64,000 nucleotides of DNA, from contig JALHNS010000002.1 of NCBI GenBank assembly GCA_022843445.1, positions 1 to 64,000 of the forward strand. The letters are read 5' to 3'. The stretch's first letter is position 1; each line of letters opens with the position of its first letter. A model generated the notes under the pieces. It ran no database searches. It was not told the origin of the DNA and worked only from the letters and a program-made list of their open reading frames with translations. Positions 1 to 64,000 of the stretch are shown in pieces. Source of the stretch: Gemmata sp. (GTDB lineage Bacteria; Planctomycetota; Planctomycetia; Gemmatales; Gemmataceae). The translations under genes and the position numbers were made by a program.

Positions 1-1863
1 CTGCCGGCGCACGCGGCCGGGCTTCCGCCGCGCGAGCTGTTCGCGCACTGGGACGCGGCGCACGGCGGCAAGGCGAGTGAACAGCTCCTGCGCCAAGCCG
101 TGCTCGCCGTTCGCATGTGGCAACCGGAAGTGATCGTGTGCGACCCGTTCGCCACCGACGCGCCCGCGGCCGACGCGCTCGCGCTGCACGCGGCGAAGGA
201 AGCGTTCAAACTCGCCGCGGACCCGGGCGCGTTCCCCGAACAGATTCAAACGCTGAACCTGAAGCCGTGGGGCGCGAAGAAGCTCTACGCCCTCGGCACG
301 GACCCCAAAGCGACTCCGGTGAAGCTCGACCAAACGGTGTTCAGCGCGCGGCTGAACGACTCGCCGCGGGACTTCGCCGAGACCGCGACCCGCGCGCTCG
401 CGGGCGATCGCGCCGTGACCGACCGCCGGTGCTTCGTGCTGCTCGCGCACCGCGTGCAGGGCGCGGAAGCGCACGCCAACCTGATGGACGGCTGCGCGGC
501 GCTCGCGCACGGCGGCACGGCGCGGCGCGCCGCAGAAGGCACCTTCACCGACCCGGACGCGGCGAAAGAGAAGCGGCGCGCGGTGACGGCGCGGCGCAGC
601 CTCGAAGCGCTGCTCGGCAGTACCGACGCGGAGCTCGCGAGCGCCGAGAAGTTGCTCGGGATGCTGCCTTCGGAACTGAAGAAGATGCCGGACGACGTGG
701 CGGCGCGCACCGCGTTCGCGCTCGCGTCGAAGATGGTGCAGCAGGGCAAGTGGACCGAGGCCCGCGAGGTGTTCGGCGAACTCGCGCTGCGCTACCCGGC
801 GCACCCGCTGGCGCTGGAAGCGTACCGGTGGCTGGTGCGGTTCCACGCGAGCACCGAAGCGCGGCGGCGCACGGAGATCGCGCAGAAGCTCGCGCTCAAG
901 GGCGTCACGTTCGAGCACGCGGGCGGGAACCTGAAGGCGGCGAGCGGCACCGCGACCAACCTCGGCACCGCGAACGCCTTCGAAGACGTGTACCGGTTCC
1001 ACAGCGCGGACGCGATCCTGAAGTGGCACGGCACGTGTCTGGCGTTCGAGCCGAAGCTGAGCGCGTTCGGCCCGGCGCACGCGCGCGACCCGGCGGCGTG
1101 GCTGTGCTTCCACGCGGCCCGGCGGCACCTCGGCAAGTTCGCGGACGCGGACGCCTTCGTGCGCGACTACTTCGAGCACACGCCGGGCGCGAAGAACCTC
1201 GAACCGGGCAAAGACCCGTGGCGCGACTGCCTCGCGGCGGAACAGTGGCTCGCCAACCGCGGCGCGTTCGACCGCGCTCCCAAACCGCTCGCCGTTAGCA
1301 CGTACGCGCACGCGCGGCCGCGCCTCGACGGCAAGCTCGACGACGCGGTTTGGGAGCGCGCGAAGTCGGTCGCGCTCGCGGGCACCGACGACGCGTACAA
1401 GGCCGAAGCGCGGTTCGCCTACGACGACCATTACCTGTACGTCGCGGTGACGTGCGCGCACCCGGCGGGCAAGCGCGCCGAACCGCTGGCGAAGCGCACC
1501 CGCGACGCGGACCTGACCGGCCGGGACCGCGTCGACGTCACGCTCGACCTCGACCGCGACTACCAGACCGCGTACCGGTTCCAGATCGACCACCGCGGCG
1601 CGCTGGCGGAAGACTGCTGGGGCGACCGCACGTGGAACCCGAAGTACCACGTCGCGTTCGCGGCGGGCGAAACGGCGTGGACCGCCGAGTTGGCGATCCC
1701 GCTGGTGGAACTGACCGGCGAGCGCCCGTCGCACGGGAAGGCGTGGGCCGCGAACGTGACCCGCGTCACGCCGGGCGTCGGCGCGCGGGCGTGGAGCGGC
1801 CCGGCCGACGGCGAATCGCGCCCGGAGTGGATGGGGCTGTTGCAGTTCCGCAACGAGAAGTAA
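1..1863 (+). CDS. Large protein with C-terminal CBM9-like / carbohydrate-binding domain (5' end outside window)
   Basis: Frame open from base 1 through the 587-aa ORF; C-terminus ARPRLDGKLDDAVWERAKSV...DDHYLYVAVTC...W.AELAIPLVEL resembles CBM9-like domains. Confidence 0.7.
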   Translation: MPAHAAGLPPRELFAHWDAAHGGKASEQLLRQAVLAVRMWQPEVIVCDPFATDAPAADALALHAAKEAFKLAADPGAFPEQIQTLNLKPWGAKKLYALGTDPKATPVKLDQTVFSARLNDSPRDFAETATRALAGDRAVTDRRCFVLLAHRVQGAEAHANLMDGCAALAHGGTARRAAEGTFTDPDAAKEKRRAVTARRSLEALLGSTDAELASAEKLLGMLPSELKKMPDDVAARTAFALASKMVQQGKWTEAREVFGELALRYPAHPLALEAYRWLVRFHASTEARRRTEIAQKLALKGVTFEHAGGNLKAASGTATNLGTANAFEDVYRFHSADAILKWHGTCLAFEPKLSAFGPAHARDPAAWLCFHAARRHLGKFADADAFVRDYFEHTPGAKNLEPGKDPWRDCLAAEQWLANRGAFDRAPKPLAVSTYAHARPRLDGKLDDAVWERAKSVALAGTDDAYKAEARFAYDDHYLYVAVTCAHPAGKRAEPLAKRTRDADLTGRDRVDVTLDLDRDYQTAYRFQIDHRGALAEDCWGDRTWNPKYHVAFAAGETAWTAELAIPLVELTGERPSHGKAWAANVTRVTPGVGARAWSGPADGESRPEWMGLLQFRNEK

Positions 1864-1881
1864 GCGCGGCGCGCCGCCGGT

Positions 1882-2787
1882 TCACACGAACTGTTCCAAG
1901 AACCGGCGGCTCTGGCGCAGGGCGCGCTTGCGGTCTTCGAGCGAGCCTTCGTACGCGCGATCTTCCACTTCCACGCACACCGGGCCGGTGTAGCCGGCGC
2001 TCGTGAGCGCGGAGAAGAACGGCCCCCACTCCACGTCGCCCAAACCCGGCAACTTCGGGACGTGCCAGCCGAGGCCCAGCGCGCCGACCTCGTACAGCCG
2101 CTCGCGGTCGATGCGCTCGTCTTTCGCGTGAACGTGGTGAATGTGCTTCGCGAACTCGCGGATCGCCCGCGGCGCGTCGATGAACTGCCACACGAGGTGC
2201 GACGGATCGAGGTTCAGGCCGAGGGTGCCGCACGGGAACGTGGCGAACAGTTCGCGCCACACCGCCGGCGACACCGCGACGTTCTTCCCACCCGGCCACT
2301 CGTCTTCGCTGAACAGCATGGGGCAGTGCTCGATCCCGATCTTCACGTTCGACGCGCGGGCGGCGCTAACCAGCGGCTCCCACACCTCTTTCACCGCCGT
2401 CACGTTCGCCGAAACGCTCTTGGTGTGGTCGCGCCCGATGAACGTGTTCACCACACCGAGGCCCAAGAGGGCCGCGGCGCGAATCACGTTGTGCAGGTGA
2501 CCGACCACGAGCGCGCGGTGCGCCGGGTCCGCGTCCAGCGGGTTCGGGTAGTAGCCCAACCCGGAGAGCGCGACGCCGTGCTTCGCGCACAGCGCCCGCA
2601 CGCGGTCGGCGTCGGCCGGGGCGAAGTTCGTCACGTCGATGTGCGTGACGCCCGCGTACCGGCGATCGGCCTTGCCCGGCGGCCAGCACATCGGTTCCAC
2701 GCACGCGAACCCTTCGGCTGCGGCGAACGCGAGCACCTCTTCGAGCGGCAAATCGGGGAAGATCGCGGAGACGAAGCCCAGTTTCAT
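1882..2787 (-). CDS. Sugar phosphate isomerase/epimerase (xylose isomerase-like TIM barrel)
   Basis: 301-aa [39 protein letters not shown] motifs. Confidence 0.85.
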
Positions 2788-2924
2788 GTGTGTGCCGGTT
2801 GTGAGGGGCGGCGGGCGCGGCGCGCGGCTCTCATTCGGTTCTCCCGAACGCGGGGCTAGACTGGAGCGCGCGGCGCGTCGATACTATAAGATGTGTCGCG
2901 GCGAAGTGAACGAGGGCACCACAG

Positions 2925-3725
2925 ATGCGCGAACTGAAGCGATGGGCGTGGGTCGCGGTGGTCGTGGCGGTGTGGGGCGCGCCCGCCAGCGCGCAACTCA
3001 CGGGCAACGCCACCAGCGGCGGCACCCTCACCGGCCTTTCCACCGGCAGCACAATGACCGGCGGTACCGGCGGCATCAACGCGGGCACAACCTCCGGCGG
3101 CGGGTTGAACGGCGGTACCGGCGGTAGCAGCAACCCCAGCGGCAACACCGGCACGCAGTTCCAAGGCACGAATTTGGTCGATCTGCAAGCCCCGCCGGAC
3201 ATCAGCGGCACCACCGGCAGCCAAGGCAGCAGCACACACCCCTCGAACATTTTCTCCGGCTACTTCGCGAACCCATACTATCAGGGCCGGATCAGCGCCG
3301 GCAGCAACGTCGCGCCCGGTGGCTTCGGGCAAGCGCTGTACGGCAATACCGGCACCGGCGCGGTGCGCGGGGGCGGCGCCACCCGCGGTGCCACTGGGGC
3401 GCGGGCGAACACGAACAACCAGAGCGGCATCGTCATCCCGCTCCAAGTGCAGCTGGCCTACGCCGCCGAAATGCGGTTCGCCTCCGCCCCGGTCGCGCCC
3501 GCGGCGCTCACCGCCGAAATCCGTGGCGCCCTCGACGGCACGAGCATGATCACCAACGCGAAGGGCGTGCAGATCGTTCTCGACGCCGGCAACAACGTCA
3601 CCCTGCGCGGCACCGTCGCCGACGACGACGAGCGCCGCCTCGCCGAAGGCTTGGTGCGCCTCACCCCCGGCGTGCGCGGCATCAAGAACGAGTTGACCAT
3701 CGGCAAGGCCACCGCCGGCAAGTAA
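2925..3725 (+). CDS. Secreted BON-domain protein with Gly/Thr/Asn-rich low-complexity N-terminal region
   Basis: Signal peptide, GGTGG-rich region, C-terminal VQIVLDAGNNVTLRGTVADDDERRLAEGLVRLTPGVRGIKNELTI (BON-like). Confidence 0.8.
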   Translation: MRELKRWAWVAVVVAVWGAPASAQLTGNATSGGTLTGLSTGSTMTGGTGGINAGTTSGGGLNGGTGGSSNPSGNTGTQFQGTNLVDLQAPPDISGTTGSQGSSTHPSNIFSGYFANPYYQGRISAGSNVAPGGFGQALYGNTGTGAVRGGGATRGATGARANTNNQSGIVIPLQVQLAYAAEMRFASAPVAPAALTAEIRGALDGTSMITNAKGVQIVLDAGNNVTLRGTVADDDERRLAEGLVRLTPGVRGIKNELTIGKATAGK

Positions 3726-3755
3726 GCCCGAACAGGCGATGAGGGTGGATCTCCC

Positions 3756-3785
3756 GAAGCCCGCGAACTTCCGTTCGCGGGCTTC
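3756..3785 (+). terminator. Hairpin downstream of BON gene
   Basis: Perfect 13-bp inverted repeat gaagcccgcgaac-ttcc-gttcgcgggcttc. Confidence 0.6.
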
Positions 3786-3848
3786 GCGCGTTTCCGCCGT
3801 GCGTAGAATGAGTACAACAGGGGTACCATTACCGCTTAGGACTCGCAC

Positions 3849-4271
3849 ATGGCCGGCGTGAACCCGTACATTCAGAAGGCGAACGCGACGAAGGCGGCGC
3901 GCCCGTTCAAGGTCACGTTCGTGGAAGAGGAGACCGGGAAGCGAACGGACGTTGCGGTTGATCCCGCGACGTTCCCGCTCGGCAGCCTCGGTCTCGAAGG
4001 CAGTTTGCTGGACATCGCCGAAGGCGCGGGGATCGAAATCAACCACTCGTGCGGCGGCGTGTGCGCGTGTTCGACGTGCCACGTTCACGTGCAGAAGGGC
4101 GGCAAAAGTTGCAACCCCGCGACCGAAGACGAAGAAGACATGCTCGACGAAGCCCCCGACGTTTCGACCGACTCGCGGCTCTCCTGTCAGTGCGTGCCCA
4201 ACGGCACCGAAGACCTCGTCGTGCTCGTGCCCAAGTGGAACCGCAATCAGGTGAAGGAAGGGCACCACTAA
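3849..4271 (+). CDS. 2Fe-2S ferredoxin (adrenodoxin/Isc type)
   Basis: 140 aa; HSCGGVCACSTCHVHV and SRLSCQCV cluster-ligand motifs. Confidence 0.9.
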   Translation: MAGVNPYIQKANATKAARPFKVTFVEEETGKRTDVAVDPATFPLGSLGLEGSLLDIAEGAGIEINHSCGGVCACSTCHVHVQKGGKSCNPATEDEEDMLDEAPDVSTDSRLSCQCVPNGTEDLVVLVPKWNRNQVKEGHH

Positions 4272-4316
4272 GCAATTTCCGCTCGCGTTCCGCCACGCGC
4301 GCTGCTATTCTTACCT

Positions 4317-5726
4317 GTGTCCGACCTCCCGCCAGTGCCCGTTCCCGCCGGGGCCGATTCCATGCCCGTTTCCCGCGTCGGCTGCGACGACTTTCGCAAC
4401 ACCCTGCGCGGCCCGAACCGGCGCGCGTTCGTGAAAGCGGGTGCCCTCGGCTCGCTCGCGCTACCGGGGCTGCTGCGCGCCGGTGAGAAGGTGCCGACCT
4501 CGCAGACGCGCACGAACAACGTCATTTTGCTGTGGATGCGCGGCGGCCCGAGCCACCACGACACTTGGGACCCGAAGCCCGACGCGCCCGCGGAGGTGCG
4601 CGGCGAGTTCGGCGTCATCAACACGAACGTGAGCGGCGTCCGCCTGTCGGACATGCTCCCCATGTCCGCGAAGGTGATGGACAAGTGGTCCATCGTGCGC
4701 AGCCTGCACCACCACGACGCCGGGCACAGCGCCGGCGACCAAATCTGCTTCACCGGCTACAACAGCGGGCCGAACCCGGACGAAAACGTTCACCCGTCGA
4801 TCGGCTCCATTGTCTCGAAGCAACTCGGCCACCTGTCGCCGGGGTTGCCGCCCTATGTGATGATCCCGCGCGCGCTCCCCGGTGCCGGGAGCGCGTATCT
4901 GGGTGTCGCGCACAAGCCGTTCGAGACGCAGGCCGACCCCGCGAACCCCGGGCCGTTCAAGCTGCCGAACTTCCAACTCGCGCAGGGCGTCACGTTCGAC
5001 CAAGTGGACGACCGCAAGGGGCTGCTGAACCGGTTCGACACCATGCGCCGCGCGGCCGACGCCACCGGCCAACTGGACGCGGCCGACAAGTTCCAGCAGC
5101 GCGCGTGGGACATCCTCACCTCGCCCGCGGCCCGCGACGCGTTCGACCTCGAGAAGGAACCGGCGAAGCTCCGCGAGCGGTACGGCCTCCAACCGGCGTT
5201 CGACCCGAAGGCGAGCAACCGGTGCGGCGCGCCGAACTGGGCGCAGCGCATGCTCCTCGCGCGCCGGCTCGTGGAAGCCGGCGTGCGCATCGTCACGGTC
5301 GATTTGCGCTGGTGGGACACGCACGTGAAGGGCTTTGAGTCGCTGCGCGAGGGCTTCCTGCCGCGCTGGGACCGCGCGTTCACGGCGCTGCTGGAAGACC
5401 TCGAAGCGCGCGGGCTGCTCGAAACGACGCTGGTGCTCGCGTGGGGCGAGTTCGGGCGCACGCCGAAGGTGAACAACGACGCGGGCCGCGACCACTACCC
5501 GAACGTGTTCAGCGCCGCGCTCGCCGGCGGGCCGATCAAGGGCGGGCGCGTGGTGGGCGCGTCGGACAGCACCGGCGCGTTCCCGAAGGCGAACCCGAAA
5601 ACGCCGCAAGACGTGCTCGCCACGGTGTACCGGCACTTGGGCGTGGACACCGAAGCGCAGTACACGAACAACGGCCGCCCCATCCCCGTGCTGCCGAGCG
5701 GCAAACCCATCGACGAACTGATTTAA
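4317..5726 (+). CDS. DUF1501 domain-containing (sulfatase-like fold) exported protein
   Basis: 469 aa; NNVILLWMRGGPSHHDTWDPKPDAP; LVLAWGEFGRTPKVNNDAGRDHYP. Confidence 0.9.
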   Translation: MSDLPPVPVPAGADSMPVSRVGCDDFRNTLRGPNRRAFVKAGALGSLALPGLLRAGEKVPTSQTRTNNVILLWMRGGPSHHDTWDPKPDAPAEVRGEFGVINTNVSGVRLSDMLPMSAKVMDKWSIVRSLHHHDAGHSAGDQICFTGYNSGPNPDENVHPSIGSIVSKQLGHLSPGLPPYVMIPRALPGAGSAYLGVAHKPFETQADPANPGPFKLPNFQLAQGVTFDQVDDRKGLLNRFDTMRRAADATGQLDAADKFQQRAWDILTSPAARDAFDLEKEPAKLRERYGLQPAFDPKASNRCGAPNWAQRMLLARRLVEAGVRIVTVDLRWWDTHVKGFESLREGFLPRWDRAFTALLEDLEARGLLETTLVLAWGEFGRTPKVNNDAGRDHYPNVFSAALAGGPIKGGRVVGASDSTGAFPKANPKTPQDVLATVYRHLGVDTEAQYTNNGRPIPVLPSGKPIDELI

Positions 5727-5858
5727 GAGTTCCACGCTCCAAGTTCCAGAAGTTCCGAGTTGGCGCGCCTTCGCATTTAGGCGCGCCAACTCGCGTTTAG
5801 CGGGCGTCCCGAAGGGACGCCTTCACTTGGAACTTCTGGAACTTGGAACGTGGAACTC
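5727..5858. repeat. 132-bp nested palindromic element
   Basis: Outer 30-bp inverted repeat (29/30) 5727-5756/5829-5858 enclosing a 13-bp perfect hairpin (5757-5769/5780-5792) and an 8-bp hairpin (5803-5810/5814-5821). Confidence 0.9.
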
Positions 5859-5903
5859 CAAAGTCGGGTTGATTCCGCGCGCCGCACCCGCGACCATCTC
5901 GGC

Positions 5904-6725
5904 ATGCTGTTCGACTCTCCGCACCTGCGCGTCACCGCCGAGTACGGCGTGGCGACGCTCTGGCTCGCGTTCCCCGGTGCGCCGGTGAACGCCCTCGACC
6001 ACGCGCGCCTCAGCGAACTGGGCGCGGCGCTGCGCGCGGTCGAAGGCAACCCGTTCGTGAGCGCGCTGGTCGTGCGCAGCGCGAAACCCGCGGGCTTCTG
6101 CGCCGGGTTGCACCCGAGCGCCTCGGAGGTCGAAGACCGGGCCGCGTTCGCGCGCCACGGGCAGCGCGTGTTCGCGCGCCTTGGCGCGCTGCCGTTCGTG
6201 TCGGTGGCGTTCGTGGAAGGCCCGTGCCTCGGGGCCGGCTTCGAGTTGGCGCTCGCGTGCGACTACCGGCTCTGCGTGGCGTCGCCCGAAACGCTGATCG
6301 GGTTCCCGCAAGGCGTCGCGTGCTTCGGCGGTTCGCAGCGTGTGCGGTCGAAACTCGGCAGAAGTGGCGCCGCGTGGATCGCCTCCGGGCGCGTGCTGTC
6401 CGCGCGCGAGGCGCGCGACTTGGGGCTAGTGGACCGTGCGTTCTGCGCGCGCCGCGCGAAGATCGAACTGCGCACCTTTTTGGACGAACTCGAGCGCGAC
6501 CCGCGGGTGCCGGTGCGCCGCGCGTCCGACGCCGGCCTAGCGGAGGAGCGCCGCGCGTTCGCCGCGGCCGAACTCCGCTGGCCCGAAGTGACCGCACCAA
6601 CTGACATCGACACGTTGCTCGCGCGCGGGTTTATTACACCAATTGAGGCCGAGCAGCGGCGCGCGCGCGTTGCGCCGCCCGCGGCGCTCGCGGTTGTGGC
6701 TGAGTCACCCAAACGGGCCGCGTGA
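5904..6725 (+). CDS. Enoyl-CoA hydratase/isomerase family protein
   Basis: VNALDHARLSEL, VRSAKPAGFCAGLHPS, GPCLGAGFELALACDYRLC crotonase motifs; start chosen at MLFDSPHL. Confidence 0.85.
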   Translation: MLFDSPHLRVTAEYGVATLWLAFPGAPVNALDHARLSELGAALRAVEGNPFVSALVVRSAKPAGFCAGLHPSASEVEDRAAFARHGQRVFARLGALPFVSVAFVEGPCLGAGFELALACDYRLCVASPETLIGFPQGVACFGGSQRVRSKLGRSGAAWIASGRVLSAREARDLGLVDRAFCARRAKIELRTFLDELERDPRVPVRRASDAGLAEERRAFAAAELRWPEVTAPTDIDTLLARGFITPIEAEQRRARVAPPAALAVVAESPKRAA

Positions 6726-6726
6726 C

Positions 6727-7458
6727 ATGGACGCACCGATCACAACCGTCGAACCCGAAGGCAAACTTGCGCCCGCGGCGGACCGCGTGGTGCCGATCAA
6801 CGAGCGGCTCAAACCGCTCTACCCGGATTTCGAGGGACTGAACTACGAGACGCCTCTCCAGTTGTTGATCGCGGTGATTCTCTCCGCGCAGTGCACCGAC
6901 AAGCGCGTGAACGCGCTGACGCCGGCACTGTTCGCGCGGTTCAACACCGCGGAAGCGTTCGCGGAGTGCGACATCAAGGAACTCGAACGGCTCGTAAAGC
7001 CGAGCGGGTTCTACAAGAACAAAGCCAAGAACATCAAGGCGTGCTGCAAGGAACTGGTCGCGCGGTTCGGCGGCACCGTGCCCACACAACTCGACGACCT
7101 CGTTTCGCTCGCGGGCGTCGGTCGCAAGACCGCGAACGTCGTACTCGGGCACGCTTTCGACAAACCCGGCATCACGGTCGATACGCACTGCGGCCGGCTC
7201 GCGCGGCGCTTGGGCCTCACGCGCCACAAAGACCCGGTGAAGGTGGAACTCGCGCTGTGCGAGATCGTGCCGGAACCGGAGTGGCTGCTGTTCAGCGGCC
7301 GGCTCATCATGCACGGCCGCGCGGTGTGCCGCTCGCGCAAGCCACAGTGCGCGAAGTGCGCGATCAGCGACCTGTGCCCGAAAGTGGGCGTGAAGGGTCT
7401 CGCCGCGAAGCGCAAGCGGAAGAAGGTCAATAAACTGCCCGTCGAACCGCCGGCGTGA
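6727..7458 (+). CDS. nth: Endonuclease III
   Basis: LLIAVILSAQCTDKRVNALTP, VGRKTANVVLGHAF, Cys-rich FeS motif C-x6-C-x2-C-x5-C. Confidence 0.95.
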   Translation: MDAPITTVEPEGKLAPAADRVVPINERLKPLYPDFEGLNYETPLQLLIAVILSAQCTDKRVNALTPALFARFNTAEAFAECDIKELERLVKPSGFYKNKAKNIKACCKELVARFGGTVPTQLDDLVSLAGVGRKTANVVLGHAFDKPGITVDTHCGRLARRLGLTRHKDPVKVELALCEIVPEPEWLLFSGRLIMHGRAVCRSRKPQCAKCAISDLCPKVGVKGLAAKRKRKKVNKLPVEPPA

Positions 7459-7468
7459 GCCGGCGGGT
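7443..7468. repeat. REP-like palindrome family 1 (gaaccgccggcgtgagccggcgggt)
   Basis: Same 25-28 nt motif recurs at 15193-15268 and 20422-20486; overlaps the nth stop codon. Confidence 0.8.
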
Positions 7469-7489
7469 GCGCAACCCACGGTGCCACTC

Positions 7490-8722
7490 ATGCCGTTCGA
7501 CACGCTCCTCGAGCGCTTTCTGCGCTACGTTCGCATCGACACCAAGGCCGACGAGAAAGCGACCGCGTACCCGAGTTCGCCGGGGCAACTCGTGCTCGGC
7601 GCGCTGCTGCGCGACGAACTGCTCGCGATGGGCCTGAAGGATGCCGTGCAGAACGAGTACGGCCTCGTGTTCGCCACCGTGCCGGGGAACGTGCCCGACG
7701 CGCCCACCATTGCGTTCAACGCGCACGTCGATACGAACCCGGAGAACAGCGGGAAGGACGTGAACCCGCAGGTGATCCGCGATTACGCCGGTGGCGACAT
7801 CACGCTTCCCAAAGACACGTCGAAAGTGATTCGCGTGCGCGACAACCCGGAGCTGAACGCGCTCGTCGGCAAGACGATCATCACCACCGACGGCACCACG
7901 CTCCTCGGGGCCGACGACAAGGCCGGTGTCGCGGTGATCATGGAAGCGGCGCGGCACCTGATGGCGAACCCGCAGATCCCGCACGGCCCGGTGCGTATCG
8001 TGTTCACCTGCGACGAGGAAATCGGCTTCGGCGTGAAGCACCTCGAACCGGCGCAGATCGGCGCGGTGGTCGCGTACACACTCGACGGTGCAGGCACCGC
8101 GGAGATCGAAGACGAGACGTTCTCCGCGGACGGCGCGACGGTCACCATCACCGGTGTGAACATTCACCCGTCCATCGGGAAGGGCCGCATGGTGAACGCG
8201 GTACGCCTCGCGGGCGCGTTCTTGGACCGCCTTCCGAAGCGCCGCATGAGTCCCGAAACGACCGACGGCCGCGACGGGTTCATTCACCCGCTCGGCATCG
8301 AGGGCGGTGTGGGCGAAGTGAAAATCAACTTCATCCTGCGCGACTTCGACACGCCGAAGCTCGCGGAACAGGCCGAGATGCTGCGCGCGATTGCGCGCCA
8401 GATCGAAACCGAGTTCCCGGAAGCCGCGGTGAAGGTGGAGACGCGCAAGCAGTACCGCAACATGAAGGACGGCATCGCGAAGTTGCCGCAAGCGGTGACG
8501 TTCGCGGCCGAAGCGGTGCGCCGCGCCGGGATGGAGCCGAAGCACAAGATCATCCGCGGCGGCACCGACGGCTCGCAACTCACCGAAAAGGGGCTACCGA
8601 CGCCGAACCTTTCGACCGGCGAGCACAACCCGCACTCGCCGCTGGAATGGACGTGCCTCGAAGAGATGGAGGCCGCGGTGCGCGTGGTGGTCGAACTGTG
8701 CCAAGTGTGGGCCGGCAAGTAG
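7490..8722 (+). CDS. pepT: Peptidase T (tripeptidase, M20 family)
   Basis: FLRYVRIDTKAD, FNAHVDTNPE, LGADDKAGVAVIMEA, FTCDEEIGFGVKH, IRGGTDGSQLTEKGLPTPNL. Confidence 0.92.
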   Translation: MPFDTLLERFLRYVRIDTKADEKATAYPSSPGQLVLGALLRDELLAMGLKDAVQNEYGLVFATVPGNVPDAPTIAFNAHVDTNPENSGKDVNPQVIRDYAGGDITLPKDTSKVIRVRDNPELNALVGKTIITTDGTTLLGADDKAGVAVIMEAARHLMANPQIPHGPVRIVFTCDEEIGFGVKHLEPAQIGAVVAYTLDGAGTAEIEDETFSADGATVTITGVNIHPSIGKGRMVNAVRLAGAFLDRLPKRRMSPETTDGRDGFIHPLGIEGGVGEVKINFILRDFDTPKLAEQAEMLRAIARQIETEFPEAAVKVETRKQYRNMKDGIAKLPQAVTFAAEAVRRAGMEPKHKIIRGGTDGSQLTEKGLPTPNLSTGEHNPHSPLEWTCLEEMEAAVRVVVELCQVWAGK

Positions 8723-8727
8723 CCACA

Positions 8728-9456
8728 CTACTCGTCATCGTCACCCGGTCGTTGTGGCAAGTTGTCGGCTTCTTCGATGCAGTTCAGCGCTTCCCAGTCG
8801 CCCCACGATGTGCCCTTCGTGGGGTGATACACCACTTGGAACCCGTGTTCCAAGTGCGCGTCGGCGTCGATGGTGAACCCGAGGTACGCGACGCCCTTCA
8901 CATGAAACCGCGATACCTCCACGCCGAAGCAGCCCACTTCGGTCTGCAAATCGAACCCGGCGAACTCCGGGGCCAGTTCCGCCCACACCGCGTCGAACAC
9001 TTCGCGCTCGTGCGCAATCAGGTACTCGATTGCCGCGTCCTGTTCGGGCATCACGCCCGCGCCGTCCGGCGCTTCGATCTGGATGCGCTGGAAGCTCGGC
9101 GGCGGGTCGTCTTCGCGCCGCAACCGCACGCCGGGCTTGCTGAAGATGGGCAACCGGATCACGCCTTCCAAGTAGAAGTCGTCGCGGCGGAGCGTGCCGA
9201 GCCGCGGGTGCGACACCGTGTCGCGCGTATCGGGCTCGCCCGGTTCGGCTGGCACCGGGAGCGCGGACGCGCCGTGAAGCGCGCCCATCACTTCGTCGAA
9301 CGTCACCGGGCCGACGGCCGCGAGCAACTCTTCCTGCCAATACCGTAACCGGCCGCGCTGCGCGGCTTCCGGCAGCGATTCCAGCAATTTGTTGAACTCG
9401 GCCGGGGGCAGCGCGCGGGCCGCTGCCAGAATCGCTTCGCGGCGTTCGGGAGTCAT
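8728..9456 (-). CDS. Hypothetical protein
   Basis: 242-aa ORF between pepT and a hydrolase, acidic C-terminus. Confidence 0.65.
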   Translation of the reverse strand: MTPERREAILAAARALPPAEFNKLLESLPEAAQRGRLRYWQEELLAAVGPVTFDEVMGALHGASALPVPAEPGEPDTRDTVSHPRLGTLRRDDFYLEGVIRLPIFSKPGVRLRREDDPPPSFQRIQIEAPDGAGVMPEQDAAIEYLIAHEREVFDAVWAELAPEFAGFDLQTEVGCFGVEVSRFHVKGVAYLGFTIDADAHLEHGFQVVYHPTKGTSWGDWEALNCIEEADNLPQRPGDDDE

Positions 9457-9463
9457 GGCAACC

Positions 9464-11380
9464 TCACTTCAGCACGTTCACGGTGATGTGAGACGGGTGC
9501 TTCTCGTCGCGGTACACGCGGTGCGTCTGCTTCTGGAAGTCTTTGGCGTCCGCCTTGTAGATGTCGCAGAACGTTTGCGGGTTGCGGTCCACGAGCGGGA
9601 ACCATGTGCTCTGCACTTGCACCATCAACCGGTGGCCGGGGCGCAGCGTGTGGAACACGTCCGGCATGGTGAACTTCACCTTCGTCACTTCGCCCGGCTT
9701 GAACGGCTCCGGCTTCTCGAAACTGTTGCGGTACTTCCCGCGGAACGGCTCGCCGCGAATGAGTTGCTGGTAGCCGCCCATGCGAACGCCGGTCGGGTTC
9801 GGATCGAGGTCCGGGAAGTCGTCCGGGTACACATCAATTACTTTCACCACCCAATCCGCGTCGGTGCCGGTCGTTGAGACATAAAGTTCTAATTCAATGG
9901 CCCCCGCGAGTGTGAGGTCGGTTTTGAGAGGTTCGGTTTGGTACACCAGCACGTCGGTGCGGGTAGACGCGAACCGCTGGTCCGCGGTCATGTAATCGCG
10001 GGCCATGCCGATGACCGTCTTGTCGATGTACGGCACCGGTTTCGCGGGGTCGGACACGAATTCGTCGAACGCCGCACCGCTCGCCGCGGGCTTCGCGCCG
10101 AGCGCGCCGTCCGCGAAGTGGAACGTCTGCGAGCGCGCCCCTTTTGGCGGCCACGCGTCGAACTTGCGCCACACGTTCGTGCCGGTCTCGAACACCCACG
10201 CCTTCGGCGCAGCGTTTTCGCCCTTGCCTTTCAGGTGAAACTCGAAGAACGGCAGCTCGATGCGCTCGCGGTAGTATTCGGCCGTGTTCGCGTTGAACCG
10301 GAGGTCGCCGAGGCGGTCGCCGGGGCCGCGACTCCAACCGCCGTGGTCCCACGGCCCCATCACCAGCGTGTTGTTCTTCGGCGGGTTGTTCGCTTCGGTC
10401 GCCTTGAACGTTTCGAGCGCCCCGAACAGGTTCTCCGCATCGAACCAGCCGCCAACGGTCAGCACCGCGGGCTTGACGTTCTTGATGTGTTGGCGAACGT
10501 TGCGCGCCTTCCAGAATTCGTCGTAGTTGGGGTGAGAGTTGATAACGTTCCAGTACGGAACGTTATCCTTGTAGTATTTCGCGTTGGCGTTCTTGAGTGG
10601 CCCCAGTTCCAGAAAGAACTTGTAGCCGTCGGGGGTGTCGTGCTCGAACGGCGTGCGCGTCATCTTCTTGGTGGGGCCGTCGCGGTGCTTGTCGAACCCG
10701 TACATGAAGTTGAAACAGTGCGGGAGGAACAGGCACCCGTTGTGGTGAAAGTCGTCACCCACGAACCAGTCCGTGACGGGCGCTTGCGGCGACACCGCCT
10801 TCACCGCGGGGTGCGCGTCAATCATCCCGCACACGGTGTAGAAGCCCGGGTACGAGATGCCGGTGATGCCGACGTTCCCGTTGTGGCCCTTCACGTTCTT
10901 CGTGAGCCACTCCACGGTGTCGAACGTGTCGGTGCTCTCGTTGAACTTCTCGCCTTTCTGGAAGGCGTGCGGGCGCACGTTCTCGAACGTCCCTTCGGAC
11001 ATCCACCGGCCGCGCACATCTTGGTAGGCGAAGATGTAGCCGCTTTGCGCGAACAGCGCGCCGGGGCGCAGCGCGTCCGGGTACTTGTCGGCCCCGTACG
11101 GCCCGACGCTGTACGGCGTGCGGATCAGCAGAATCGGGTACGTCTTCGAGTCGTCCTTCGGCACGTACACCGCGGTGAACAGTTTCGTGCCGTCGCGCAT
11201 CGGCACGCTGTACTCGTACTTCGTGTAGTTCGCGCGGATGTAGTCCCTGAGCTCCGCGCCCGAGAGCGCCTTCTGCGCGGGCTGTGCGAACACCGCCGGC
11301 AGCGGCGCGGCGACCGCGACCGCGACCGCGAGGAGTAAGCGAATCATGCGATACCTCGAATGAATGCGAACGGATGACAC
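9464..11380 (-). CDS. CocE/NonD family hydrolase (X-Pro dipeptidyl-peptidase type)
   Basis: VPMRDGTKLFTAVYVPKD...ILLIRTPY; VGITGISYPGFYT nucleophile; C-terminal jelly-roll features. Confidence 0.9.
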   Translation of the reverse strand: MSSVRIHSRYRMIRLLLAVAVAVAAPLPAVFAQPAQKALSGAELRDYIRANYTKYEYSVPMRDGTKLFTAVYVPKDDSKTYPILLIRTPYSVGPYGADKYPDALRPGALFAQSGYIFAYQDVRGRWMSEGTFENVRPHAFQKGEKFNESTDTFDTVEWLTKNVKGHNGNVGITGISYPGFYTVCGMIDAHPAVKAVSPQAPVTDWFVGDDFHHNGCLFLPHCFNFMYGFDKHRDGPTKKMTRTPFEHDTPDGYKFFLELGPLKNANAKYYKDNVPYWNVINSHPNYDEFWKARNVRQHIKNVKPAVLTVGGWFDAENLFGALETFKATEANNPPKNNTLVMGPWDHGGWSRGPGDRLGDLRFNANTAEYYRERIELPFFEFHLKGKGENAAPKAWVFETGTNVWRKFDAWPPKGARSQTFHFADGALGAKPAASGAAFDEFVSDPAKPVPYIDKTVIGMARDYMTADQRFASTRTDVLVYQTEPLKTDLTLAGAIELELYVSTTGTDADWVVKVIDVYPDDFPDLDPNPTGVRMGGYQQLIRGEPFRGKYRNSFEKPEPFKPGEVTKVKFTMPDVFHTLRPGHRLMVQVQSTWFPLVDRNPQTFCDIYKADAKDFQKQTHRVYRDEKHPSHITVNVLK

Positions 11381-11392
11381 AAGTGGTTCGGT

Positions 11393-12355
11393 TTACGCGG
11401 GGTTGGCACGCAGAAATGCGTCGATCGTCCCGACTTCGGCGGGCGTCAACCGCCATTCGGCTGCGCCCACGAGTTCCTTGAGTTGGCCCGGTTTGCGCGC
11501 GCCCACGATCGCGCCGGTGACGGCAGGGTGTCGCAGCACCCACGCGATGGCCGCTTCGCCCGGCGTGCGCCCGTGCGCGGTCGCGATGCCCTTCAGCACC
11601 TCCACTAGCGCCAAGTTGCGCGTGAACTTCGGCTCTTGGAACTGCGCGTTCTTTTCCTTCCGCCAGTCGTCGGCCGGCAGCGCCGCGTGCCGCTCGCGGG
11701 TCATCGCGCCCGTGAGCAGGCCATTCGCCATAGGGGAATAGGCGATTACGCCGATGTTGTGCGCGAGGCAGTGCGGCAGAACGCTCGCTTCCACTTCTGG
11801 GCGCACGAGCGAGTACGGCGGCTGCAGAGACGTGATCGGCCCGAACTTGGCGACCTGCGCCATTTGCTCGGCGCTGAAGTTGGACACGCCGACCCACCGC
11901 ACCTTGCCCTCTTCCTTGAGTTTCACCATCGTCTGCCAACCTTCATCAATGTCTTCCGGCGGTTCGGGCCAGTGAACTTGGTACAGGTCGATGACCTCGA
12001 CTTTGAGCCGCTTCAGGCTGGCTTCGCACTCCGCGCGAATGCTCGAAGCCGTGAGGCGCTTCCCGATCTGCCGCTGCTCGTCCCACACGCGCCCGCACTT
12101 CGTGAAAACCAGTGGCCGGTTCGTCACGCCTTCTAGCGCCTGAGCGACCACTTCTTCCGAGTGGCCGAGGCCGTACACGGCGGCGGTGTCGATCCAGTTG
12201 ATGCCCAAGTCGATCGCTTCGCGGATGCACGCGACGCTGTCCGCGTCGTCTTGCGCGCCCCACGCGAACGCCCACCCGCCGCCGCCGATGGCCCACGCCC
12301 CGAACCCGATCGGCGTGATGTGGAGGTCCGAATTGCCCAGCTTCCGCGTTTGCAT
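11393..12355 (-). CDS. Aldo/keto reductase
   Basis: IREAIDLGINWIDTAAVYGLGHSEEVV; VDLYQVHWP; WVGVSNFS. Confidence 0.93.
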   Translation of the reverse strand: MQTRKLGNSDLHITPIGFGAWAIGGGGWAFAWGAQDDADSVACIREAIDLGINWIDTAAVYGLGHSEEVVAQALEGVTNRPLVFTKCGRVWDEQRQIGKRLTASSIRAECEASLKRLKVEVIDLYQVHWPEPPEDIDEGWQTMVKLKEEGKVRWVGVSNFSAEQMAQVAKFGPITSLQPPYSLVRPEVEASVLPHCLAHNIGVIAYSPMANGLLTGAMTRERHAALPADDWRKEKNAQFQEPKFTRNLALVEVLKGIATAHGRTPGEAAIAWVLRHPAVTGAIVGARKPGQLKELVGAAEWRLTPAEVGTIDAFLRANPA

Positions 12356-12378
12356 TGCCGCCCTCCTACGATGACCCT

Positions 12379-13761
12379 ATGCAGCCAATCGTACTGATGA
12401 ACGCGGTCGGACTCACCCCGCGATTGCTCGAACACGCTCCGCGCCTGAAGGCGCTCGCCGCGACCGGGTGGGTCGCGGACATGCCGGAAGTGCTGCCCGC
12501 GGTCACTTGCACCGCGCAGGCGTCCGTTCTCACCGGCACGCTGCCGAACGTTCACGGGGTCGTGGCGAACGGGTGGCTGTTCCACAGCACGAACGAAGTA
12601 CGGTTCTGGCAGCAGTGCAACCGGCTGATGCAGGCCGAACCGGTGTACGAAACGGCACGCAACCGCGCGGCAGCGCGCAACCGGCCGTTCAAAAGCGCGA
12701 AGCTGTTCTGGTGGTTCAATCAGGGCGCGGCCGTTGACATCTCGGTGACACCGAAGCCGCACTACGGCGTGGACGGCAACAAAGCGTTCGGCATTTCCGG
12801 CGCGCCCACGAAGCTGGTGGAAGGGCTGGAGCGCGCGCTGGGGGCGTTCCCCTTCCCCGCGTTCTGGGGGCCGATGGCCGGGAAGAAAAGCACGGAGTGG
12901 ATCGCGCGCGCCGCGGCGAGCGTGGTTCGCACCGAGCGCCCGGACCTGTCGCTCGTGTACCTGCCGCACCTCGACTACGAACCGCAGCGCACCGGGCCGT
13001 CCGGCACGAACATGGCGCAACATGTGAAGGAGCTAGACGACGCGTGCGCGCCGCTACTCGACGCCGCGAATGAGATCGGCGCACAAGTGTGGGTGGTGAG
13101 CGAGTACGGGCACTGCGACGTGTCGCAACCGATTTACCTGAACCGCGCGCTGCGCACGGCGGGCCTGCTCGAAGTGCGCGACGGGCCGTTCGGCGAACAA
13201 CTCGACTTGTACGCGTCGCGGGCGTTCGCGGTGGCGGATCACCAACTCGCGCACGTGTACGTTCGCAACCCGGACGACCTCGCGCGCGCGTGCGGGTTGC
13301 TCGCGGCGATCCCCGGTGTGGCGAAGGTGTACGCGGGGGAAGAGCGCGAGCAGATCGGGCTGAACCACAATCGCAGCGGCGAACTCGTGGTGCTCTCCGA
13401 ACCGCACGCGTGGTTCGCGTACCCGTTCTGGCTGAACGACGCACGCGCGCCGGACTACGCTCGGGCGGTGGCGATCCACAACAAGCCCGGGTTCGACCCG
13501 TGCGAACTGTTCTTCGACCCGGATCTGTGGTTCCCGAAGCTCCACACCGCGCGCCGCCTCATTCAGAAGAAGCTCGGGTTCCGCACGATCTTCGACGTGG
13601 TGCCGCTCGACGCGCGCATCGTGCGCGGCAGTCACGGCCTCGCGGCGGCGAGTTCGCGCGACCGCCCGATCCTGATCGGTCACGGCCCCAACCCCGGCAG
13701 TACCGTGCCCATGACCGACGTGAAACAACTGCTGCTGAACGCGCTGGGGTTGGGAGAGTAG
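12379..13761 (+). CDS. Alkaline phosphatase family / nucleotide pyrophosphatase-like protein
   Basis: ATGWVADMPEVLPAVTCTAQASVLTGTLPNVHGVVANGW; VYLPHLDYEPQR. Confidence 0.85.
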   Translation: MQPIVLMNAVGLTPRLLEHAPRLKALAATGWVADMPEVLPAVTCTAQASVLTGTLPNVHGVVANGWLFHSTNEVRFWQQCNRLMQAEPVYETARNRAAARNRPFKSAKLFWWFNQGAAVDISVTPKPHYGVDGNKAFGISGAPTKLVEGLERALGAFPFPAFWGPMAGKKSTEWIARAAASVVRTERPDLSLVYLPHLDYEPQRTGPSGTNMAQHVKELDDACAPLLDAANEIGAQVWVVSEYGHCDVSQPIYLNRALRTAGLLEVRDGPFGEQLDLYASRAFAVADHQLAHVYVRNPDDLARACGLLAAIPGVAKVYAGEEREQIGLNHNRSGELVVLSEPHAWFAYPFWLNDARAPDYARAVAIHNKPGFDPCELFFDPDLWFPKLHTARRLIQKKLGFRTIFDVVPLDARIVRGSHGLAAASSRDRPILIGHGPNPGSTVPMTDVKQLLLNALGLGE

Positions 13762-14036
13762 CCGAGCGAACCGTGCCAACCGCGCCGAGGTCGTCGATAC
13801 CGCGCAGACGACCGCATTTGGGTCGGGCGCACGTCAAGACGGCCGGCCCAAGCAGACACCGCGCTCGCGGCCCCCGCGCTCGTCCGCGCCGACGGCTCGG
13901 GGTGATGCCGTTCGTGAGTGCTTCTTCCGGACCTCCGGAATTGTTAAGGCCGCGGTGGGGTAACGGACGAATACTCTGCACACTCGATCGCATTTGCCCA
14001 TCTTCCTCGGGCGAAGCGGGAAGAGGAGACCGACTT

Positions 14037-15134
14037 GTGCTGGGTACCAAGTTGCGCTTGCTCGGGCTCGTTGGCGCGGCACTCACACTCTCGGGAGCGG
14101 CCGGGTGCAAACCCTACGGCCCGCGAAGCATTACGGCCGATCGCATCCCCTATAACGAGGCGATCGCGACGTCGTGGAAAGAGCAGACGCTGCTGAACGT
14201 CGTGAAGCTGCGCTACGCGGACACCCCGTTCTTTGTTGACGTTCCGCAGATCACTAGCGGTTACACCCTCCAACGGGGTGCGACGGTCAGCGGCGGGATC
14301 TTTCCGCCCGTCAATCCCGTTGCGTCCTTCGCCCAACAACTCGGACTGACGCTGAACCTTCAAGGGGCGTATCAAGATCGGCCCACAATCTCCTACCAAC
14401 CCCAGACCGGGTCGCAATACGTCCGCAACCTTACGAACCCGATCAACCCGGCGTCGGTCCTGTTCCTGCTCCAGTCCGGCTATCCCGCCGATCTCGTCCT
14501 CGACCTGACCGTGGACTCGATCAACGGCGTCCGGAATCGTACGGTCACCGGCGGCGAGTTGCGCCCCGCGGACCCCGAGTTCACGCGAGTCGTTCAGACG
14601 CTTCGCAAGGCTCAGATCAGCGGTCACGTCGGCATTCGGGTCCAGCACGAGAAGGACCGGCCGGACTCCGTGGTCCTGTTCTTCCACGACAAAGAGATCG
14701 CCCCGGAACTGGCGGCCGAAGTCGCCGAAGTGCGCCGCATCCTTCGGTTGAGTCCGGACCGAAAAGACTTCCGCGTCGTGTTCGGGGCCATCGCCGCGAA
14801 CCCGAACGAGGTCGCCATTCTTTCGCGCTCGGCCTTTCGCGTCCTGACGGAACTGTCCGGTTCCGTCGAGGTGCCGGTCGATCACCAAGTTCGAGGGCTC
14901 GCGCCGGGCTTCGGGGGCGCGGCGGACGACGGCCGATCCCGGTTCCACGTGCGCAGCGGGTGCAAAAAGCCGTGTGACGCGTTCGCCTCGGTGTACTACG
15001 AGGGCCGTTGGTTCTGGATCGACAAGAGCGACTTTCAGTCCAAGCGCACAATGGCCTACATGATGGTTCTGCTGGCCCTCGCGGACACCGGAGCCAAGGA
15101 GAACTTGCCGCTGATCACGATCCAAGCCAATTGA
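14037..15134 (+). CDS. Conserved hypothetical lipoprotein
   Basis: Open from GTG with lipobox LSGAAGC; RIPYNEAIATSWKEQTLLNVVKLRYADTPFFVDVPQI. Confidence 0.75.
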   Translation: MLGTKLRLLGLVGAALTLSGAAGCKPYGPRSITADRIPYNEAIATSWKEQTLLNVVKLRYADTPFFVDVPQITSGYTLQRGATVSGGIFPPVNPVASFAQQLGLTLNLQGAYQDRPTISYQPQTGSQYVRNLTNPINPASVLFLLQSGYPADLVLDLTVDSINGVRNRTVTGGELRPADPEFTRVVQTLRKAQISGHVGIRVQHEKDRPDSVVLFFHDKEIAPELAAEVAEVRRILRLSPDRKDFRVVFGAIAANPNEVAILSRSAFRVLTELSGSVEVPVDHQVRGLAPGFGGAADDGRSRFHVRSGCKKPCDAFASVYYEGRWFWIDKSDFQSKRTMAYMMVLLALADTGAKENLPLITIQAN

Positions 15135-15192
15135 CACCGGTTCCGGGCACTCAACCAGAGCCATTCCTTGTTTCACGTTGGGTCGGCGGTTC

Positions 15193-15268
15193 ACCCGGCC
15201 GGCTCACGCCGGCGGTTCGACGACGCCAGCGCTTGTTCGGTCGAACCGCCGGCGTGAGCCGGCCGGGT
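15193..15268. repeat. REPIN-like inverted pair of family 1 repeats between convergent genes
   Basis: 28-bp perfect inverted repeat 15193-15220/15241-15268 with 20-nt loop. Confidence 0.9.
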
Positions 15269-15317
15269 TGCTCTCACTCACCGGACGCAGTGTGAAACAC
15301 GGAATGGCCTTGGGCAC

Positions 15318-16196
15318 TCACCCGATCAACTTCCGCAGTTCCTTGACGTACTTGGGCACCGCGACCTTCGCGTCTTCCTTCGCTTCGTACTCCAGCGCGA
15401 CGAAGCCGTGGAAGTTCGCGTCCTTCAGGATTTTCACGACGCGGGTGAGGTCGGCCTCTTCCACCTTGCCGCCGGGGAACACTTCCGTCTTCACCTGCGA
15501 CACAACGCCGTAGGGCGCGATCTTCGCGATGTCCGCGTAGGGGTCCGCGGTGCGGAAGTTGCCGGTGTCGATGTTCACGCCGAGCGCCTTGCTCTTCACC
15601 GGCTTCACCAGTTCCAGCAGGTGGTCCGGGGTGTCGGTGATGCCACCGTGGTTCTCCAGCGCGAGCAACACGCCCAGTTTCTCGGCAACTTCGCAGCACT
15701 CGGTCATCGCGTCGGTCACGCGCTTTTGTGCGTCGGCGAGGGTATCGCCCTTCGGCAGGCTGCCCGCGAAGATGCGCACGGTTTTCGCGCCGCACTTGGC
15801 GGCGCGGGCGGTCCAGTCCTTCACCTTCTGAATTTCGGCGCGATACGCTTTGTCGTCCTTCACGCAGAAGTTGTTGCCGACCGGGACGCCGGAGATGGCG
15901 AGTTTCTTCTTCGCCGCGTGCGCCGCCAGTTTCTCCGCGTAGGCGTCCGTAGTTTCGGCCCAGTAGTACGACGTGAGTTCGACGCCGTCGAGCGGCAGGT
16001 CGGCCGCGTAGTCGATGAAATCGAACAGCGTCATCGTGGGCTTCTTGAGGTCGAGCGCTTGGCGGAAGCTGTACGCGGCGAGTGCGAGTTTCAGATCGGG
16101 TTTGGCCGCGGGGCGCTTGATTGGGTCGATACCGCGCGCGAGCGGAGCGGCGGCGAGTGCGGCAGACGACGCGAGGAATTGACGGCGGGAGAGCAT
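15318..16196 (-). CDS. Exported sugar phosphate isomerase/epimerase
   Basis: MLSRRQFLASSAALAAAPLARG Tat-like signal; LALENHGGITDTPDHLL; LGVNIDTGNFR. Confidence 0.85.
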   Translation of the reverse strand: MLSRRQFLASSAALAAAPLARGIDPIKRPAAKPDLKLALAAYSFRQALDLKKPTMTLFDFIDYAADLPLDGVELTSYYWAETTDAYAEKLAAHAAKKKLAISGVPVGNNFCVKDDKAYRAEIQKVKDWTARAAKCGAKTVRIFAGSLPKGDTLADAQKRVTDAMTECCEVAEKLGVLLALENHGGITDTPDHLLELVKPVKSKALGVNIDTGNFRTADPYADIAKIAPYGVVSQVKTEVFPGGKVEEADLTRVVKILKDANFHGFVALEYEAKEDAKVAVPKYVKELRKLIG

Positions 16197-16285
16197 CGGT
16201 GAAACCTCCGGTGTGTGAGCCGGCATTGTGACGCGCCGCGCGCCGCAACGAAAGGATGCATCTGTCGTTTTGGTCGGTTCGGCTG

Positions 16286-16314
16286 TTGACATGAATTAAA
16301 CGCTAGTATACTAT
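16286..16314 (+). promoter_or_regulatory. Putative sigma70-like promoter
   Basis: TTGACA at 16286-16291; TACTAT (17-nt spacer) or TATACT (15-nt spacer); AT-rich patch in a very GC-rich context. Confidence 0.45.
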
Positions 16315-16640
16315 CTATTTGGTGGCGCAACAGCGCGCCGACCAAAGTGGTTTTCGTGCGCGCGTGCGAACTGGTCGCGGCTCGCGAACGAGCCGCGAAC
16401 GCGAGTGAGCGGCACCCGCTGTAGTCCGAGAACCCAACGTCACGCTCACCGCGACGGCACTCGGCCGGATCGCGGTAGCGACGTTTGAATAGCCCCAACT
16501 CGACCTCGCACTCCGAACTGCCGATTTCGCTTGTTTTTCAAGCATCCTCGCGCGGCGCTCCGATCTCCCGCTTCCATCCGTTGACTTTTTGCCCGCCGCG
16601 GGGAATAATCTGGGTGTTGTTCTCACGACCACGGAGCGCA

Positions 16641-17060
16641 ATGCGCGCAGCGATTCATTTCGGGTTGGCGGTGGCACTTGTTCTCGCGCCGGCCCTTTGC
16701 TGCTGCACCGTGCGGATGGCGCACGCCAAGCCCGCCGCTCCGTCATGTTGCGCGAAAGTCGAAGTCGCGCCCGTTTCGCACTCCTGCTGCGCGACCAAGC
16801 CCCCTGCCCCGCTTGAACCGAAGCCGAACGCGCCGCGCCCGGCACCGGAAGCGTGTGCCTGCTGCGCCGAGCGCCCCCCTGCCGCACCGGTGGAAGCCGC
16901 GCCGAGCCTCGCCGCGGCCGAACCGACCGGCGAACTGGTCCCGCTCGCGGTTCACATTCCCGCGACCCTCGAACTCACTCCGGCGCGCGACGCGCGCGCC
17001 GGCTCGAGTGCGGATACCAAATCCGAATCCCTCTTCGCGCGCCACGTTCTGCGCTGTTAG
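16641..17060 (+). CDS. Secreted Cys-Cys-rich protein
   Basis: MRAAIHFGLAVALVLAPALCCC... with SCC/SCC/ACC motifs; 139 aa. Confidence 0.6.
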   Translation: MRAAIHFGLAVALVLAPALCCCTVRMAHAKPAAPSCCAKVEVAPVSHSCCATKPPAPLEPKPNAPRPAPEACACCAERPPAAPVEAAPSLAAAEPTGELVPLAVHIPATLELTPARDARAGSSADTKSESLFARHVLRC

Positions 17061-17170
17061 TCTGCGCCGGTTCCCCGTGTTCCTCGTAATTCGCTTGCTA
17101 TTCTTCACCTGCGCCGTTATGTATGGCGCTGAACGCTCATTCATTCAACACCAACTCAAGGAACCTTGCC

Positions 17171-17584
17171 ATGAAACTGTTTGCGATCATCACCGCGGGC
17201 GTGCTCGCGGCGGCCGGCGGCGTCTACTACTTCCAATCCGAAGGCTGCCCGTTCAGCGGCGGCGGCAAGACCGGCTGCTCCGCACCGATGGCGAGCGCGG
17301 AAGTGGCGAGCGCGTCGGACTGCTGCGCCGTGAAGGAAGACTGCTGCGCGACGGTCGAACCGTGCTGCGCCAGCGCGAAGGTGACCAAGGCCACGGTGTG
17401 CTGCAACCCGGACAACAGCTGCTGCGGCCCGACCGCGGAGTGCTGCGCTCTGGGCCTCGCGTGCTGCCTCGAAGCGAAGGCCGTCGCGACCGCGAAGGTG
17501 ACGAAGGCAGACTGCTGCGCGATCGGGGCCCAGTGCTGCGCCGTCGGCGCGGCCTGCTGCCTCGGCGCGACCGCCGCGAAGTAA
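17171..17584 (+). CDS. Exported protein with 10 Cys-Cys pairs, mostly CC-x5-CC
   Basis: MKLFAIITAGVLAAAGG signal; DCCAVKEDCCATVEPCC...VCCNPDNSCCGPTAECCALGLACC...DCCAIGAQCCAVGAACC; followed by a canonical terminator. Confidence 0.75.
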   Translation: MKLFAIITAGVLAAAGGVYYFQSEGCPFSGGGKTGCSAPMASAEVASASDCCAVKEDCCATVEPCCASAKVTKATVCCNPDNSCCGPTAECCALGLACCLEAKAVATAKVTKADCCAIGAQCCAVGAACCLGATAAK

Positions 17585-17602
17585 CCTGACGTGCAACCGA
17601 CG

Positions 17603-17633
17603 GCCGGCGCGCCAACAGGCGCGCCGGCTTTTT
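17603..17633 (+). terminator. Rho-independent terminator
   Basis: gccggcgcgcc-aaca-ggcgcgccggc followed by ttttt. Confidence 0.85.
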
Positions 17634-17641
17634 GCGTTTAG

Positions 17642-17703
17642 CGTGGTACGACGCTCCGCGTCGTTCTACTCCCCCCGAATGCGACGCGGAGCGTCGCACC
17701 ACG
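17642..17703. repeat. REP-like family 2 inverted pair (cgacgcggagcgtcg)
   Basis: 22-bp inverted repeat with 1 mismatch, 18-nt loop; related palindrome at 58628. Confidence 0.85.
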
Positions 17704-17708
17704 ATCCA

Positions 17709-18392
17709 TTAGGCCGGGTCCGGCACCACCGTCACGTCCGCGCTCGTGCGCTCGTACACCGCGCGCCAGACGCCGCCGCCCGCCGCCCGCGCCTTGCGCT
17801 CGAAGTTCGTCGCGAACCCGGCGTCGGTGCGGGGCGCGGCGCGGTCGGTTTCCTCCGGGCGCTCGGAATACGCCGGCATCGCCCGCGCGATCGCGGTCAT
17901 CACGCCGAAGTACTCTTCCACGTCCGACGCGATCAGCAACCGCCCGCCGGTCGGCAAAGCGCGCGCGATATCTGCTGCGAACTCCTGGGTGAACACGCGG
18001 CGCTTGCGGTGCCGCTTCTTCCACCACGGGTCCGGGAAGTACACGTGCACCGCTTGCACGCTGCCGGGCGCGACGTGCAAGCGGAACAGCGCCTTCGCGT
18101 CTGCGCACGCGGTGCGCACGTTCGCCAACTCGCGAATCGCGTACCGGGTGGTGGCGTACAGTTGGTACTTGCGTACGATCTCGATGCCGTAGAAGTTCGT
18201 GTCCGGGCGCGCGAGGGCCGCGTTCAGCAAGAACAGCCCCTTCCCCGTGCCCACTTCCACTTCCACCGGGTTCGCGTTGCCGAACACGGCGGCCCAGTCG
18301 ATGCGCACCGGCGGTTCGCCCTCGCGGGGCGCGGGCGGCTCGTACACCCACGGCGCGAGCTGCTCGCGGCTCAGCCGCTGTTCCTTACGCAC
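17709..18392 (-). CDS. trmB: tRNA (guanine-N7-)-methyltransferase
   Basis: VEVEVGTGKGLFLLNAALARPDTNFYGIEI; HVYFPDPWWKKRHRKRR. Confidence 0.93.
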   Translation of the reverse strand: MRKEQRLSREQLAPWVYEPPAPREGEPPVRIDWAAVFGNANPVEVEVGTGKGLFLLNAALARPDTNFYGIEIVRKYQLYATTRYAIRELANVRTACADAKALFRLHVAPGSVQAVHVYFPDPWWKKRHRKRRVFTQEFAADIARALPTGGRLLIASDVEEYFGVMTAIARAMPAYSERPEETDRAAPRTDAGFATNFERKARAAGGGVWRAVYERTSADVTVVPDPA

Positions 18393-18891
18393 GCCGCAGT
18401 TCCTCCAAGTTCCCCAGCGGCACGCCGGTCACGGTCGCCTCGAACGCCGGGTCTTTGCCCACGAAGCCCTGCACGCGGAACCGCGTCAGCCGCCGGTGCA
18501 CCTTGATGCCGGTGCCGACCATCACCAGCCGCTCGCCGGGGCGCACCATGCGCAGGAACCGCGCGTCGTCCATCGCGCCCAACCCCATGAGCACGCCGGT
18601 CGGCCCGACGCCCTGCGTCATGTAGTAGAACGCGGTGAGTTGCGCGGCGGCCTCGCACATCAGCACGCCCGGGAAGATCGGGAACCCCGGCAGGTGGCCG
18701 CGGGTCCAGAAGGCGTCCGGCGCGAGGTCTTTGAAGCCGACGATGATTTTCGCCACGGGATCGACGTGAACGACGCCGGACAGCATCTCGAACTCGAACC
18801 GGTGCGGGATCGCGGCCCGCACGGCCTCAATGTCGTGGAGCGGGTTGGCGAAGTCGAACGCGGCAAGGTCGATAGCGGGAGTGTCACTCAT
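18385..18891 (-). CDS. FabZ-like 3-hydroxyacyl-ACP dehydratase (hotdog fold)
   Basis: IPHRFEFEMLSGV; RGHLPGFPIFPGVLMCEAAAQL. Confidence 0.8.
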   Translation of the reverse strand: MSDTPAIDLAAFDFANPLHDIEAVRAAIPHRFEFEMLSGVVHVDPVAKIIVGFKDLAPDAFWTRGHLPGFPIFPGVLMCEAAAQLTAFYYMTQGVGPTGVLMGLGAMDDARFLRMVRPGERLVMVGTGIKVHRRLTRFRVQGFVGKDPAFEATVTGVPLGNLEELRRA

Positions 18892-18901
18892 GGCGGCCCC
18901 T

Positions 18902-19852
18902 TCACGCAACCACATCGGTCAGTTGCGACAGTTCGGTAAGCATCACGTTCGGCTTGAACACCGGGTCTTGCAGTTGCTCGGCGGTGGCGACGAGGCTGGT
19001 TTTGTCGCCGGCGAACAGCGCGGTGCGGAACCCGTGCTTCTTCGCGGGCGCGATGTCGCGCTCCAAGTTCGACCCGACGTGCAGCACGTCCGAGGGCGCG
19101 AGCCCGCGGGCCGCGGCCAGCGCCACGGCCGTTTTGAACAACGAATCCGACGGCTTCTTCGCGCGCTTCTCGCCGGAGATGATGCGCCACGCGGGCGGCA
19201 GCACGGCCGCGAGATCGAAGGCCGGGTTCTGCTGCTTCAAGCACCGCGAAAGCTGGCCCGCCGTGAAGCACTGCCCGTCGGCGAGCAGGCCCTGCGCGAC
19301 GCCGCGCGACGCGAGTTCGGACAGCACCTCGGCCGCACCCGGGTACGCGCCCGCGCCCTGAATGCTCGCGTGGTAGAAGTACGCGATCTTCTTCACGTAC
19401 TCGCTCTCGGGGCCGTAGGTCGCGGCGTCGAAGGTGTACTCTTTCTGCTTCAGTTTGCCGACGATGTCTTCCCACACGCGCTCGGCGAGCACTTCGGGGA
19501 ACTTCTCCCCGCCGCCGCCGGTGAGCCGCAAGTTCGTGAGCGCGCGGTTGAACAGCTCGCGCATGTATTCCGACGGCGCGCCCGGTTTGCGGCTCATCGA
19601 GTTCCACATCTTGAACTCTTTGATGAGCTTCTCCAGCGCCGCCGCGGTCACGAAGTCCTTCTCGTGTTCGAAGCGAATCTCGCCGTGCGGCACCGTGACG
19701 AGCGTGCCGTACACGGTCCAGAACACGGCCTTTACCGGCATCTGCTTGAGCGCGGGCTTGGCCTTCGGCGGATCGATTTTGGGCGCGACCGGCCACGGCA
19801 GGTCGGCGCGCTCGTGGACGCGCTCGATGTACTGTTCGAGGGTGAGCGCCAT
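18902..19852 (-). CDS. HAD-superfamily-like protein with altered catalytic motifs
   Basis: VKAVFWTVYGTLVT (motif I lacks Asp); DVLHVGSNLERDIAPAKKHGFRTALFAG; start MALTLEQYIERVH. Confidence 0.8.
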   Translation of the reverse strand: MALTLEQYIERVHERADLPWPVAPKIDPPKAKPALKQMPVKAVFWTVYGTLVTVPHGEIRFEHEKDFVTAAALEKLIKEFKMWNSMSRKPGAPSEYMRELFNRALTNLRLTGGGGEKFPEVLAERVWEDIVGKLKQKEYTFDAATYGPESEYVKKIAYFYHASIQGAGAYPGAAEVLSELASRGVAQGLLADGQCFTAGQLSRCLKQQNPAFDLAAVLPPAWRIISGEKRAKKPSDSLFKTAVALAAARGLAPSDVLHVGSNLERDIAPAKKHGFRTALFAGDKTSLVATAEQLQDPVFKPNVMLTELSQLTDVVA

Positions 19853-19917
19853 GACGTGGTCCGGGGCCGCCGCTGGGAAAGCTGAAAACCGTAGCGTAGC
19901 GGCCGGACGCGGCGCGT

Positions 19918-20403
19918 TCAAGTTGTGGGCGCGGTGAACTCGGCGCCGAGTCGCGTCAGCAGCGCCGCGTGCGCCGCGCCGGTGGCGCGCACGGTGAACC
20001 GCCGCGCGCTCGGCGTCAGCACCTCGATTTCGATGCGCAGGTGGTCGGCCGGCAGCACCGGTTCCACTTTGTCCGCCCATTCGATGAGGCACACCCCGTC
20101 GCCGCGCAGGTACTCGTCCGCGCCGAGCTCCGCGAACTCGCGCGCCCCGCTGAGCCGGTAGGCGTCGAAGTGGTAAATGGGCAGCCGCGCCGCGTACTCT
20201 TGGATGAGCACGAACGTGGGGCTGTTCACCGCGGCCGGGTTGCGCACCTGTAGCCCTTCGGCTACGGCGCGCGTCAGGTGCGTCTTTCCCGCGCCGAGCG
20301 TGCCGACCAGCGCGACGACGGCCCCGGGGAACAGCAGTTCGCCGAGCCGCCGCCCGAACGCCTCCGTCGCGGCCCAATCGGGAACTTCGAGGTTGAAAGA
20401 CAT
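19918..20403 (-). CDS. tsaE: tRNA threonylcarbamoyladenosine biosynthesis ATPase TsaE
   Basis: VALVGTLGAGKTHLTRAVAEGLQV; NSPTFVLIQEY; IYHFDAYRL; CLIEWADKV. Confidence 0.93.
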   Translation of the reverse strand: MSFNLEVPDWAATEAFGRRLGELLFPGAVVALVGTLGAGKTHLTRAVAEGLQVRNPAAVNSPTFVLIQEYAARLPIYHFDAYRLSGAREFAELGADEYLRGDGVCLIEWADKVEPVLPADHLRIEIEVLTPSARRFTVRATGAAHAALLTRLGAEFTAPTT

Positions 20404-20421
20404 GATTCACGCACCGCACGG

Positions 20422-20486
20422 CGAACCGCCGGCTCGCGCCGGCGGGTGGAAGTGCGAAGAACCCACCGGCTCACGCCGGCGGTTCG
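20422..20486. repeat. REPIN-like pair of family 1 repeats (diverged)
   Basis: cgaaccgccggctcgcgccggcgggt ... acccaccggctcacgccggcggttcg in inverted orientation. Confidence 0.8.
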
Positions 20487-20494
20487 CCAACGGG

Positions 20495-21620
20495 TTACTT
20501 CTTCGCCTTATTCGCTTGCGCGGCTTTGTACCGCAAGTAGGCGTGCATGAACGGGTCGAAGTCGCCGTCCAGCACCTCCGCGACCGCGGGCGTCTTCATA
20601 TCGATGCCGTCGCGCTCCTCGCGCACGAGCGTGTACGGCTGCATGACGTAACTGCGGATCTGAGAGCCGAACGCGATTTCGCCCTTCGAGTCGTACTGCT
20701 GCGCCACCGCACCGAGGCGCTTCTGTTCTTCGATTGCGTACAGGCGCGCCTTCAGCAGTTTGAGCGCGTTGTCCTTGTTCTTGTGCTGGCTCTTATCGAC
20801 GCGGCTTTCGGCGCGAATGCCCGTGGGCTTGTGGATGCACCGCGCGCCGGACTGAGTCTTGTTCTGGTGCTGCCCGCCGGGGCCGCCGGTGCTGAAGTGC
20901 TGCCACTCGAGGTCGCTGTCCTTGATCACGATCTCGATGTCGTCCGGCAGTTCCGGGAGCACGTCCACGGCGGCGAACGACGTTTGCCGCGTGTCGCCGC
21001 TGCCGAACCGGCTGATGCGCACGAGCCGGTGCACGCCGATTTCGCTCTGCATGTAGCCGTAGGCGAACGGCCCGACGATCTTGAACGACACGCTCTGCAC
21101 GCCCGCTTCGAGGTTCGGCTCGATGTCCACTTCGTCTTTGGGCACGTCGAACCCGTGGTGCGCGGCCCACCGCGAATAGGCGCGGAACAGCATCTCGGCC
21201 CAGTCGCAGGCGTCGGTGCCACCGGCCCCGGGTTTGATGCTCACGATGGCGTTGCACGAGTCGTGCTTCCCGCTCATCATCGCCTGCAGCTCGAAGCCCT
21301 CGTACTGCTTCTCGGCCTTCAGCAGCGCCGGTTCCAACTCGGCCTCGAACGCGGCGTCTTCCTCCGCGAGTTCCACCATCGCCGCGAGGTCGCCGGACGC
21401 CGTTTGAAGCTCCTCGTAGGGCTTCAGCAGCGAGTTCAGCACCTTCAGTTGGTTGATGACGCCCTTGGCCTTCTCTTGGTTGTTCCAGAAGTCCGGTTCG
21501 GCCTGTTTGTCTTCGAGGCCGGCGCGCACCTTGAGTTTGCTGGGGATGTCAAAGAGAGTCCCGGAGCTGGGTGAGGCGGGTGCACAGTTCGTCGGTGCGG
21601 CGGCGCAGGTCCGGGTTCAT
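20495..21620 (-). CDS. prfB: Peptide chain release factor 2, two frames joined by a programmed +1 frameshift at CTT TGA C
   Basis: N-terminal frame MNPDLRRRTDELCTRLTQLRDSL-TGA, then DIPSKLKVRAGLEDKQ...GGPGGQHQNKTQSGARCIH in the second frame. Confidence 0.95.
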
Positions 21621-21725
21621 CGCGCGTTCCTTCGGGCTTCGCGCGGCACCCGGCCGCGCACGTCGGTAGACACTAGCATAGCGAGCAGGGTTCATCGGCC
21701 AAAGGCCAACGCACGCGAGGCGCAC

Positions 21726-22460
21726 GTGAGCAAGCTCAGCGGGAAAGTCGCGGTGGTAACGGGTGGCGGCTCCGGTGTCGGCAAAGCGACCGCGGCGCTG
21801 TTCCTGAACGAAGGCGCGAAAGTGGTGATCGCGGGCCGCGACGCGGCGAAGCTGGCCGCGGTGGTCGCCGAACTGAACGCCGGCGACAACTTGTGTGCCT
21901 TGCCCACGGACGTGACCAAAGTGGAAGCGTGCGCGGCGCTGATCGCGTTCGCGACCAAAGCGTTCGGCCGCGTGGACGTTCTGGTGAACAACGCGGGCAC
22001 GAACATCAAGGACCGCACGCTGCGCGAGCTGACGCCGGAAACGTGGGACATGATGGTGCGCACGAACCTCGACGGCGCGTTCTACTGCACGAAGGCGGTG
22101 CTGCCGCAGATGCTGGAGCGCAGGGACGGCGTGATCGTGAACGTGGTGAGCGTCGCCGGGAAGCGCGCGAACCCGCTCGGCGGGGCCGCGTACGTGGCCG
22201 CGAAGTTCGGGATGGGCGGCTTGGGAATGGTGCTGAGCAACGAAGAAAAGGACAGCGGCGTCCGCGTGAGCAACATCTACCCGGGCGAGATCGACACGCC
22301 GATTCTCGCCGCGCGCCCGAAGCCGGTGACGGAAGAGCACCGCGCCTCGATCCTCAAGCCGGAAGACGTGGCGGAAGCGATTCTGTACGTCGCGGGTCTA
22401 CCGGCGCGCGTCTCGGTCCCGGAACTGGTCATCAAGCCGACGACGCAGATGTACTGGTGA
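21726..22460 (+). CDS. SDR family oxidoreductase
   Basis: [35 protein letters not shown]. Confidence 0.9.
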
Positions 22461-22506
22461 GCGGGCTTGTAAACGGCCCGCGACGGGCTAGACTGTCTGA
22501 AGATTC

Positions 22507-22580
22507 GTGCCCGTAGCTCAACTGGATAGAGCGTCGGCCTCCGGAGCCGAAGGTTACAGGTTCAACTCCTGTCGGGCATA
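22507..22580 (+). tRNA. tRNA-Arg (anticodon CCG)
   Basis: Cloverleaf read by eye: acceptor gtgcccg/cgggcat, D-arm gctcaactggatagagc, anticodon loop ctCCGga, T-arm acagg-ttcaact-cctgt. Confidence 0.9.
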
Positions 22581-22662
22581 CTGGAAAAACAAGGGTTCGC
22601 GACGACGCCGACGCGACCCGCCCTTCTTGTCCGCGATCCTTGTCCGCGAATCGGTAGAAAAG

Positions 22663-22696
22663 CCCCCGGGGTGCTGCTACACCCCGAGGGCCCCGG
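22663..22696 (+). terminator. Hairpin upstream of integrase remnant
   Basis: gcccccggggtg-ctgcta-caccccgagggc imperfect stem. Confidence 0.45.
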
Positions 22697-22758
22697 TCTC
22701 ACGAACCTCATCGGCCCGCGAGCGGTGGACTACCGTGGTCCCCGTTGAGGTTCTCCCG

Positions 22759-23177
22759 ATGAAGCGCCACGAACCGTTCTTCAAGAAGTCCCACCGCGCC
22801 TAGTACGTCCAACTCGACGGCAAGCAGGTCCGCCTCGCGACCGACGAGAAGGAGGCGTGGGACCGGTACCACGAACTCATGACCGCCCGAAAGAAGGCGG
22901 AGAAGTTCGTCGTCCCCGGCGAACGACCGCCCCTCTCCCTCGGCACCCTACTCGATCAGTTCCTCGCGGGAGACTTCAAGGGCAAGTCCCCGCGACGCGA
23001 CAGTGGTACGCCGACAAGCTGACCCCGTTCGTCGAGTACTGGGGGCGAGAGTTCGTGGCCGCCGACCTCGAGGCGTGCCACCTCGACCAGTGGGTCGCCG
23101 CACACCCGGACTGGTCGGCGGGTACGGTCCGCAACCTGTGGCGCGCGGTCCAGCGGCTCTGCCGATGGGGCGGTCGT
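22759..23177 (+). pseudogene. Degenerate tyrosine recombinase/phage integrase (N-terminal part only)
   Basis: MKRHEPFFKKSHRA-TAG-YVQLDGKQVRLATDEKEAWDRYHELMTARK; frameshift near 22990-23005; QWYADKLTPFVEYWGREFVAADL...GTVRNLWRAVQRLCRWG core-binding region; catalytic domain absent. Confidence 0.8.
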
Positions 23178-23204
23178 CACCACCGTCAGGTGCAACGCGT
23201 TCCC

Positions 23205-23345
23205 TTACGATTCCTCGATCAGCTTGAAACCGGCGTGCGACGCCATCTCCCGCTCCATCCGCACGACGTCCTCCGGTGCCAGCCCCCGCCCCTCCTTCGC
23301 CCGCTCCTCCTCGACGAACGGGCCGGGGGCTTCGCGGCAAACTCC
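23205..23345 (-). pseudogene. Possible C-terminal gene fragment
   Basis: Frame ending EAPGPFVEEERAKEGRGLAPEDVVRMEREMASHAGFKLIEES* directly after the integrase remnant. Confidence 0.3.
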
Positions 23346-23412
23346 GCCGTTCCGCTTGTTGCGGCCGCCATCTCGGGTGGTACAATCGCCCCGATTCCCA
23401 CCCGGAGCCGCC

Positions 23413-24135
23413 ATGCGCACACGCCTCCTCCCACTCGCCGCACTCCTCACCGTCGCCGCGACACTCGCCGCGGCGCAAGAACCCAAGAATGACCCGCCGA
23501 AGCAGCCGGCGAAGAAAGAGCCGAACGCGGTCCTCGCAGCGGTGAAGGACGTGCCGGGGTTGCCGCGCGTGCTGCTCATCGGCGACTCCATCTCGATGGG
23601 CTACACCCTGCCCGTGCGGGAGCAACTCAAGGGCGTGGCGAACGTCCACCGCCCGCCGACCAACTGCGGGCCGAGTACCCGCGGCGTCGAGCAGATCGAG
23701 AAGTGGCTCGGGGACGGCAAGTGGGACGTGATCCACTTCAACTTCGGCCTGCACGACCTGAAGTTCGTGGACGAGAAGGGCATGAACACCAGCCCCGAGA
23801 AGGGCAAACTCCAGGTGCCGGTCGGGGACTACAAGAAGAACCTCGACGCCCTCGTGTCGCGGATGAAGAAGACCGGCGCGAAGTTGATCTTCGCGACGAC
23901 CACCCCGGTCCCCGCGGGCGAGCCGCAGCGGAAGGCCGACAGTGACAGGGAGTACAACGCGGCGGCGCTGGAGGTGATGAAGAAGCACGGCGTGGCGGTG
24001 AACGACCTGGGCGAGTTCGTCCGCGGGCGCAAGGGAGAGGGGCAACTGCCGAAGAACGTCCACTTCACCGCCGACGGGTCGAAGGCGCTCGCCGAACGGG
24101 TGTCGGCCGAGGTCAAGAAGGCACTGGGGAAGTGA
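23413..24135 (+). CDS. Exported SGNH/GDSL-type hydrolase
   Basis: Signal peptide; VLLIGDSISMGYTLPVREQL; HFNFGLHDLK; KNVHFTADGSKALAE. Confidence 0.85.
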   Translation: MRTRLLPLAALLTVAATLAAAQEPKNDPPKQPAKKEPNAVLAAVKDVPGLPRVLLIGDSISMGYTLPVREQLKGVANVHRPPTNCGPSTRGVEQIEKWLGDGKWDVIHFNFGLHDLKFVDEKGMNTSPEKGKLQVPVGDYKKNLDALVSRMKKTGAKLIFATTTPVPAGEPQRKADSDREYNAAALEVMKKHGVAVNDLGEFVRGRKGEGQLPKNVHFTADGSKALAERVSAEVKKALGK

Positions 24136-24222
24136 GTTTTCCGAGGCGAGCCGGGAGCCGACCCGTGGACTACGTCACGCGGGTACGCGGCGAGCAGAAC
24201 CCACCCCTCACGAGACTGGCCC

Positions 24223-25616
24223 ATGAACGGAACCCGACTCTCGGCGTGCATTGCCGGGTGCCTGCTGGCATCCCAACCGGTCCGGGCGACCGAGCCGGAC
24301 GCCGTGCCGACGTTCGAGTGGGCCGTCTCGGCGGGCGGGACGCTGCACGACAAGACGCGCGGCATCGCCCTCGACGCGGACGGGAACGTGCTGCTGACCG
24401 GCGAGTTCACCGGTACGGCGACCTTCGGCGAACACTCGGTGACGAGCGCCGGAGCGATGGACTTCTTCGTGGCGAAGGTCGATCCGCGGGGCAAGTTCCT
24501 CTGGGTCCGCACCGGCGGCGGCGGGAAGATCGACCGCGGCTATGCGGTCGCCACGGACCCGCCGGCAACTGCTACGTGACCGGGCACTTCGAGAGCCCCG
24601 AGGCGAAGTTCGACGCGACGACCGTCAAGAGCGGCGGCGACTACGACCTGTTCGTCGCCAAGTACGACCCGCGGGGCAAGCTCGTCTGGATCCACTCCGG
24701 CGGCGGCGCGGGCTACGACTACGGGCACGGTGTCGCCGCGGACGGGCACGGGAACGTGTTCGTCACGGGGGCCGTCGTCGGCGAGGGGCGGTTCGCGGGC
24801 GAAAAGCTCGGTCACCCCGGCCCAGCCCACGTCTTCTGCCCGGCGCTCGACGGAGACGGCAAGTTGCTGTGGGCTCACGCGGCCGACGGCACGGGCTCGA
24901 GTTCCGGACACGGGGTCGCCGCCGACCGGAAGGGCAACTGCTAGGTCGGCGGGTACGCGGGCGGCGCGAGCACGTTCGGCGGGCAGAAGGTCGCCAACGC
25001 GGCGGGGCAGGACGTTCTCGTCGCGAAGTTCGACGCGAAGGGCAAGCTCGGCTGGCTCCACGCGGGGCACGGCAGTTCGTCGGCGATGGTCCACGAACTC
25101 ACCGCCGACGCCGAGGGCAACGTGTGGGCCTCGGGCATGTTAAAGAGCGAGTTGAAGCTCGGGGACCGCGGCGTGACGAACCAGGGGCATCACGACCTGC
25201 TCCTGACGAGTTTCGACCCGTCCGGGAAGCGGCTGTGGACGAGGACGGCCGGCGGTGCGGGCATCGACTACGGCCTCGGCGTCGCGACCGACGGGAAGGG
25301 GAACGGCTTCCTCACCGGGTCGTTCACGGGCCGGGTCGAGTTCGACGGCACGGCGCAGGCGAGCGCCGGCGCGGCGTCGGACATACTGGTCGCGAAGTAC
25401 GACCGCGACGGCAGGCAGCGGTGGTTCGTGCGAGCCGGGGGCGACCGCACCGACCACGCCTACACGATCGTGTCGGACGGCAACGGCGGGCTGTACCTGT
25501 CGGGCGCGTGCGGCGGACCCGCGAAGTTCGGCACCCACGCCGTCCCGCACCGCGGCAGCAACGACATCTTCCTGGCCAAGCTCACCGAGAAAGCGCCCGC
25601 GGCCAAGAAGGAATGA
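24223..25616 (+). pseudogene. SBBP/beta-propeller repeat exported protein, disrupted
   Basis: Repeats GNVLLTGEFTGTATFGEHSV..DFFVAKVDPRGKFLW continue across a 1-nt frameshift (~24557) and an in-frame TAG (24942-24944) to the stop at 25616. Confidence 0.8.
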
Positions 25617-25666
25617 TCGGCGGTGTGAGCGAGGCACTCGTTGAGCCCGAATCCGGGGACCGAACC

Positions 25667-28282
25667 ATGAAACTCTTCCCTCATCTCATCGCCGCGTGGC
25701 TCCTCTTCGTCCCCCCGGCGGCGGCACAGGAGCGCGGCGCGCCGTGGTACGCCGACCGGGCGAATCTCCTCTTCTACCAGGACGACCAGGGGCGCTCGCA
25801 GCCCGTCAAGAACGCCGCGGACTGGGCACGCCGGGTTGCCCACACCCGCGCGAACATGGAACTGGTGATGGGCGCTCTGCCGGCACCGAAGGACGTGCCG
25901 CTGGACCTGCGGACCGACAAGGCGGTGCGCCTGCGGCACTACACGCGGGAGCACGTCACCTTCGTCGCCGAACCCGGGGACCGCGTTCCCGCCTGGCTGC
26001 TGGTGCCCCACCGCGCGGCCGACGACGGCCGCCTGCGGGCGATGGTTTGCCTGCCGGGCAGTTCCGCCCCGGGCAAGGACCGGCCCGCCGGGCTGACCGA
26101 CGACGCGGGCATGGCGTACGCCCACGAACTGGCCGAGCGGGGGTACGTGTGCCTCGTGATGGACTACCCGCTGCTGCACACCGCCGAGTACGCCACCGAC
26201 CCGTACAAGCTGGGGTACGCGAGCGCGACGATGAAGGGCGTCGTGAACCACCGCCGCGGGGTGGACCTGCTCCGGTCGCTCCCGTTCGTCGATGGCGAGG
26301 CGATCGGCGTCATCGGGCACTCGCTCGGCGGGCACAACGCCCTGTTCCTGACGGCGTTCGACGCTCGCGTCAAGGCGGTGGTGTCGAGCTGCGGGTTCAA
26401 CGTGTTCGCCAAGCACAACCGCGGCGACGTGCGGGCCTGGAGCAGTCGCTACTACATGCCGCGGATCAGGACCGCGTACGGCGACGACCCGGCCAGGATC
26501 CCGTTCGACTTCACCGAGGTGCTCGCGGCCCTGGCTCCCCGGCCGGTGTTCGTGAACGCCCCGCTGCACGACGCCCCCGACTTCGAGGTGTCCGGCGTGC
26601 GGGACTGCTTCAAGGCCGCGGCCCCGGTGTACCGGGAGGTCTTCAAGGCGGAGGGCAACCTCGTCGCGCGCCACCCGGACGCGGGGCACAGTTTCCCGGC
26701 GGCGGAGCGACAGGCGGCGTACGCCTTCCTCGACCGGCACCTGCGGCCCGGCGTCGCCCCGAAGGCCCCCGCGGCCGGCCCCGTCGCCCGGTGGCCGGTG
26801 GTGGACAAGCCGCGCGAGGTTCCGGCCGATCAGGCGCCGCGGCTCGGCAAGGGCGACTTCTCGCTGGCGGCGTGGGTGACGTGCGACGCCGAAGACCGCC
26901 TGCCCGGCGACCTGGTCTCCATGTACGACCCGAAGACGCGGCGGGGGTTCCACCTCACGCTCAAGAGCAACCCGGGCGTGACGACGAGCCAAGCGAACTG
27001 GCGGCACCTCCAGTTCGGCATCGACGACGGCCGCGCGTCGGAGTGGACCGACTGCGGGCGGCCGGGAAGCGCCCTGCTGGCCTTCGCCCTCGTCGCTCAC
27101 GAGGGGTCGCTCTACGCGAGTACCTGCGAGCCGGGGAAGACGGAGACGGGCAAGGTGTACCGGTTCGCCGGGGCGGGGCACTGGATCGCCTGCGGTGCCC
27201 CCGACGGGTCGAACACGGTTACCACGCTCGCGGTCCACGACGGGACACTGTACGCCGGGACGGGCAAGTACCGGCTCGCCGGCTCGGCCCTGCCGGAGTC
27301 GGAGAACCCCACGTCGGGTGGGCGGGTGTTTCGGTACGGCGGGGGCACCCGCTGGATCGACTGCGGCCAACTGCCGGACACCGAGGCGGTCGGCGGGCTG
27401 GTGGTGTTCCACGGCAAGCTGTACGCCTCGTCGCTGTACAAGCCGGCGGGGTTCTTCCGGTACGAGGGCGAGAAGCGCTGGACCCGCCTGCCCGTGCCCG
27501 ACGGCCCGGACCCGGCCGGCGGCAAGACGGTCCCGAAGCGGGTGGTCTCGCTCACCGTCCACGACGGGTTCCTCTACGCGGGCAGTTACGACGGCGGGCA
27601 CGTGTACCGGTTCGACGGCGCGAAGTGGGCCGACTGCGGGCGGCTCGGCGACAACACCCAGACCTACTCCTTCGCCCGACACGAGGGGGCACTGCACGTC
27701 GGCACCTGGCGGAGCGGGCGCGTCTACCGCTTCGAGGACGTCAACCGCTGGACCGACGTCGGCCGCCTCGGGGAGGAGTTGGAGGTCATGGGCATGTTGG
27801 CCCACAACGGCCGGCTGATCGCCGGGACGCTGCCGCTCGCCGAGGTGTACTCGTACGAGGGGAAGGACGGCTGGAAGCGGATGACGCAGCTCGACCACAC
27901 CCCGGACGTCACCTACCGCCGGGCGTGGACGATGGCCGAGCACGACGGCCAGGTCTTCTGCTCGACGCTGCCCTCCGGCAAGGTCTTCGCCTTCGCGGCC
28001 AGCCGGCAAGCGTCGTGGGGCCACCCGCTGCCCCCCGGCCGGCACCACGTCGCCGCCGTGAAGTCCGCGAGCCGACTGCGGCTCTACGTGGACGGTGCCC
28101 TCGTCGCGCAAACCCCGGCCTTCGAGGCCGACGGCTACGACCTCGACTCCGCCGCACCGCTGCGCCTGGGCACGGGAACGAACGGCCCGCTGAACGGCCG
28201 ACTCGACGACCTCCGTATGTGGGGCCGAACCCTCAGCCCCGCCGAGATCCGGGCGCTCGCGGCGGAGCCGCCGAAACCGTGA
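25667..28282 (+). CDS. Exported alpha/beta hydrolase fused to a LamG-like domain that brackets a kelch-like beta-propeller
   Basis: GVIGHSLGGHNALFLT; FSLAAWVTCDAED ... kelch-like repeats ... HHVAAVKSASRLRLYVDGALVAQT...GRLDDLRMWGRTLSPAEI. Confidence 0.8.
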   Translation: MKLFPHLIAAWLLFVPPAAAQERGAPWYADRANLLFYQDDQGRSQPVKNAADWARRVAHTRANMELVMGALPAPKDVPLDLRTDKAVRLRHYTREHVTFVAEPGDRVPAWLLVPHRAADDGRLRAMVCLPGSSAPGKDRPAGLTDDAGMAYAHELAERGYVCLVMDYPLLHTAEYATDPYKLGYASATMKGVVNHRRGVDLLRSLPFVDGEAIGVIGHSLGGHNALFLTAFDARVKAVVSSCGFNVFAKHNRGDVRAWSSRYYMPRIRTAYGDDPARIPFDFTEVLAALAPRPVFVNAPLHDAPDFEVSGVRDCFKAAAPVYREVFKAEGNLVARHPDAGHSFPAAERQAAYAFLDRHLRPGVAPKAPAAGPVARWPVVDKPREVPADQAPRLGKGDFSLAAWVTCDAEDRLPGDLVSMYDPKTRRGFHLTLKSNPGVTTSQANWRHLQFGIDDGRASEWTDCGRPGSALLAFALVAHEGSLYASTCEPGKTETGKVYRFAGAGHWIACGAPDGSNTVTTLAVHDGTLYAGTGKYRLAGSALPESENPTSGGRVFRYGGGTRWIDCGQLPDTEAVGGLVVFHGKLYASSLYKPAGFFRYEGEKRWTRLPVPDGPDPAGGKTVPKRVVSLTVHDGFLYAGSYDGGHVYRFDGAKWADCGRLGDNTQTYSFARHEGALHVGTWRSGRVYRFEDVNRWTDVGRLGEELEVMGMLAHNGRLIAGTLPLAEVYSYEGKDGWKRMTQLDHTPDVTYRRAWTMAEHDGQVFCSTLPSGKVFAFAASRQASWGHPLPPGRHHVAAVKSASRLRLYVDGALVAQTPAFEADGYDLDSAAPLRLGTGTNGPLNGRLDDLRMWGRTLSPAEIRALAAEPPKP

Positions 28283-28325
28283 GCGACCGCCGAAGGGATC
28301 ACTTCCGCCACCGGGATTACCGACC

Positions 28326-30104
28326 ATGAAACTGCTCGTCGCGCTTGTGCTGTTCGTGCTGGTGCCTATCGGCGCGCTCGCCGACGACGCGACGCCGACC
28401 CGCCTGATCGGCTACACGGAGGGCCGCAACGACCTGCCGGGCGGGCAGTTCGTGAACTGGGAAACGAACCGCGCCTGCGTGGTGCGGGCCGACGGCACGG
28501 GGCGGCGGGTGCTCGCGGAAGAGTTGACGCGGAAGGAGCACACCTGGACACAGTTCGCGGGCTGGTCGCCGGACAGGAAGACGGCGATCATCGGCTCGCA
28601 CTGGGAGAGCCCGGAGAACGCGGCGTGGGAGCACCGGAACAAGACGTTCCGCATGACCGAAGGGTGGCTGTCCGACGCCTGCCTGCTCGACCTCGCGACG
28701 GGCAAGGTCGTCAACGTGACGGCGGTCGATCGGGTGAGCGACTACAACACCGGCTTGTTCTACCTGCCCGGCGGGAAGGGGTTCGGGTTCACCCCGCTCA
28801 TCAAGGGCGTGTCCAAGCCGTACGTGATGGACCCCGACGGCAGAAACAAGCGCGACGTGTCGGGTCAGGGCGGCGGGTTCGCCTACGGGTACTCGGCCTC
28901 GCCCGACGGCAAGCGCATCAGCTACCACGAGAACTACCGGGTGTACTTGTCGAACCCCGACGGCGGCGACAAGCGGAAGGTCGAGACGAAGAACCCGTTC
29001 AACTTCGCGCCGCAGTGGTCCCCCGACGGCGAGTGGCTGCTGTTCCTGTCGGGCGAGCGCTACAACTGCCACCCCCACGTCGTGAAGAAGGACGGCACCG
29101 GTTTGAAGAAACTCGCCGACCGGGGCGGGTATCGCGGCGTGGTCGAGCGGCTCAAGCACCCGGACTTCCACAGCGAGAGTAGCGACGTCCCCGTGTGGTC
29201 CGCGGACGGCCGCCGCGTGTTCTACACGGCGAAGGTGGGCGGGAGCGTCGAACTGATGCGTGTCGATCTGGACGGCACCGCGACGCAACTCACGAAGTCG
29301 AAGCCGGGGACGCGCCACTACCACCCGGCCGCCTCGCCGGACGGAAAGTGGGTTCTGTTCGGCTCCGACCGCACCGGCACGATGCAACTCTACGTCGCCA
29401 CGACCGAGGGCAAGGACGTCCGCCCGGTCACGAGCGTTCCCGAAGGCTCGTGCGCGATGCACGGCCACTGGCAGCCGGTCCCGGCCGGGCCGACCCCGGT
29501 GGAACCGGTCTCGTTCAAGCACGCCGGGGTGACGGACGCCTGGGCCGCGTACGCGGGCAAGCTCACGTTCGGGAAGGGGCAGACGCTCGCCCTGCTCGAC
29601 GACGGGTGCAAGCTGTCGATGCCGGAATGGACAGCGGCCGTGGAGGGCGTCCCGAAAGTCCTCGTGTCTCACAACAGTGTGGACGGCGACGACGACCCGA
29701 AGCACGAGGGCAAGGGCTACCACGGCTCGACCATCGGCATCCCGTCGTCGCTGAACCTCACCAACCCCGCGATCGACGCTCGCGCCCGCCTCCTTTGGCC
29801 GCCACCGGGAGCAGAGGTCGCCGGGCCTCTCAAGGCCCGGGATACACCCCGCGGTGCCGACACTCGGCACCACAACCAACCCAAGACGCGTGAAGTCTCA
29901 ACAGCGGTCGACTACCCTTCCGTCGCACTCGACGTGGGGCCAAGCGTTCGTCATGGGAAAGCTCCCGGGCCGGTCCCGCGGCAACCCGCGGAAGGCCTCT
30001 GCGTCGGCCGCGAAAACGGCCAGCCCGTCGCGAACCACTCGAGGTGGCAAGCGGTTTCAGGGCAAAATCACCAACCTGAAGGTGACGAGCCCCAGAAGGC
30101 GTAA
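28326..30104 (+). CDS. TolB/PD40-like propeller with truncated subtilisin (S8)-like domain; C-terminal ~110 aa without recognisable domain
   Basis: SPDGKRISYHEN, ASPDGKWVLFGSDRTG repeats; LALLDDGCKLSMPEW...KHEGKGYHGSTIGIPSSLN then abrupt low-similarity tail. Confidence 0.6.
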   Translation: MKLLVALVLFVLVPIGALADDATPTRLIGYTEGRNDLPGGQFVNWETNRACVVRADGTGRRVLAEELTRKEHTWTQFAGWSPDRKTAIIGSHWESPENAAWEHRNKTFRMTEGWLSDACLLDLATGKVVNVTAVDRVSDYNTGLFYLPGGKGFGFTPLIKGVSKPYVMDPDGRNKRDVSGQGGGFAYGYSASPDGKRISYHENYRVYLSNPDGGDKRKVETKNPFNFAPQWSPDGEWLLFLSGERYNCHPHVVKKDGTGLKKLADRGGYRGVVERLKHPDFHSESSDVPVWSADGRRVFYTAKVGGSVELMRVDLDGTATQLTKSKPGTRHYHPAASPDGKWVLFGSDRTGTMQLYVATTEGKDVRPVTSVPEGSCAMHGHWQPVPAGPTPVEPVSFKHAGVTDAWAAYAGKLTFGKGQTLALLDDGCKLSMPEWTAAVEGVPKVLVSHNSVDGDDDPKHEGKGYHGSTIGIPSSLNLTNPAIDARARLLWPPPGAEVAGPLKARDTPRGADTRHHNQPKTREVSTAVDYPSVALDVGPSVRHGKAPGPVPRQPAEGLCVGRENGQPVANHSRWQAVSGQNHQPEGDEPQKA

Positions 30105-30124
30105 CGGCACACATAGGAGAAACG

Positions 30125-31525
30125 ATGCGATCCCTCTTGCTGTTCGTCGCGCTCGGGGCGGTGGTTCCGGTCGCGCGCGCCGCGGAACCGCCGAAGGGGC
30201 CGAACGTCCTGTTCATCGTCGCCGACGACCTGAACTGCGACCTCGGGTGCTACGGTCACAAGGCCGTGAAGTCGCCGAACGTCGACCGACTCGCCGCGAC
30301 CGGCGTGCGGTTCGACCGCGCCTACGTGCAGTACACCGTGTGCAACCCGAGTCGCACCTCGTTCCTCACGGGTCTGCGGCCGACCACCACCCGCGTCATG
30401 GACAACGCGACGCACTTCCGGAAGACACTCCCGGACGCGGTCACGCTGCCCGAACTGTTCCGCAAGAACGGCTACGAAGTAATCGGGCTGGGCAAGGTGT
30501 TCCACCGCGGGCTGTCGCCGGACGACACGAAGAAGGAGATGGACGACCCGAAGTCGTTCGACCGCGTGTTCTACGGCAAGACGACCGCTGCCGGGAACAA
30601 GGGTGCGGGCCGCAACCTGACCGGCGGGGCGCTCCCGTGGTGCCGGTGGCTCGCCGCCGAGGGCGCGGATTCCGAACAGGCAGACGGGCAACTCGCCGAC
30701 GAGGCCGTGAAGGTGCTCGGCGAGAAGCGCGACAAGCCGCTGTTCCTCGCGGTCGGCTTCTACCGCCCGCACGACCCGTTCCAGTCGCCGAAGGAGTACT
30801 TCGAACTGTACGACAACGGCACGTTCGAGCTCCCCAAGACGCCCGACGGGTACAAGCCGCCGTATCCGCTCTCGCTCGGCGGGGGCGCGTTCAAGGACGC
30901 GTTCAACGCGTTCACGGACAAGGAGCGGCGCGAGTTCCTGCACGCCTACTACGCCGGCGTCAGTTTCATGGACGCGCAGGTGGGCCGGCTGCTCGACGCA
31001 CTCGACAAGAACAAGCTCGCGGAGAACACGATCGTGGTGTTCATCGGCGACCACGGGTACGAACTCGGCGTCCGGAACTGGTGGAACAAGAACACGCTGT
31101 TCGAGCGGAGCTGCCGCACGCCGCTGATCGTGCGCGTGCCGGGGGCGAAGGGCAACGGGAAGGCGACGGCGGCGCTCGCGGAGTTCGTCGACCTTTACCC
31201 GACTCTAGCCGAGTTGTGCCACCTCAAAGACACGCCCAAGCAACTCGAAGGCGCGAGCTTCCGCACGCTCCTCGACGACCCGGGTCGAAAGCACAAGGAG
31301 GCGGCCCTGACGGTGATCAAGCGCGGGTCCGTGATGGGTCGTTCGATCCGCACCGAGAGGTACCGCTATACCGAGTGGGACGAGGGCAAGAAGGGGGCGG
31401 AACTGTACGACCACGCAGAGGATGCCGGGGAGTTCGTGAACTTGGCCGGCGACAAGAAGTTCGAGGCGATTCGCGCCGAACTGTCGGCCCGGATCAAGAC
31501 AACCGAATCGGGGGCCAAGCGATGA
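30125..31525 (+). CDS. Sulfatase (iduronate-2-sulfatase-like), Cys-type CNPSR
   Basis: NVLFIVADDLNCDLGCYG; VCNPSRTSFLTG; FYRPHDPF. Confidence 0.93.
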   Translation: MRSLLLFVALGAVVPVARAAEPPKGPNVLFIVADDLNCDLGCYGHKAVKSPNVDRLAATGVRFDRAYVQYTVCNPSRTSFLTGLRPTTTRVMDNATHFRKTLPDAVTLPELFRKNGYEVIGLGKVFHRGLSPDDTKKEMDDPKSFDRVFYGKTTAAGNKGAGRNLTGGALPWCRWLAAEGADSEQADGQLADEAVKVLGEKRDKPLFLAVGFYRPHDPFQSPKEYFELYDNGTFELPKTPDGYKPPYPLSLGGGAFKDAFNAFTDKERREFLHAYYAGVSFMDAQVGRLLDALDKNKLAENTIVVFIGDHGYELGVRNWWNKNTLFERSCRTPLIVRVPGAKGNGKATAALAEFVDLYPTLAELCHLKDTPKQLEGASFRTLLDDPGRKHKEAALTVIKRGSVMGRSIRTERYRYTEWDEGKKGAELYDHAEDAGEFVNLAGDKKFEAIRAELSARIKTTESGAKR

Positions 31526-32868
31526 AACGGACCGCAATTCTGCTCACCGCACTGCTCGCGGTGCCCGTGGGGGCCGCAGAGAAGCCGAACGTCATCGTCG
31601 TCGTGGCGGACGACCTCGGGTACGCCGACGTGGGGTTTCAGGGGTGTAAGGACATCCCGACCCCGCACCTCGACGCCCTCGCGAAGCGCGGGGGCGTCTG
31701 CACCAACGGGTACGTCACGCACCCGTTCTGCTCGCCCACCCGGGCCGCCCTCCTGACGGGCCGGTACCAGCAGCGGTTCGGGCACGAGAACAACCCGGCG
31801 TGGCTGCCGGAGAACGAGGACGTCGGCTTGCCGCTCGACCAGTCGACGATCGCCGACGCCCTGAAGAAGCTCGGGTACGCCACCGGCGCGGTCGGCAAGT
31901 GGCACCTCGGCGCGCACCCGTCGTTCCACCCGAACCGCCGCGGGTTCGACTCGTACTTCGGGATGCTCGGCGGTGGCCACCAGTACTTCAACCACAACAC
32001 CTTCAAGACCGATCCGATGAAGGCGAAGCAGGAGTACTTCATCCCGCTCGTCCGGAACGAGAAGCCGGTGGAGGAAGACGAGTACCTGACCGACGCCCTC
32101 GGCCGCGAGGCCGCCGCGTTCGTGGACGCCAACAAGGCCAAGCCGTTCTTCCTGTACCTCGCGTTCAACGCGCCACACACGCCGCTCCAGGCCCCCCAGA
32201 AGTACCTCGACCGGGTCAAGGACATCAAGGACGAGAAACTGCGGACGTACGGGGCGATGGTCTGCGGGATGGACGACGCGGTCGGCGTGCTGGCGGCGAA
32301 GTTGAAGGAGCACGGGCTGATCGACAACACCCTCGTCTTCTTCTTCAGCGACAACGGCGGCCCGGTGGGCGTGACCAACTGCCGCAACACCCCGCTCCGG
32401 GGGGCGAAGGGGCAGGTGTACGAGGGCGGGGTCCGCGTGCCGTTCGTGGTGTCGTGGCCCGCGAAGGTGAAGCCGGGCACGTTCGACCACCCGGTGAGTT
32501 CGCTCGACGTGTTCCCGACCGCACTCGCGGCCGGCGGGGGCGCCGCCCCGGAGAACGCGAAGCTCGACGGGGTGGACCTCCTGCCGCACCTGCGCGGCGA
32601 GTCGAAGGAGTCGCTCGCGGACCGGGTGCTGTTCTGGCGCACCGGCGGCGGTCAGAACTTCGCGGCCCGCGCGGGCGCGATGAAACTGGTGAAGGTCGGG
32701 AAGAACCCGGCCGAGTTGTACGACCTCGGCACCGACGTCGCGGAGTCCACGAACCTCGCGGACAAGAAGCCCGCGGACGTCGCCGCCCTCCAGAAGCGCA
32801 TCGACACCTGGAACGGCGAACTCGTCGCGCCGAAGTGGGACAACCCCCAGCCCGCGAAGAAGAAGTGA
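31522..32868 (+). CDS. Sulfatase, CSPTR
   Basis: NVIVVVADDLGYADVGF; FCSPTRAALLTGRYQQRFG; translationally coupled ATGA overlap with the previous gene. Confidence 0.93.
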   Translation: MKRTAILLTALLAVPVGAAEKPNVIVVVADDLGYADVGFQGCKDIPTPHLDALAKRGGVCTNGYVTHPFCSPTRAALLTGRYQQRFGHENNPAWLPENEDVGLPLDQSTIADALKKLGYATGAVGKWHLGAHPSFHPNRRGFDSYFGMLGGGHQYFNHNTFKTDPMKAKQEYFIPLVRNEKPVEEDEYLTDALGREAAAFVDANKAKPFFLYLAFNAPHTPLQAPQKYLDRVKDIKDEKLRTYGAMVCGMDDAVGVLAAKLKEHGLIDNTLVFFFSDNGGPVGVTNCRNTPLRGAKGQVYEGGVRVPFVVSWPAKVKPGTFDHPVSSLDVFPTALAAGGGAAPENAKLDGVDLLPHLRGESKESLADRVLFWRTGGGQNFAARAGAMKLVKVGKNPAELYDLGTDVAESTNLADKKPADVAALQKRIDTWNGELVAPKWDNPQPAKKK

Positions 32869-32885
32869 CCTGCCGAGGAACACCC

Positions 32886-34322
32886 GTGCCCCGATTTACC
32901 CTTGCGTTCCTGGTCGCGGTCGCGTTCGATCCGTTCGCGATCGCGGGCGAGCGGCCGAAGACGCCGAACGTCGTCGTCATCCTCGCCGACGACCTCGGGT
33001 ACGGGGACGTTCAACGTCTCAACCCCGATCGTGGGAAGATCAAGACCCCGCACCTCGACAAGCTCGCCTCGCAGGGGATGACGTTCACCGACGCGCACAG
33101 CGGGTCGTCCGTATGCACGCCGACCCGCTACGGCCTCCTGACCGGCCGCTACGCCTGGCGGACCCGCTTGCAGAGCGGGGTGCTGGACAACTACGTCGAA
33201 CCGCTCGTCGCCAAGGACCGCCTCACCCTGCCGCGACTGCTTCAGGGGAAGGGGTACCACACCGCGTGCGTCGGGAAGTGGCACCTCGGGTTCACGATCG
33301 CCGAGCGGGGCAAGGAAGGCGGCAAAAAGGAGAAGCTGGAAGGCGCGCCGGTGGGGTCGATCACCCGCGACGGCCCGACGACCCGAGGGTTCGATCACTT
33401 CTTCGGCTTCCACCACGCCCGAATGATGAAGTCCGTCTTCGAGGACGACCGCGTCACACGACTGGTCGAGCCGGTGGACATGCTCCCGCTGCTGGCCAAG
33501 CGCGCAAGCGCCTACGTGGCCGACCGCGCGAAGACCGGCAAGCCGTTCTTCCTGTACCTGCCGCTCAGTTCGCCGCACACGCCGATCGTGCCCTCCAAGG
33601 ACTGGAAGGGCCGCAGCGGGCTGGGCGACTACGGCGACTTCGTCATGGAAACCGACTGGGCCGTCGGCGAGGTTCTCGCGGCGCTGGACAAGGCCGGGGT
33701 CGCGAACGAGACGCTGGTCGTGTTCACGAGCGACAACGGGTGCTCGCCGCAGGCCGGCACGCCCGCGTTGGAGAAGCAAGGGCACTTCGCGAGCGCCGGG
33801 TTCCGCGGGTACAAGGCCGACATCTGGGACGGCGGGCACCGCGTGCCGTTCCTCGTCCGCTGGCCGGGCGCGGTACAACCCGACTCGCGGAGCGACCGGC
33901 TGGTCTGTCTGACGGACCTGTTCGCGACGTGCGCCGACGTCGTCGGGGCGAAGGTGCCGGCCGCGGCGGGCGAGGACGGCGTCAGCTTCCTCCCGGAGTT
34001 GCTCGGCAAGCCCGGCGCGGCTCGGGCGGCGGTCGTGCACCACAGCATTCAGGGGCGGTTCGCGGTCCGCGACGGGAAGTGGAAGCTGTGCCTGTGCGCC
34101 GGGAGCGGCGGGTGGAGCACCGGCGGCGGGACCAAATCCCCGCAACTCTACGACATGGCCGCCGACCCCGGCGAGACCAAGAACCTCGCCGCCACACGCC
34201 CCGAGGTCGTGACCCGGTTGACCAAACTGCTCGAAACGTTTGTCGCCGACGGGCGCAGCACCCCGGGCGAGAAGCAGAACAACGACGCGGACGTGACGAT
34301 TCACAAACCCGCGAAGAAGTAA
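32886..34322 (+). CDS. Sulfatase, CTPTR
   Basis: NVVVILADDLGYGDV; VCTPTRYGLLTGRYAWRTRLQ. Confidence 0.92.
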   Translation: MPRFTLAFLVAVAFDPFAIAGERPKTPNVVVILADDLGYGDVQRLNPDRGKIKTPHLDKLASQGMTFTDAHSGSSVCTPTRYGLLTGRYAWRTRLQSGVLDNYVEPLVAKDRLTLPRLLQGKGYHTACVGKWHLGFTIAERGKEGGKKEKLEGAPVGSITRDGPTTRGFDHFFGFHHARMMKSVFEDDRVTRLVEPVDMLPLLAKRASAYVADRAKTGKPFFLYLPLSSPHTPIVPSKDWKGRSGLGDYGDFVMETDWAVGEVLAALDKAGVANETLVVFTSDNGCSPQAGTPALEKQGHFASAGFRGYKADIWDGGHRVPFLVRWPGAVQPDSRSDRLVCLTDLFATCADVVGAKVPAAAGEDGVSFLPELLGKPGAARAAVVHHSIQGRFAVRDGKWKLCLCAGSGGWSTGGGTKSPQLYDMAADPGETKNLAATRPEVVTRLTKLLETFVADGRSTPGEKQNNDADVTIHKPAKK

Positions 34323-34335
34323 CCCTTGGAGCGAT

Positions 34336-36600
34336 ATGACCCGTTTCCTCGTCTCGACGCTTGCAATCGTTGTCAAGTCGTGGGTTCCGGCGCGGGCCGC
34401 CCTAACGGTCACGGCGTTCTGGTTGGCGGTCGTTGGTCCGGCTTCCGCCGACGATCGAACGGCGCGCGAGAAGTCACTCGCTGATGCCGAGTCGCGGCTG
34501 AAAGCGATCTACGAGAAACGGGATTTCGCACCGGCCACGTTCCCGGGCAAGTGGCTCGCGGACAGTTCCGGCTTCCTCGTGCTGGAGCCATCCAAACCGG
34601 GTGCCGAACCTGACGTCGTCAAGTACGACGCCGAGAGCGGCAAGCGGTCCGTGCTCATCGGCGCGGATCAACTGGTCGCGCCCGGCTCGAAGCAACGGCT
34701 GTTCGTTCAGCGGTGTTTCCAGACCCCCGTCGAACACACGTTCTGTCTCGAAACGCGCACCGGCAACTGGCTCTTCGAGTCGAAATCGGGCAAGCTCCAG
34801 AAGCTACCCGACGAGGTGCCGTTCGGGCTGTCCGCCGGGTCGTTTTCTCCTCAAGCCGATCACGTTCTCGTCCGGCGGGGACGGAATCTCACGGTGGTCG
34901 ATGTCGCGACGGCGCGCGTCACGCCGCTGACTTCGGACGACGACCGAAGCCAACTGGACAATTACAACCCGACTTGGAGCCCCGACGGGCGCCGGGTCGC
35001 GTACGTCCAGTCCGACTCCACAAAGGTACCAACCCGGCCGGTCATCCGACCGACCGACCCGACGTATCCCGAGGTGGCACGCTTTCCGTTCGCCCGCGTC
35101 GGCACACCCATCCCGACGCTTCGTGTGGGCGTCGTGGACCGCGAGGGTAAGGCCACGCGGTGGGTGAAACTGCCCGCCGAGCTGGGCACGTGTTACATCA
35201 ACGACGTGAGTTGGGCCGGGAACTCGAACGAACTGCTCATCGAACTGCTGAGCCGCTCCCGCGACAGCCGCAAGTTCCTGCTCGCCAACGTCGAGACCGG
35301 GGACGTCGCAACCGCCTACGAGGAGACGGACCCCGCGTGGGTAGACGCCAGTTACGCCACCAACGCGGGGCTGGAATGGATTCGTGGCGGCAAGGAATTC
35401 GTCGTGCTCAGCGAGCGCGGCGGCTGGCGGCAGGCGTACGTGATTTCGCGCGACGGCAAGCAGCGAACGCTTCTGACCAAGGACAAGTCCGACGTCATCG
35501 CCCGCGGGCCGGTCGACGAGCCGGGCGGCTGGTTCTACTACCTCGCGTCGCCGAAGAACGCGACCCAGCGCTACCTCTATCGCATTCGCCTCGACGGCAA
35601 AGGCGACCCCGAACGGGTGACGCCGGCGGACCAACCCGGAACGCACAGTTACGAGTTCTCGCCGGACCGGAAGTGGGCGTTCCACACCTACTCTACCTTC
35701 GACAAGCCGCCGGTTGTCGACCTCGTACGCCTCTCCGACCATCATTCGGAACGGGTTCTGGAAGCGAACGAAGAGGTGCGCAAACGCGCCGCCCCGCTCA
35801 TCACGCGGCCGACCGAGTTCTTGAAACTCGACATCGGGAACGGCGTGGTGATGGACGCGTGGATGATCAAGCCCCGGGACTTCGACGAGAAGAAGAAGTA
35901 CCCGCTCTTCGTCTTCGTGTACGGAGAACCGCACGCCCAAACGGTCCTCGACGATTGGGCCGGTGGCCAGAATCACACGATGTTCCACCGCACGATCGCG
36001 GACCTCGGGTACCTCGTCGTATCCGTGGACGGTCGCGGCACGCCGGCACCGAAGGGGGCCGCTTGGCGTCGGGCCGTGTACGGCAGCCTCGGCCCGCTTT
36101 CGACCGAGGAACAGGCGGCCGGGGTGAAGGAGCTGGGCCGCACGCGCCCGTACGTCGACCTGTCGCGCGTGGGTATTTGGGGCTGGAGCGGCGGCGGCAC
36201 GAACACCTTGAACGCGCTGTTCCGCAAGCCGGACGTGTACCACGTCGGCATCGCGGTGGCACCCAAGCCGCGCCCGGAACTGTACAACGCGTGGTTCCAA
36301 GAGATCTTCATGCGGACCCCCGACGTGAACCCGGAAGGCTACCGCAAGGCCGCGGCCATCAACTTCGCCGAAGGTCTGAAGGGGGACCTGCTGATCGTGC
36401 ACGGCACCGGCGAAACCAACACCCACCTGCAGATCACCGAGAGCCTCGTGGACCGACTCATCGAGTTGGGCAAGCGATTCGACTACATGGCCTACCCCAA
36501 CCGCGACCACGGCTTGCGCGAGGGCAAGGGCACCGCGGTCCATCTCCGAATGCTGATGACGCGGTACCTCATCGACCACCTTCCCCCCGGCCCGCGGTGA
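34336..36600 (+). CDS. S9 family peptidase (DPP-IV-like N-terminal propeller + prolyl oligopeptidase domain)
   Basis: TWSPDGRRVAYVQ; YPLFVFVYGEPHAQTV; GIWGWSGGGTNTLNALF; FDYMAYPNRDHGL. Confidence 0.9.
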   Translation: MTRFLVSTLAIVVKSWVPARAALTVTAFWLAVVGPASADDRTAREKSLADAESRLKAIYEKRDFAPATFPGKWLADSSGFLVLEPSKPGAEPDVVKYDAESGKRSVLIGADQLVAPGSKQRLFVQRCFQTPVEHTFCLETRTGNWLFESKSGKLQKLPDEVPFGLSAGSFSPQADHVLVRRGRNLTVVDVATARVTPLTSDDDRSQLDNYNPTWSPDGRRVAYVQSDSTKVPTRPVIRPTDPTYPEVARFPFARVGTPIPTLRVGVVDREGKATRWVKLPAELGTCYINDVSWAGNSNELLIELLSRSRDSRKFLLANVETGDVATAYEETDPAWVDASYATNAGLEWIRGGKEFVVLSERGGWRQAYVISRDGKQRTLLTKDKSDVIARGPVDEPGGWFYYLASPKNATQRYLYRIRLDGKGDPERVTPADQPGTHSYEFSPDRKWAFHTYSTFDKPPVVDLVRLSDHHSERVLEANEEVRKRAAPLITRPTEFLKLDIGNGVVMDAWMIKPRDFDEKKKYPLFVFVYGEPHAQTVLDDWAGGQNHTMFHRTIADLGYLVVSVDGRGTPAPKGAAWRRAVYGSLGPLSTEEQAAGVKELGRTRPYVDLSRVGIWGWSGGGTNTLNALFRKPDVYHVGIAVAPKPRPELYNAWFQEIFMRTPDVNPEGYRKAAAINFAEGLKGDLLIVHGTGETNTHLQITESLVDRLIELGKRFDYMAYPNRDHGLREGKGTAVHLRMLMTRYLIDHLPPGPR

Positions 36601-36690
36601 CGTCGGGCCATCGAGTGCATTTGACAAGAATGCGAATGGAGACCGTCGTTTCCAGCAGGACGTGACGTCTCTTTGAGTTGGTGTGGGCGT

Positions 36691-38595
36691 TCACTCCTTC
36701 TTCGCGGGCGCGGCGGGCCAAGATCGAATCGCCTTGCCGTCCTTGTCCTTCAACCTGATCGCGTCGAGGCGGACTTCGCCGGGGGCGGTGGAGGGGTCGA
36801 GCCGGAGCGCGGTCAGCGCCTTCTCGACCGGCAGCTTCACCGCGTACTCGTGCCACTCGCCGTCGTGCTTCGGCTCGAAGGTTGTGGACCGGTCGCGGTG
36901 GAAGCCCTTGTCGTCCGCCGTGGCCCAGAAGACCTGCCCGGTGCCACGACTGCCCGACTTCATCTTGAACGCGACCGTGTACGGCCCGGCCCCGGCCGGC
37001 AGGTCGCGGGTCACGATGTACGGGTCGCCGCGGGTGGACGTGATCACGAGGACGCCGTCCCTCACTTCGACGGCCGCGTCCTTGCTCGGGGTCCAACCGG
37101 CCGCGCTCCCGGCCGGCGGTTGTTTGCCGAACCCGGGGTTCGCCTTCGGGACGACCGCCTCGGTGTCCTTCAGGAACGCGTCGATCGGCCCCGCGAGTTC
37201 TTTCACCACCGCCGGCTTCTCGGCAGTGAGGTTCTTCGTCTCGCCGACGTCGTCCTTCAGGTTGTACAGTTCGAGGCGGTCGGTGCCGTCGTCGTTCCGG
37301 GCGTAGAACCGGATCAGTTTCCAGTCGCCCTTGCGGACCCACGTCGCCGGCCAAAACCCGGGGATCCCGACCTCCTGCGCCTCGCTGCCGTGTGGGAAGT
37401 GGACGTACACCGCGTCGCGAACGGGCTTCTGCCCTAGGATCGCGGGCACCTGATCCACGCTGTCCACCTTCGGCATCGCCTTCGGTTTGACGTCGGTCAT
37501 CGCGAGCAGCGTCGCGAACCAGTCCACGCTGCTGAACAGCGCGTCGCTGGTTCCCGCTTTTGCCTTGCCCGGCCACGCGACCAAGCACGGCACCCGCGTC
37601 CCGCCCTCGTAGTTCGACGCCTTCCCGCTCCGCAGCGGGGCGTTGCTTGTCGCCGGGATGTGCTCATACCCCTTCGGGTCGGTGGCCTTCGGCGGATACG
37701 CCCACCCGCCGTTGTCCGAGGTGAACACGACGATGGTGTCGTCGGCCACCTTCGCCGCGTCGAGCGCGTCGAGCAGTTTGCCGACCGCGTTGTCCATGTT
37801 CTTGAGCATCGCGGCATAGAGCGGGTTCCGCTGCGCGGCCTTCGGGTCGGCCGTCTTCTTGAACTGCTCGATCTGCTTCGGGTCGCCGTTCCACGGGCTG
37901 TGGACCGAGTACATCCAGAAGTTCAGGTAGAACGGCTTGCCCTTCTGGGCGGCGACGAACTTGGCGGCCTCCCCGGCCATCCACTCGTCGATGTGCTCGC
38001 CCGGCTTACCTTTGAACTGCGGGTCGGTGACGAACTTCCACGGGGCGAAGTACCCGCCGCCGGGCCCGGCGGCCTTCGGCGTGTGCGGGACGTCCGCGTC
38101 GAAGCCTTGGTCCTTCGGCTCGTACCCGGCCCCGTGCCCGAGGTGCCACTTGCCGAAGTGGGCGGTCGCGTAGCCCGCCTTCCGGAACACTTCAGCGAGC
38201 GTGACGTACTCGCCCTTGAGCCGGGTGAGGCTGTCGGCCCCGATCACCCGCGACTTGGGCGCCCCGGCCACGAGGCGCTTCTCCAACTGGACAGCGGGCA
38301 GGTGGCAGGCCGGCGCCGTGATGCCGGTGCGGGCCGGGTACAGGCCGGTGAGGATGCTCGACCGCGTCGGCGAGCAGAGCGGGCTGGCCGCGTAGTAGTT
38401 GGTGAACCGCACCGAACGGTCGGCGAGGCGCTTGAGGTTGGGCGTGTCGTGGTAGGTGCTGCCGTAGGGGGTGAGGTCCGCCCAGCCGAGGTCGTCCGCC
38501 AAGATGAACACGACGTTCGGCCGCTTCTGCTCCTCGGCGCGGGCGGCGGAAGTGAGTAGCGCGGCCGTGAGGACGGAGAGGATCAATCGGATCAC
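36691..38595 (-). CDS. Sulfatase, CSPTR, with C-terminal jelly-roll-like extension
   Basis: NVVFILADDLGWADLTPYG; LCSPTRSSILTGLYPARTG; C-terminal DAAVEVRDGVLVITSTRGDPYIVTRDLPAGAGPYTVAFKMKSG. Confidence 0.92.
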   Translation of the reverse strand: MIRLILSVLTAALLTSAARAEEQKRPNVVFILADDLGWADLTPYGSTYHDTPNLKRLADRSVRFTNYYAASPLCSPTRSSILTGLYPARTGITAPACHLPAVQLEKRLVAGAPKSRVIGADSLTRLKGEYVTLAEVFRKAGYATAHFGKWHLGHGAGYEPKDQGFDADVPHTPKAAGPGGGYFAPWKFVTDPQFKGKPGEHIDEWMAGEAAKFVAAQKGKPFYLNFWMYSVHSPWNGDPKQIEQFKKTADPKAAQRNPLYAAMLKNMDNAVGKLLDALDAAKVADDTIVVFTSDNGGWAYPPKATDPKGYEHIPATSNAPLRSGKASNYEGGTRVPCLVAWPGKAKAGTSDALFSSVDWFATLLAMTDVKPKAMPKVDSVDQVPAILGQKPVRDAVYVHFPHGSEAQEVGIPGFWPATWVRKGDWKLIRFYARNDDGTDRLELYNLKDDVGETKNLTAEKPAVVKELAGPIDAFLKDTEAVVPKANPGFGKQPPAGSAAGWTPSKDAAVEVRDGVLVITSTRGDPYIVTRDLPAGAGPYTVAFKMKSGSRGTGQVFWATADDKGFHRDRSTTFEPKHDGEWHEYAVKLPVEKALTALRLDPSTAPGEVRLDAIRLKDKDGKAIRSWPAAPAKKE

Positions 38596-38618
38596 GGCAA
38601 AACCTCGTGGGTGAGTAG

Positions 38619-40997
38619 TCACTTCTGCGGCGCACGGGCCGGGAGGAGCTTCTGGTCTTCGAGGAACTTCGTCGCGCGCCTCACGCACGCCTCGTAGTCG
38701 TCGGGCTTCGCGCCCTTGCGGAACTCCGGGTGGTTGAAGAACCCGTGCCCGCGGCCCTCGAACGCCTCGACCTCGCACACGTTCCCCGCGCCCTTCATCG
38801 CCTTCGCGAACGCCTCCACCTGCTTGAACGGGACCGTCGCGTCGGCGGTGCCGTGGAGCACCAGCACGGGCGGCAGCTTCTCGCGCACGTGGTGCTGCGG
38901 CGAGATCGGCTTGAGTTCGTCGCCCCGCTTCCCCCCCCCGAACCCCGCCGCCGACGTGTCGAGTACGGGGTTGAACAGCACCAGCGCGTTCGGGGCGGCG
39001 CCGGCGTCCGTCGCGCCCTTCTCGTCAAGGAACCAGGGCACGAGCGCGGTGCAGGCGGCCAGGTGCCCGCCCGCCGACCCGCCCGCGGCCACGATCCGGT
39101 TCGGGTCCGCGCCCCACTCCTTCGCGTGCTCCCGGACGTAGCGGACGGCCGACTTCGCGTCCCGTACCGCGTCGGCGGGCGCGGTCTTGTGCCGGGACGA
39201 AACGCGGTAGTCGGCGCAAATCGCGACACACCCGAGGCCCGCGAAGTGCCGGGCGAACGGCTCGAACTGGGTCGGGTTCCAGTTCGACCAGCCGCCGCCG
39301 AAGAAGAACACGATTGCCGTGCGGTTGTCGCCGGGCTTGGCGTCGGCGGGGGTGTAGATGTGGAGTTGCAACTTGTCGCCCGACGCCTCCTTGTAGACGA
39401 CCTCCTTCGGCGCCGCGGGTGCGTCCTTCTTCGGGGGCGGATCGGCCTTCGCCTTCTTGAGGATCTGAACCGTCACGTCGTTCTTCTGCTTCTCGCCCGG
39501 CGTGCTGCGCCCGTCCGCGACGAACTTCTCCATCAACTCCGTGAGCCGCTTCACCTCCTCGGGGTGCTTTGCGGCGAGGTCGGTCTTCTCGCCGATGTCG
39601 GCGGCCAGGTCGTAGAGGTGCGGTTTCGTGCCGTCGGTCGCGCCGCTACCGGGGCCGAGGATCAGCTTCCACTTCCCGGAGCGGATCGCGAACACGCCCG
39701 CCGAGGAGTGGTGAACCACCGCCTCGTGAATCGGTCTGTCCACACCGCGGAGGAGCGGCAGGAGGCTGACGCTGTCCTCGCCGGCGGCCGCCGGGAGCTT
39801 CGCGCCCAGCACGTCGGCCAGGGTCGCGAGGAGATCCACCGAGCAGATCGTTGGGGGGCAGGTCGAACCGGGCTTCACCGTGCCGGGGAACCGTACGATG
39901 AATGGGACGCGGTGACCGCCCTCCCACGCGTCGGCCTTGTACCCCCGCAGCGGCCCGCTCGGGAAGTGCCCCCGCGCCTCCAACTCCTTCGCGCCGATGT
40001 ACGGGGCGCAGCCGTTGTCGCTGGTGAAGACGACGAGCGTGTCCTCCTCGACGCCCGCCGCCTTGATCGCCTCCAGCACGCGGCCGACGACGGCGTCGGT
40101 CTGCATCACGAAGTCGGCGTAGCGGTGCTTCAACTCGCTCTTCCCCTGCCACTCCTTCGCGACGGCGATGGGCGTGTGCGGGGCCGTCAGCGGCAGGTAC
40201 AGGAGGAACGGCGATTTCGCCTTGGCCTGCTTCGCGATGATCTCGCACGCCCGGTCCGCCAGCGCCGGGAGGACCGCGTCGAGCTTCCACTCCGGAAGCG
40301 CCGGGCCTTGCAGGCTCGCGAGGTTGTTCGTGAACTCCTTCGGGGGCAACAGCGTGGTGGGGACGCCGACGGTGCGGTCGTTCTCGATGAAGCAGTACGG
40401 CGGCCAGTTCGGCACGTCGGTGCCGAAGTACTCGTCGAACCCGCGTGTGGTCGGGCCGCCCGGAATCTTCTGGGCGAACGCCCGCTTCCACGCCGCGACC
40501 TGGTCCGCGGTCGGCTCCGTCTCGGCCTTGTCCTTCCCCTTGCCACCGAGCCCCTGGAAGTGCTTCTTGTCGTCGGAGGGAATGGGCCAGTCCCAGCCGA
40601 GGTGCCACTTCCCGACGCACGCCGTGTGGTACTCGTGCCGCTTCGCGAGGCCCGCGACCGTGAGCCGGTCCGGGACGATGAGCGGCGCGCCCCACACGCC
40701 CACGATCCCCGACTGGAGCCGCGTGCGCCAGTGGTACCGGCCGGTGAGGAGCGTGTACCGCGTCGGCGAGCAGACGCCCGACGACGAGTGCGCATCCGTA
40801 AAGCGCATGCCGCCCTTCGCGAGCGCGTCGATGCTCGGCGTCGGGATCTTGCCCCGCTCGGGGTTGTAGCACGACACGTCCCCGTACCCGAGGTCGTCCG
40901 CGAGGATGATCACGATGTTCGGCTTGCCCGGGGCCGCAGCCGCCGGAGCGAAAGCGGCCCCCAAAAGAGCGGCGAGGCCGATAGTGATCCTGCGCAT
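38619..40997 (-). CDS. Bifunctional sulfatase (CSPTR) + alpha/beta-hydrolase esterase fusion
   Basis: NIVIILADDLGYGDVSCYNPE...VCSPTRYTLLTG; KEASGDKLQLHIYTPAD...AIVFFFGGGW...VAAGGSAGGHLAA...VLHGTADATVPFKQVEAF...GRGHGFFNHPE. Confidence 0.9.
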   Translation of the reverse strand: MRRITIGLAALLGAAFAPAAAAPGKPNIVIILADDLGYGDVSCYNPERGKIPTPSIDALAKGGMRFTDAHSSSGVCSPTRYTLLTGRYHWRTRLQSGIVGVWGAPLIVPDRLTVAGLAKRHEYHTACVGKWHLGWDWPIPSDDKKHFQGLGGKGKDKAETEPTADQVAAWKRAFAQKIPGGPTTRGFDEYFGTDVPNWPPYCFIENDRTVGVPTTLLPPKEFTNNLASLQGPALPEWKLDAVLPALADRACEIIAKQAKAKSPFLLYLPLTAPHTPIAVAKEWQGKSELKHRYADFVMQTDAVVGRVLEAIKAAGVEEDTLVVFTSDNGCAPYIGAKELEARGHFPSGPLRGYKADAWEGGHRVPFIVRFPGTVKPGSTCPPTICSVDLLATLADVLGAKLPAAAGEDSVSLLPLLRGVDRPIHEAVVHHSSAGVFAIRSGKWKLILGPGSGATDGTKPHLYDLAADIGEKTDLAAKHPEEVKRLTELMEKFVADGRSTPGEKQKNDVTVQILKKAKADPPPKKDAPAAPKEVVYKEASGDKLQLHIYTPADAKPGDNRTAIVFFFGGGWSNWNPTQFEPFARHFAGLGCVAICADYRVSSRHKTAPADAVRDAKSAVRYVREHAKEWGADPNRIVAAGGSAGGHLAACTALVPWFLDEKGATDAGAAPNALVLFNPVLDTSAAGFGGGKRGDELKPISPQHHVREKLPPVLVLHGTADATVPFKQVEAFAKAMKGAGNVCEVEAFEGRGHGFFNHPEFRKGAKPDDYEACVRRATKFLEDQKLLPARAPQK

Positions 40998-41027
40998 GGA
41001 GAGGCTCCGGTCGGGTTGCGGTGGCGG

Positions 41028-42389
41028 TCAGTTCTTCTTCTTGGCCTCGCGCAGCGGCCAGTCCGGGTGATCCTCGCGCGCGCCGGCCATCAGCTTCGCC
41101 GCCTTCGCCACAACGTCGGGGTTCTTCGCGGCGAGATCGGCCTTCTCGCCCGGGTCGGACTTCAGGTCGTACAACTCGACTGCCGCCGACGGGCCGTTCT
41201 TGACGGCCTTCCAGTCGCCGAACCGGCTCGCCTGCAGGCTCGGCCCGGACTCGTGCAGTTCCCAGTAGAAGTAGTCGCGCTTCGGTGCCGCTCCGCCCTT
41301 CAAGAGCGGCAGAATTGACATGCCGTCGGTCTTCGCCTCGGCCGGGAGTTTGGCGCCGATCACGTCCGCGCACGTGGGGAGGAAATCCCAGAACGCCCAC
41401 GGCTCGTCGCTCACCTTGTCCGCTGGAATGGCACCGGGCCAGCGCGCGATGCACGCCTGACGCAGCCCGCCCTCGTACAGCGACCGCTTGAACCCGCGGA
41501 GCGTCCCGCCCATCGACTGATCGAACAGCTTGCCGATCTCCGAGTTCGGGCCGAACGACGACCCGTTGTCGCCGGCCACGATGACGAGCGTCTTCTCGTC
41601 GAGCTTCAGTTCCTTGAGCTTCGCGAGCAACCGGCCGACGTCCGAATCAAGCCGCGTGACCTGGGCCGCGTAGTTCTTCTGCTGGTCGGTCCACTTCTCG
41701 CCTTTGTAGATGCCTTGATCGTCGATCTCGTGCCGCCCGTGCGGGAGCGTGATCGAGTAGTACAGGAAGAACGGCCGGTCCTTGTTCGCCGTCACCCACG
41801 CGAGCGTCTCGTCAGCAATGAGATTCTGAGCGTAGGTCTTGCCGACGCCCTTGCCGTCGTTGCCGGGGAGGTCGAACCGCTTGTCGTCGCGGTATAGGTA
41901 GGTCGGGAAGTAGCTGTGCGCGTGCCGCTGGCAGTTGTACCCGAAGAAGTGACCGAATCCCACTTTGAGGGGGCTACCGGGCGTGTCGAACATGCCCATG
42001 CCCCACTTGCCCACACACGCGGTCGCGTACCCGTTGTCCTTGAACAGCTTCGCGACGGTGTACGTGCCCGCAGGGAGCGGCTTCTGCCCCTCCGGTTGGA
42101 CCTCGCGGTTGGCGCGGATCGGGCTGTGGCCCATGTGTTTGCCGATCATCAGCGACGTGCGGGACGGGGCGCACACGCTGGTCCCGCAGTACGCCTGCGT
42201 GAACCGCGTGCCCTCCTTCGCCATCGCGTACAGTGCCGGCGTCTTGATGAGCTTCTGGCCGTAGCACCCGACGTCGCCCTGCGCGAGATCGTCCGACAGC
42301 ACGAAGATCACGTTCGGCTTCTGAATCGGTTCGGCGGCGTGCGCGGCCGGCGCGAGGGCGAGTGCGGCGAGTGCGGCGAGTCGGTTCAC
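41028..42389 (-). CDS. Sulfatase, CAPSR
   Basis: [38 protein letters not shown]. Confidence 0.92.
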
Positions 42390-42414
42390 GGGAGAGCCTC
42401 CGGGCGAGGGGCGG

Positions 42415-44025
42415 TCACTTCTTGCGCGGGCCGAAATCGGTGAACGGTGACTTTTCGAACCGGCAGTCCTGCTCGACGAGGCGCGGGTCGCCGGCGTCGG
42501 TCAAGATCTTCGTTAACTGCGCGGCGAGCTTCTTCCGCGTCGCGTCGTGGCTCTTGTCCCCGGCGAGGTTCTTCACCTGGTCCGGGTCGGCCTTCAGGTC
42601 GTACAGCTCCTCGGCCGGGCGCTTGGCGAACGCGTAGTCGAAGTGCCACTTCCATTCCTTGTCGTTCCGGTGGGCGATCAGCCACGCTTTGGTCGGGCTG
42701 GCGTCCATGTCCGGGAACGCGGCGTAGGTGTTGTTCTCCAGTTCGCTGGCAGTGGGGGCGCGATCGGCAGTAAGCCCCTTCGGGTCGCCGAGCGGGTAGC
42801 GGTCCGGCTCGAAGTTCCGCACGTACAGGAACTCGGGCGTCCGCAGCGCGCGCTGCGGGTACGGTTTGTTCCCTTCCCGTGCGTCGCCGACGTGCCGCTC
42901 GCGGCCGGTCACGACCCGGGTGCGGTCCGGGTCCACCTGCCCGGCCTGCTTCGAGGCGAGGACTGGCCAGAGCGACTTGCCGTTCAGCCCCGGCGGTGGC
43001 TTCACCCCGCCGATCTCGAGGAACGTTGGCCCGAGGTCCATCAGGTTGACGAGGTCGTCCACCACCCGCGGCCCGGGGACGCCCGGCCCGGCGGCGACGA
43101 GCGCCACCCCGGTGCCGAAGTCGTACAGGTTGCATTTGCCCCCGGGGAAGCCCGGTGCACCGTGGTCGCCGCTGATGACGACGATCGTGTTATCGAGTTC
43201 ACCCGCATCCTTGAGTCGCTTCAGCAGCACCCCGATGAACGCGTCGTACGCCTGCGCCTCGCCAAGGTAGTCGGCGAAGTCCTCGCGGACTTCCGGCACG
43301 TCCGGGAGGAATTTGGGGAGTTTTCCCTTCAGCGCGTCCGGGTCGATGCCCCAGAGCGCCTTGCCCGAGCCTTTGACCCACTTGCGGTGAACGTTGGTCG
43401 GCCCGAACCAGAAGAAGAACGGCTTCTTGGCGTCGCGGGCGGTCAGGAAACTGCCGAAGTTCCCATCCACCTGCGCCAGCAGGTCGGCGCGGGCCTGTGC
43501 GACGGTTTTCCCGCCCTTCATGGCCGTCGTGACCACCTCGGAGAAGTTGCTGAATCCCAGGCCGGACTTCTGATAGGCGTACTGCTGCTTGCCGATCGGC
43601 GCGTCGGCCGGGGTGCCCGGGCTCCACACCTTGCCCGTCTTGCCGAGGTCGTAACCGGAGTCGCGGAGCAGCAGCGGGAACGCGGGGATCGTCTCGTCCC
43701 AGACCGCGCCGTTGAGGATCGCCCCGCGGCCGGTGTTGAAGAAGTACCGCCCGCTGAGGAGCGAGCTCCGGCACGGCGTGCACGAGGGGGCCGGGACGAA
43801 CGCGTTGCGGAACACCACCCCGCGCCCCGCGACGGTGTCAACGTTCGGCGTCTTGATGACGCTGTTCGCGGTCGGCTTCGCGTCGAGGGCCGCGTAACAG
43901 GAGGCGTACCGGCCCCAGTCGTCCGCGAAGCAGAACACGATGTTCGGTTTGTCGGCGGCGCGGGCACGCTCTCCACCCGAGAGCAGCAGGATTGCAACCA
44001 CCACGCCGGTTCGGAACGTGTGCAC
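42415..44025 (-). CDS. Sulfatase, CTPCR (heparan N-sulfatase-like)
   Basis: [61 protein letters not shown]. Confidence 0.92.
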
Positions 44026-44082
44026 GGTCTTCTCCGATGAGTCCTTCGCGAGTTCGCTGTGGACACGCCGCAGCGGAACCTG

Positions 44083-45474
44083 TCAGTTCTTCTTCTTCGG
44101 CGCGGGTTTGTCCTTCTCCGGATTGTGGTCCGGGTTCGGCGCGGGCAGTTGGGCGCCGACGGATTCCCGCCACGCCTTCAGCCTGCCGTGCAACTTGGCC
44201 GTTCGTTCCGGCTCCTTCGCGGAGAGGTCGGTCTTCTCGCCGATGTCGTCCTTCAGATTGTAGAGTTCGACCTTGCCGCTCTCGAAGAACTCGACCAGCC
44301 GCCAGTCGCCGAACCGGGCCGCGGAGTACGGAGTCGCCCCGCCCGGGTGGTAGTGCGGGTAGTGCCAGAACAGCGCGTCGCGGTCGGGTGCCGCGCCGCC
44401 CTTCAGCACCGGGACCATGCTGACCCCGTCCACCTTGTGCGCCGCCGGGACCTTCAGCCCGCACGCCTCGACCAGCGTCGGATACAGGTCGGGAGTGATG
44501 ATCGGCGTGTCGGACGTGGTGCCCGGCTTCGTGACACCCGGCCAGTGCGCGATCCACGGGACGCGCACGCCGCCCTCGTATGCCGATCCCTTACCAGCCC
44601 GGAACGGCGGGTTCGTGGTGACCGGTAGCAGCCCGCCGTTGTCCGAGGTGAAGATCACGATGGTGCTCCGGTCCAGTTTGAGGTCGGCGAGCGCCTTCCG
44701 CACCGCCCCGACGCTGTCGTCCACGCCCTCGAACAGCGCGGCGTAGGTGGCGTTCTTCTTCACCCCCAGCGCCTCGGCCTTCTTCGTGTACTTCGCGATC
44801 ACCTCGGGCTTCCCGCCGAGCGGGGTGTGGACCGCGTAGTGCGGGAAGTACAGGAAGAACGGCTTCTCCTTGTTCGCGGTGATGAACTTGATCGCCTCGG
44901 CGGTCAATCGGTCGGGAAGGAACTCGCCGGCTTTGCCGTTCGGCAGCGTCGGGATCTTCTCCGGAGAGAAGTACCCCGGCGGGCTACCCAGGTGAGTGCC
45001 ACCGACGTTGAGGTCGAACCCGTGCTTCTCCGGGTAGTAGTCCGGCCCGCCGAGGTGCCACTTCCCGACGCTCGCGGTGGCGTACCCGGCGGCCTTGAAC
45101 GCCTCCGCCAGCGAGTGCGTTTCGAGCGGCAACTGCATCGTCCAGTCGGGCACCTTGAGTTTGGCGAACGGCCGCTTGTGGCCGGCGATCCAGTCGGTGA
45201 CGCGGAGTCGGGCCGGGTACTGGCCGGTGAGCAGCGCGGCCCGGGTCGGCGAGCAGACGGTGCACGCGGAATACCCGTTGGTGAACCGCACGCCGTCCTT
45301 CGCCAGCCGGTCGATGTGCGGGGTCTCGTGGAACGTGTTCCCGTAGCACCCGGGGTCGGCCCACCCGAGGTCGTCGATCAGGAACACCACCACGTTGGGA
45401 CGGTCGGCCGCGGTGGCCGGCGCGGCAAGCGCCAAGGCGGCCGCGAGGCCGAGAGCCGAGCGAAGAGAGGTCAC
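44083..45474 (-). CDS. Sulfatase, CSPTR
   Basis: NVVVFLIDDLGWADPGCYGNTF; VCSPTRAALLTGQYPARLRVTDW. Confidence 0.93.
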   Translation of the reverse strand: MTSLRSALGLAAALALAAPATAADRPNVVVFLIDDLGWADPGCYGNTFHETPHIDRLAKDGVRFTNGYSACTVCSPTRAALLTGQYPARLRVTDWIAGHKRPFAKLKVPDWTMQLPLETHSLAEAFKAAGYATASVGKWHLGGPDYYPEKHGFDLNVGGTHLGSPPGYFSPEKIPTLPNGKAGEFLPDRLTAEAIKFITANKEKPFFLYFPHYAVHTPLGGKPEVIAKYTKKAEALGVKKNATYAALFEGVDDSVGAVRKALADLKLDRSTIVIFTSDNGGLLPVTTNPPFRAGKGSAYEGGVRVPWIAHWPGVTKPGTTSDTPIITPDLYPTLVEACGLKVPAAHKVDGVSMVPVLKGGAAPDRDALFWHYPHYHPGGATPYSAARFGDWRLVEFFESGKVELYNLKDDIGEKTDLSAKEPERTAKLHGRLKAWRESVGAQLPAPNPDHNPEKDKPAPKKKN

Positions 45475-45492
45475 GACGTTCTCCGGGGCGGG

Positions 45493-46947
45493 TCAGTTCT
45501 GCTTCGGTTTGCCAAACTGCTTCCAGTACAGTTCCTTGAACGGGTTCTCCTTCGGCCCGACGGCGTCCTCGTTCACCAGGTACGGCGGCAGCGACGCCCA
45601 CCACGTGTCGTACTCGGCGCCGAGCTTCTTCACCACGTCCGGGTGCTTCTCCGCGACGTCGGTCTTCTCGCCCGGGTCGGCCGTCAGGTCGAAGAGCTCC
45701 CACCTCCCCTTCGCCTTCCCGGCCGAGACGAGGTGCCACTGCTTCGTGCGGACGCTACACCCGGCGTACTTGTGGTCGTCCACCTTCGCCCCCTTCGGCC
45801 ACCGGCCGATGTGGGTGAACAAGGTCCGCTCGGCCCACGCGGCCTTGGGGTTCTGCAGCAACGGCACGAGGCTGCGGCCTTCGACCTGCTTCGTCACCTC
45901 GTCGGTCAGTTTCGCACCCGCGAGTTCGGCGAGGGTCGGGAGGAAGTCGATGTGCGCCGTGAGGCGGTCGCAATCCGCGGGCGTGAGGGTGCCGGGCCAG
46001 CGCCAGAACGACGACGACCGCGTGCCGCCGAGCCACGGCGTGTTCTTGGACCCGCGCATCCCGGCGTTGAACACGGGCACGCCCGCGGTGCCGCCGTTGT
46101 CGTTCATGAAGATCACCAGCGTGTCCTTCTCGATCCCCCACTCCTTCAACTTGTCCAGTAACCGTCCAACGTTGTCGTCGATGTTCGCGATCATGCCGAA
46201 GAACTTGGCCACGTTCGGCTGCTTGACCTTGTCCTTGTAGCGCGCCTCGTCCTCGGGGCGGACGTTGAGCGGGGCGTGCGGGGCGTTCGTCGTGATCTGG
46301 CAGTAGAACGGCTTCCCCTTGCCCTTCACGCCCTCCATCCACTTGGTCGCCTGTGCGAAGAACACGTCGGTGCAGTACCCCTTGGTCTTCTCGAACGTGC
46401 CGTTGTGGAGAATGGTCGGATCGAAGTACGAGTTGCCGGGGACGTCGCCGCAGCTCCCCGGGTAGCTCTGCCCGATGCCGCCGCACCCGTGGATGAACAT
46501 CTCGTCGAAGCCCCGCTTGTCGGGCCAGCGGTCGGGTTCGTCGCCGAGGTGCCACTTGCCGAAGATGCCGGTCGTGTACCCGGCACCTTTCAGTACCTGC
46601 GGAAGGGTGGTCGCCTTGAGCGTGAGTCGCTCGCGCTCGAGGATGGTGTGCGTGACCCCGTTCTTGAACTCGTGCCGCCCGGTCAGGAGCGCGGACCGGG
46701 TCGGCGAGCACGTCGGGCTGACGTGGAAGTCGGTGAACCGCACCCCCTCGGCGTGGAGCTTGTCGAGGTTCGGCGTCTTGAGGACCGGGTTGCCGTGGGC
46801 CGAGACGTCGCCGTACCCCTGGTCGTCGGTCAGCACGAAGACGATGTTGGGCTTCTTGCCCGCGAGCGGGTCGGCGGCGGTCGCCCCGCCGAGGGGAACG
46901 CAAAGCAGGACGGCGAGTGCGGTGAGGGAACGCGTCACGGGAAGCAC
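45493..46947 (-). CDS. Arylsulfatase, CSPTR
   Basis: NIVFVLTDDQGYGDVSAHGNPVLKTPNLDKL; TCSPTRSALLTGRHEFKNGVTHT. Confidence 0.93.
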   Translation of the reverse strand: MLPVTRSLTALAVLLCVPLGGATAADPLAGKKPNIVFVLTDDQGYGDVSAHGNPVLKTPNLDKLHAEGVRFTDFHVSPTCSPTRSALLTGRHEFKNGVTHTILERERLTLKATTLPQVLKGAGYTTGIFGKWHLGDEPDRWPDKRGFDEMFIHGCGGIGQSYPGSCGDVPGNSYFDPTILHNGTFEKTKGYCTDVFFAQATKWMEGVKGKGKPFYCQITTNAPHAPLNVRPEDEARYKDKVKQPNVAKFFGMIANIDDNVGRLLDKLKEWGIEKDTLVIFMNDNGGTAGVPVFNAGMRGSKNTPWLGGTRSSSFWRWPGTLTPADCDRLTAHIDFLPTLAELAGAKLTDEVTKQVEGRSLVPLLQNPKAAWAERTLFTHIGRWPKGAKVDDHKYAGCSVRTKQWHLVSAGKAKGRWELFDLTADPGEKTDVAEKHPDVVKKLGAEYDTWWASLPPYLVNEDAVGPKENPFKELYWKQFGKPKQN

Positions 46948-46983
46948 CTCCTGGCATGTCGGGATAGCGGAACGGTTGTCTTC

Positions 46984-48423
46984 TCAGTCGGCCTTTGCCA
47001 CGTACTCGTAGACCACCTTGCCGTGGACGTCGTGGTGCCGGAAGACGATCGACTTCCCTCGGGCGGTGACCGACAGGAACCCGCCCTTCACGCGGTGGAA
47101 CTTGTGGTAGGTCTTGTCCTCGCCGGGCGACCCGCCCGCGTGCGCGTCGCTGGCCGCCCCGACCGAGAACTCGTGCAGCCCGGTCGCCGGGTGGACCGAG
47201 TGGTACTGCCAGTGCCGGTCGCCGCAGACGGTGAACGTGTTGGCCGGGGTGTTGGTCTTGATCCACGCCCGGACCTCGTCCCCTTCGGTCTGGAACGCCT
47301 TGTTCGCGTGGTTGTCGCCTTTACCTCCGCGATCCGGGCCGACGATCGGCGTCGGTGTCACGATCACCTTCCACGCCGCGTCGCTCGCCTTGAGCGTGCG
47401 GAACAGCCACGCCTTCTGTTCCTTGCCCCAGATGGTCTTGTCCGGCCCGTCCTTCATGTTGTTCGGCGACCGGAAGTCGCGGCCGTCGGTGAGCCACACC
47501 TGAAGGTGCTTCCCCCACCGAAAGGTGCGGTAGATGGTCTCGCCCATCGGCACCTGCCGGCGGAAGATCCGCTGCCCCTCCTCGTAGGTCAGGTCGCCCA
47601 TCTTCTGGCCCGGCCACGAGTCGTTCTTGAGGCAGTCGTGGTCGTCCTTCTCCCAGTAGGTGGCGACCGTGCGGAGCAACTCCGCGTGGCGCGGCAGGCT
47701 GTACATCCGCTCCCAGTGGTACCGGGCCAGCGCCGGGGTGACGGCCCGCGGGCGCTCGCTGTCGTAGTAGACGTTGTCGCCGGTGAATGCGACGAACCGG
47801 GGAGCTAGGGTGCGGATGGCCGGGTAGATGTGGAAGCCGTCGGGGTGGTCGAGATCGGCGTACATCTGGCAGGTGACGACGGCGAAAGTCACCTCGGCGT
47901 CGGCGTCGGGCTTCACCGCAGTGCGGAACGATCCCGTGAGCGACCCGTGCGGTGCCTTCTGCGGATCGGTCGTATCCACGGCGTAATGAACGACCGAGTC
48001 GGCCGGTAGCCCCGTCAGCGCGAACTGGTGGCTGAAGTCGGTCTTCTCGGTCACTTCGACCCACTCCGTCGCCTTCGCGTCGTCGAGGTTGGGCTTACTG
48101 CCGTACCGCACGCGGACCCGCCCGGGGGCACCGGGGCACCCGCCGTGAAGCTTCGGCACGTCCGCATCGGCTAGTGGCGAGTCGTCTTTCGTGTTTCTCC
48201 CGACGATCTTCGTCCCGTCGTCGTTCCGGGCACCGCGCGCAGTGAGCCGAACCCAGATGATCGCGGTCGTATCGGTCACCTCCCCGACCTTGAGCCCGCT
48301 CGCCTGCCGGTGCGACTGCGGGTCGGCGGCGGACGTGACGGCGGGAATACCGGCGGCAATCACCCCAACGGCGAGAAACTCGCGACGGGAAACCTCGTCC
48401 GACGGGCTTCGTTCTGATCGCAT
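46984..48423 (-). CDS. PhoD-like alkaline phosphatase/phosphodiesterase with Tat-like signal
   Basis: SRREFLAVGVIAAGIP; VRVRYGSKPNLDDAKATEWVEV; FVAFTGDNVYYDSE; YWEKDDHDCLKNDSWPGQ. Confidence 0.85.
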   Translation of the reverse strand: MRSERSPSDEVSRREFLAVGVIAAGIPAVTSAADPQSHRQASGLKVGEVTDTTAIIWVRLTARGARNDDGTKIVGRNTKDDSPLADADVPKLHGGCPGAPGRVRVRYGSKPNLDDAKATEWVEVTEKTDFSHQFALTGLPADSVVHYAVDTTDPQKAPHGSLTGSFRTAVKPDADAEVTFAVVTCQMYADLDHPDGFHIYPAIRTLAPRFVAFTGDNVYYDSERPRAVTPALARYHWERMYSLPRHAELLRTVATYWEKDDHDCLKNDSWPGQKMGDLTYEEGQRIFRRQVPMGETIYRTFRWGKHLQVWLTDGRDFRSPNNMKDGPDKTIWGKEQKAWLFRTLKASDAAWKVIVTPTPIVGPDRGGKGDNHANKAFQTEGDEVRAWIKTNTPANTFTVCGDRHWQYHSVHPATGLHEFSVGAASDAHAGGSPGEDKTYHKFHRVKGGFLSVTARGKSIVFRHHDVHGKVVYEYVAKAD

Positions 48424-48540
48424 AACTGTTTCCTCAACAGTTGCCGGTCGCAGCGACTCGGTGAGGACGAAACAATTTAGTTGTAGTCGGACAAGGCCGG
48501 GATGAGACCTCACGCCTCCGGCGGTGACAAGCACGGTTAC

Positions 48541-48567
48541 TGCGCCGCGGACCCGATCCGCGGCGCA
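48541..48567 (-). terminator. Hairpin downstream of DUF1080 remnant
   Basis: tgcgccgcgga-cccga-tccgcggcgca, 11-bp perfect stem. Confidence 0.5.
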
Positions 48568-48590
48568 GCAGATTCTCGAAAAACGGAGGA

Positions 48591-49040
48591 TCACTTGCCG
48601 GCCGGCTCGTTCACGAAGGCGCGGTCGTCCGCCGGGAGCACCCACACGTTGCGGAACTTCACCGGGTTGCCGTGGTCCTAGAGGCACACCGGGCCGGTCG
48701 CGGTCTTCTTTTGCTGATCCCGGATCTTGTCCGGGTACGGCGCGTTGCCGAACCGGAACGGGTGGAACGTGGACTTGGGCTCGCCGAACTCGGTGCCGTC
48801 CTGCACCTTCTTCCCGTTGAACCACACCGTCAGGGTCCCGTTCTCGGCGATCTTGCCCGCGTCGTCCCGCCGAGGCGCGCGGTACCGAATGTCGAGCACC
48901 TGCCACTCGCCCGGCTTGCGGCAGGCGTTCGCCAAGGGCGCAGCGAACCCGTAGAGGGCGCCGGCGTCCTCCCGGGTGACCTTCTCCTTGCCGAACGAGT
49001 TCAGGATCTGGACCTCGTAGTTGCCCCGAACCACGCCCAC
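48591..49040 (-). pseudogene. DUF1080 (3-keto-disaccharide hydrolase-like) remnant with in-frame TAG and truncated N-terminus
   Basis: GNYEVQILNSFGKEKVTREDAGALYGFAAPLANACRKPGEWQVLDIRYRAPR...KKTATGPVCL-TAG-DHGNPVKFRNVWVLPADDRAFVNEPAGK*. Confidence 0.8.
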
Positions 49041-49232
49041 GTCGTTTTTCTGCTTCGGTCCCCGGCGCGCTGCTGCCTGCGGTTACGACGCGACCCAGTA
49101 GGGCAATTCGTTCCTACACCTTCGCTGTGTGCCCCACTGCCCTCGTACGGGCGGCAGAAGTGCTCGGCCGGAACGACCACAGCGGCGATGTTGGGAATCG
49201 AGGAAGGTGCGAATGGCGGCCTATCGACCGCG

Positions 49233-50855
49233 CTACTCTTTGCGTTTCGGCTCCGCGACGCCGTAAACCGTCACCGCGTTCCGGCAGAACACCTTGTTCG
49301 AGACGGCCGGGCCTTTGTTGGCGAAGTACCCCTTCACCAAAGACCGGTTCAGCACCTTGTTGTCGGCGGCGATACACCCGATGCCGTCCCGCCGATCGAT
49401 GTTCCACAGGTGAACGTGGGTGTCCACGACCGGCGGTGCGGGCGCGGCGGCCGGCTTCTTCGGCGGGTCGGCGGGCTTCGGTACGGTGTAGCCCACGTCC
49501 TTGACGAGCGCGGCCAACTCGCCTTCCAGCTTCGCGGCCAGTTTCGCATCGGAGCCGAGGTTCTTCACCTCGTAGGGGTCGGCGGTCAGGTCGAACACCT
49601 CCGTCCACTCCGGGCGCCCGGGGTACTTCACCAGCTTGTGCGTGGCGGTGCGAATGGCGTGGCAGGTGGGGACGTTGCCCAGCTCCTTGTAGTACTCGGC
49701 GAAGAACGAGTCTCGCCACTTCACCGGTTTGCGGCCCGCCGCGAGATCCTTCCAACTCGCGCCCTGCATCTCCTTCGGGACCGCAACGCCGGCGAGGTCG
49801 AGGAAGGTCGGGGCGAGGTCGATGTTTAGCACCAGCTCGTCCACGGTCTTCCCTTTGCCGAACGCCCGCGGATAGCGGACCAAGAACGGGATGCGGAGGG
49901 ACTCGTCGTACAGCGCCCGCTTGTCGCCCGAGTTGTGTTCGCCGAGGAAGTAGCCGTTGTCGCTGGCGTACACGACGACCGTATCGTCGGTCAGCTTCAA
50001 CTCATCGAGCGCGTCGAGCAACCGGCCGACCTGCTCGTCCACACCCGCAACGTGCCGCAGGTAGTCGAGGTGGACGGCGTTGTCGGCAAGGCCGAGCGGG
50101 AACTTGTCGGTCTTCGCATCCTTCTGGTGGAACACGGCCGGCACCCCGCAATTCGGAGTCGGCCGGCTGGTTTCGTTGGCGTACAGCTTCCGCAGGTGTT
50201 CCGGCAGGTTGTTCCCGCCGCGGGGGCCGTGCGCGCTCTTCAGCCCGAGGACCAGCGAGAACGGCTTGTCGCGGTTCTGCTTCATCCAGCCGATGGCGTA
50301 ATCGGTGCTCACGGCATCGACCCAGCCCTTGGTGGGCGTGGGTTTGCCGTCGATCTCGAACGGGCAGTCGTTGTACTGGCCCTGGCCGACGAAGCTGGCC
50401 GAGTAGTCGAACCCCGGGCGCGGCCCCTTCTGGTTGCCCATGTGCCACTTGCCGACGTACGCGGTCTTGTACCCGGCCTCACGCAGCAGCGTCGCGTGGG
50501 TGACGGCGTCCGCCGGGAACGGCTTGCTGTTGTTGGTGATGCCGTTCGCGTGGTTGTACCGCCCGGTCAGGAACGCCGCCCGGCTGGGGGCGCACAGCGA
50601 CAGGGTGACGAAGGCGTTGCGGAACCGCACGCCCCCGGCCGCCAGCCGGTCCAGGTTGGGGGACTTGAACCACGGGAACCGGGCCGCCTTGCCCTGCTCC
50701 TTCTGCACCACGCCCATCGCGTCCCAGCGGTGGTCGTCGGAGTAGACGAACACGAAGTTGGGCTTGCGGTCGGCCGCACGCACGCCGCCCGCGGCCCAGA
50801 GCAGTACGACGAGGGCCGCGCCCGCGGGGCGGGCGAGCCGAATCCGGGCGCGCAT
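49233..50855 (-). CDS. Sulfatase, CAPSR, with C-terminal amidohydrolase-like remnant
   Basis: NFVFVYSDDHRWDAMGVVQKE; LCAPSRAAFLTGRYNHANG; C-terminus VVDTHVHLWNIDRRDG...KVFCRNAVTVYGVAEPKRKE. Confidence 0.9.
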   Translation of the reverse strand: MRARIRLARPAGAALVVLLWAAGGVRAADRKPNFVFVYSDDHRWDAMGVVQKEQGKAARFPWFKSPNLDRLAAGGVRFRNAFVTLSLCAPSRAAFLTGRYNHANGITNNSKPFPADAVTHATLLREAGYKTAYVGKWHMGNQKGPRPGFDYSASFVGQGQYNDCPFEIDGKPTPTKGWVDAVSTDYAIGWMKQNRDKPFSLVLGLKSAHGPRGGNNLPEHLRKLYANETSRPTPNCGVPAVFHQKDAKTDKFPLGLADNAVHLDYLRHVAGVDEQVGRLLDALDELKLTDDTVVVYASDNGYFLGEHNSGDKRALYDESLRIPFLVRYPRAFGKGKTVDELVLNIDLAPTFLDLAGVAVPKEMQGASWKDLAAGRKPVKWRDSFFAEYYKELGNVPTCHAIRTATHKLVKYPGRPEWTEVFDLTADPYEVKNLGSDAKLAAKLEGELAALVKDVGYTVPKPADPPKKPAAAPAPPVVDTHVHLWNIDRRDGIGCIAADNKVLNRSLVKGYFANKGPAVSNKVFCRNAVTVYGVAEPKRKE

Positions 50856-50932
50856 GATCGGTTCCTTTGGCTCGGGAAAGTCGGGCCCCTTGGAACTGCC
50901 GCCCGGCGAGGCGAGCGGTGACGATGCCGTTG

Positions 50933-52321
50933 CTATTTGGGCGCGAGCGCGGCTTCGAACGCCTTCGTCTGTGGGTCGTCGGTCCGCTTCATGTGGGCGA
51001 GCAGTTTCTTACTCAGTTCCGCGACGTCGTTGGCGTACTTCGGGTCCTTAATGAGGTTCTTGCGCTCGGTCGGGTCGGCCGCGGTGTCGTAGAGCATCAG
51101 CGGCTCGCCGTCTACCAGTTGCTTCACCCGGGCCTGAACTTTCGGATCGGCCGAGGCGTTCATGGCGGCGAAGCTCAGCCCGCTCATCGCCTCGACGCGG
51201 AACTTGTCCGGGCCGCCCACCCACGCGTGAAACATCAGCGCGCGATCTTTGGTGCGCACGCACCGCTGCGCGAACGACTTCCCGCTGCTGACCGTGTTGA
51301 CGTGCGTGATTACGAAATCGCGGTCGGGTTGTGTTTCGCCCTTCAAGAGCGGCACCCACGAGCGGCCGTCCATCCCCGCGGGCGGCTTCACCCCGAGCAG
51401 CTCTAGCACCGACGGCATGATGTCCACGCTGCTGACGAACGCGGTGTGGGCTTTCGGTTCCATCTGGCCCGGGTAGCGGATCAGCACCGGCGACCACGTG
51501 CCGTTGTAGTACACCGTCGCCTTCGAGAACGGGAACGACATGCCGTGATCCGACACGAACACCACGATCGTGTCGGCGTCGCGCCCCGCGGCGGCGAGTT
51601 CCTTCATCAGGAGGCCGAACGCGACGTCGAACCGGCTCACGTTGGAGTAGTACTGCGCCACCTCTTCGCGCACGCGCGGCAGGTCTTCGAGGAACGCGGG
51701 TACCGTCACTTCGGCCGGTTTGAAGACGCGCGCGCCGTCGAGCGCGTCGTCGGCCTTCGCCTTCTTTCCGGCACCCCCGATGAACGGGCGGTGGGGGTCG
51801 CAGATGTTTGCGTTCACGAAGAACGGTTTCTTCTCTTTCGATGCGGCGGCGAGCATCTCGCGGAACTTCTCGGCGAACTTGGTCGGCTGCTTGCCGAGCG
51901 CCTGCTCGCCGACCGCGTGCCACGGGAACTTGTCGGCCGGGGTCATGTGAACGGCCTTGGAGATGACCACCGTGTAGTACCCGGTTTCGCGCAGCACCTC
52001 GACGAGCGTGGGCACGTCCCGCTTAATCGGGTTGAACCCGAGCGCGCCGTTGCGGTGCGGGACGCGCCCGGTCATCAGCGCCGAGCGCCCCGGCTGGCAG
52101 ATCGGCACCGTGACGTGTGCGTTCACGAACCGGTGCGCGGTCTTGGCGAAGGCGTCGAAGTGGGGCGTCGCACCGAGCGTGTTGCTGATCCACCCGGCGG
52201 AGTCCGCGTTCATATCGTCCGCGGTAATCACGAGCAGGTTCAGCGGTTTCTCGGCGGCGCGCGCCGGCTCGCCGAGCGCGACGAACAGGAGCGCGCACGC
52301 GGAAACGGTGCGGAGAGACAT
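50933..52321 (-). CDS. Sulfatase, CQPGR
   Basis: LNLLVITADDMNADSAGW; ICQPGRSALMTGRVPHRNG. Confidence 0.92.
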   Translation of the reverse strand: MSLRTVSACALLFVALGEPARAAEKPLNLLVITADDMNADSAGWISNTLGATPHFDAFAKTAHRFVNAHVTVPICQPGRSALMTGRVPHRNGALGFNPIKRDVPTLVEVLRETGYYTVVISKAVHMTPADKFPWHAVGEQALGKQPTKFAEKFREMLAAASKEKKPFFVNANICDPHRPFIGGAGKKAKADDALDGARVFKPAEVTVPAFLEDLPRVREEVAQYYSNVSRFDVAFGLLMKELAAAGRDADTIVVFVSDHGMSFPFSKATVYYNGTWSPVLIRYPGQMEPKAHTAFVSSVDIMPSVLELLGVKPPAGMDGRSWVPLLKGETQPDRDFVITHVNTVSSGKSFAQRCVRTKDRALMFHAWVGGPDKFRVEAMSGLSFAAMNASADPKVQARVKQLVDGEPLMLYDTAADPTERKNLIKDPKYANDVAELSKKLLAHMKRTDDPQTKAFEAALAPK

Positions 52322-52371
52322 ACCGCGTACCTCGTTCGAAAGGGGCTACAGATCGACTGTGGAACCGACAC

Positions 52372-53322
52372 TCACTTTTGAGGCTTCTTCTCGCAGAGGG
52401 ATTTCATCGCGTGCCCCATCGCTTCGCCGATCAGGTAGTAGGTCTCGGCGTTCGAGTTCCAGTGGTAGCCCTGTTTGGTCGGCGACATGGCGTCGGCGCG
52501 CCAGAAGCTCTGCGTCTTCACGAACGCGACGTTCCCCTTGAACTCCTTATGCTCCGCGACGGCGGCCTGCGCCTTCATCAGCGCCAACGCCCGCGGGTGC
52601 TTCTCGTCCGGGCCGGTCATGCCGGTCTCGGCGATCACGAACGGCAGGTCCTTCGCGCCGAGGTCCTTGCGCACGTCGCGGATGAAGTGCGCCATGTTCT
52701 TCTCGTACTCGTCTACGAACGCCTGATTGACGCGGTCGTTCCACCCCTGGTGCCAGCCGAACCCGGCCAACTCGTACCCGCGGTCGCCGAACTCGGGGAA
52801 CTCCTTCTTGAGGTCTTTCAGCACGGCCTTCGTGCGGTCAATCACTTCCGTGTAGTACGGCCCGACTTCGCCGCCGGCGCTCGGCGGGCGGAAGTCCTTG
52901 CCCAAACTCTTGCCGCCCCACGCGAGTTTGACGAGCAGAACCGGTTCTTCGTAGGCGTCGCCGACAACGCAGCCGAACCCGAGTTCCGGCCCGATGCGGT
53001 CCGGTTGAACACCGAACCCGGCGGTGAGTTTCCCCTTGCGCTCGAGGTAGTGAATGAACACGTCGTCGCGCACAGCCCACTTCCCGTCTTTGCCCAACAG
53101 GTGCTTGAACTTGTCGGCGGTCGCGGGCTGCTTGGCGACGTATTCGAGGCTGCCCTTGCCCTCGTTCCGCTTCGGCTCGGCGGCAACGAACCCGTGCCCC
53201 TGCATGTTGGATTGGCCGGCGAGGACGAACACCTTCACCGGCTTGTCCGCCCCGAGCGCGGGGGCGGCAATCACGATGAACGCCGCGACGTAGAGGGCGT
53301 CGCGGAATCGAAGGTTCGGCAT
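52372..53322 (-). CDS. Sialate O-acetylesterase-like carbohydrate esterase
   Basis: VKVFVLAGQSNMQGHG; LAGFGWHQGWNDRVN. Confidence 0.88.
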   Translation of the reverse strand: MPNLRFRDALYVAAFIVIAAPALGADKPVKVFVLAGQSNMQGHGFVAAEPKRNEGKGSLEYVAKQPATADKFKHLLGKDGKWAVRDDVFIHYLERKGKLTAGFGVQPDRIGPELGFGCVVGDAYEEPVLLVKLAWGGKSLGKDFRPPSAGGEVGPYYTEVIDRTKAVLKDLKKEFPEFGDRGYELAGFGWHQGWNDRVNQAFVDEYEKNMAHFIRDVRKDLGAKDLPFVIAETGMTGPDEKHPRALALMKAQAAVAEHKEFKGNVAFVKTQSFWRADAMSPTKQGYHWNSNAETYYLIGEAMGHAMKSLCEKKPQK

Positions 53323-53355
53323 TGAACGGTCCTCGCTGGGCGCTCGTGTGTGTGG

Positions 53356-54146
53356 TTAGGCCGTGAACTGCTTGATCGCGCCGGTTTGGTCGATCCCGAA
53401 CCGCGCCAAACCGGGGTCCGGGTCGCCGTAGTGCTTGACCGGGTTGCCGTAGGCGTTCAAGAGCGTCGTGTACCAGTTGCCGAGCGTCTTGTGGCCCGCG
53501 TCGCCGTAGTTCGGCAGCCGGATGTACTTCCCGCGGACGTTCAGCTTCGCGTTCTTGCCGGACACCACCACGAACGGGAACTCGGTGCCGTGCGAGTGGT
53601 GCGTTTCGCCGTTGTCCGGGAAGTAGCAGATCGTGGTGTTGTCGAACACGGTGCCGTCGCCCTCGGGGGCCTTCTTCAGCCGCGAGACGATCGTGTCGAT
53701 CAGGGTCATGTGCTGGCGGCGCACCGCGAACCGGATCTCTTCGGCGGTCAGTTTGCCGAACCCCTTCCCGTGGCCCACGTCGTGCAGGTTCACCTTATCG
53801 GTTTCGAGGCCGGGCAGCCCGGTGTACTCGTGGCCCAGTTCGTCCACGGTGAACGCGACCACGTTCGTGAGGCCGGAGAGCAGCGCGGACAGCAGCACCT
53901 CGAGGTGCCCGCGCTGCCGGTCCACGGTGGTCATCTCGTCGGCGAGGTACTTCGCGTCCAGTTTCGGCACGTGCGGGCGGATGGCGTCGGCCATCGCTTG
54001 CACCTTGCGGTCCCGCTCGCGGACGGCTTCGAGCGAGTCCGCGTAGCTCTGCACCTTCGCGCGCTCGCCGCCCGGCGCGGCCCCGGCCAACTGGCCCTCG
54101 CGCCGCGCGGCGAACTCCAGCGCGGCGCGCGTGAGTTGGCTTTTTC
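53356..54146 (-). pseudogene. DUF1552 domain protein, N-terminally truncated
   Basis: SQLTRAALEFAARREGQLAGAAPGGERAKVQSYADSLEAVRERDRKV...NTTICYFPDNGETHHSHGTEFPFVVV; frame interrupted by TGA upstream at ~54146. Confidence 0.75.
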
Positions 54147-54753
54147 ATTTGGTACGCCGCTGCCGAGCGTGAATTCATCCGTTCAGCCAGCCTGTGGTCG
54201 TGCACACGAATCTGTTCCTCGCCGGCTGGTTCAAACCGGATAGCTACTCGACCCGCGGCCTGCGAGCGGTGCGGGCCGGCGTCTTGGGGTTGGTGTGGGA
54301 CGAGGTCATCCGGAGGTGACTGAATACGGTTCCCATTAATCAACTGCCGTTTGGTATGCACTCGCACCGGCAAACGGGGTTGATCCGATCCGGTGTAAGG
54401 TAGACGCCGCGCCAGACGGACACGGCGGCCTCCTCCGGCGCGTCGAGGTCGGCATCCACGCGGTTCTACCAATAGTGATACCGAATCGGGCTGATCCGTA
54501 ATTGCAGCCGGCCTCTGCGAGGCCGGAGCTACCTTCACAAGGCGGCACCGGGGTCTGTGACTCCGGCTACAGAGCGGCAACCGATCAACCGGCCCGATCC
54601 CACTCGTCGTCCGCTCCCCGTGCCGATTTCACGCGGACGACGGGTTTTGTGCACTACGATCTCCGAGCGAAGCGGGAACTCGCTTGATCTCTCCTCGCCC
54701 CCATGTGGGACGGCACGAGCCGATACGTCGTGCGATTGCCATTGCGTCGTGAT

Positions 54754-57700
54754 TCATTGTTTGAATTGGCGCCACGCCTCGAGGAACCGTTCGGGGGCTT
54801 TCTGGAAGTGATCGGCGGGTAGCGGTTCGATCCCCTGTGTCTCCGGGTCGATGCGTAAACCCGTGAGGAGTTGCAGCACGGGCTGAAGTGTTTCGCGCCG
54901 GCCCCGGTAAGCGCCCAGTTCGAAACTCCGCACGATGCCGTTTTGGAACTCGGCGAAGATCGTTTTCTCATCGCGGGCGAACCAGACGCGCGGATACCCT
55001 TTCTCGAACGGCCCCCATGTGCCGAGGCGGTCGCCCGTGCGGCCGTCCCACAATTGGATGACGCCATTCCCGTCGGAAGTAACGACCGTGCGGCCGTCTT
55101 CGGCGATGGCACCGTAGCGGCAAAAGGCGCTATGGCGGAGGAACGGGCCGAGCGGCTGGCCGGACGCCGCGTCCCAGAGTCGGGCCGTGGTATCCGAACT
55201 GCACACCAGCAAGATGTTGCCATCGGTGCTCAGTTGCAAGTGATTCAAGACTCCGCGATGCGGGTTCAAGCGGTGCAACCGCACTTTGCGCTCGAGGTCC
55301 CAGATCTCGACCGCACCGCCGTAGGCAAAGTCGTTGCAGGCCAACCGACGCCCCGCGGCATCGAGGGTCGGGTAGCCCGAAGTTGGCTCGAAGTGGGGCG
55401 GGTACGTTTGTTGCAGCAGAGTGCCCCCGGTCGTCATATCGACCACTTTGACGACGCGCTGATTCGATTCGGCCAGTGCGACCCGGCGAGCATCGCGCGA
55501 CATGCTGAGGGTGTTTGTGCCCCCCAATGCGACCTCTGGGCCGAGCGGCTGAGCCGTCTTCACCGACCACGCCCGGAGCGCCATTGGGGCGCTCGCCAAG
55601 ATCGTGTGACCGTCGTCACTGAACCAAGCGTTCACAGTCGGGGTGTCGATCACGAAGGGCCAATTGGCCTGCCCGCGCGGCCCGTAGCGGAGCGGTTGAT
55701 TGTTGCCGAAGGTGCATTCCAGTCCGCCGTCGGGGCTGAACCGGAAGGCTCGACCGTTGCGCACCTCGGGGAGCCGTCGGCGATTGGCTCGCCCGCCCAG
55801 ATTCGGATCGACTTTCGCCGGCTCCGGCAGACGGTAGAGGCGCGCGGTACCGTCTCCACACGCCATCAGAAAATGTTCACCGTCGGGGAGCGCGGACAGA
55901 CTCCGCACACCTTCCGCGGCTTGGATCTTCCAATCGGTGATCGCGTACGGTGGCACCGCGTTCCAGATTTGGACCGATCCGCCGGTCGACGAGGCCGCAA
56001 CGCGCTCATTGCCGAGGAACGTGGCGAACTGTGACTCGCGCGGCGTGTCGAAATTGGCGAGGAGTTGGCCCGTGGCGAGGTCGCGGAGATGGCTCTTGCT
56101 GTGCGAACCGGTCACGCGACGGCCGTCGGGTGAAAACGCTTGCCAATTCACCCCCGAAGTCCCGTAGGGCGTCTGCCACACCGGCTTTCCCGTTTCCACC
56201 TCGGTGCAGGCGAGCGAATACGTTTTCCGCGGGTATTCGCCCGTCGAGGTCAGCAAGCGTTTGCCATCGGGAGTCAGGACCGGCCCGCGTCGAATATGTT
56301 CGAACCGCTGCAGTTCGGTGCGAATGGCGTGCGGTACCGGTTTGCCCAGCGCTTGCCCGGTGGTGAAATCCCAAACCTGAGCGAGTCCGTCTTGGTTGGC
56401 GGTCGCCAGTCGTTCGCCATTGGCACTGAAGCTGACCACATAACTGCGAGGTGCGTCAATCGGCGGCCGCGCGGCGGTGCCGTCTTCGGCCCGCCAGAAT
56501 TTCAGTCCGTTGGTACCGACCGAAGCGAACACGGTTTCCCCCGGGCGAAACGCGACGCACTCGACGCCCGCCCCCTGATTCAAGCGGTGACGGAGTTGGC
56601 CGCTGTTGGCGTCCCAGACGCACACCTGTTGATTGTCACCACCCGTGATGGCGAAGCGGCCGTCCCCGCTGATAGCAACGGTGGCAACCTTCGATCCGTG
56701 CGGGAGATCGGGTTGGACGGCCCGCCCCGCGCGGATGTCCCACAGGCCGGCTGTCCCGGTGGTGGTTCGGGTGAGAACGCGCGTGCCCTGCAGATCGGCG
56801 ACGGCATCGATGAGCGGCGCGTCGTGAATCGCCAGCCCGACCAGTCGCGGGCGCGCCTGCAAGGCCAAACCCGCGCGCAAGCGGTGGAGCCCTTCGTTCT
56901 CCGGGTCGGGGTCGCTCTGCCAGCCTTTCTCAATAGCGAGTAGGGCCTCGTCGAATTGGCGATTGTCCGCGAGACGGTTGGCTTGCAGCAGATCGAGCCG
57001 GGTGATTTGGCGGCGCGTTTTCAGCAGCGCCGCACTCTCGTTGGCGCGGGCGCTGAGGGCGGCCTTGGCCTCCTCGTCGGCTTTGCCCTCCGCCTCTCGG
57101 GCGGCCTTCGCTTCGTTGCTGGCCATGCGGGCGTAGACCGACGAGACGACCGCGCCGGCGGTCAGGGTCAGTAGCACCAGCGCCGCGGCCACCGACAGCA
57201 CCACGTTCCGCCGCACCCACTTCACCGCCCGCTCGACCGTCCCGACCGGCCGGGCACGGATCGATTCGCCCGCCAAGTGGCGCCCCAAATCGTCGGCCAG
57301 CTCCAGCGCCGTGCCGTACCGCTTCTTCGGGTCCTTCTGTAGACACTTGTGGGCGATCGTCTCGAGGTCCATCGGCGCTTGGGGGTTCAGTTGGCGCACC
57401 GGCACCGGCTCCTGCGTGACCACCTGCAGGACCGTGTCGAGGGCCGTCGCCGCCTTGAACGGCGGGCGCCCCGTCAGGCACTCGTAGAGGATCGCCCCGA
57501 GAGCGTAAATGTCCGCCGCCGGGCCGACGTCTTTGCGGCCGTCGGCCTGCTCCGGCGGCATGTAACTCGGCGTGCCCATGACGCTACCGGTGCGGGTGGC
57601 CCCGTGCTCGTCGAGCTTTTTCGCCAATCCGAAGTCGGTGATTTTCGGCGTCACGACCTTGCCGGACGGCCCCTTGACGGTGGCCAGCAACACGTTGGCC

Positions 57701-58287
57701 GGTTTCAGGTCGCGATGGATCACCTGTGAGTCGTGGGCGGCCTGCATCGCTCGCGCCAACTGGCGAACCAGTTTGGCGGCATCCGTCGGCTTGAGCGGGT
57801 TTTTCCGCAGTTTTCCATCGAGGGAGCCGCCGTCGCAGAACTCTAGGGCCATGAACGGCTTGCCCTCGTACTCCCCGATCTCGAAGACTTGCACGATCCC
57901 GGGGTGCTGCAAGCGAGCGATGGCCTGAGCTTCCGTGAGGAAGCGATCGATCTCGGTGGAACTGGAATGCGACCCGGCGAGGATCATTTTGAGCGCGCAG
58001 CGACGGTTGAGCTTGATGTCGCGAGCCAAGTAGACGACGCCCATGCCGCCGCGGCCCAGTTCGCGCTCGATGACGTAACCATCGGGTGCGCGGGCATCCG
58101 CGCCGGACTGGCGGGAGGACCCACCGGGCGCGCGGGTCGAATCGTACGCGCGTGACGGTGGCAAGGTGGCGTCGGCGTCTACCGTCGCGGGCGGCACCTG
58201 CGCGCCTTGCGCGGCGGTGGTTGCGTGACCGCGTACGTCTGCCGGGGCGGGTAGCCGCGGGGGCGTGCCTTCGGAGGAGTGCGCCAT
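54754..58287 (-). CDS. Serine/threonine protein kinase with C-terminal WD40-repeat region
   Basis: YVIERELGRGGMGVVYLARDIKLNRRCALKMI; VIHRDLKPANVLL; ITDFGLAKKL; TM segment; WD40-like repeats. Confidence 0.93.
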   Translation of the reverse strand: MAHSSEGTPPRLPAPADVRGHATTAAQGAQVPPATVDADATLPPSRAYDSTRAPGGSSRQSGADARAPDGYVIERELGRGGMGVVYLARDIKLNRRCALKMILAGSHSSSTEIDRFLTEAQAIARLQHPGIVQVFEIGEYEGKPFMALEFCDGGSLDGKLRKNPLKPTDAAKLVRQLARAMQAAHDSQVIHRDLKPANVLLATVKGPSGKVVTPKITDFGLAKKLDEHGATRTGSVMGTPSYMPPEQADGRKDVGPAADIYALGAILYECLTGRPPFKAATALDTVLQVVTQEPVPVRQLNPQAPMDLETIAHKCLQKDPKKRYGTALELADDLGRHLAGESIRARPVGTVERAVKWVRRNVVLSVAAALVLLTLTAGAVVSSVYARMASNEAKAAREAEGKADEEAKAALSARANESAALLKTRRQITRLDLLQANRLADNRQFDEALLAIEKGWQSDPDPENEGLHRLRAGLALQARPRLVGLAIHDAPLIDAVADLQGTRVLTRTTTGTAGLWDIRAGRAVQPDLPHGSKVATVAISGDGRFAITGGDNQQVCVWDANSGQLRHRLNQGAGVECVAFRPGETVFASVGTNGLKFWRAEDGTAARPPIDAPRSYVVSFSANGERLATANQDGLAQVWDFTTGQALGKPVPHAIRTELQRFEHIRRGPVLTPDGKRLLTSTGEYPRKTYSLACTEVETGKPVWQTPYGTSGVNWQAFSPDGRRVTGSHSKSHLRDLATGQLLANFDTPRESQFATFLGNERVAASSTGGSVQIWNAVPPYAITDWKIQAAEGVRSLSALPDGEHFLMACGDGTARLYRLPEPAKVDPNLGGRANRRRLPEVRNGRAFRFSPDGGLECTFGNNQPLRYGPRGQANWPFVIDTPTVNAWFSDDGHTILASAPMALRAWSVKTAQPLGPEVALGGTNTLSMSRDARRVALAESNQRVVKVVDMTTGGTLLQQTYPPHFEPTSGYPTLDAAGRRLACNDFAYGGAVEIWDLERKVRLHRLNPHRGVLNHLQLSTDGNILLVCSSDTTARLWDAASGQPLGPFLRHSAFCRYGAIAEDGRTVVTSDGNGVIQLWDGRTGDRLGTWGPFEKGYPRVWFARDEKTIFAEFQNGIVRSFELGAYRGRRETLQPVLQLLTGLRIDPETQGIEPLPADHFQKAPERFLEAWRQFKQ

Positions 58288-58627
58288 GCTCGTGACCTTG
58301 GGGGTTCGTTGAGTGCCGCTTCGCAGCGAATCCGGATCGCCAAGCGCGCCTCGTCGCAAGGGCACCGTTCGTGGAAAGGGCGTTGGGTCAGTCCGAGGCC
58401 GTTCAACCAACCCGCACACGCGCACAACTTCTGAGCCTGTCGGTGTTTGCCACGAACGACAAACTCACAAGGACACCACAACGGGTGTTGAACAACGTGT
58501 GGGTGAGTAACCGGGGCGCGTCGGCGTTCCGTAAGGCCGGGTCGAGAGTAGATTCCCGCCGGGGGGCCGCCGCTGTCACGAAAAGTGCCACGAACCGCCG
58601 ATGCGTGGAAACCGTATTGATCGGAAA

Positions 58628-58673
58628 CGACGCGGAGCGTCGTGCCACTATAGTGGCACGACGCTCCGCGTCG
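58628..58673. repeat. 46-bp perfect palindrome (REP-like family 2)
   Basis: cgacgcggagcgtcgtgccacta|tagtggcacgacgctccgcgtcg. Confidence 0.95.
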
Positions 58674-58697
58674 CATGCGCCACTCAGACGACCGCAG

Positions 58698-58851
58698 TTA
58701 GTGAGACGAGCGCCGCGCCGCGAGGCACTCGACGCCCGCGGCCAACCCCTCGGCCGCGGGCGTCGCAATACGCACAGCAACCGGCGCGCCGAACGCCTTC
58801 TGAAAAGCGTGCCGGATGGCCGGTTCCTCGTCGATGACCAGTAACGTCGGC
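58698..58851 (-). pseudogene. Truncated response-regulator receiver domain
   Basis: MPTLLVIDEEPAIRHAFQKAFGAPVAVRIATPAAEGLAAGVECLAARRSSH*; only the first ~40 aa resemble a receiver domain. Confidence 0.6.
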
Positions 58852-58855
58852 ATGG

Positions 58856-59694
58856 TTAGATGTCCCGCGGCGCACCGATGGGCAAGCGCACGTAGAAGCA
58901 CGCGCCGCCGTTGGGCTGGTTGACGGCTCCGATCGTCCCGCCGTGATCCTCGACGATCCGCTTGGAAATGACCAGCCCCAACCCCAGTCCGGTGTCCTTC
59001 GTGCTGGCGAAGGGTTCGAACAACCGGGCGACCATCTCGCGAGCCACGCCCGGACCGGTGTCCGCCACTTCGATCGCGACCCACGGGCCGGAGCGCCGCG
59101 TGGTGACGGTCAGTTCGCCCCCGCCGGGCAGCGCGTCGCGGGCGTTGAGTACGAGGTTCACGAACACCTGCTGGAGTTGCCCGGCATCGGCGATAAGGGC
59201 CACCGGTTCGGCGTCAAGGTACGTCTTCACTCGCTGCTTTTCAGCGCGCCCGCGACCAGTCCGAGCACGCCGGCGAGCAGCAGTTTCAGTTCGACCGGGC
59301 GGCGCTCCGGTTTCGGCGGGCGGGCGAAATCGAGGAACGTTTGCAGCGACCGCTCCATCCGCCGCACTTCGCCCTCGATGATCGCGAGGTCTTCGGGGGT
59401 GAGCGGCGCGCCGTCGGGTTCTAACCCGTTCTGCACGAGCATTTTGATAGCGGTCAGCGGGTTGCGCAGTTCGTGCCCGACGCCGGCGGCCAGTTGCCCG
59501 ACGGCTGCGAGTTGCTCGGCGCGCACCACCTCGCGCTCGCGGTCGTGCAGTTTACGACGAGACACGCCGTACCAAGTGCGACCGGCCAGACAAATCGCCA
59601 GCGAAACCCGCTCACCCGCGCTCCTTGCCGAACCGGTTACACGGTCCGTCGATCGTGCCGTGGTACGGAGCATGATTCGACCGGGTACTCGCAC
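58856..59694 (-). pseudogene. NtrB-like sensor histidine kinase split by a frameshift (~59230-59250)
   Basis: [23 protein letters not shown] (H-box) in one frame, ADAGQLQQVFVNLVLNARDALPGGG...DTGLGLGLVISKRIVEDHGGTI (N, G boxes) in the other. Confidence 0.75.
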
Positions 59695-60194
59695 CCGCTT
59701 GTTTCAGTTGGCCCCAACTTCCACTCGTCTCAACCTTGCACTCAGTTTGAGTACGGTAACGCCGAACTGCGACAGCCTACAGCTGTGCGGAGCCTTTGTT
59801 GCATCCCTCGACGAGCAAACGAACGGGATCGTGCGCAAGGTGCGCACACTGCTCCCCCGAACAGAAACGAGTTCGAACTTCCGCGCGCGAACCGCGACGC
59901 GCGATATGGTACCGGAAAGCACTCAATGCGTTCCGCGCGCCAATCGCGCAGCACAGCGCCGCCGATCGGGGCCGCGAGCGGAGGCGGTCCGACGATCTTT
60001 CCGCTCCCGTCGGGAGCGATCACGTGCCGCGAGCGCCTCGGCGGCGCACTCGAGCGCTCCTACCGCACCGCGACCCGAGCGCCGGTTGCTCGGTGCGGTC
60101 ACGGTCGAATGGCCAAAGATCCCGCCTTCACCGCTGGTGGTGAACGGTACTCAACCGCGGTCGAATCGAGCCCGGCTCGCGCTTGGTTGTGGCG

Positions 60195-61604
60195 TCACTT
60201 GCGGGGACCGTCCGCGTTCGCCTCGTCGGCGCTCAGCAAGCCGTCACCGTCCGCGTCCAGTCTCTTGAACTCGGCGGCCGGGCCGAGAAACTCGCCTGCC
60301 GACACGTCGCCGTCGCCGTTGCGGTCCATTGCTCGGAACCACGCCGGGCCGGGACGCGGCGGAGGGATCAGTTCGGCCGGCACGCGCCCCCGCGCGACCA
60401 CGACAACCGCGTGCCGCGGCAGGTCCGGCTTCGACACGAACCCGCCCTTGATCGCGCTGGCAGAACGCACACGGGCGATGGCACCGCGCAACTCCCGCAC
60501 GGACAGCACGCCGTCACGGTCGGCGTCGAGCGACTCGAACAGCCCCGCACCGAGGTCGGTGACGCCGACCACAACCACGCCAGCAGCGAGCGCCGCCTGC
60601 AAGTCGAGCCAAGCGTCGAGTTCGGCCCGCGACAGCGCGCCGTCGGCGTCGCGGTCGGCGAACGGCAGAAGGAACTTCAGCCCCAGAGCCGCGGGCTTCT
60701 CCAACTCGACGTCGGCGAGTTTCCCGTCGGAGTTACCGTCCGACTCGGTGAACGTGCGGCGGGCGAGCTTGCAGGCGGCCGCCACCTCTTCGACCGCGCG
60801 TGGCGCGGGATCGACCCGTACACCCGAACCGGCGATCCGATCGCCTGAGCGTTCCAGTGCCGGCGCCCCGTCGGCCCGCTTACCGAACCGCACCGTCCAC
60901 GTCTCGACCGGCTTCTCGCTCACCGGTCCGGCGAGCGGGACGAGCGACGACCGCACGCCGTCCGGGTCGGCCTTCGGTGCCGCAGTCGGTTCGAGTGCGA
61001 GGGCCGGTGCGGCGCCGGGGTAGCGCAGCCCCGCAACCAGTTCGGTCGCTGAAACGAGTTCGTCGGTGTTGGTGTCGAGCGGGGTGAGTACCTTCGCTGC
61101 GGCCGCGAGTTCGGCCTCCGACACCTTTCCGTCGGCGTTCGTGTCGAGTTTCGCCCACAGCGCCGCTGAGAGTTTTTGGGCCGCGGGCGACCGGGCGTGG
61201 GCGAACACCACCCCGCCGAACCCGCGCGACCGGTAGAACGTTTCCACCTCGCCGCGACTCACCTTACCGTCGCTGTCCGCGTCAAGGTCGGCCCACCGCG
61301 GCCCGCCGCCGGGCGTCGGTATCACGTGCCCCCACGCCAACTGGCGCAGCACCGCTGCAGCCGGCAGGCGCGCCGCCTCGGTCTTGTCGAGGTGCCCGCT
61401 CCCGTCGCGGTCGAAGTACGCGAACAGCGCCCGGAAGCCCGCGTCCCACACCTCCCCGACCGGCTTGCCGTCCAGTTCGACGGTGAGCCGCGCGCGGCGC
61501 ACGTCGGTGGGACCGACCAGCGCGAAGTCGGTTCCGCCCGGCGGCTGCGCGGCAGCCGGCAGTGCGGTAGCCGCGGTAAGCAGTATTGCGAAGGGGCGCG
61601 TCAC
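60195..61604 (-). CDS. Exported EF-hand repeat protein
   Basis: Repeated DxDxDG motifs: FDRDGSGHLDKTE, LDADSDGKVSRGE, LDTNADGKVSEAE, LDTNTDELVSATE, ADRDADGALSRAE, LDADRDGVLSVRE, MDRNGDGDVSAGE, LDADGDGLLSADE. Confidence 0.9.
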   Translation of the reverse strand: MTRPFAILLTAATALPAAAQPPGGTDFALVGPTDVRRARLTVELDGKPVGEVWDAGFRALFAYFDRDGSGHLDKTEAARLPAAAVLRQLAWGHVIPTPGGGPRWADLDADSDGKVSRGEVETFYRSRGFGGVVFAHARSPAAQKLSAALWAKLDTNADGKVSEAELAAAAKVLTPLDTNTDELVSATELVAGLRYPGAAPALALEPTAAPKADPDGVRSSLVPLAGPVSEKPVETWTVRFGKRADGAPALERSGDRIAGSGVRVDPAPRAVEEVAAACKLARRTFTESDGNSDGKLADVELEKPAALGLKFLLPFADRDADGALSRAELDAWLDLQAALAAGVVVVGVTDLGAGLFESLDADRDGVLSVRELRGAIARVRSASAIKGGFVSKPDLPRHAVVVVARGRVPAELIPPPRPGPAWFRAMDRNGDGDVSAGEFLGPAAEFKRLDADGDGLLSADEANADGPRK

Positions 61605-62860
61605 AGGAGTTCCTCGACCGGCTCGGCCCCCGGCGGGACGATGCGGATCGGGCGACCGTTCGGTCCGTCGTTCTGTTTCGTCGGATCGATGCCGACCGCC
61701 TTGCACACGGTCGCCAGCAGGTCCGGGGCCGACACCGGGCGCTCCTCGACCGCGGTGCCGTCCGTGCTCGTCTTGCCGACCACTCGACCGCCCTTGACAC
61801 CGGCCCCGCCGAACACCGCGCTCCACGCGGCGGGGTAGTGGTCGCGGCCCTTGCCCTGATTGATCTTCGGGGTGCGCCCGAACTCGCCCATGCACACGAT
61901 CGTCGTCGTTTCGAGCAACCCGCGGTCCTTCAGGTCGGTCAGGAGCGCGTCCCACGCACGGTCGAGGGCGCCGCACAGCCCCTGCACCGCGGGGAAGTTG
62001 TTCGAGTGCGTGTCCCACCCGTCGAGCGTCACCTCCACGAACGGTACGCCCTTTTCGACCAGCCGGCGGGCCAACAGACAGCCTTGGCCGAACAGCGTGC
62101 GGCCGTAGCGGTCGCGGGTCGCGCCCTTCTCGGCCGACAGGTCGAACGTCCCGGCCGCGGCCTCGGACATCAGTCGCGTCGCGCGGGCGGTCGCGGTCAG
62201 CGTGCCGGCGGTGACGGAGCCGGGGCGGTCGGCAGCGAACCTCGCGTTCATGCCATCGAGTAGCGCGAGCCGGGCCGGGTCGTTACCCGCTCCGCGCAGG
62301 TGCGCGACGCGGAGTGCCGCGTCCGGGTCGCCGGTCGCGTCTTCGGCGATCACCAGCGGAGCGAACCGCGGCCCCAAGAACCCGCCGGACAAAAGTCCGT
62401 CGTACCGCCGCGGGGCGATGCTCACATAGTTCGGGAGGTCGGCCGCGGTCGCGCCGAGTTCCTTCGCCACGCACGCGGCCACCGTCGGGTACGGCACCGC
62501 CGGTTGCGGCACCTGACCGGTGCGGCTCAGAAACGTGGCGCGGCCGTGGTCGCCCTCTTTGGTGCTGACCGACCGCACGACCGACAGGTGCTTCATCCAC
62601 GCTGCGACCTTCGGCAGGTGCTCGCCGATGCGCACGCCGGGCACCGCCGTAGGAATCGCCTTGAACGGCCCGCCGTTGTCTTGACCGGGCTTCAAGTCCC
62701 ACAGGTCGATTGTGGACGGCCCACCTTGCATCCACAGCAAGACGCACGACCGTTTCCGCTTCGGGTCCGGTGCCGCGGCGCGGGCGAACCGGCCGAACCA
62801 ACCCGACGTCCCGGCCGCGGCCGATACGCCCAAGAACCGCCTTCGAGAGGGGAGCGACAT
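61601..62860 (-). CDS. DUF1501 domain-containing exported protein
   Basis: SRRRFLGVSAAAG; SCVLLWMQGGPSTIDLWDLKPG; IVCMGEFGRTPKINQGKGRDHYP; 4-nt overlap with downstream EF-hand gene. Confidence 0.92.
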   Translation of the reverse strand: MSLPSRRRFLGVSAAAGTSGWFGRFARAAAPDPKRKRSCVLLWMQGGPSTIDLWDLKPGQDNGGPFKAIPTAVPGVRIGEHLPKVAAWMKHLSVVRSVSTKEGDHGRATFLSRTGQVPQPAVPYPTVAACVAKELGATAADLPNYVSIAPRRYDGLLSGGFLGPRFAPLVIAEDATGDPDAALRVAHLRGAGNDPARLALLDGMNARFAADRPGSVTAGTLTATARATRLMSEAAAGTFDLSAEKGATRDRYGRTLFGQGCLLARRLVEKGVPFVEVTLDGWDTHSNNFPAVQGLCGALDRAWDALLTDLKDRGLLETTTIVCMGEFGRTPKINQGKGRDHYPAAWSAVFGGAGVKGGRVVGKTSTDGTAVEERPVSAPDLLATVCKAVGIDPTKQNDGPNGRPIRIVPPGAEPVEELL

Positions 62861-62892
62861 GGGAACTCCGTGGCTGTGTTGGCGTGCTTCTG

Positions 62893-64000
62893 TCAGTGGT
62901 TGGTTCCGAACTCGGCCCCGTTGAGTAGTGCCCAAAACACGTCCGCCCAAGCGCCGGGTTCGCGCCCGGTGCCGGCCGCGGCGACGTGCGCCAACAGCGG
63001 GGCCGCTTCGGCGGCGGTCGGTCGGCGGCTCAGGGACGCCAAGAACAGCGCGTCGAGCTTCTGCCGGGCGGACAGGAACGGCGCGTCCGCGACCGCCTGA
63101 ACCGTCTTCGACGCGGCCGACGCCGGCTCACCGTTCATTAGCGCGAGCGCCTGCGGGATGGTGCGGTCGGCGCGGGCCGGGCGGTCGGCGCGGAAGCGGT
63201 CGGCGAACTGTTTCCGCAGTTTCGCGCCCGGGTCGTCGGGGTGGGCGTCGGGCCTCGGCCGCCCGGTCGCCGCGAGCAACGCGTGGAACAGTTGCTCGCC
63301 GCTCAGCCCGCGCACCTCGGCCCGCGCGAACAGGTGGCGCGGGGGTGCGGGCGCTGCCGGCGGCCAGCGGCTGGTGCGCTGGTACGCTTTCGAGCGGGTG
63401 ACCGCGGTTAGCAGGAAGCGCAGGTCGTAGCCGGAGTCCGCGAACGCCGCCGCGAGTTCGTTCCGCAACTCCGGGTGCGCGGGCGGCTCGTCCCCGGCCA
63501 GCACGTCGAGCGGTTCCGCCAGCCCGGTGCCAAACAACTGCGCCCACACGTGATTCACGGCGTTCTTGGCGAAATACGGGTTCGCCTTCGCGGTCGCCCA
63601 CGACGCGAACGCCCGCCGCCCGCCGCGATCGTCCCACTCCTTCGGCCACGGCACCGCGCCCCCGGTGACGAGAGCCGGCGAGACGCTGCGCGAGGTGTTC
63701 GGGATGAGGAGAGCGAGCCGCTCGGCGGTGGGGCCGGCGTCCTTCGGCGGGGCGAAGAACGCGGCCGTTTCCCAGAACTGGTCGCGGCTCCACTTGGCGA
63801 ACGGGTGGTCGTGGCACTGGGCGCAATCGAGGTTCAGCCCGAGGAACGAGCGCGAGGCGTTCGCCGCGAGGTCTTCGGGACGGAATCCGTTGAGTTCGAG
63901 GAACGCGCGGGCGGCAGACGGGTCGCCCGGTTCGGGGCGGGCCGGCGCGGTCAGCACCTCGCGCACGAGTTCGTCGTAGCCGGTCCCGGCCGCGAGCCGC
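62893..64000 (-). CDS. DUF1549/DUF1553 domain protein (5' end outside window)
   Basis: LAAGTGYDELVREVLTA...FLGLNLDCAQCHDHPFAKWSRDQFW...NHVWAQLFGTGLAEPLD; frame open to window end. Confidence 0.9.
   Translation of the reverse strand, partial: RLAAGTGYDELVREVLTAPARPEPGDPSAARAFLELNGFRPEDLAANASRSFLGLNLDCAQCHDHPFAKWSRDQFWETAAFFAPPKDAGPTAERLALLIPNTSRSVSPALVTGGAVPWPKEWDDRGGRRAFASWATAKANPYFAKNAVNHVWAQLFGTGLAEPLDVLAGDEPPAHPELRNELAAAFADSGYDLRFLLTAVTRSKAYQRTSRWPPAAPAPPRHLFARAEVRGLSGEQLFHALLAATGRPRPDAHPDDPGAKLRKQFADRFRADRPARADRTIPQALALMNGEPASAASKTVQAVADAPFLSARQKLDALFLASLSRRPTAAEAAPLLAHVAAAGTGREPGAWADVFWALLNGAEFGTNH

Follow-up and report, generated by a model that had tools for sequence, protein, structure and literature searches.

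Anatomy of the locus

The locus carries two small genes, which we call A and B, on the forward strand of the window (the whole 64,000-nucleotide stretch of Gemmata sp. DNA analysed here). Gene B codes for a protein with 22 Cys among 137 residues, and its translation bears out what an earlier note, made from the sequence alone, had described: a hydrophobic N-terminal segment and ten CC doublets that mostly keep a 7-residue period. The doublets begin at residues 51, 58 and 65, at 77, 84, 91 and 98, and at 115, 122 and 129, forming blocks of three, four and three, with spacings of 7, 7, 12, 7, 7, 7, 17, 7 and 7 (seven of nine equal to 7, or CC-x5-CC). The similar AKVTKA linkers described between the blocks are also present, in two copies at residues 69–74 and 108–113. 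In 20,000 shuffles of the residues of B the mean number of CC was 2.9 and the maximum 8, with none reaching 10, and at most two spacings of 7 were obtained compared to the seven observed. Past residue 22 there is no H, W or Y and only one F, and being small, Cys-rich and poor in aromatics and His, B has the sequence character of a metallothionein in the functional sense. The N-terminus is likely a signal peptide or an uncleaved anchor, and it shows no clear AxA site. An AlphaFold2 model built on an alignment of eight sequences had a mean pLDDT of 40.8 and no confident helices, which is too poor for a fold search or to judge whether B could be a four-helix bundle. Such low confidence would be expected if folding depended on metal, though a thin alignment can yield the same.

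Gene A, which the earlier note did not mention, appears to be exported and is CC-rich like B, and the two together make up one conserved unit. Its product has an LCCC ending the hydrophobic segment, followed by SCC, SCC, CACC and the C-terminus SLFARHVLRC, and among 12 orthologues the CCC, C-x-C and RHV-x-x-C motifs are invariant. A TTGAC is found at a comparable short distance upstream of A in all 13 aligned loci. The canonical terminator reported after B was confirmed as a 12-pair stem with a T run (folding z-score −3.9), and it is the sole terminator-like site found in the unit. Since the promoter lies before A and this site after B, the two genes likely share a single transcript. The unit is flanked by a trmB-like gene and a sugar-isomerase-like gene, with no adjacent efflux operon.

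Other elements were observed in the same DNA. A palindromic element, TGCGACGC-NNN-GCGTCG, is found in two copies just past the terminator (17640–17706) and again at 58659–58675, and is possibly a dispersed repeat. The only tRNA found by ARAGORN in the window is a tRNA-Arg (CCG) at 22507–22581.

Table 1. Features of the A-B unit in the window and of related loci in other genomes (locus handle before the coordinates).
Feature	Position	Strand	Description or basis
Sigma-70-like promoter of A-B unit	16581..16609	+	TTGACT-N17-AATAAT; 10/12 consensus matches
Gene A	16641..17060	+	139-aa putatively exported CC-rich ORF, 110 nt upstream of B, same strand
RBS-like (Shine-Dalgarno-like) site of B	17158..17163	+	AAGGAA; sequence
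Gene B	17171..17584	+	137-aa putatively exported CC-x5-CC array protein; translation, orthologues, dN/dS
Hydrophobic N-terminus of B	17171..17233	+	MKLFAIITAGVLAAAGGVYYF; kept within genus
CC triad 1 of B	17321..17368	+	CCAVKEDCCATVEPCC
CC tetrad of B	17399..17467	+	CCNPDNSCCGPTAECCALGLACC
CC triad 3 of B	17513..17560	+	CCAIGAQCCAVGAACC
Intrinsic terminator of A-B unit	17602..17629	+	12-pair stem, then T run
trmB-like gene	17709..18392	-	tRNA m7G methyltransferase by sequence; convergent, conserved downstream neighbour; landmark outside the system
DUF326/Csp-like protein, putatively exported, between A and trmB	L112:6966-7463	-	PF03860
DUF326/Csp-like protein, putatively exported, between A and trmB	L113:8440-8877	+	PF03860
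Array-HMA fusion	L126:2173-2793		PF00403, efflux operon
Array-HMA fusion	L165:5885-6643		PF00403, efflux operon
Array-HMA fusion	L180:1929-2729		PF00403, efflux operon

Conservation within Gemmata and replacement of B

Orthologues of B were found in most of 19 Gemmata genomes, and the order A-B-trmB is kept across the genus while the genes upstream of A vary. For close pairs dN/dS was 0.13–0.40 for B and 0.18–0.34 for A, which indicates that both genes are under purifying selection in the genus. The number of CC doublets in the orthologues ranges from 2 to 11. The lowest count is that of genome G017, where the array appears decayed to two CC and a profile search did not detect A (this genome is only 68% complete), and in G001 and G002 the B orthologues have SS in place of CC. 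The commonest spacing is again 7 among these orthologues, which were found by similarity.

A also adjoins trmB in G007, G008, G011, G014 and G090, and the position between them is filled in different ways. A CC array is found there in G007, and G014 and G090 have a different protein with CC-rich repeats. In G008 and G011 the occupant is putatively exported and carries DUF326 repeats (PF03860, E 2.3e-7 and 2.2e-5). DUF326 is the Pfam signature for copper storage proteins, or Csps (PMC6769254), and the G011 protein matches the PDB structures of Csp3 (5fig, E 3.7e-5) and Csp1 (5fjd, E 0.009). A DNA pattern scan for CC triads listed no real-looking array elsewhere in G008 or G011. We read this as a copper-storage-like protein having replaced B in one conserved slot.

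In some partners of A (L111:7146-7601, L114:8504-9022 and B of G010, G015 and G018), CxxCxxxCxxCC modules occur beside CC triads. These modules look like Csp helices and could be an intermediate between the array and Csp, although no profile match backs this. Actual Csp-like helices within the B relatives of G010, G015 and G018 were considered and dropped, with no DUF326 match to support them.

Spread of CC arrays and association with A-type genes

The DNA pattern for CC-x5-CC-x5-CC was found in 71 of 97 Gemmataceae genomes, a count that includes chance hits, as control counts of the scan showed that TGCTGC repeats arise by chance in these genomes. The array family looks common in Gemmataceae. 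A phylum-wide profile search and a CC-x-PG pattern beyond Gemmataceae gave mostly background, and three real-looking arrays were kept, L215, L216 and L217, which belong to Planctomycetia outside Gemmataceae. A match in G324 (L218) was discarded because no array is present. Among the array proteins the common x5 spacer is [AFEY]-[PA]-G-[AS]-[AP], with the turn-like xPGxx in 54 of 197 spacers; the tally of doublet spacings for this set is biased, as the arrays were mostly gathered by the 7-7 pattern. Most of these proteins have no His or Trp, and 18 of 43 have an odd number of Cys.

We then searched the DNA preceding each array for a co-oriented A-type gene, defined strictly as a hydrophobic segment followed by CC, at least six Cys, and a Cys among the last three residues. 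It was found for 20 of 26 arrays and for 46 of 1602 control ORFs from the same loci, many of the 46 lying in the shadow of a true A. This hydropathy rule was used in place of a first regular expression that was over-strict (13 of 26 arrays), and for three arrays fused to an HMA domain (see below) the search was extended as far as the beginning of the operon. Of the remaining arrays, L160, L161, L216 and L217 have a similar upstream gene when examined by eye, and L164 and L215 have no A-like gene by either approach. The unit in the window itself has the full arrangement of a putatively exported array with an A-type gene upstream.

Efflux operons in distant relatives

A profile of A identified distant copies across Gemmataceae. 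At least ten of these, most of those fetched, stand at the head of heavy-metal efflux operons of the CusB/CusA type. Besides A, these operons encode an adaptor of the CzcB/CusB type (TIGR01730, 1.1e-61), a CusA/CzcA pump (TIGR00914, 4.7e-184) and two small proteins with Cys motifs. Several have TolC nearby and several a multicopper oxidase (TIGR01480, 7.4e-48, under its cut-off). The first small protein has HGHKPGAHGG and a weak TRASH-like CCxPC motif, and the second a CCxGC motif (CVCCRGC). As an observation in its own right, these two proteins recur near efflux genes (L118:8574-9620, L118:9723-10142 and equivalents) and fall under Pfam cut-offs.

L126, L165 and L180 each encode a fusion protein in which an HMA domain (PF00403, E 3.6e-17 to 1.1e-14) follows the CC array at the C-terminal end, and the gene for this fusion sits between A and CusBA, inside the efflux operon. 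These relatives are therefore encoded in an efflux operon, whereas the B copy in the window is not. The L180 pump lacks the methionine triad of CusA and has N, V and H at the aligned positions, which we take to be M573, M623 and M672; a metal other than Cu(I) may therefore be involved.

Comparison with known families

Single-protein scans of A and B against Pfam and NCBIfam gave no model matches, the listed hits to DUF5942 (E 1.1), a galaxin repeat (E 1.8) and GltJ (E 0.51) being due to chance. No metallothionein model in Pfam or NCBIfam matched B or its aligned relatives, and neither did DUF326/Csp. The same was true of any wall-protein or YTV domain in Pfam, which may lack a YTV model. A PDB search with the single B sequence gave no match, and the top match of a B profile was to granulins at a non-significant E of 0.17. 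Nothing matching B turned up in the literature searched, which covered metallothioneins exported by bacteria, proteins with CC motifs and metal binding in planctomycetes. The earlier note had named two findings that would count against its proposal, membership in a characterised family of known function, or a lack of both expression and conservation in related genomes; no characterised family matches, and B is conserved. By these searches B belongs to a previously unmodelled planctomycete family.

Bacterial metallothioneins (SmtA/BmtA, MymT) resemble B in being small, Cys-rich and almost free of aromatics and His, and B is predicted to share with them the binding of several metals through thiolates and, in view of its low pLDDT, the lack of a stable apo fold. 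However, known bacterial metallothioneins are treated as cytosolic (PMC7558416) and lack the CC-x5-CC period, whereas B carries a putative export segment and comes with A as its dedicated partner. Csp1 represents an exported thiol-rich Cu(I) store (PMC7558416), and two Gemmata genomes have a Csp-like protein in the very slot of B, but Csps (Csp1, Csp3; DUF326) are four-helix bundles with single spaced Cys, while B has doublets and no DUF326, and many of its relatives have a Pro-Gly in the x5 spacer that is ill-suited to a continuous helix. HMA metallochaperones (PF00403) are joined to the array on one chain in three relatives, though not in the window B. CusF, the periplasmic Cu/Ag chaperone of CusCBA and a five-stranded beta-barrel (PMC7558416), shares with the relatives of B its small size, its export and a gene that accompanies a CusA/CusB-type pump; no sequence relation to B was found. 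YTV and chlamydial wall proteins and granulins are exported and Cys-rich like B, granulins also having CC doublets, but there is no significant sequence match and the context of the B family is metal efflux. By the sequence tests run, B would work like a metallothionein or an exported Csp while being a member of neither.

Proposed function and alternatives

We propose, with a probability of roughly 0.7, that B works with A as an exported thiolate sponge of metallothionein-like character, probably tethered to the membrane, which takes up a soft metal, Cu(I) being the likeliest. The chain is short, rich in Ala, Gly and Pro and nearly free of aromatics, and each CC-x5-CC triad would offer six thiols. 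With these the protein would coordinate several ions of a soft metal, again most probably Cu(I), with Ag(I), Zn(II) and Cd(II) also possible. B would buffer the metal before it damages the envelope or is handed over to an efflux pump. A would be its exported partner, expected at the outer membrane face given the CCC beside its hydrophobic segment and the H and C near its C-terminus, and may deliver metal to B or receive it. We infer the export route, metal identity, stoichiometry, A-B interaction, role of A and hand-over to the pump. The earlier note had suggested a metallothionein-like or copper/zinc-binding protein, and this part is strengthened by the HMA fusions, the A-led CusA/CusB operons and the Csp-like replacement. 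The HMA fusion and the Csp-like replacement point to metal independently of one another, and the latter points to copper; provided that B does bind metal, we lean slightly towards Cu(I).

Several points count against the metal-sponge reading: the extracytoplasmic space is usually oxidising, granulins (the top, though non-significant, profile match) are disulfide-bonded, the array is labile, as seen in G017, G001 and G002, and the window unit has no efflux operon beside it. B could instead be a structural envelope protein in which the doublets form a ladder of inter- or intramolecular disulfides and metal binding is incidental, similar to granulins or the cysteine-rich proteins found in planctomycete and chlamydial walls. 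This corresponds to the multiply disulfide-bonded option of the earlier note, which we keep as the main rival and regard as unlikely. It would suit an exported Cys-rich protein in a phylum with cysteine-rich YTV proteins in its wall preparations (PMC8567305), the weak granulin match, and the frequent xPGxx turn, which fits stacked hairpins. However, the odd Cys counts in the family argue against a fully intramolecular disulfide fold, no wall-protein model in Pfam matched, and both the HMA fusions within an efflux-operon context and the exchange for a Csp-like protein in G008 and G011 speak for metal handling.

Vicinal Cys pairs can bind As(III) and Hg(II), so B might also be a thiol redox or scavenging protein for these or for oxidants as opposed to a copper buffer, and the departure of the L180 pump from CusA at the Met triad would agree with this. 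We give this little credence, as the HMA fusion, the CusB/CusA-type pump, the multicopper oxidase and the Csp-like protein indicate metal export and copper storage, and neither ars nor mer genes came up in passing at these loci. A further reading, in which repetitive GC-rich TGCTGC sequence has expanded into a low-complexity array that is neutral or in decay, is very improbable. The variable doublet number among orthologues and the chance occurrence of TGCTGC repeats would fit it, but the dN/dS values are low, CC pairs are retained between close species, the promoter, A and synteny are conserved, and arrays recur with an A-type partner in other genera.

Extending the metal-sponge reading, we tentatively consider a modular envelope store in planctomycetes, in which A serves as a conserved exported adaptor for an exchangeable thiol cartridge. 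This cartridge would keep Cu(I) away from the cytoplasm, on its outer side, and supply an RND pump. The cartridge could be a CC-x5-CC array, another CC-rich repeat protein, an array-HMA fusion or a Csp-like bundle. It is possible, at a similarly tentative level, that this store amounts to an extracytoplasmic metallothionein system, of which we found no bacterial description in the literature searched.

If the proposed function is correct, B would give bacteria a second way, beside Csp1, of storing metal on thiols outside the cytoplasm. Its family would be exported and metallothionein-like, with a partner gene of its own, ties to efflux pumps and a genomic slot in which a Csp-like protein can take its place, and it would raise the question of how the planctomycete envelope keeps free Cys pairs reduced or metal-loaded.
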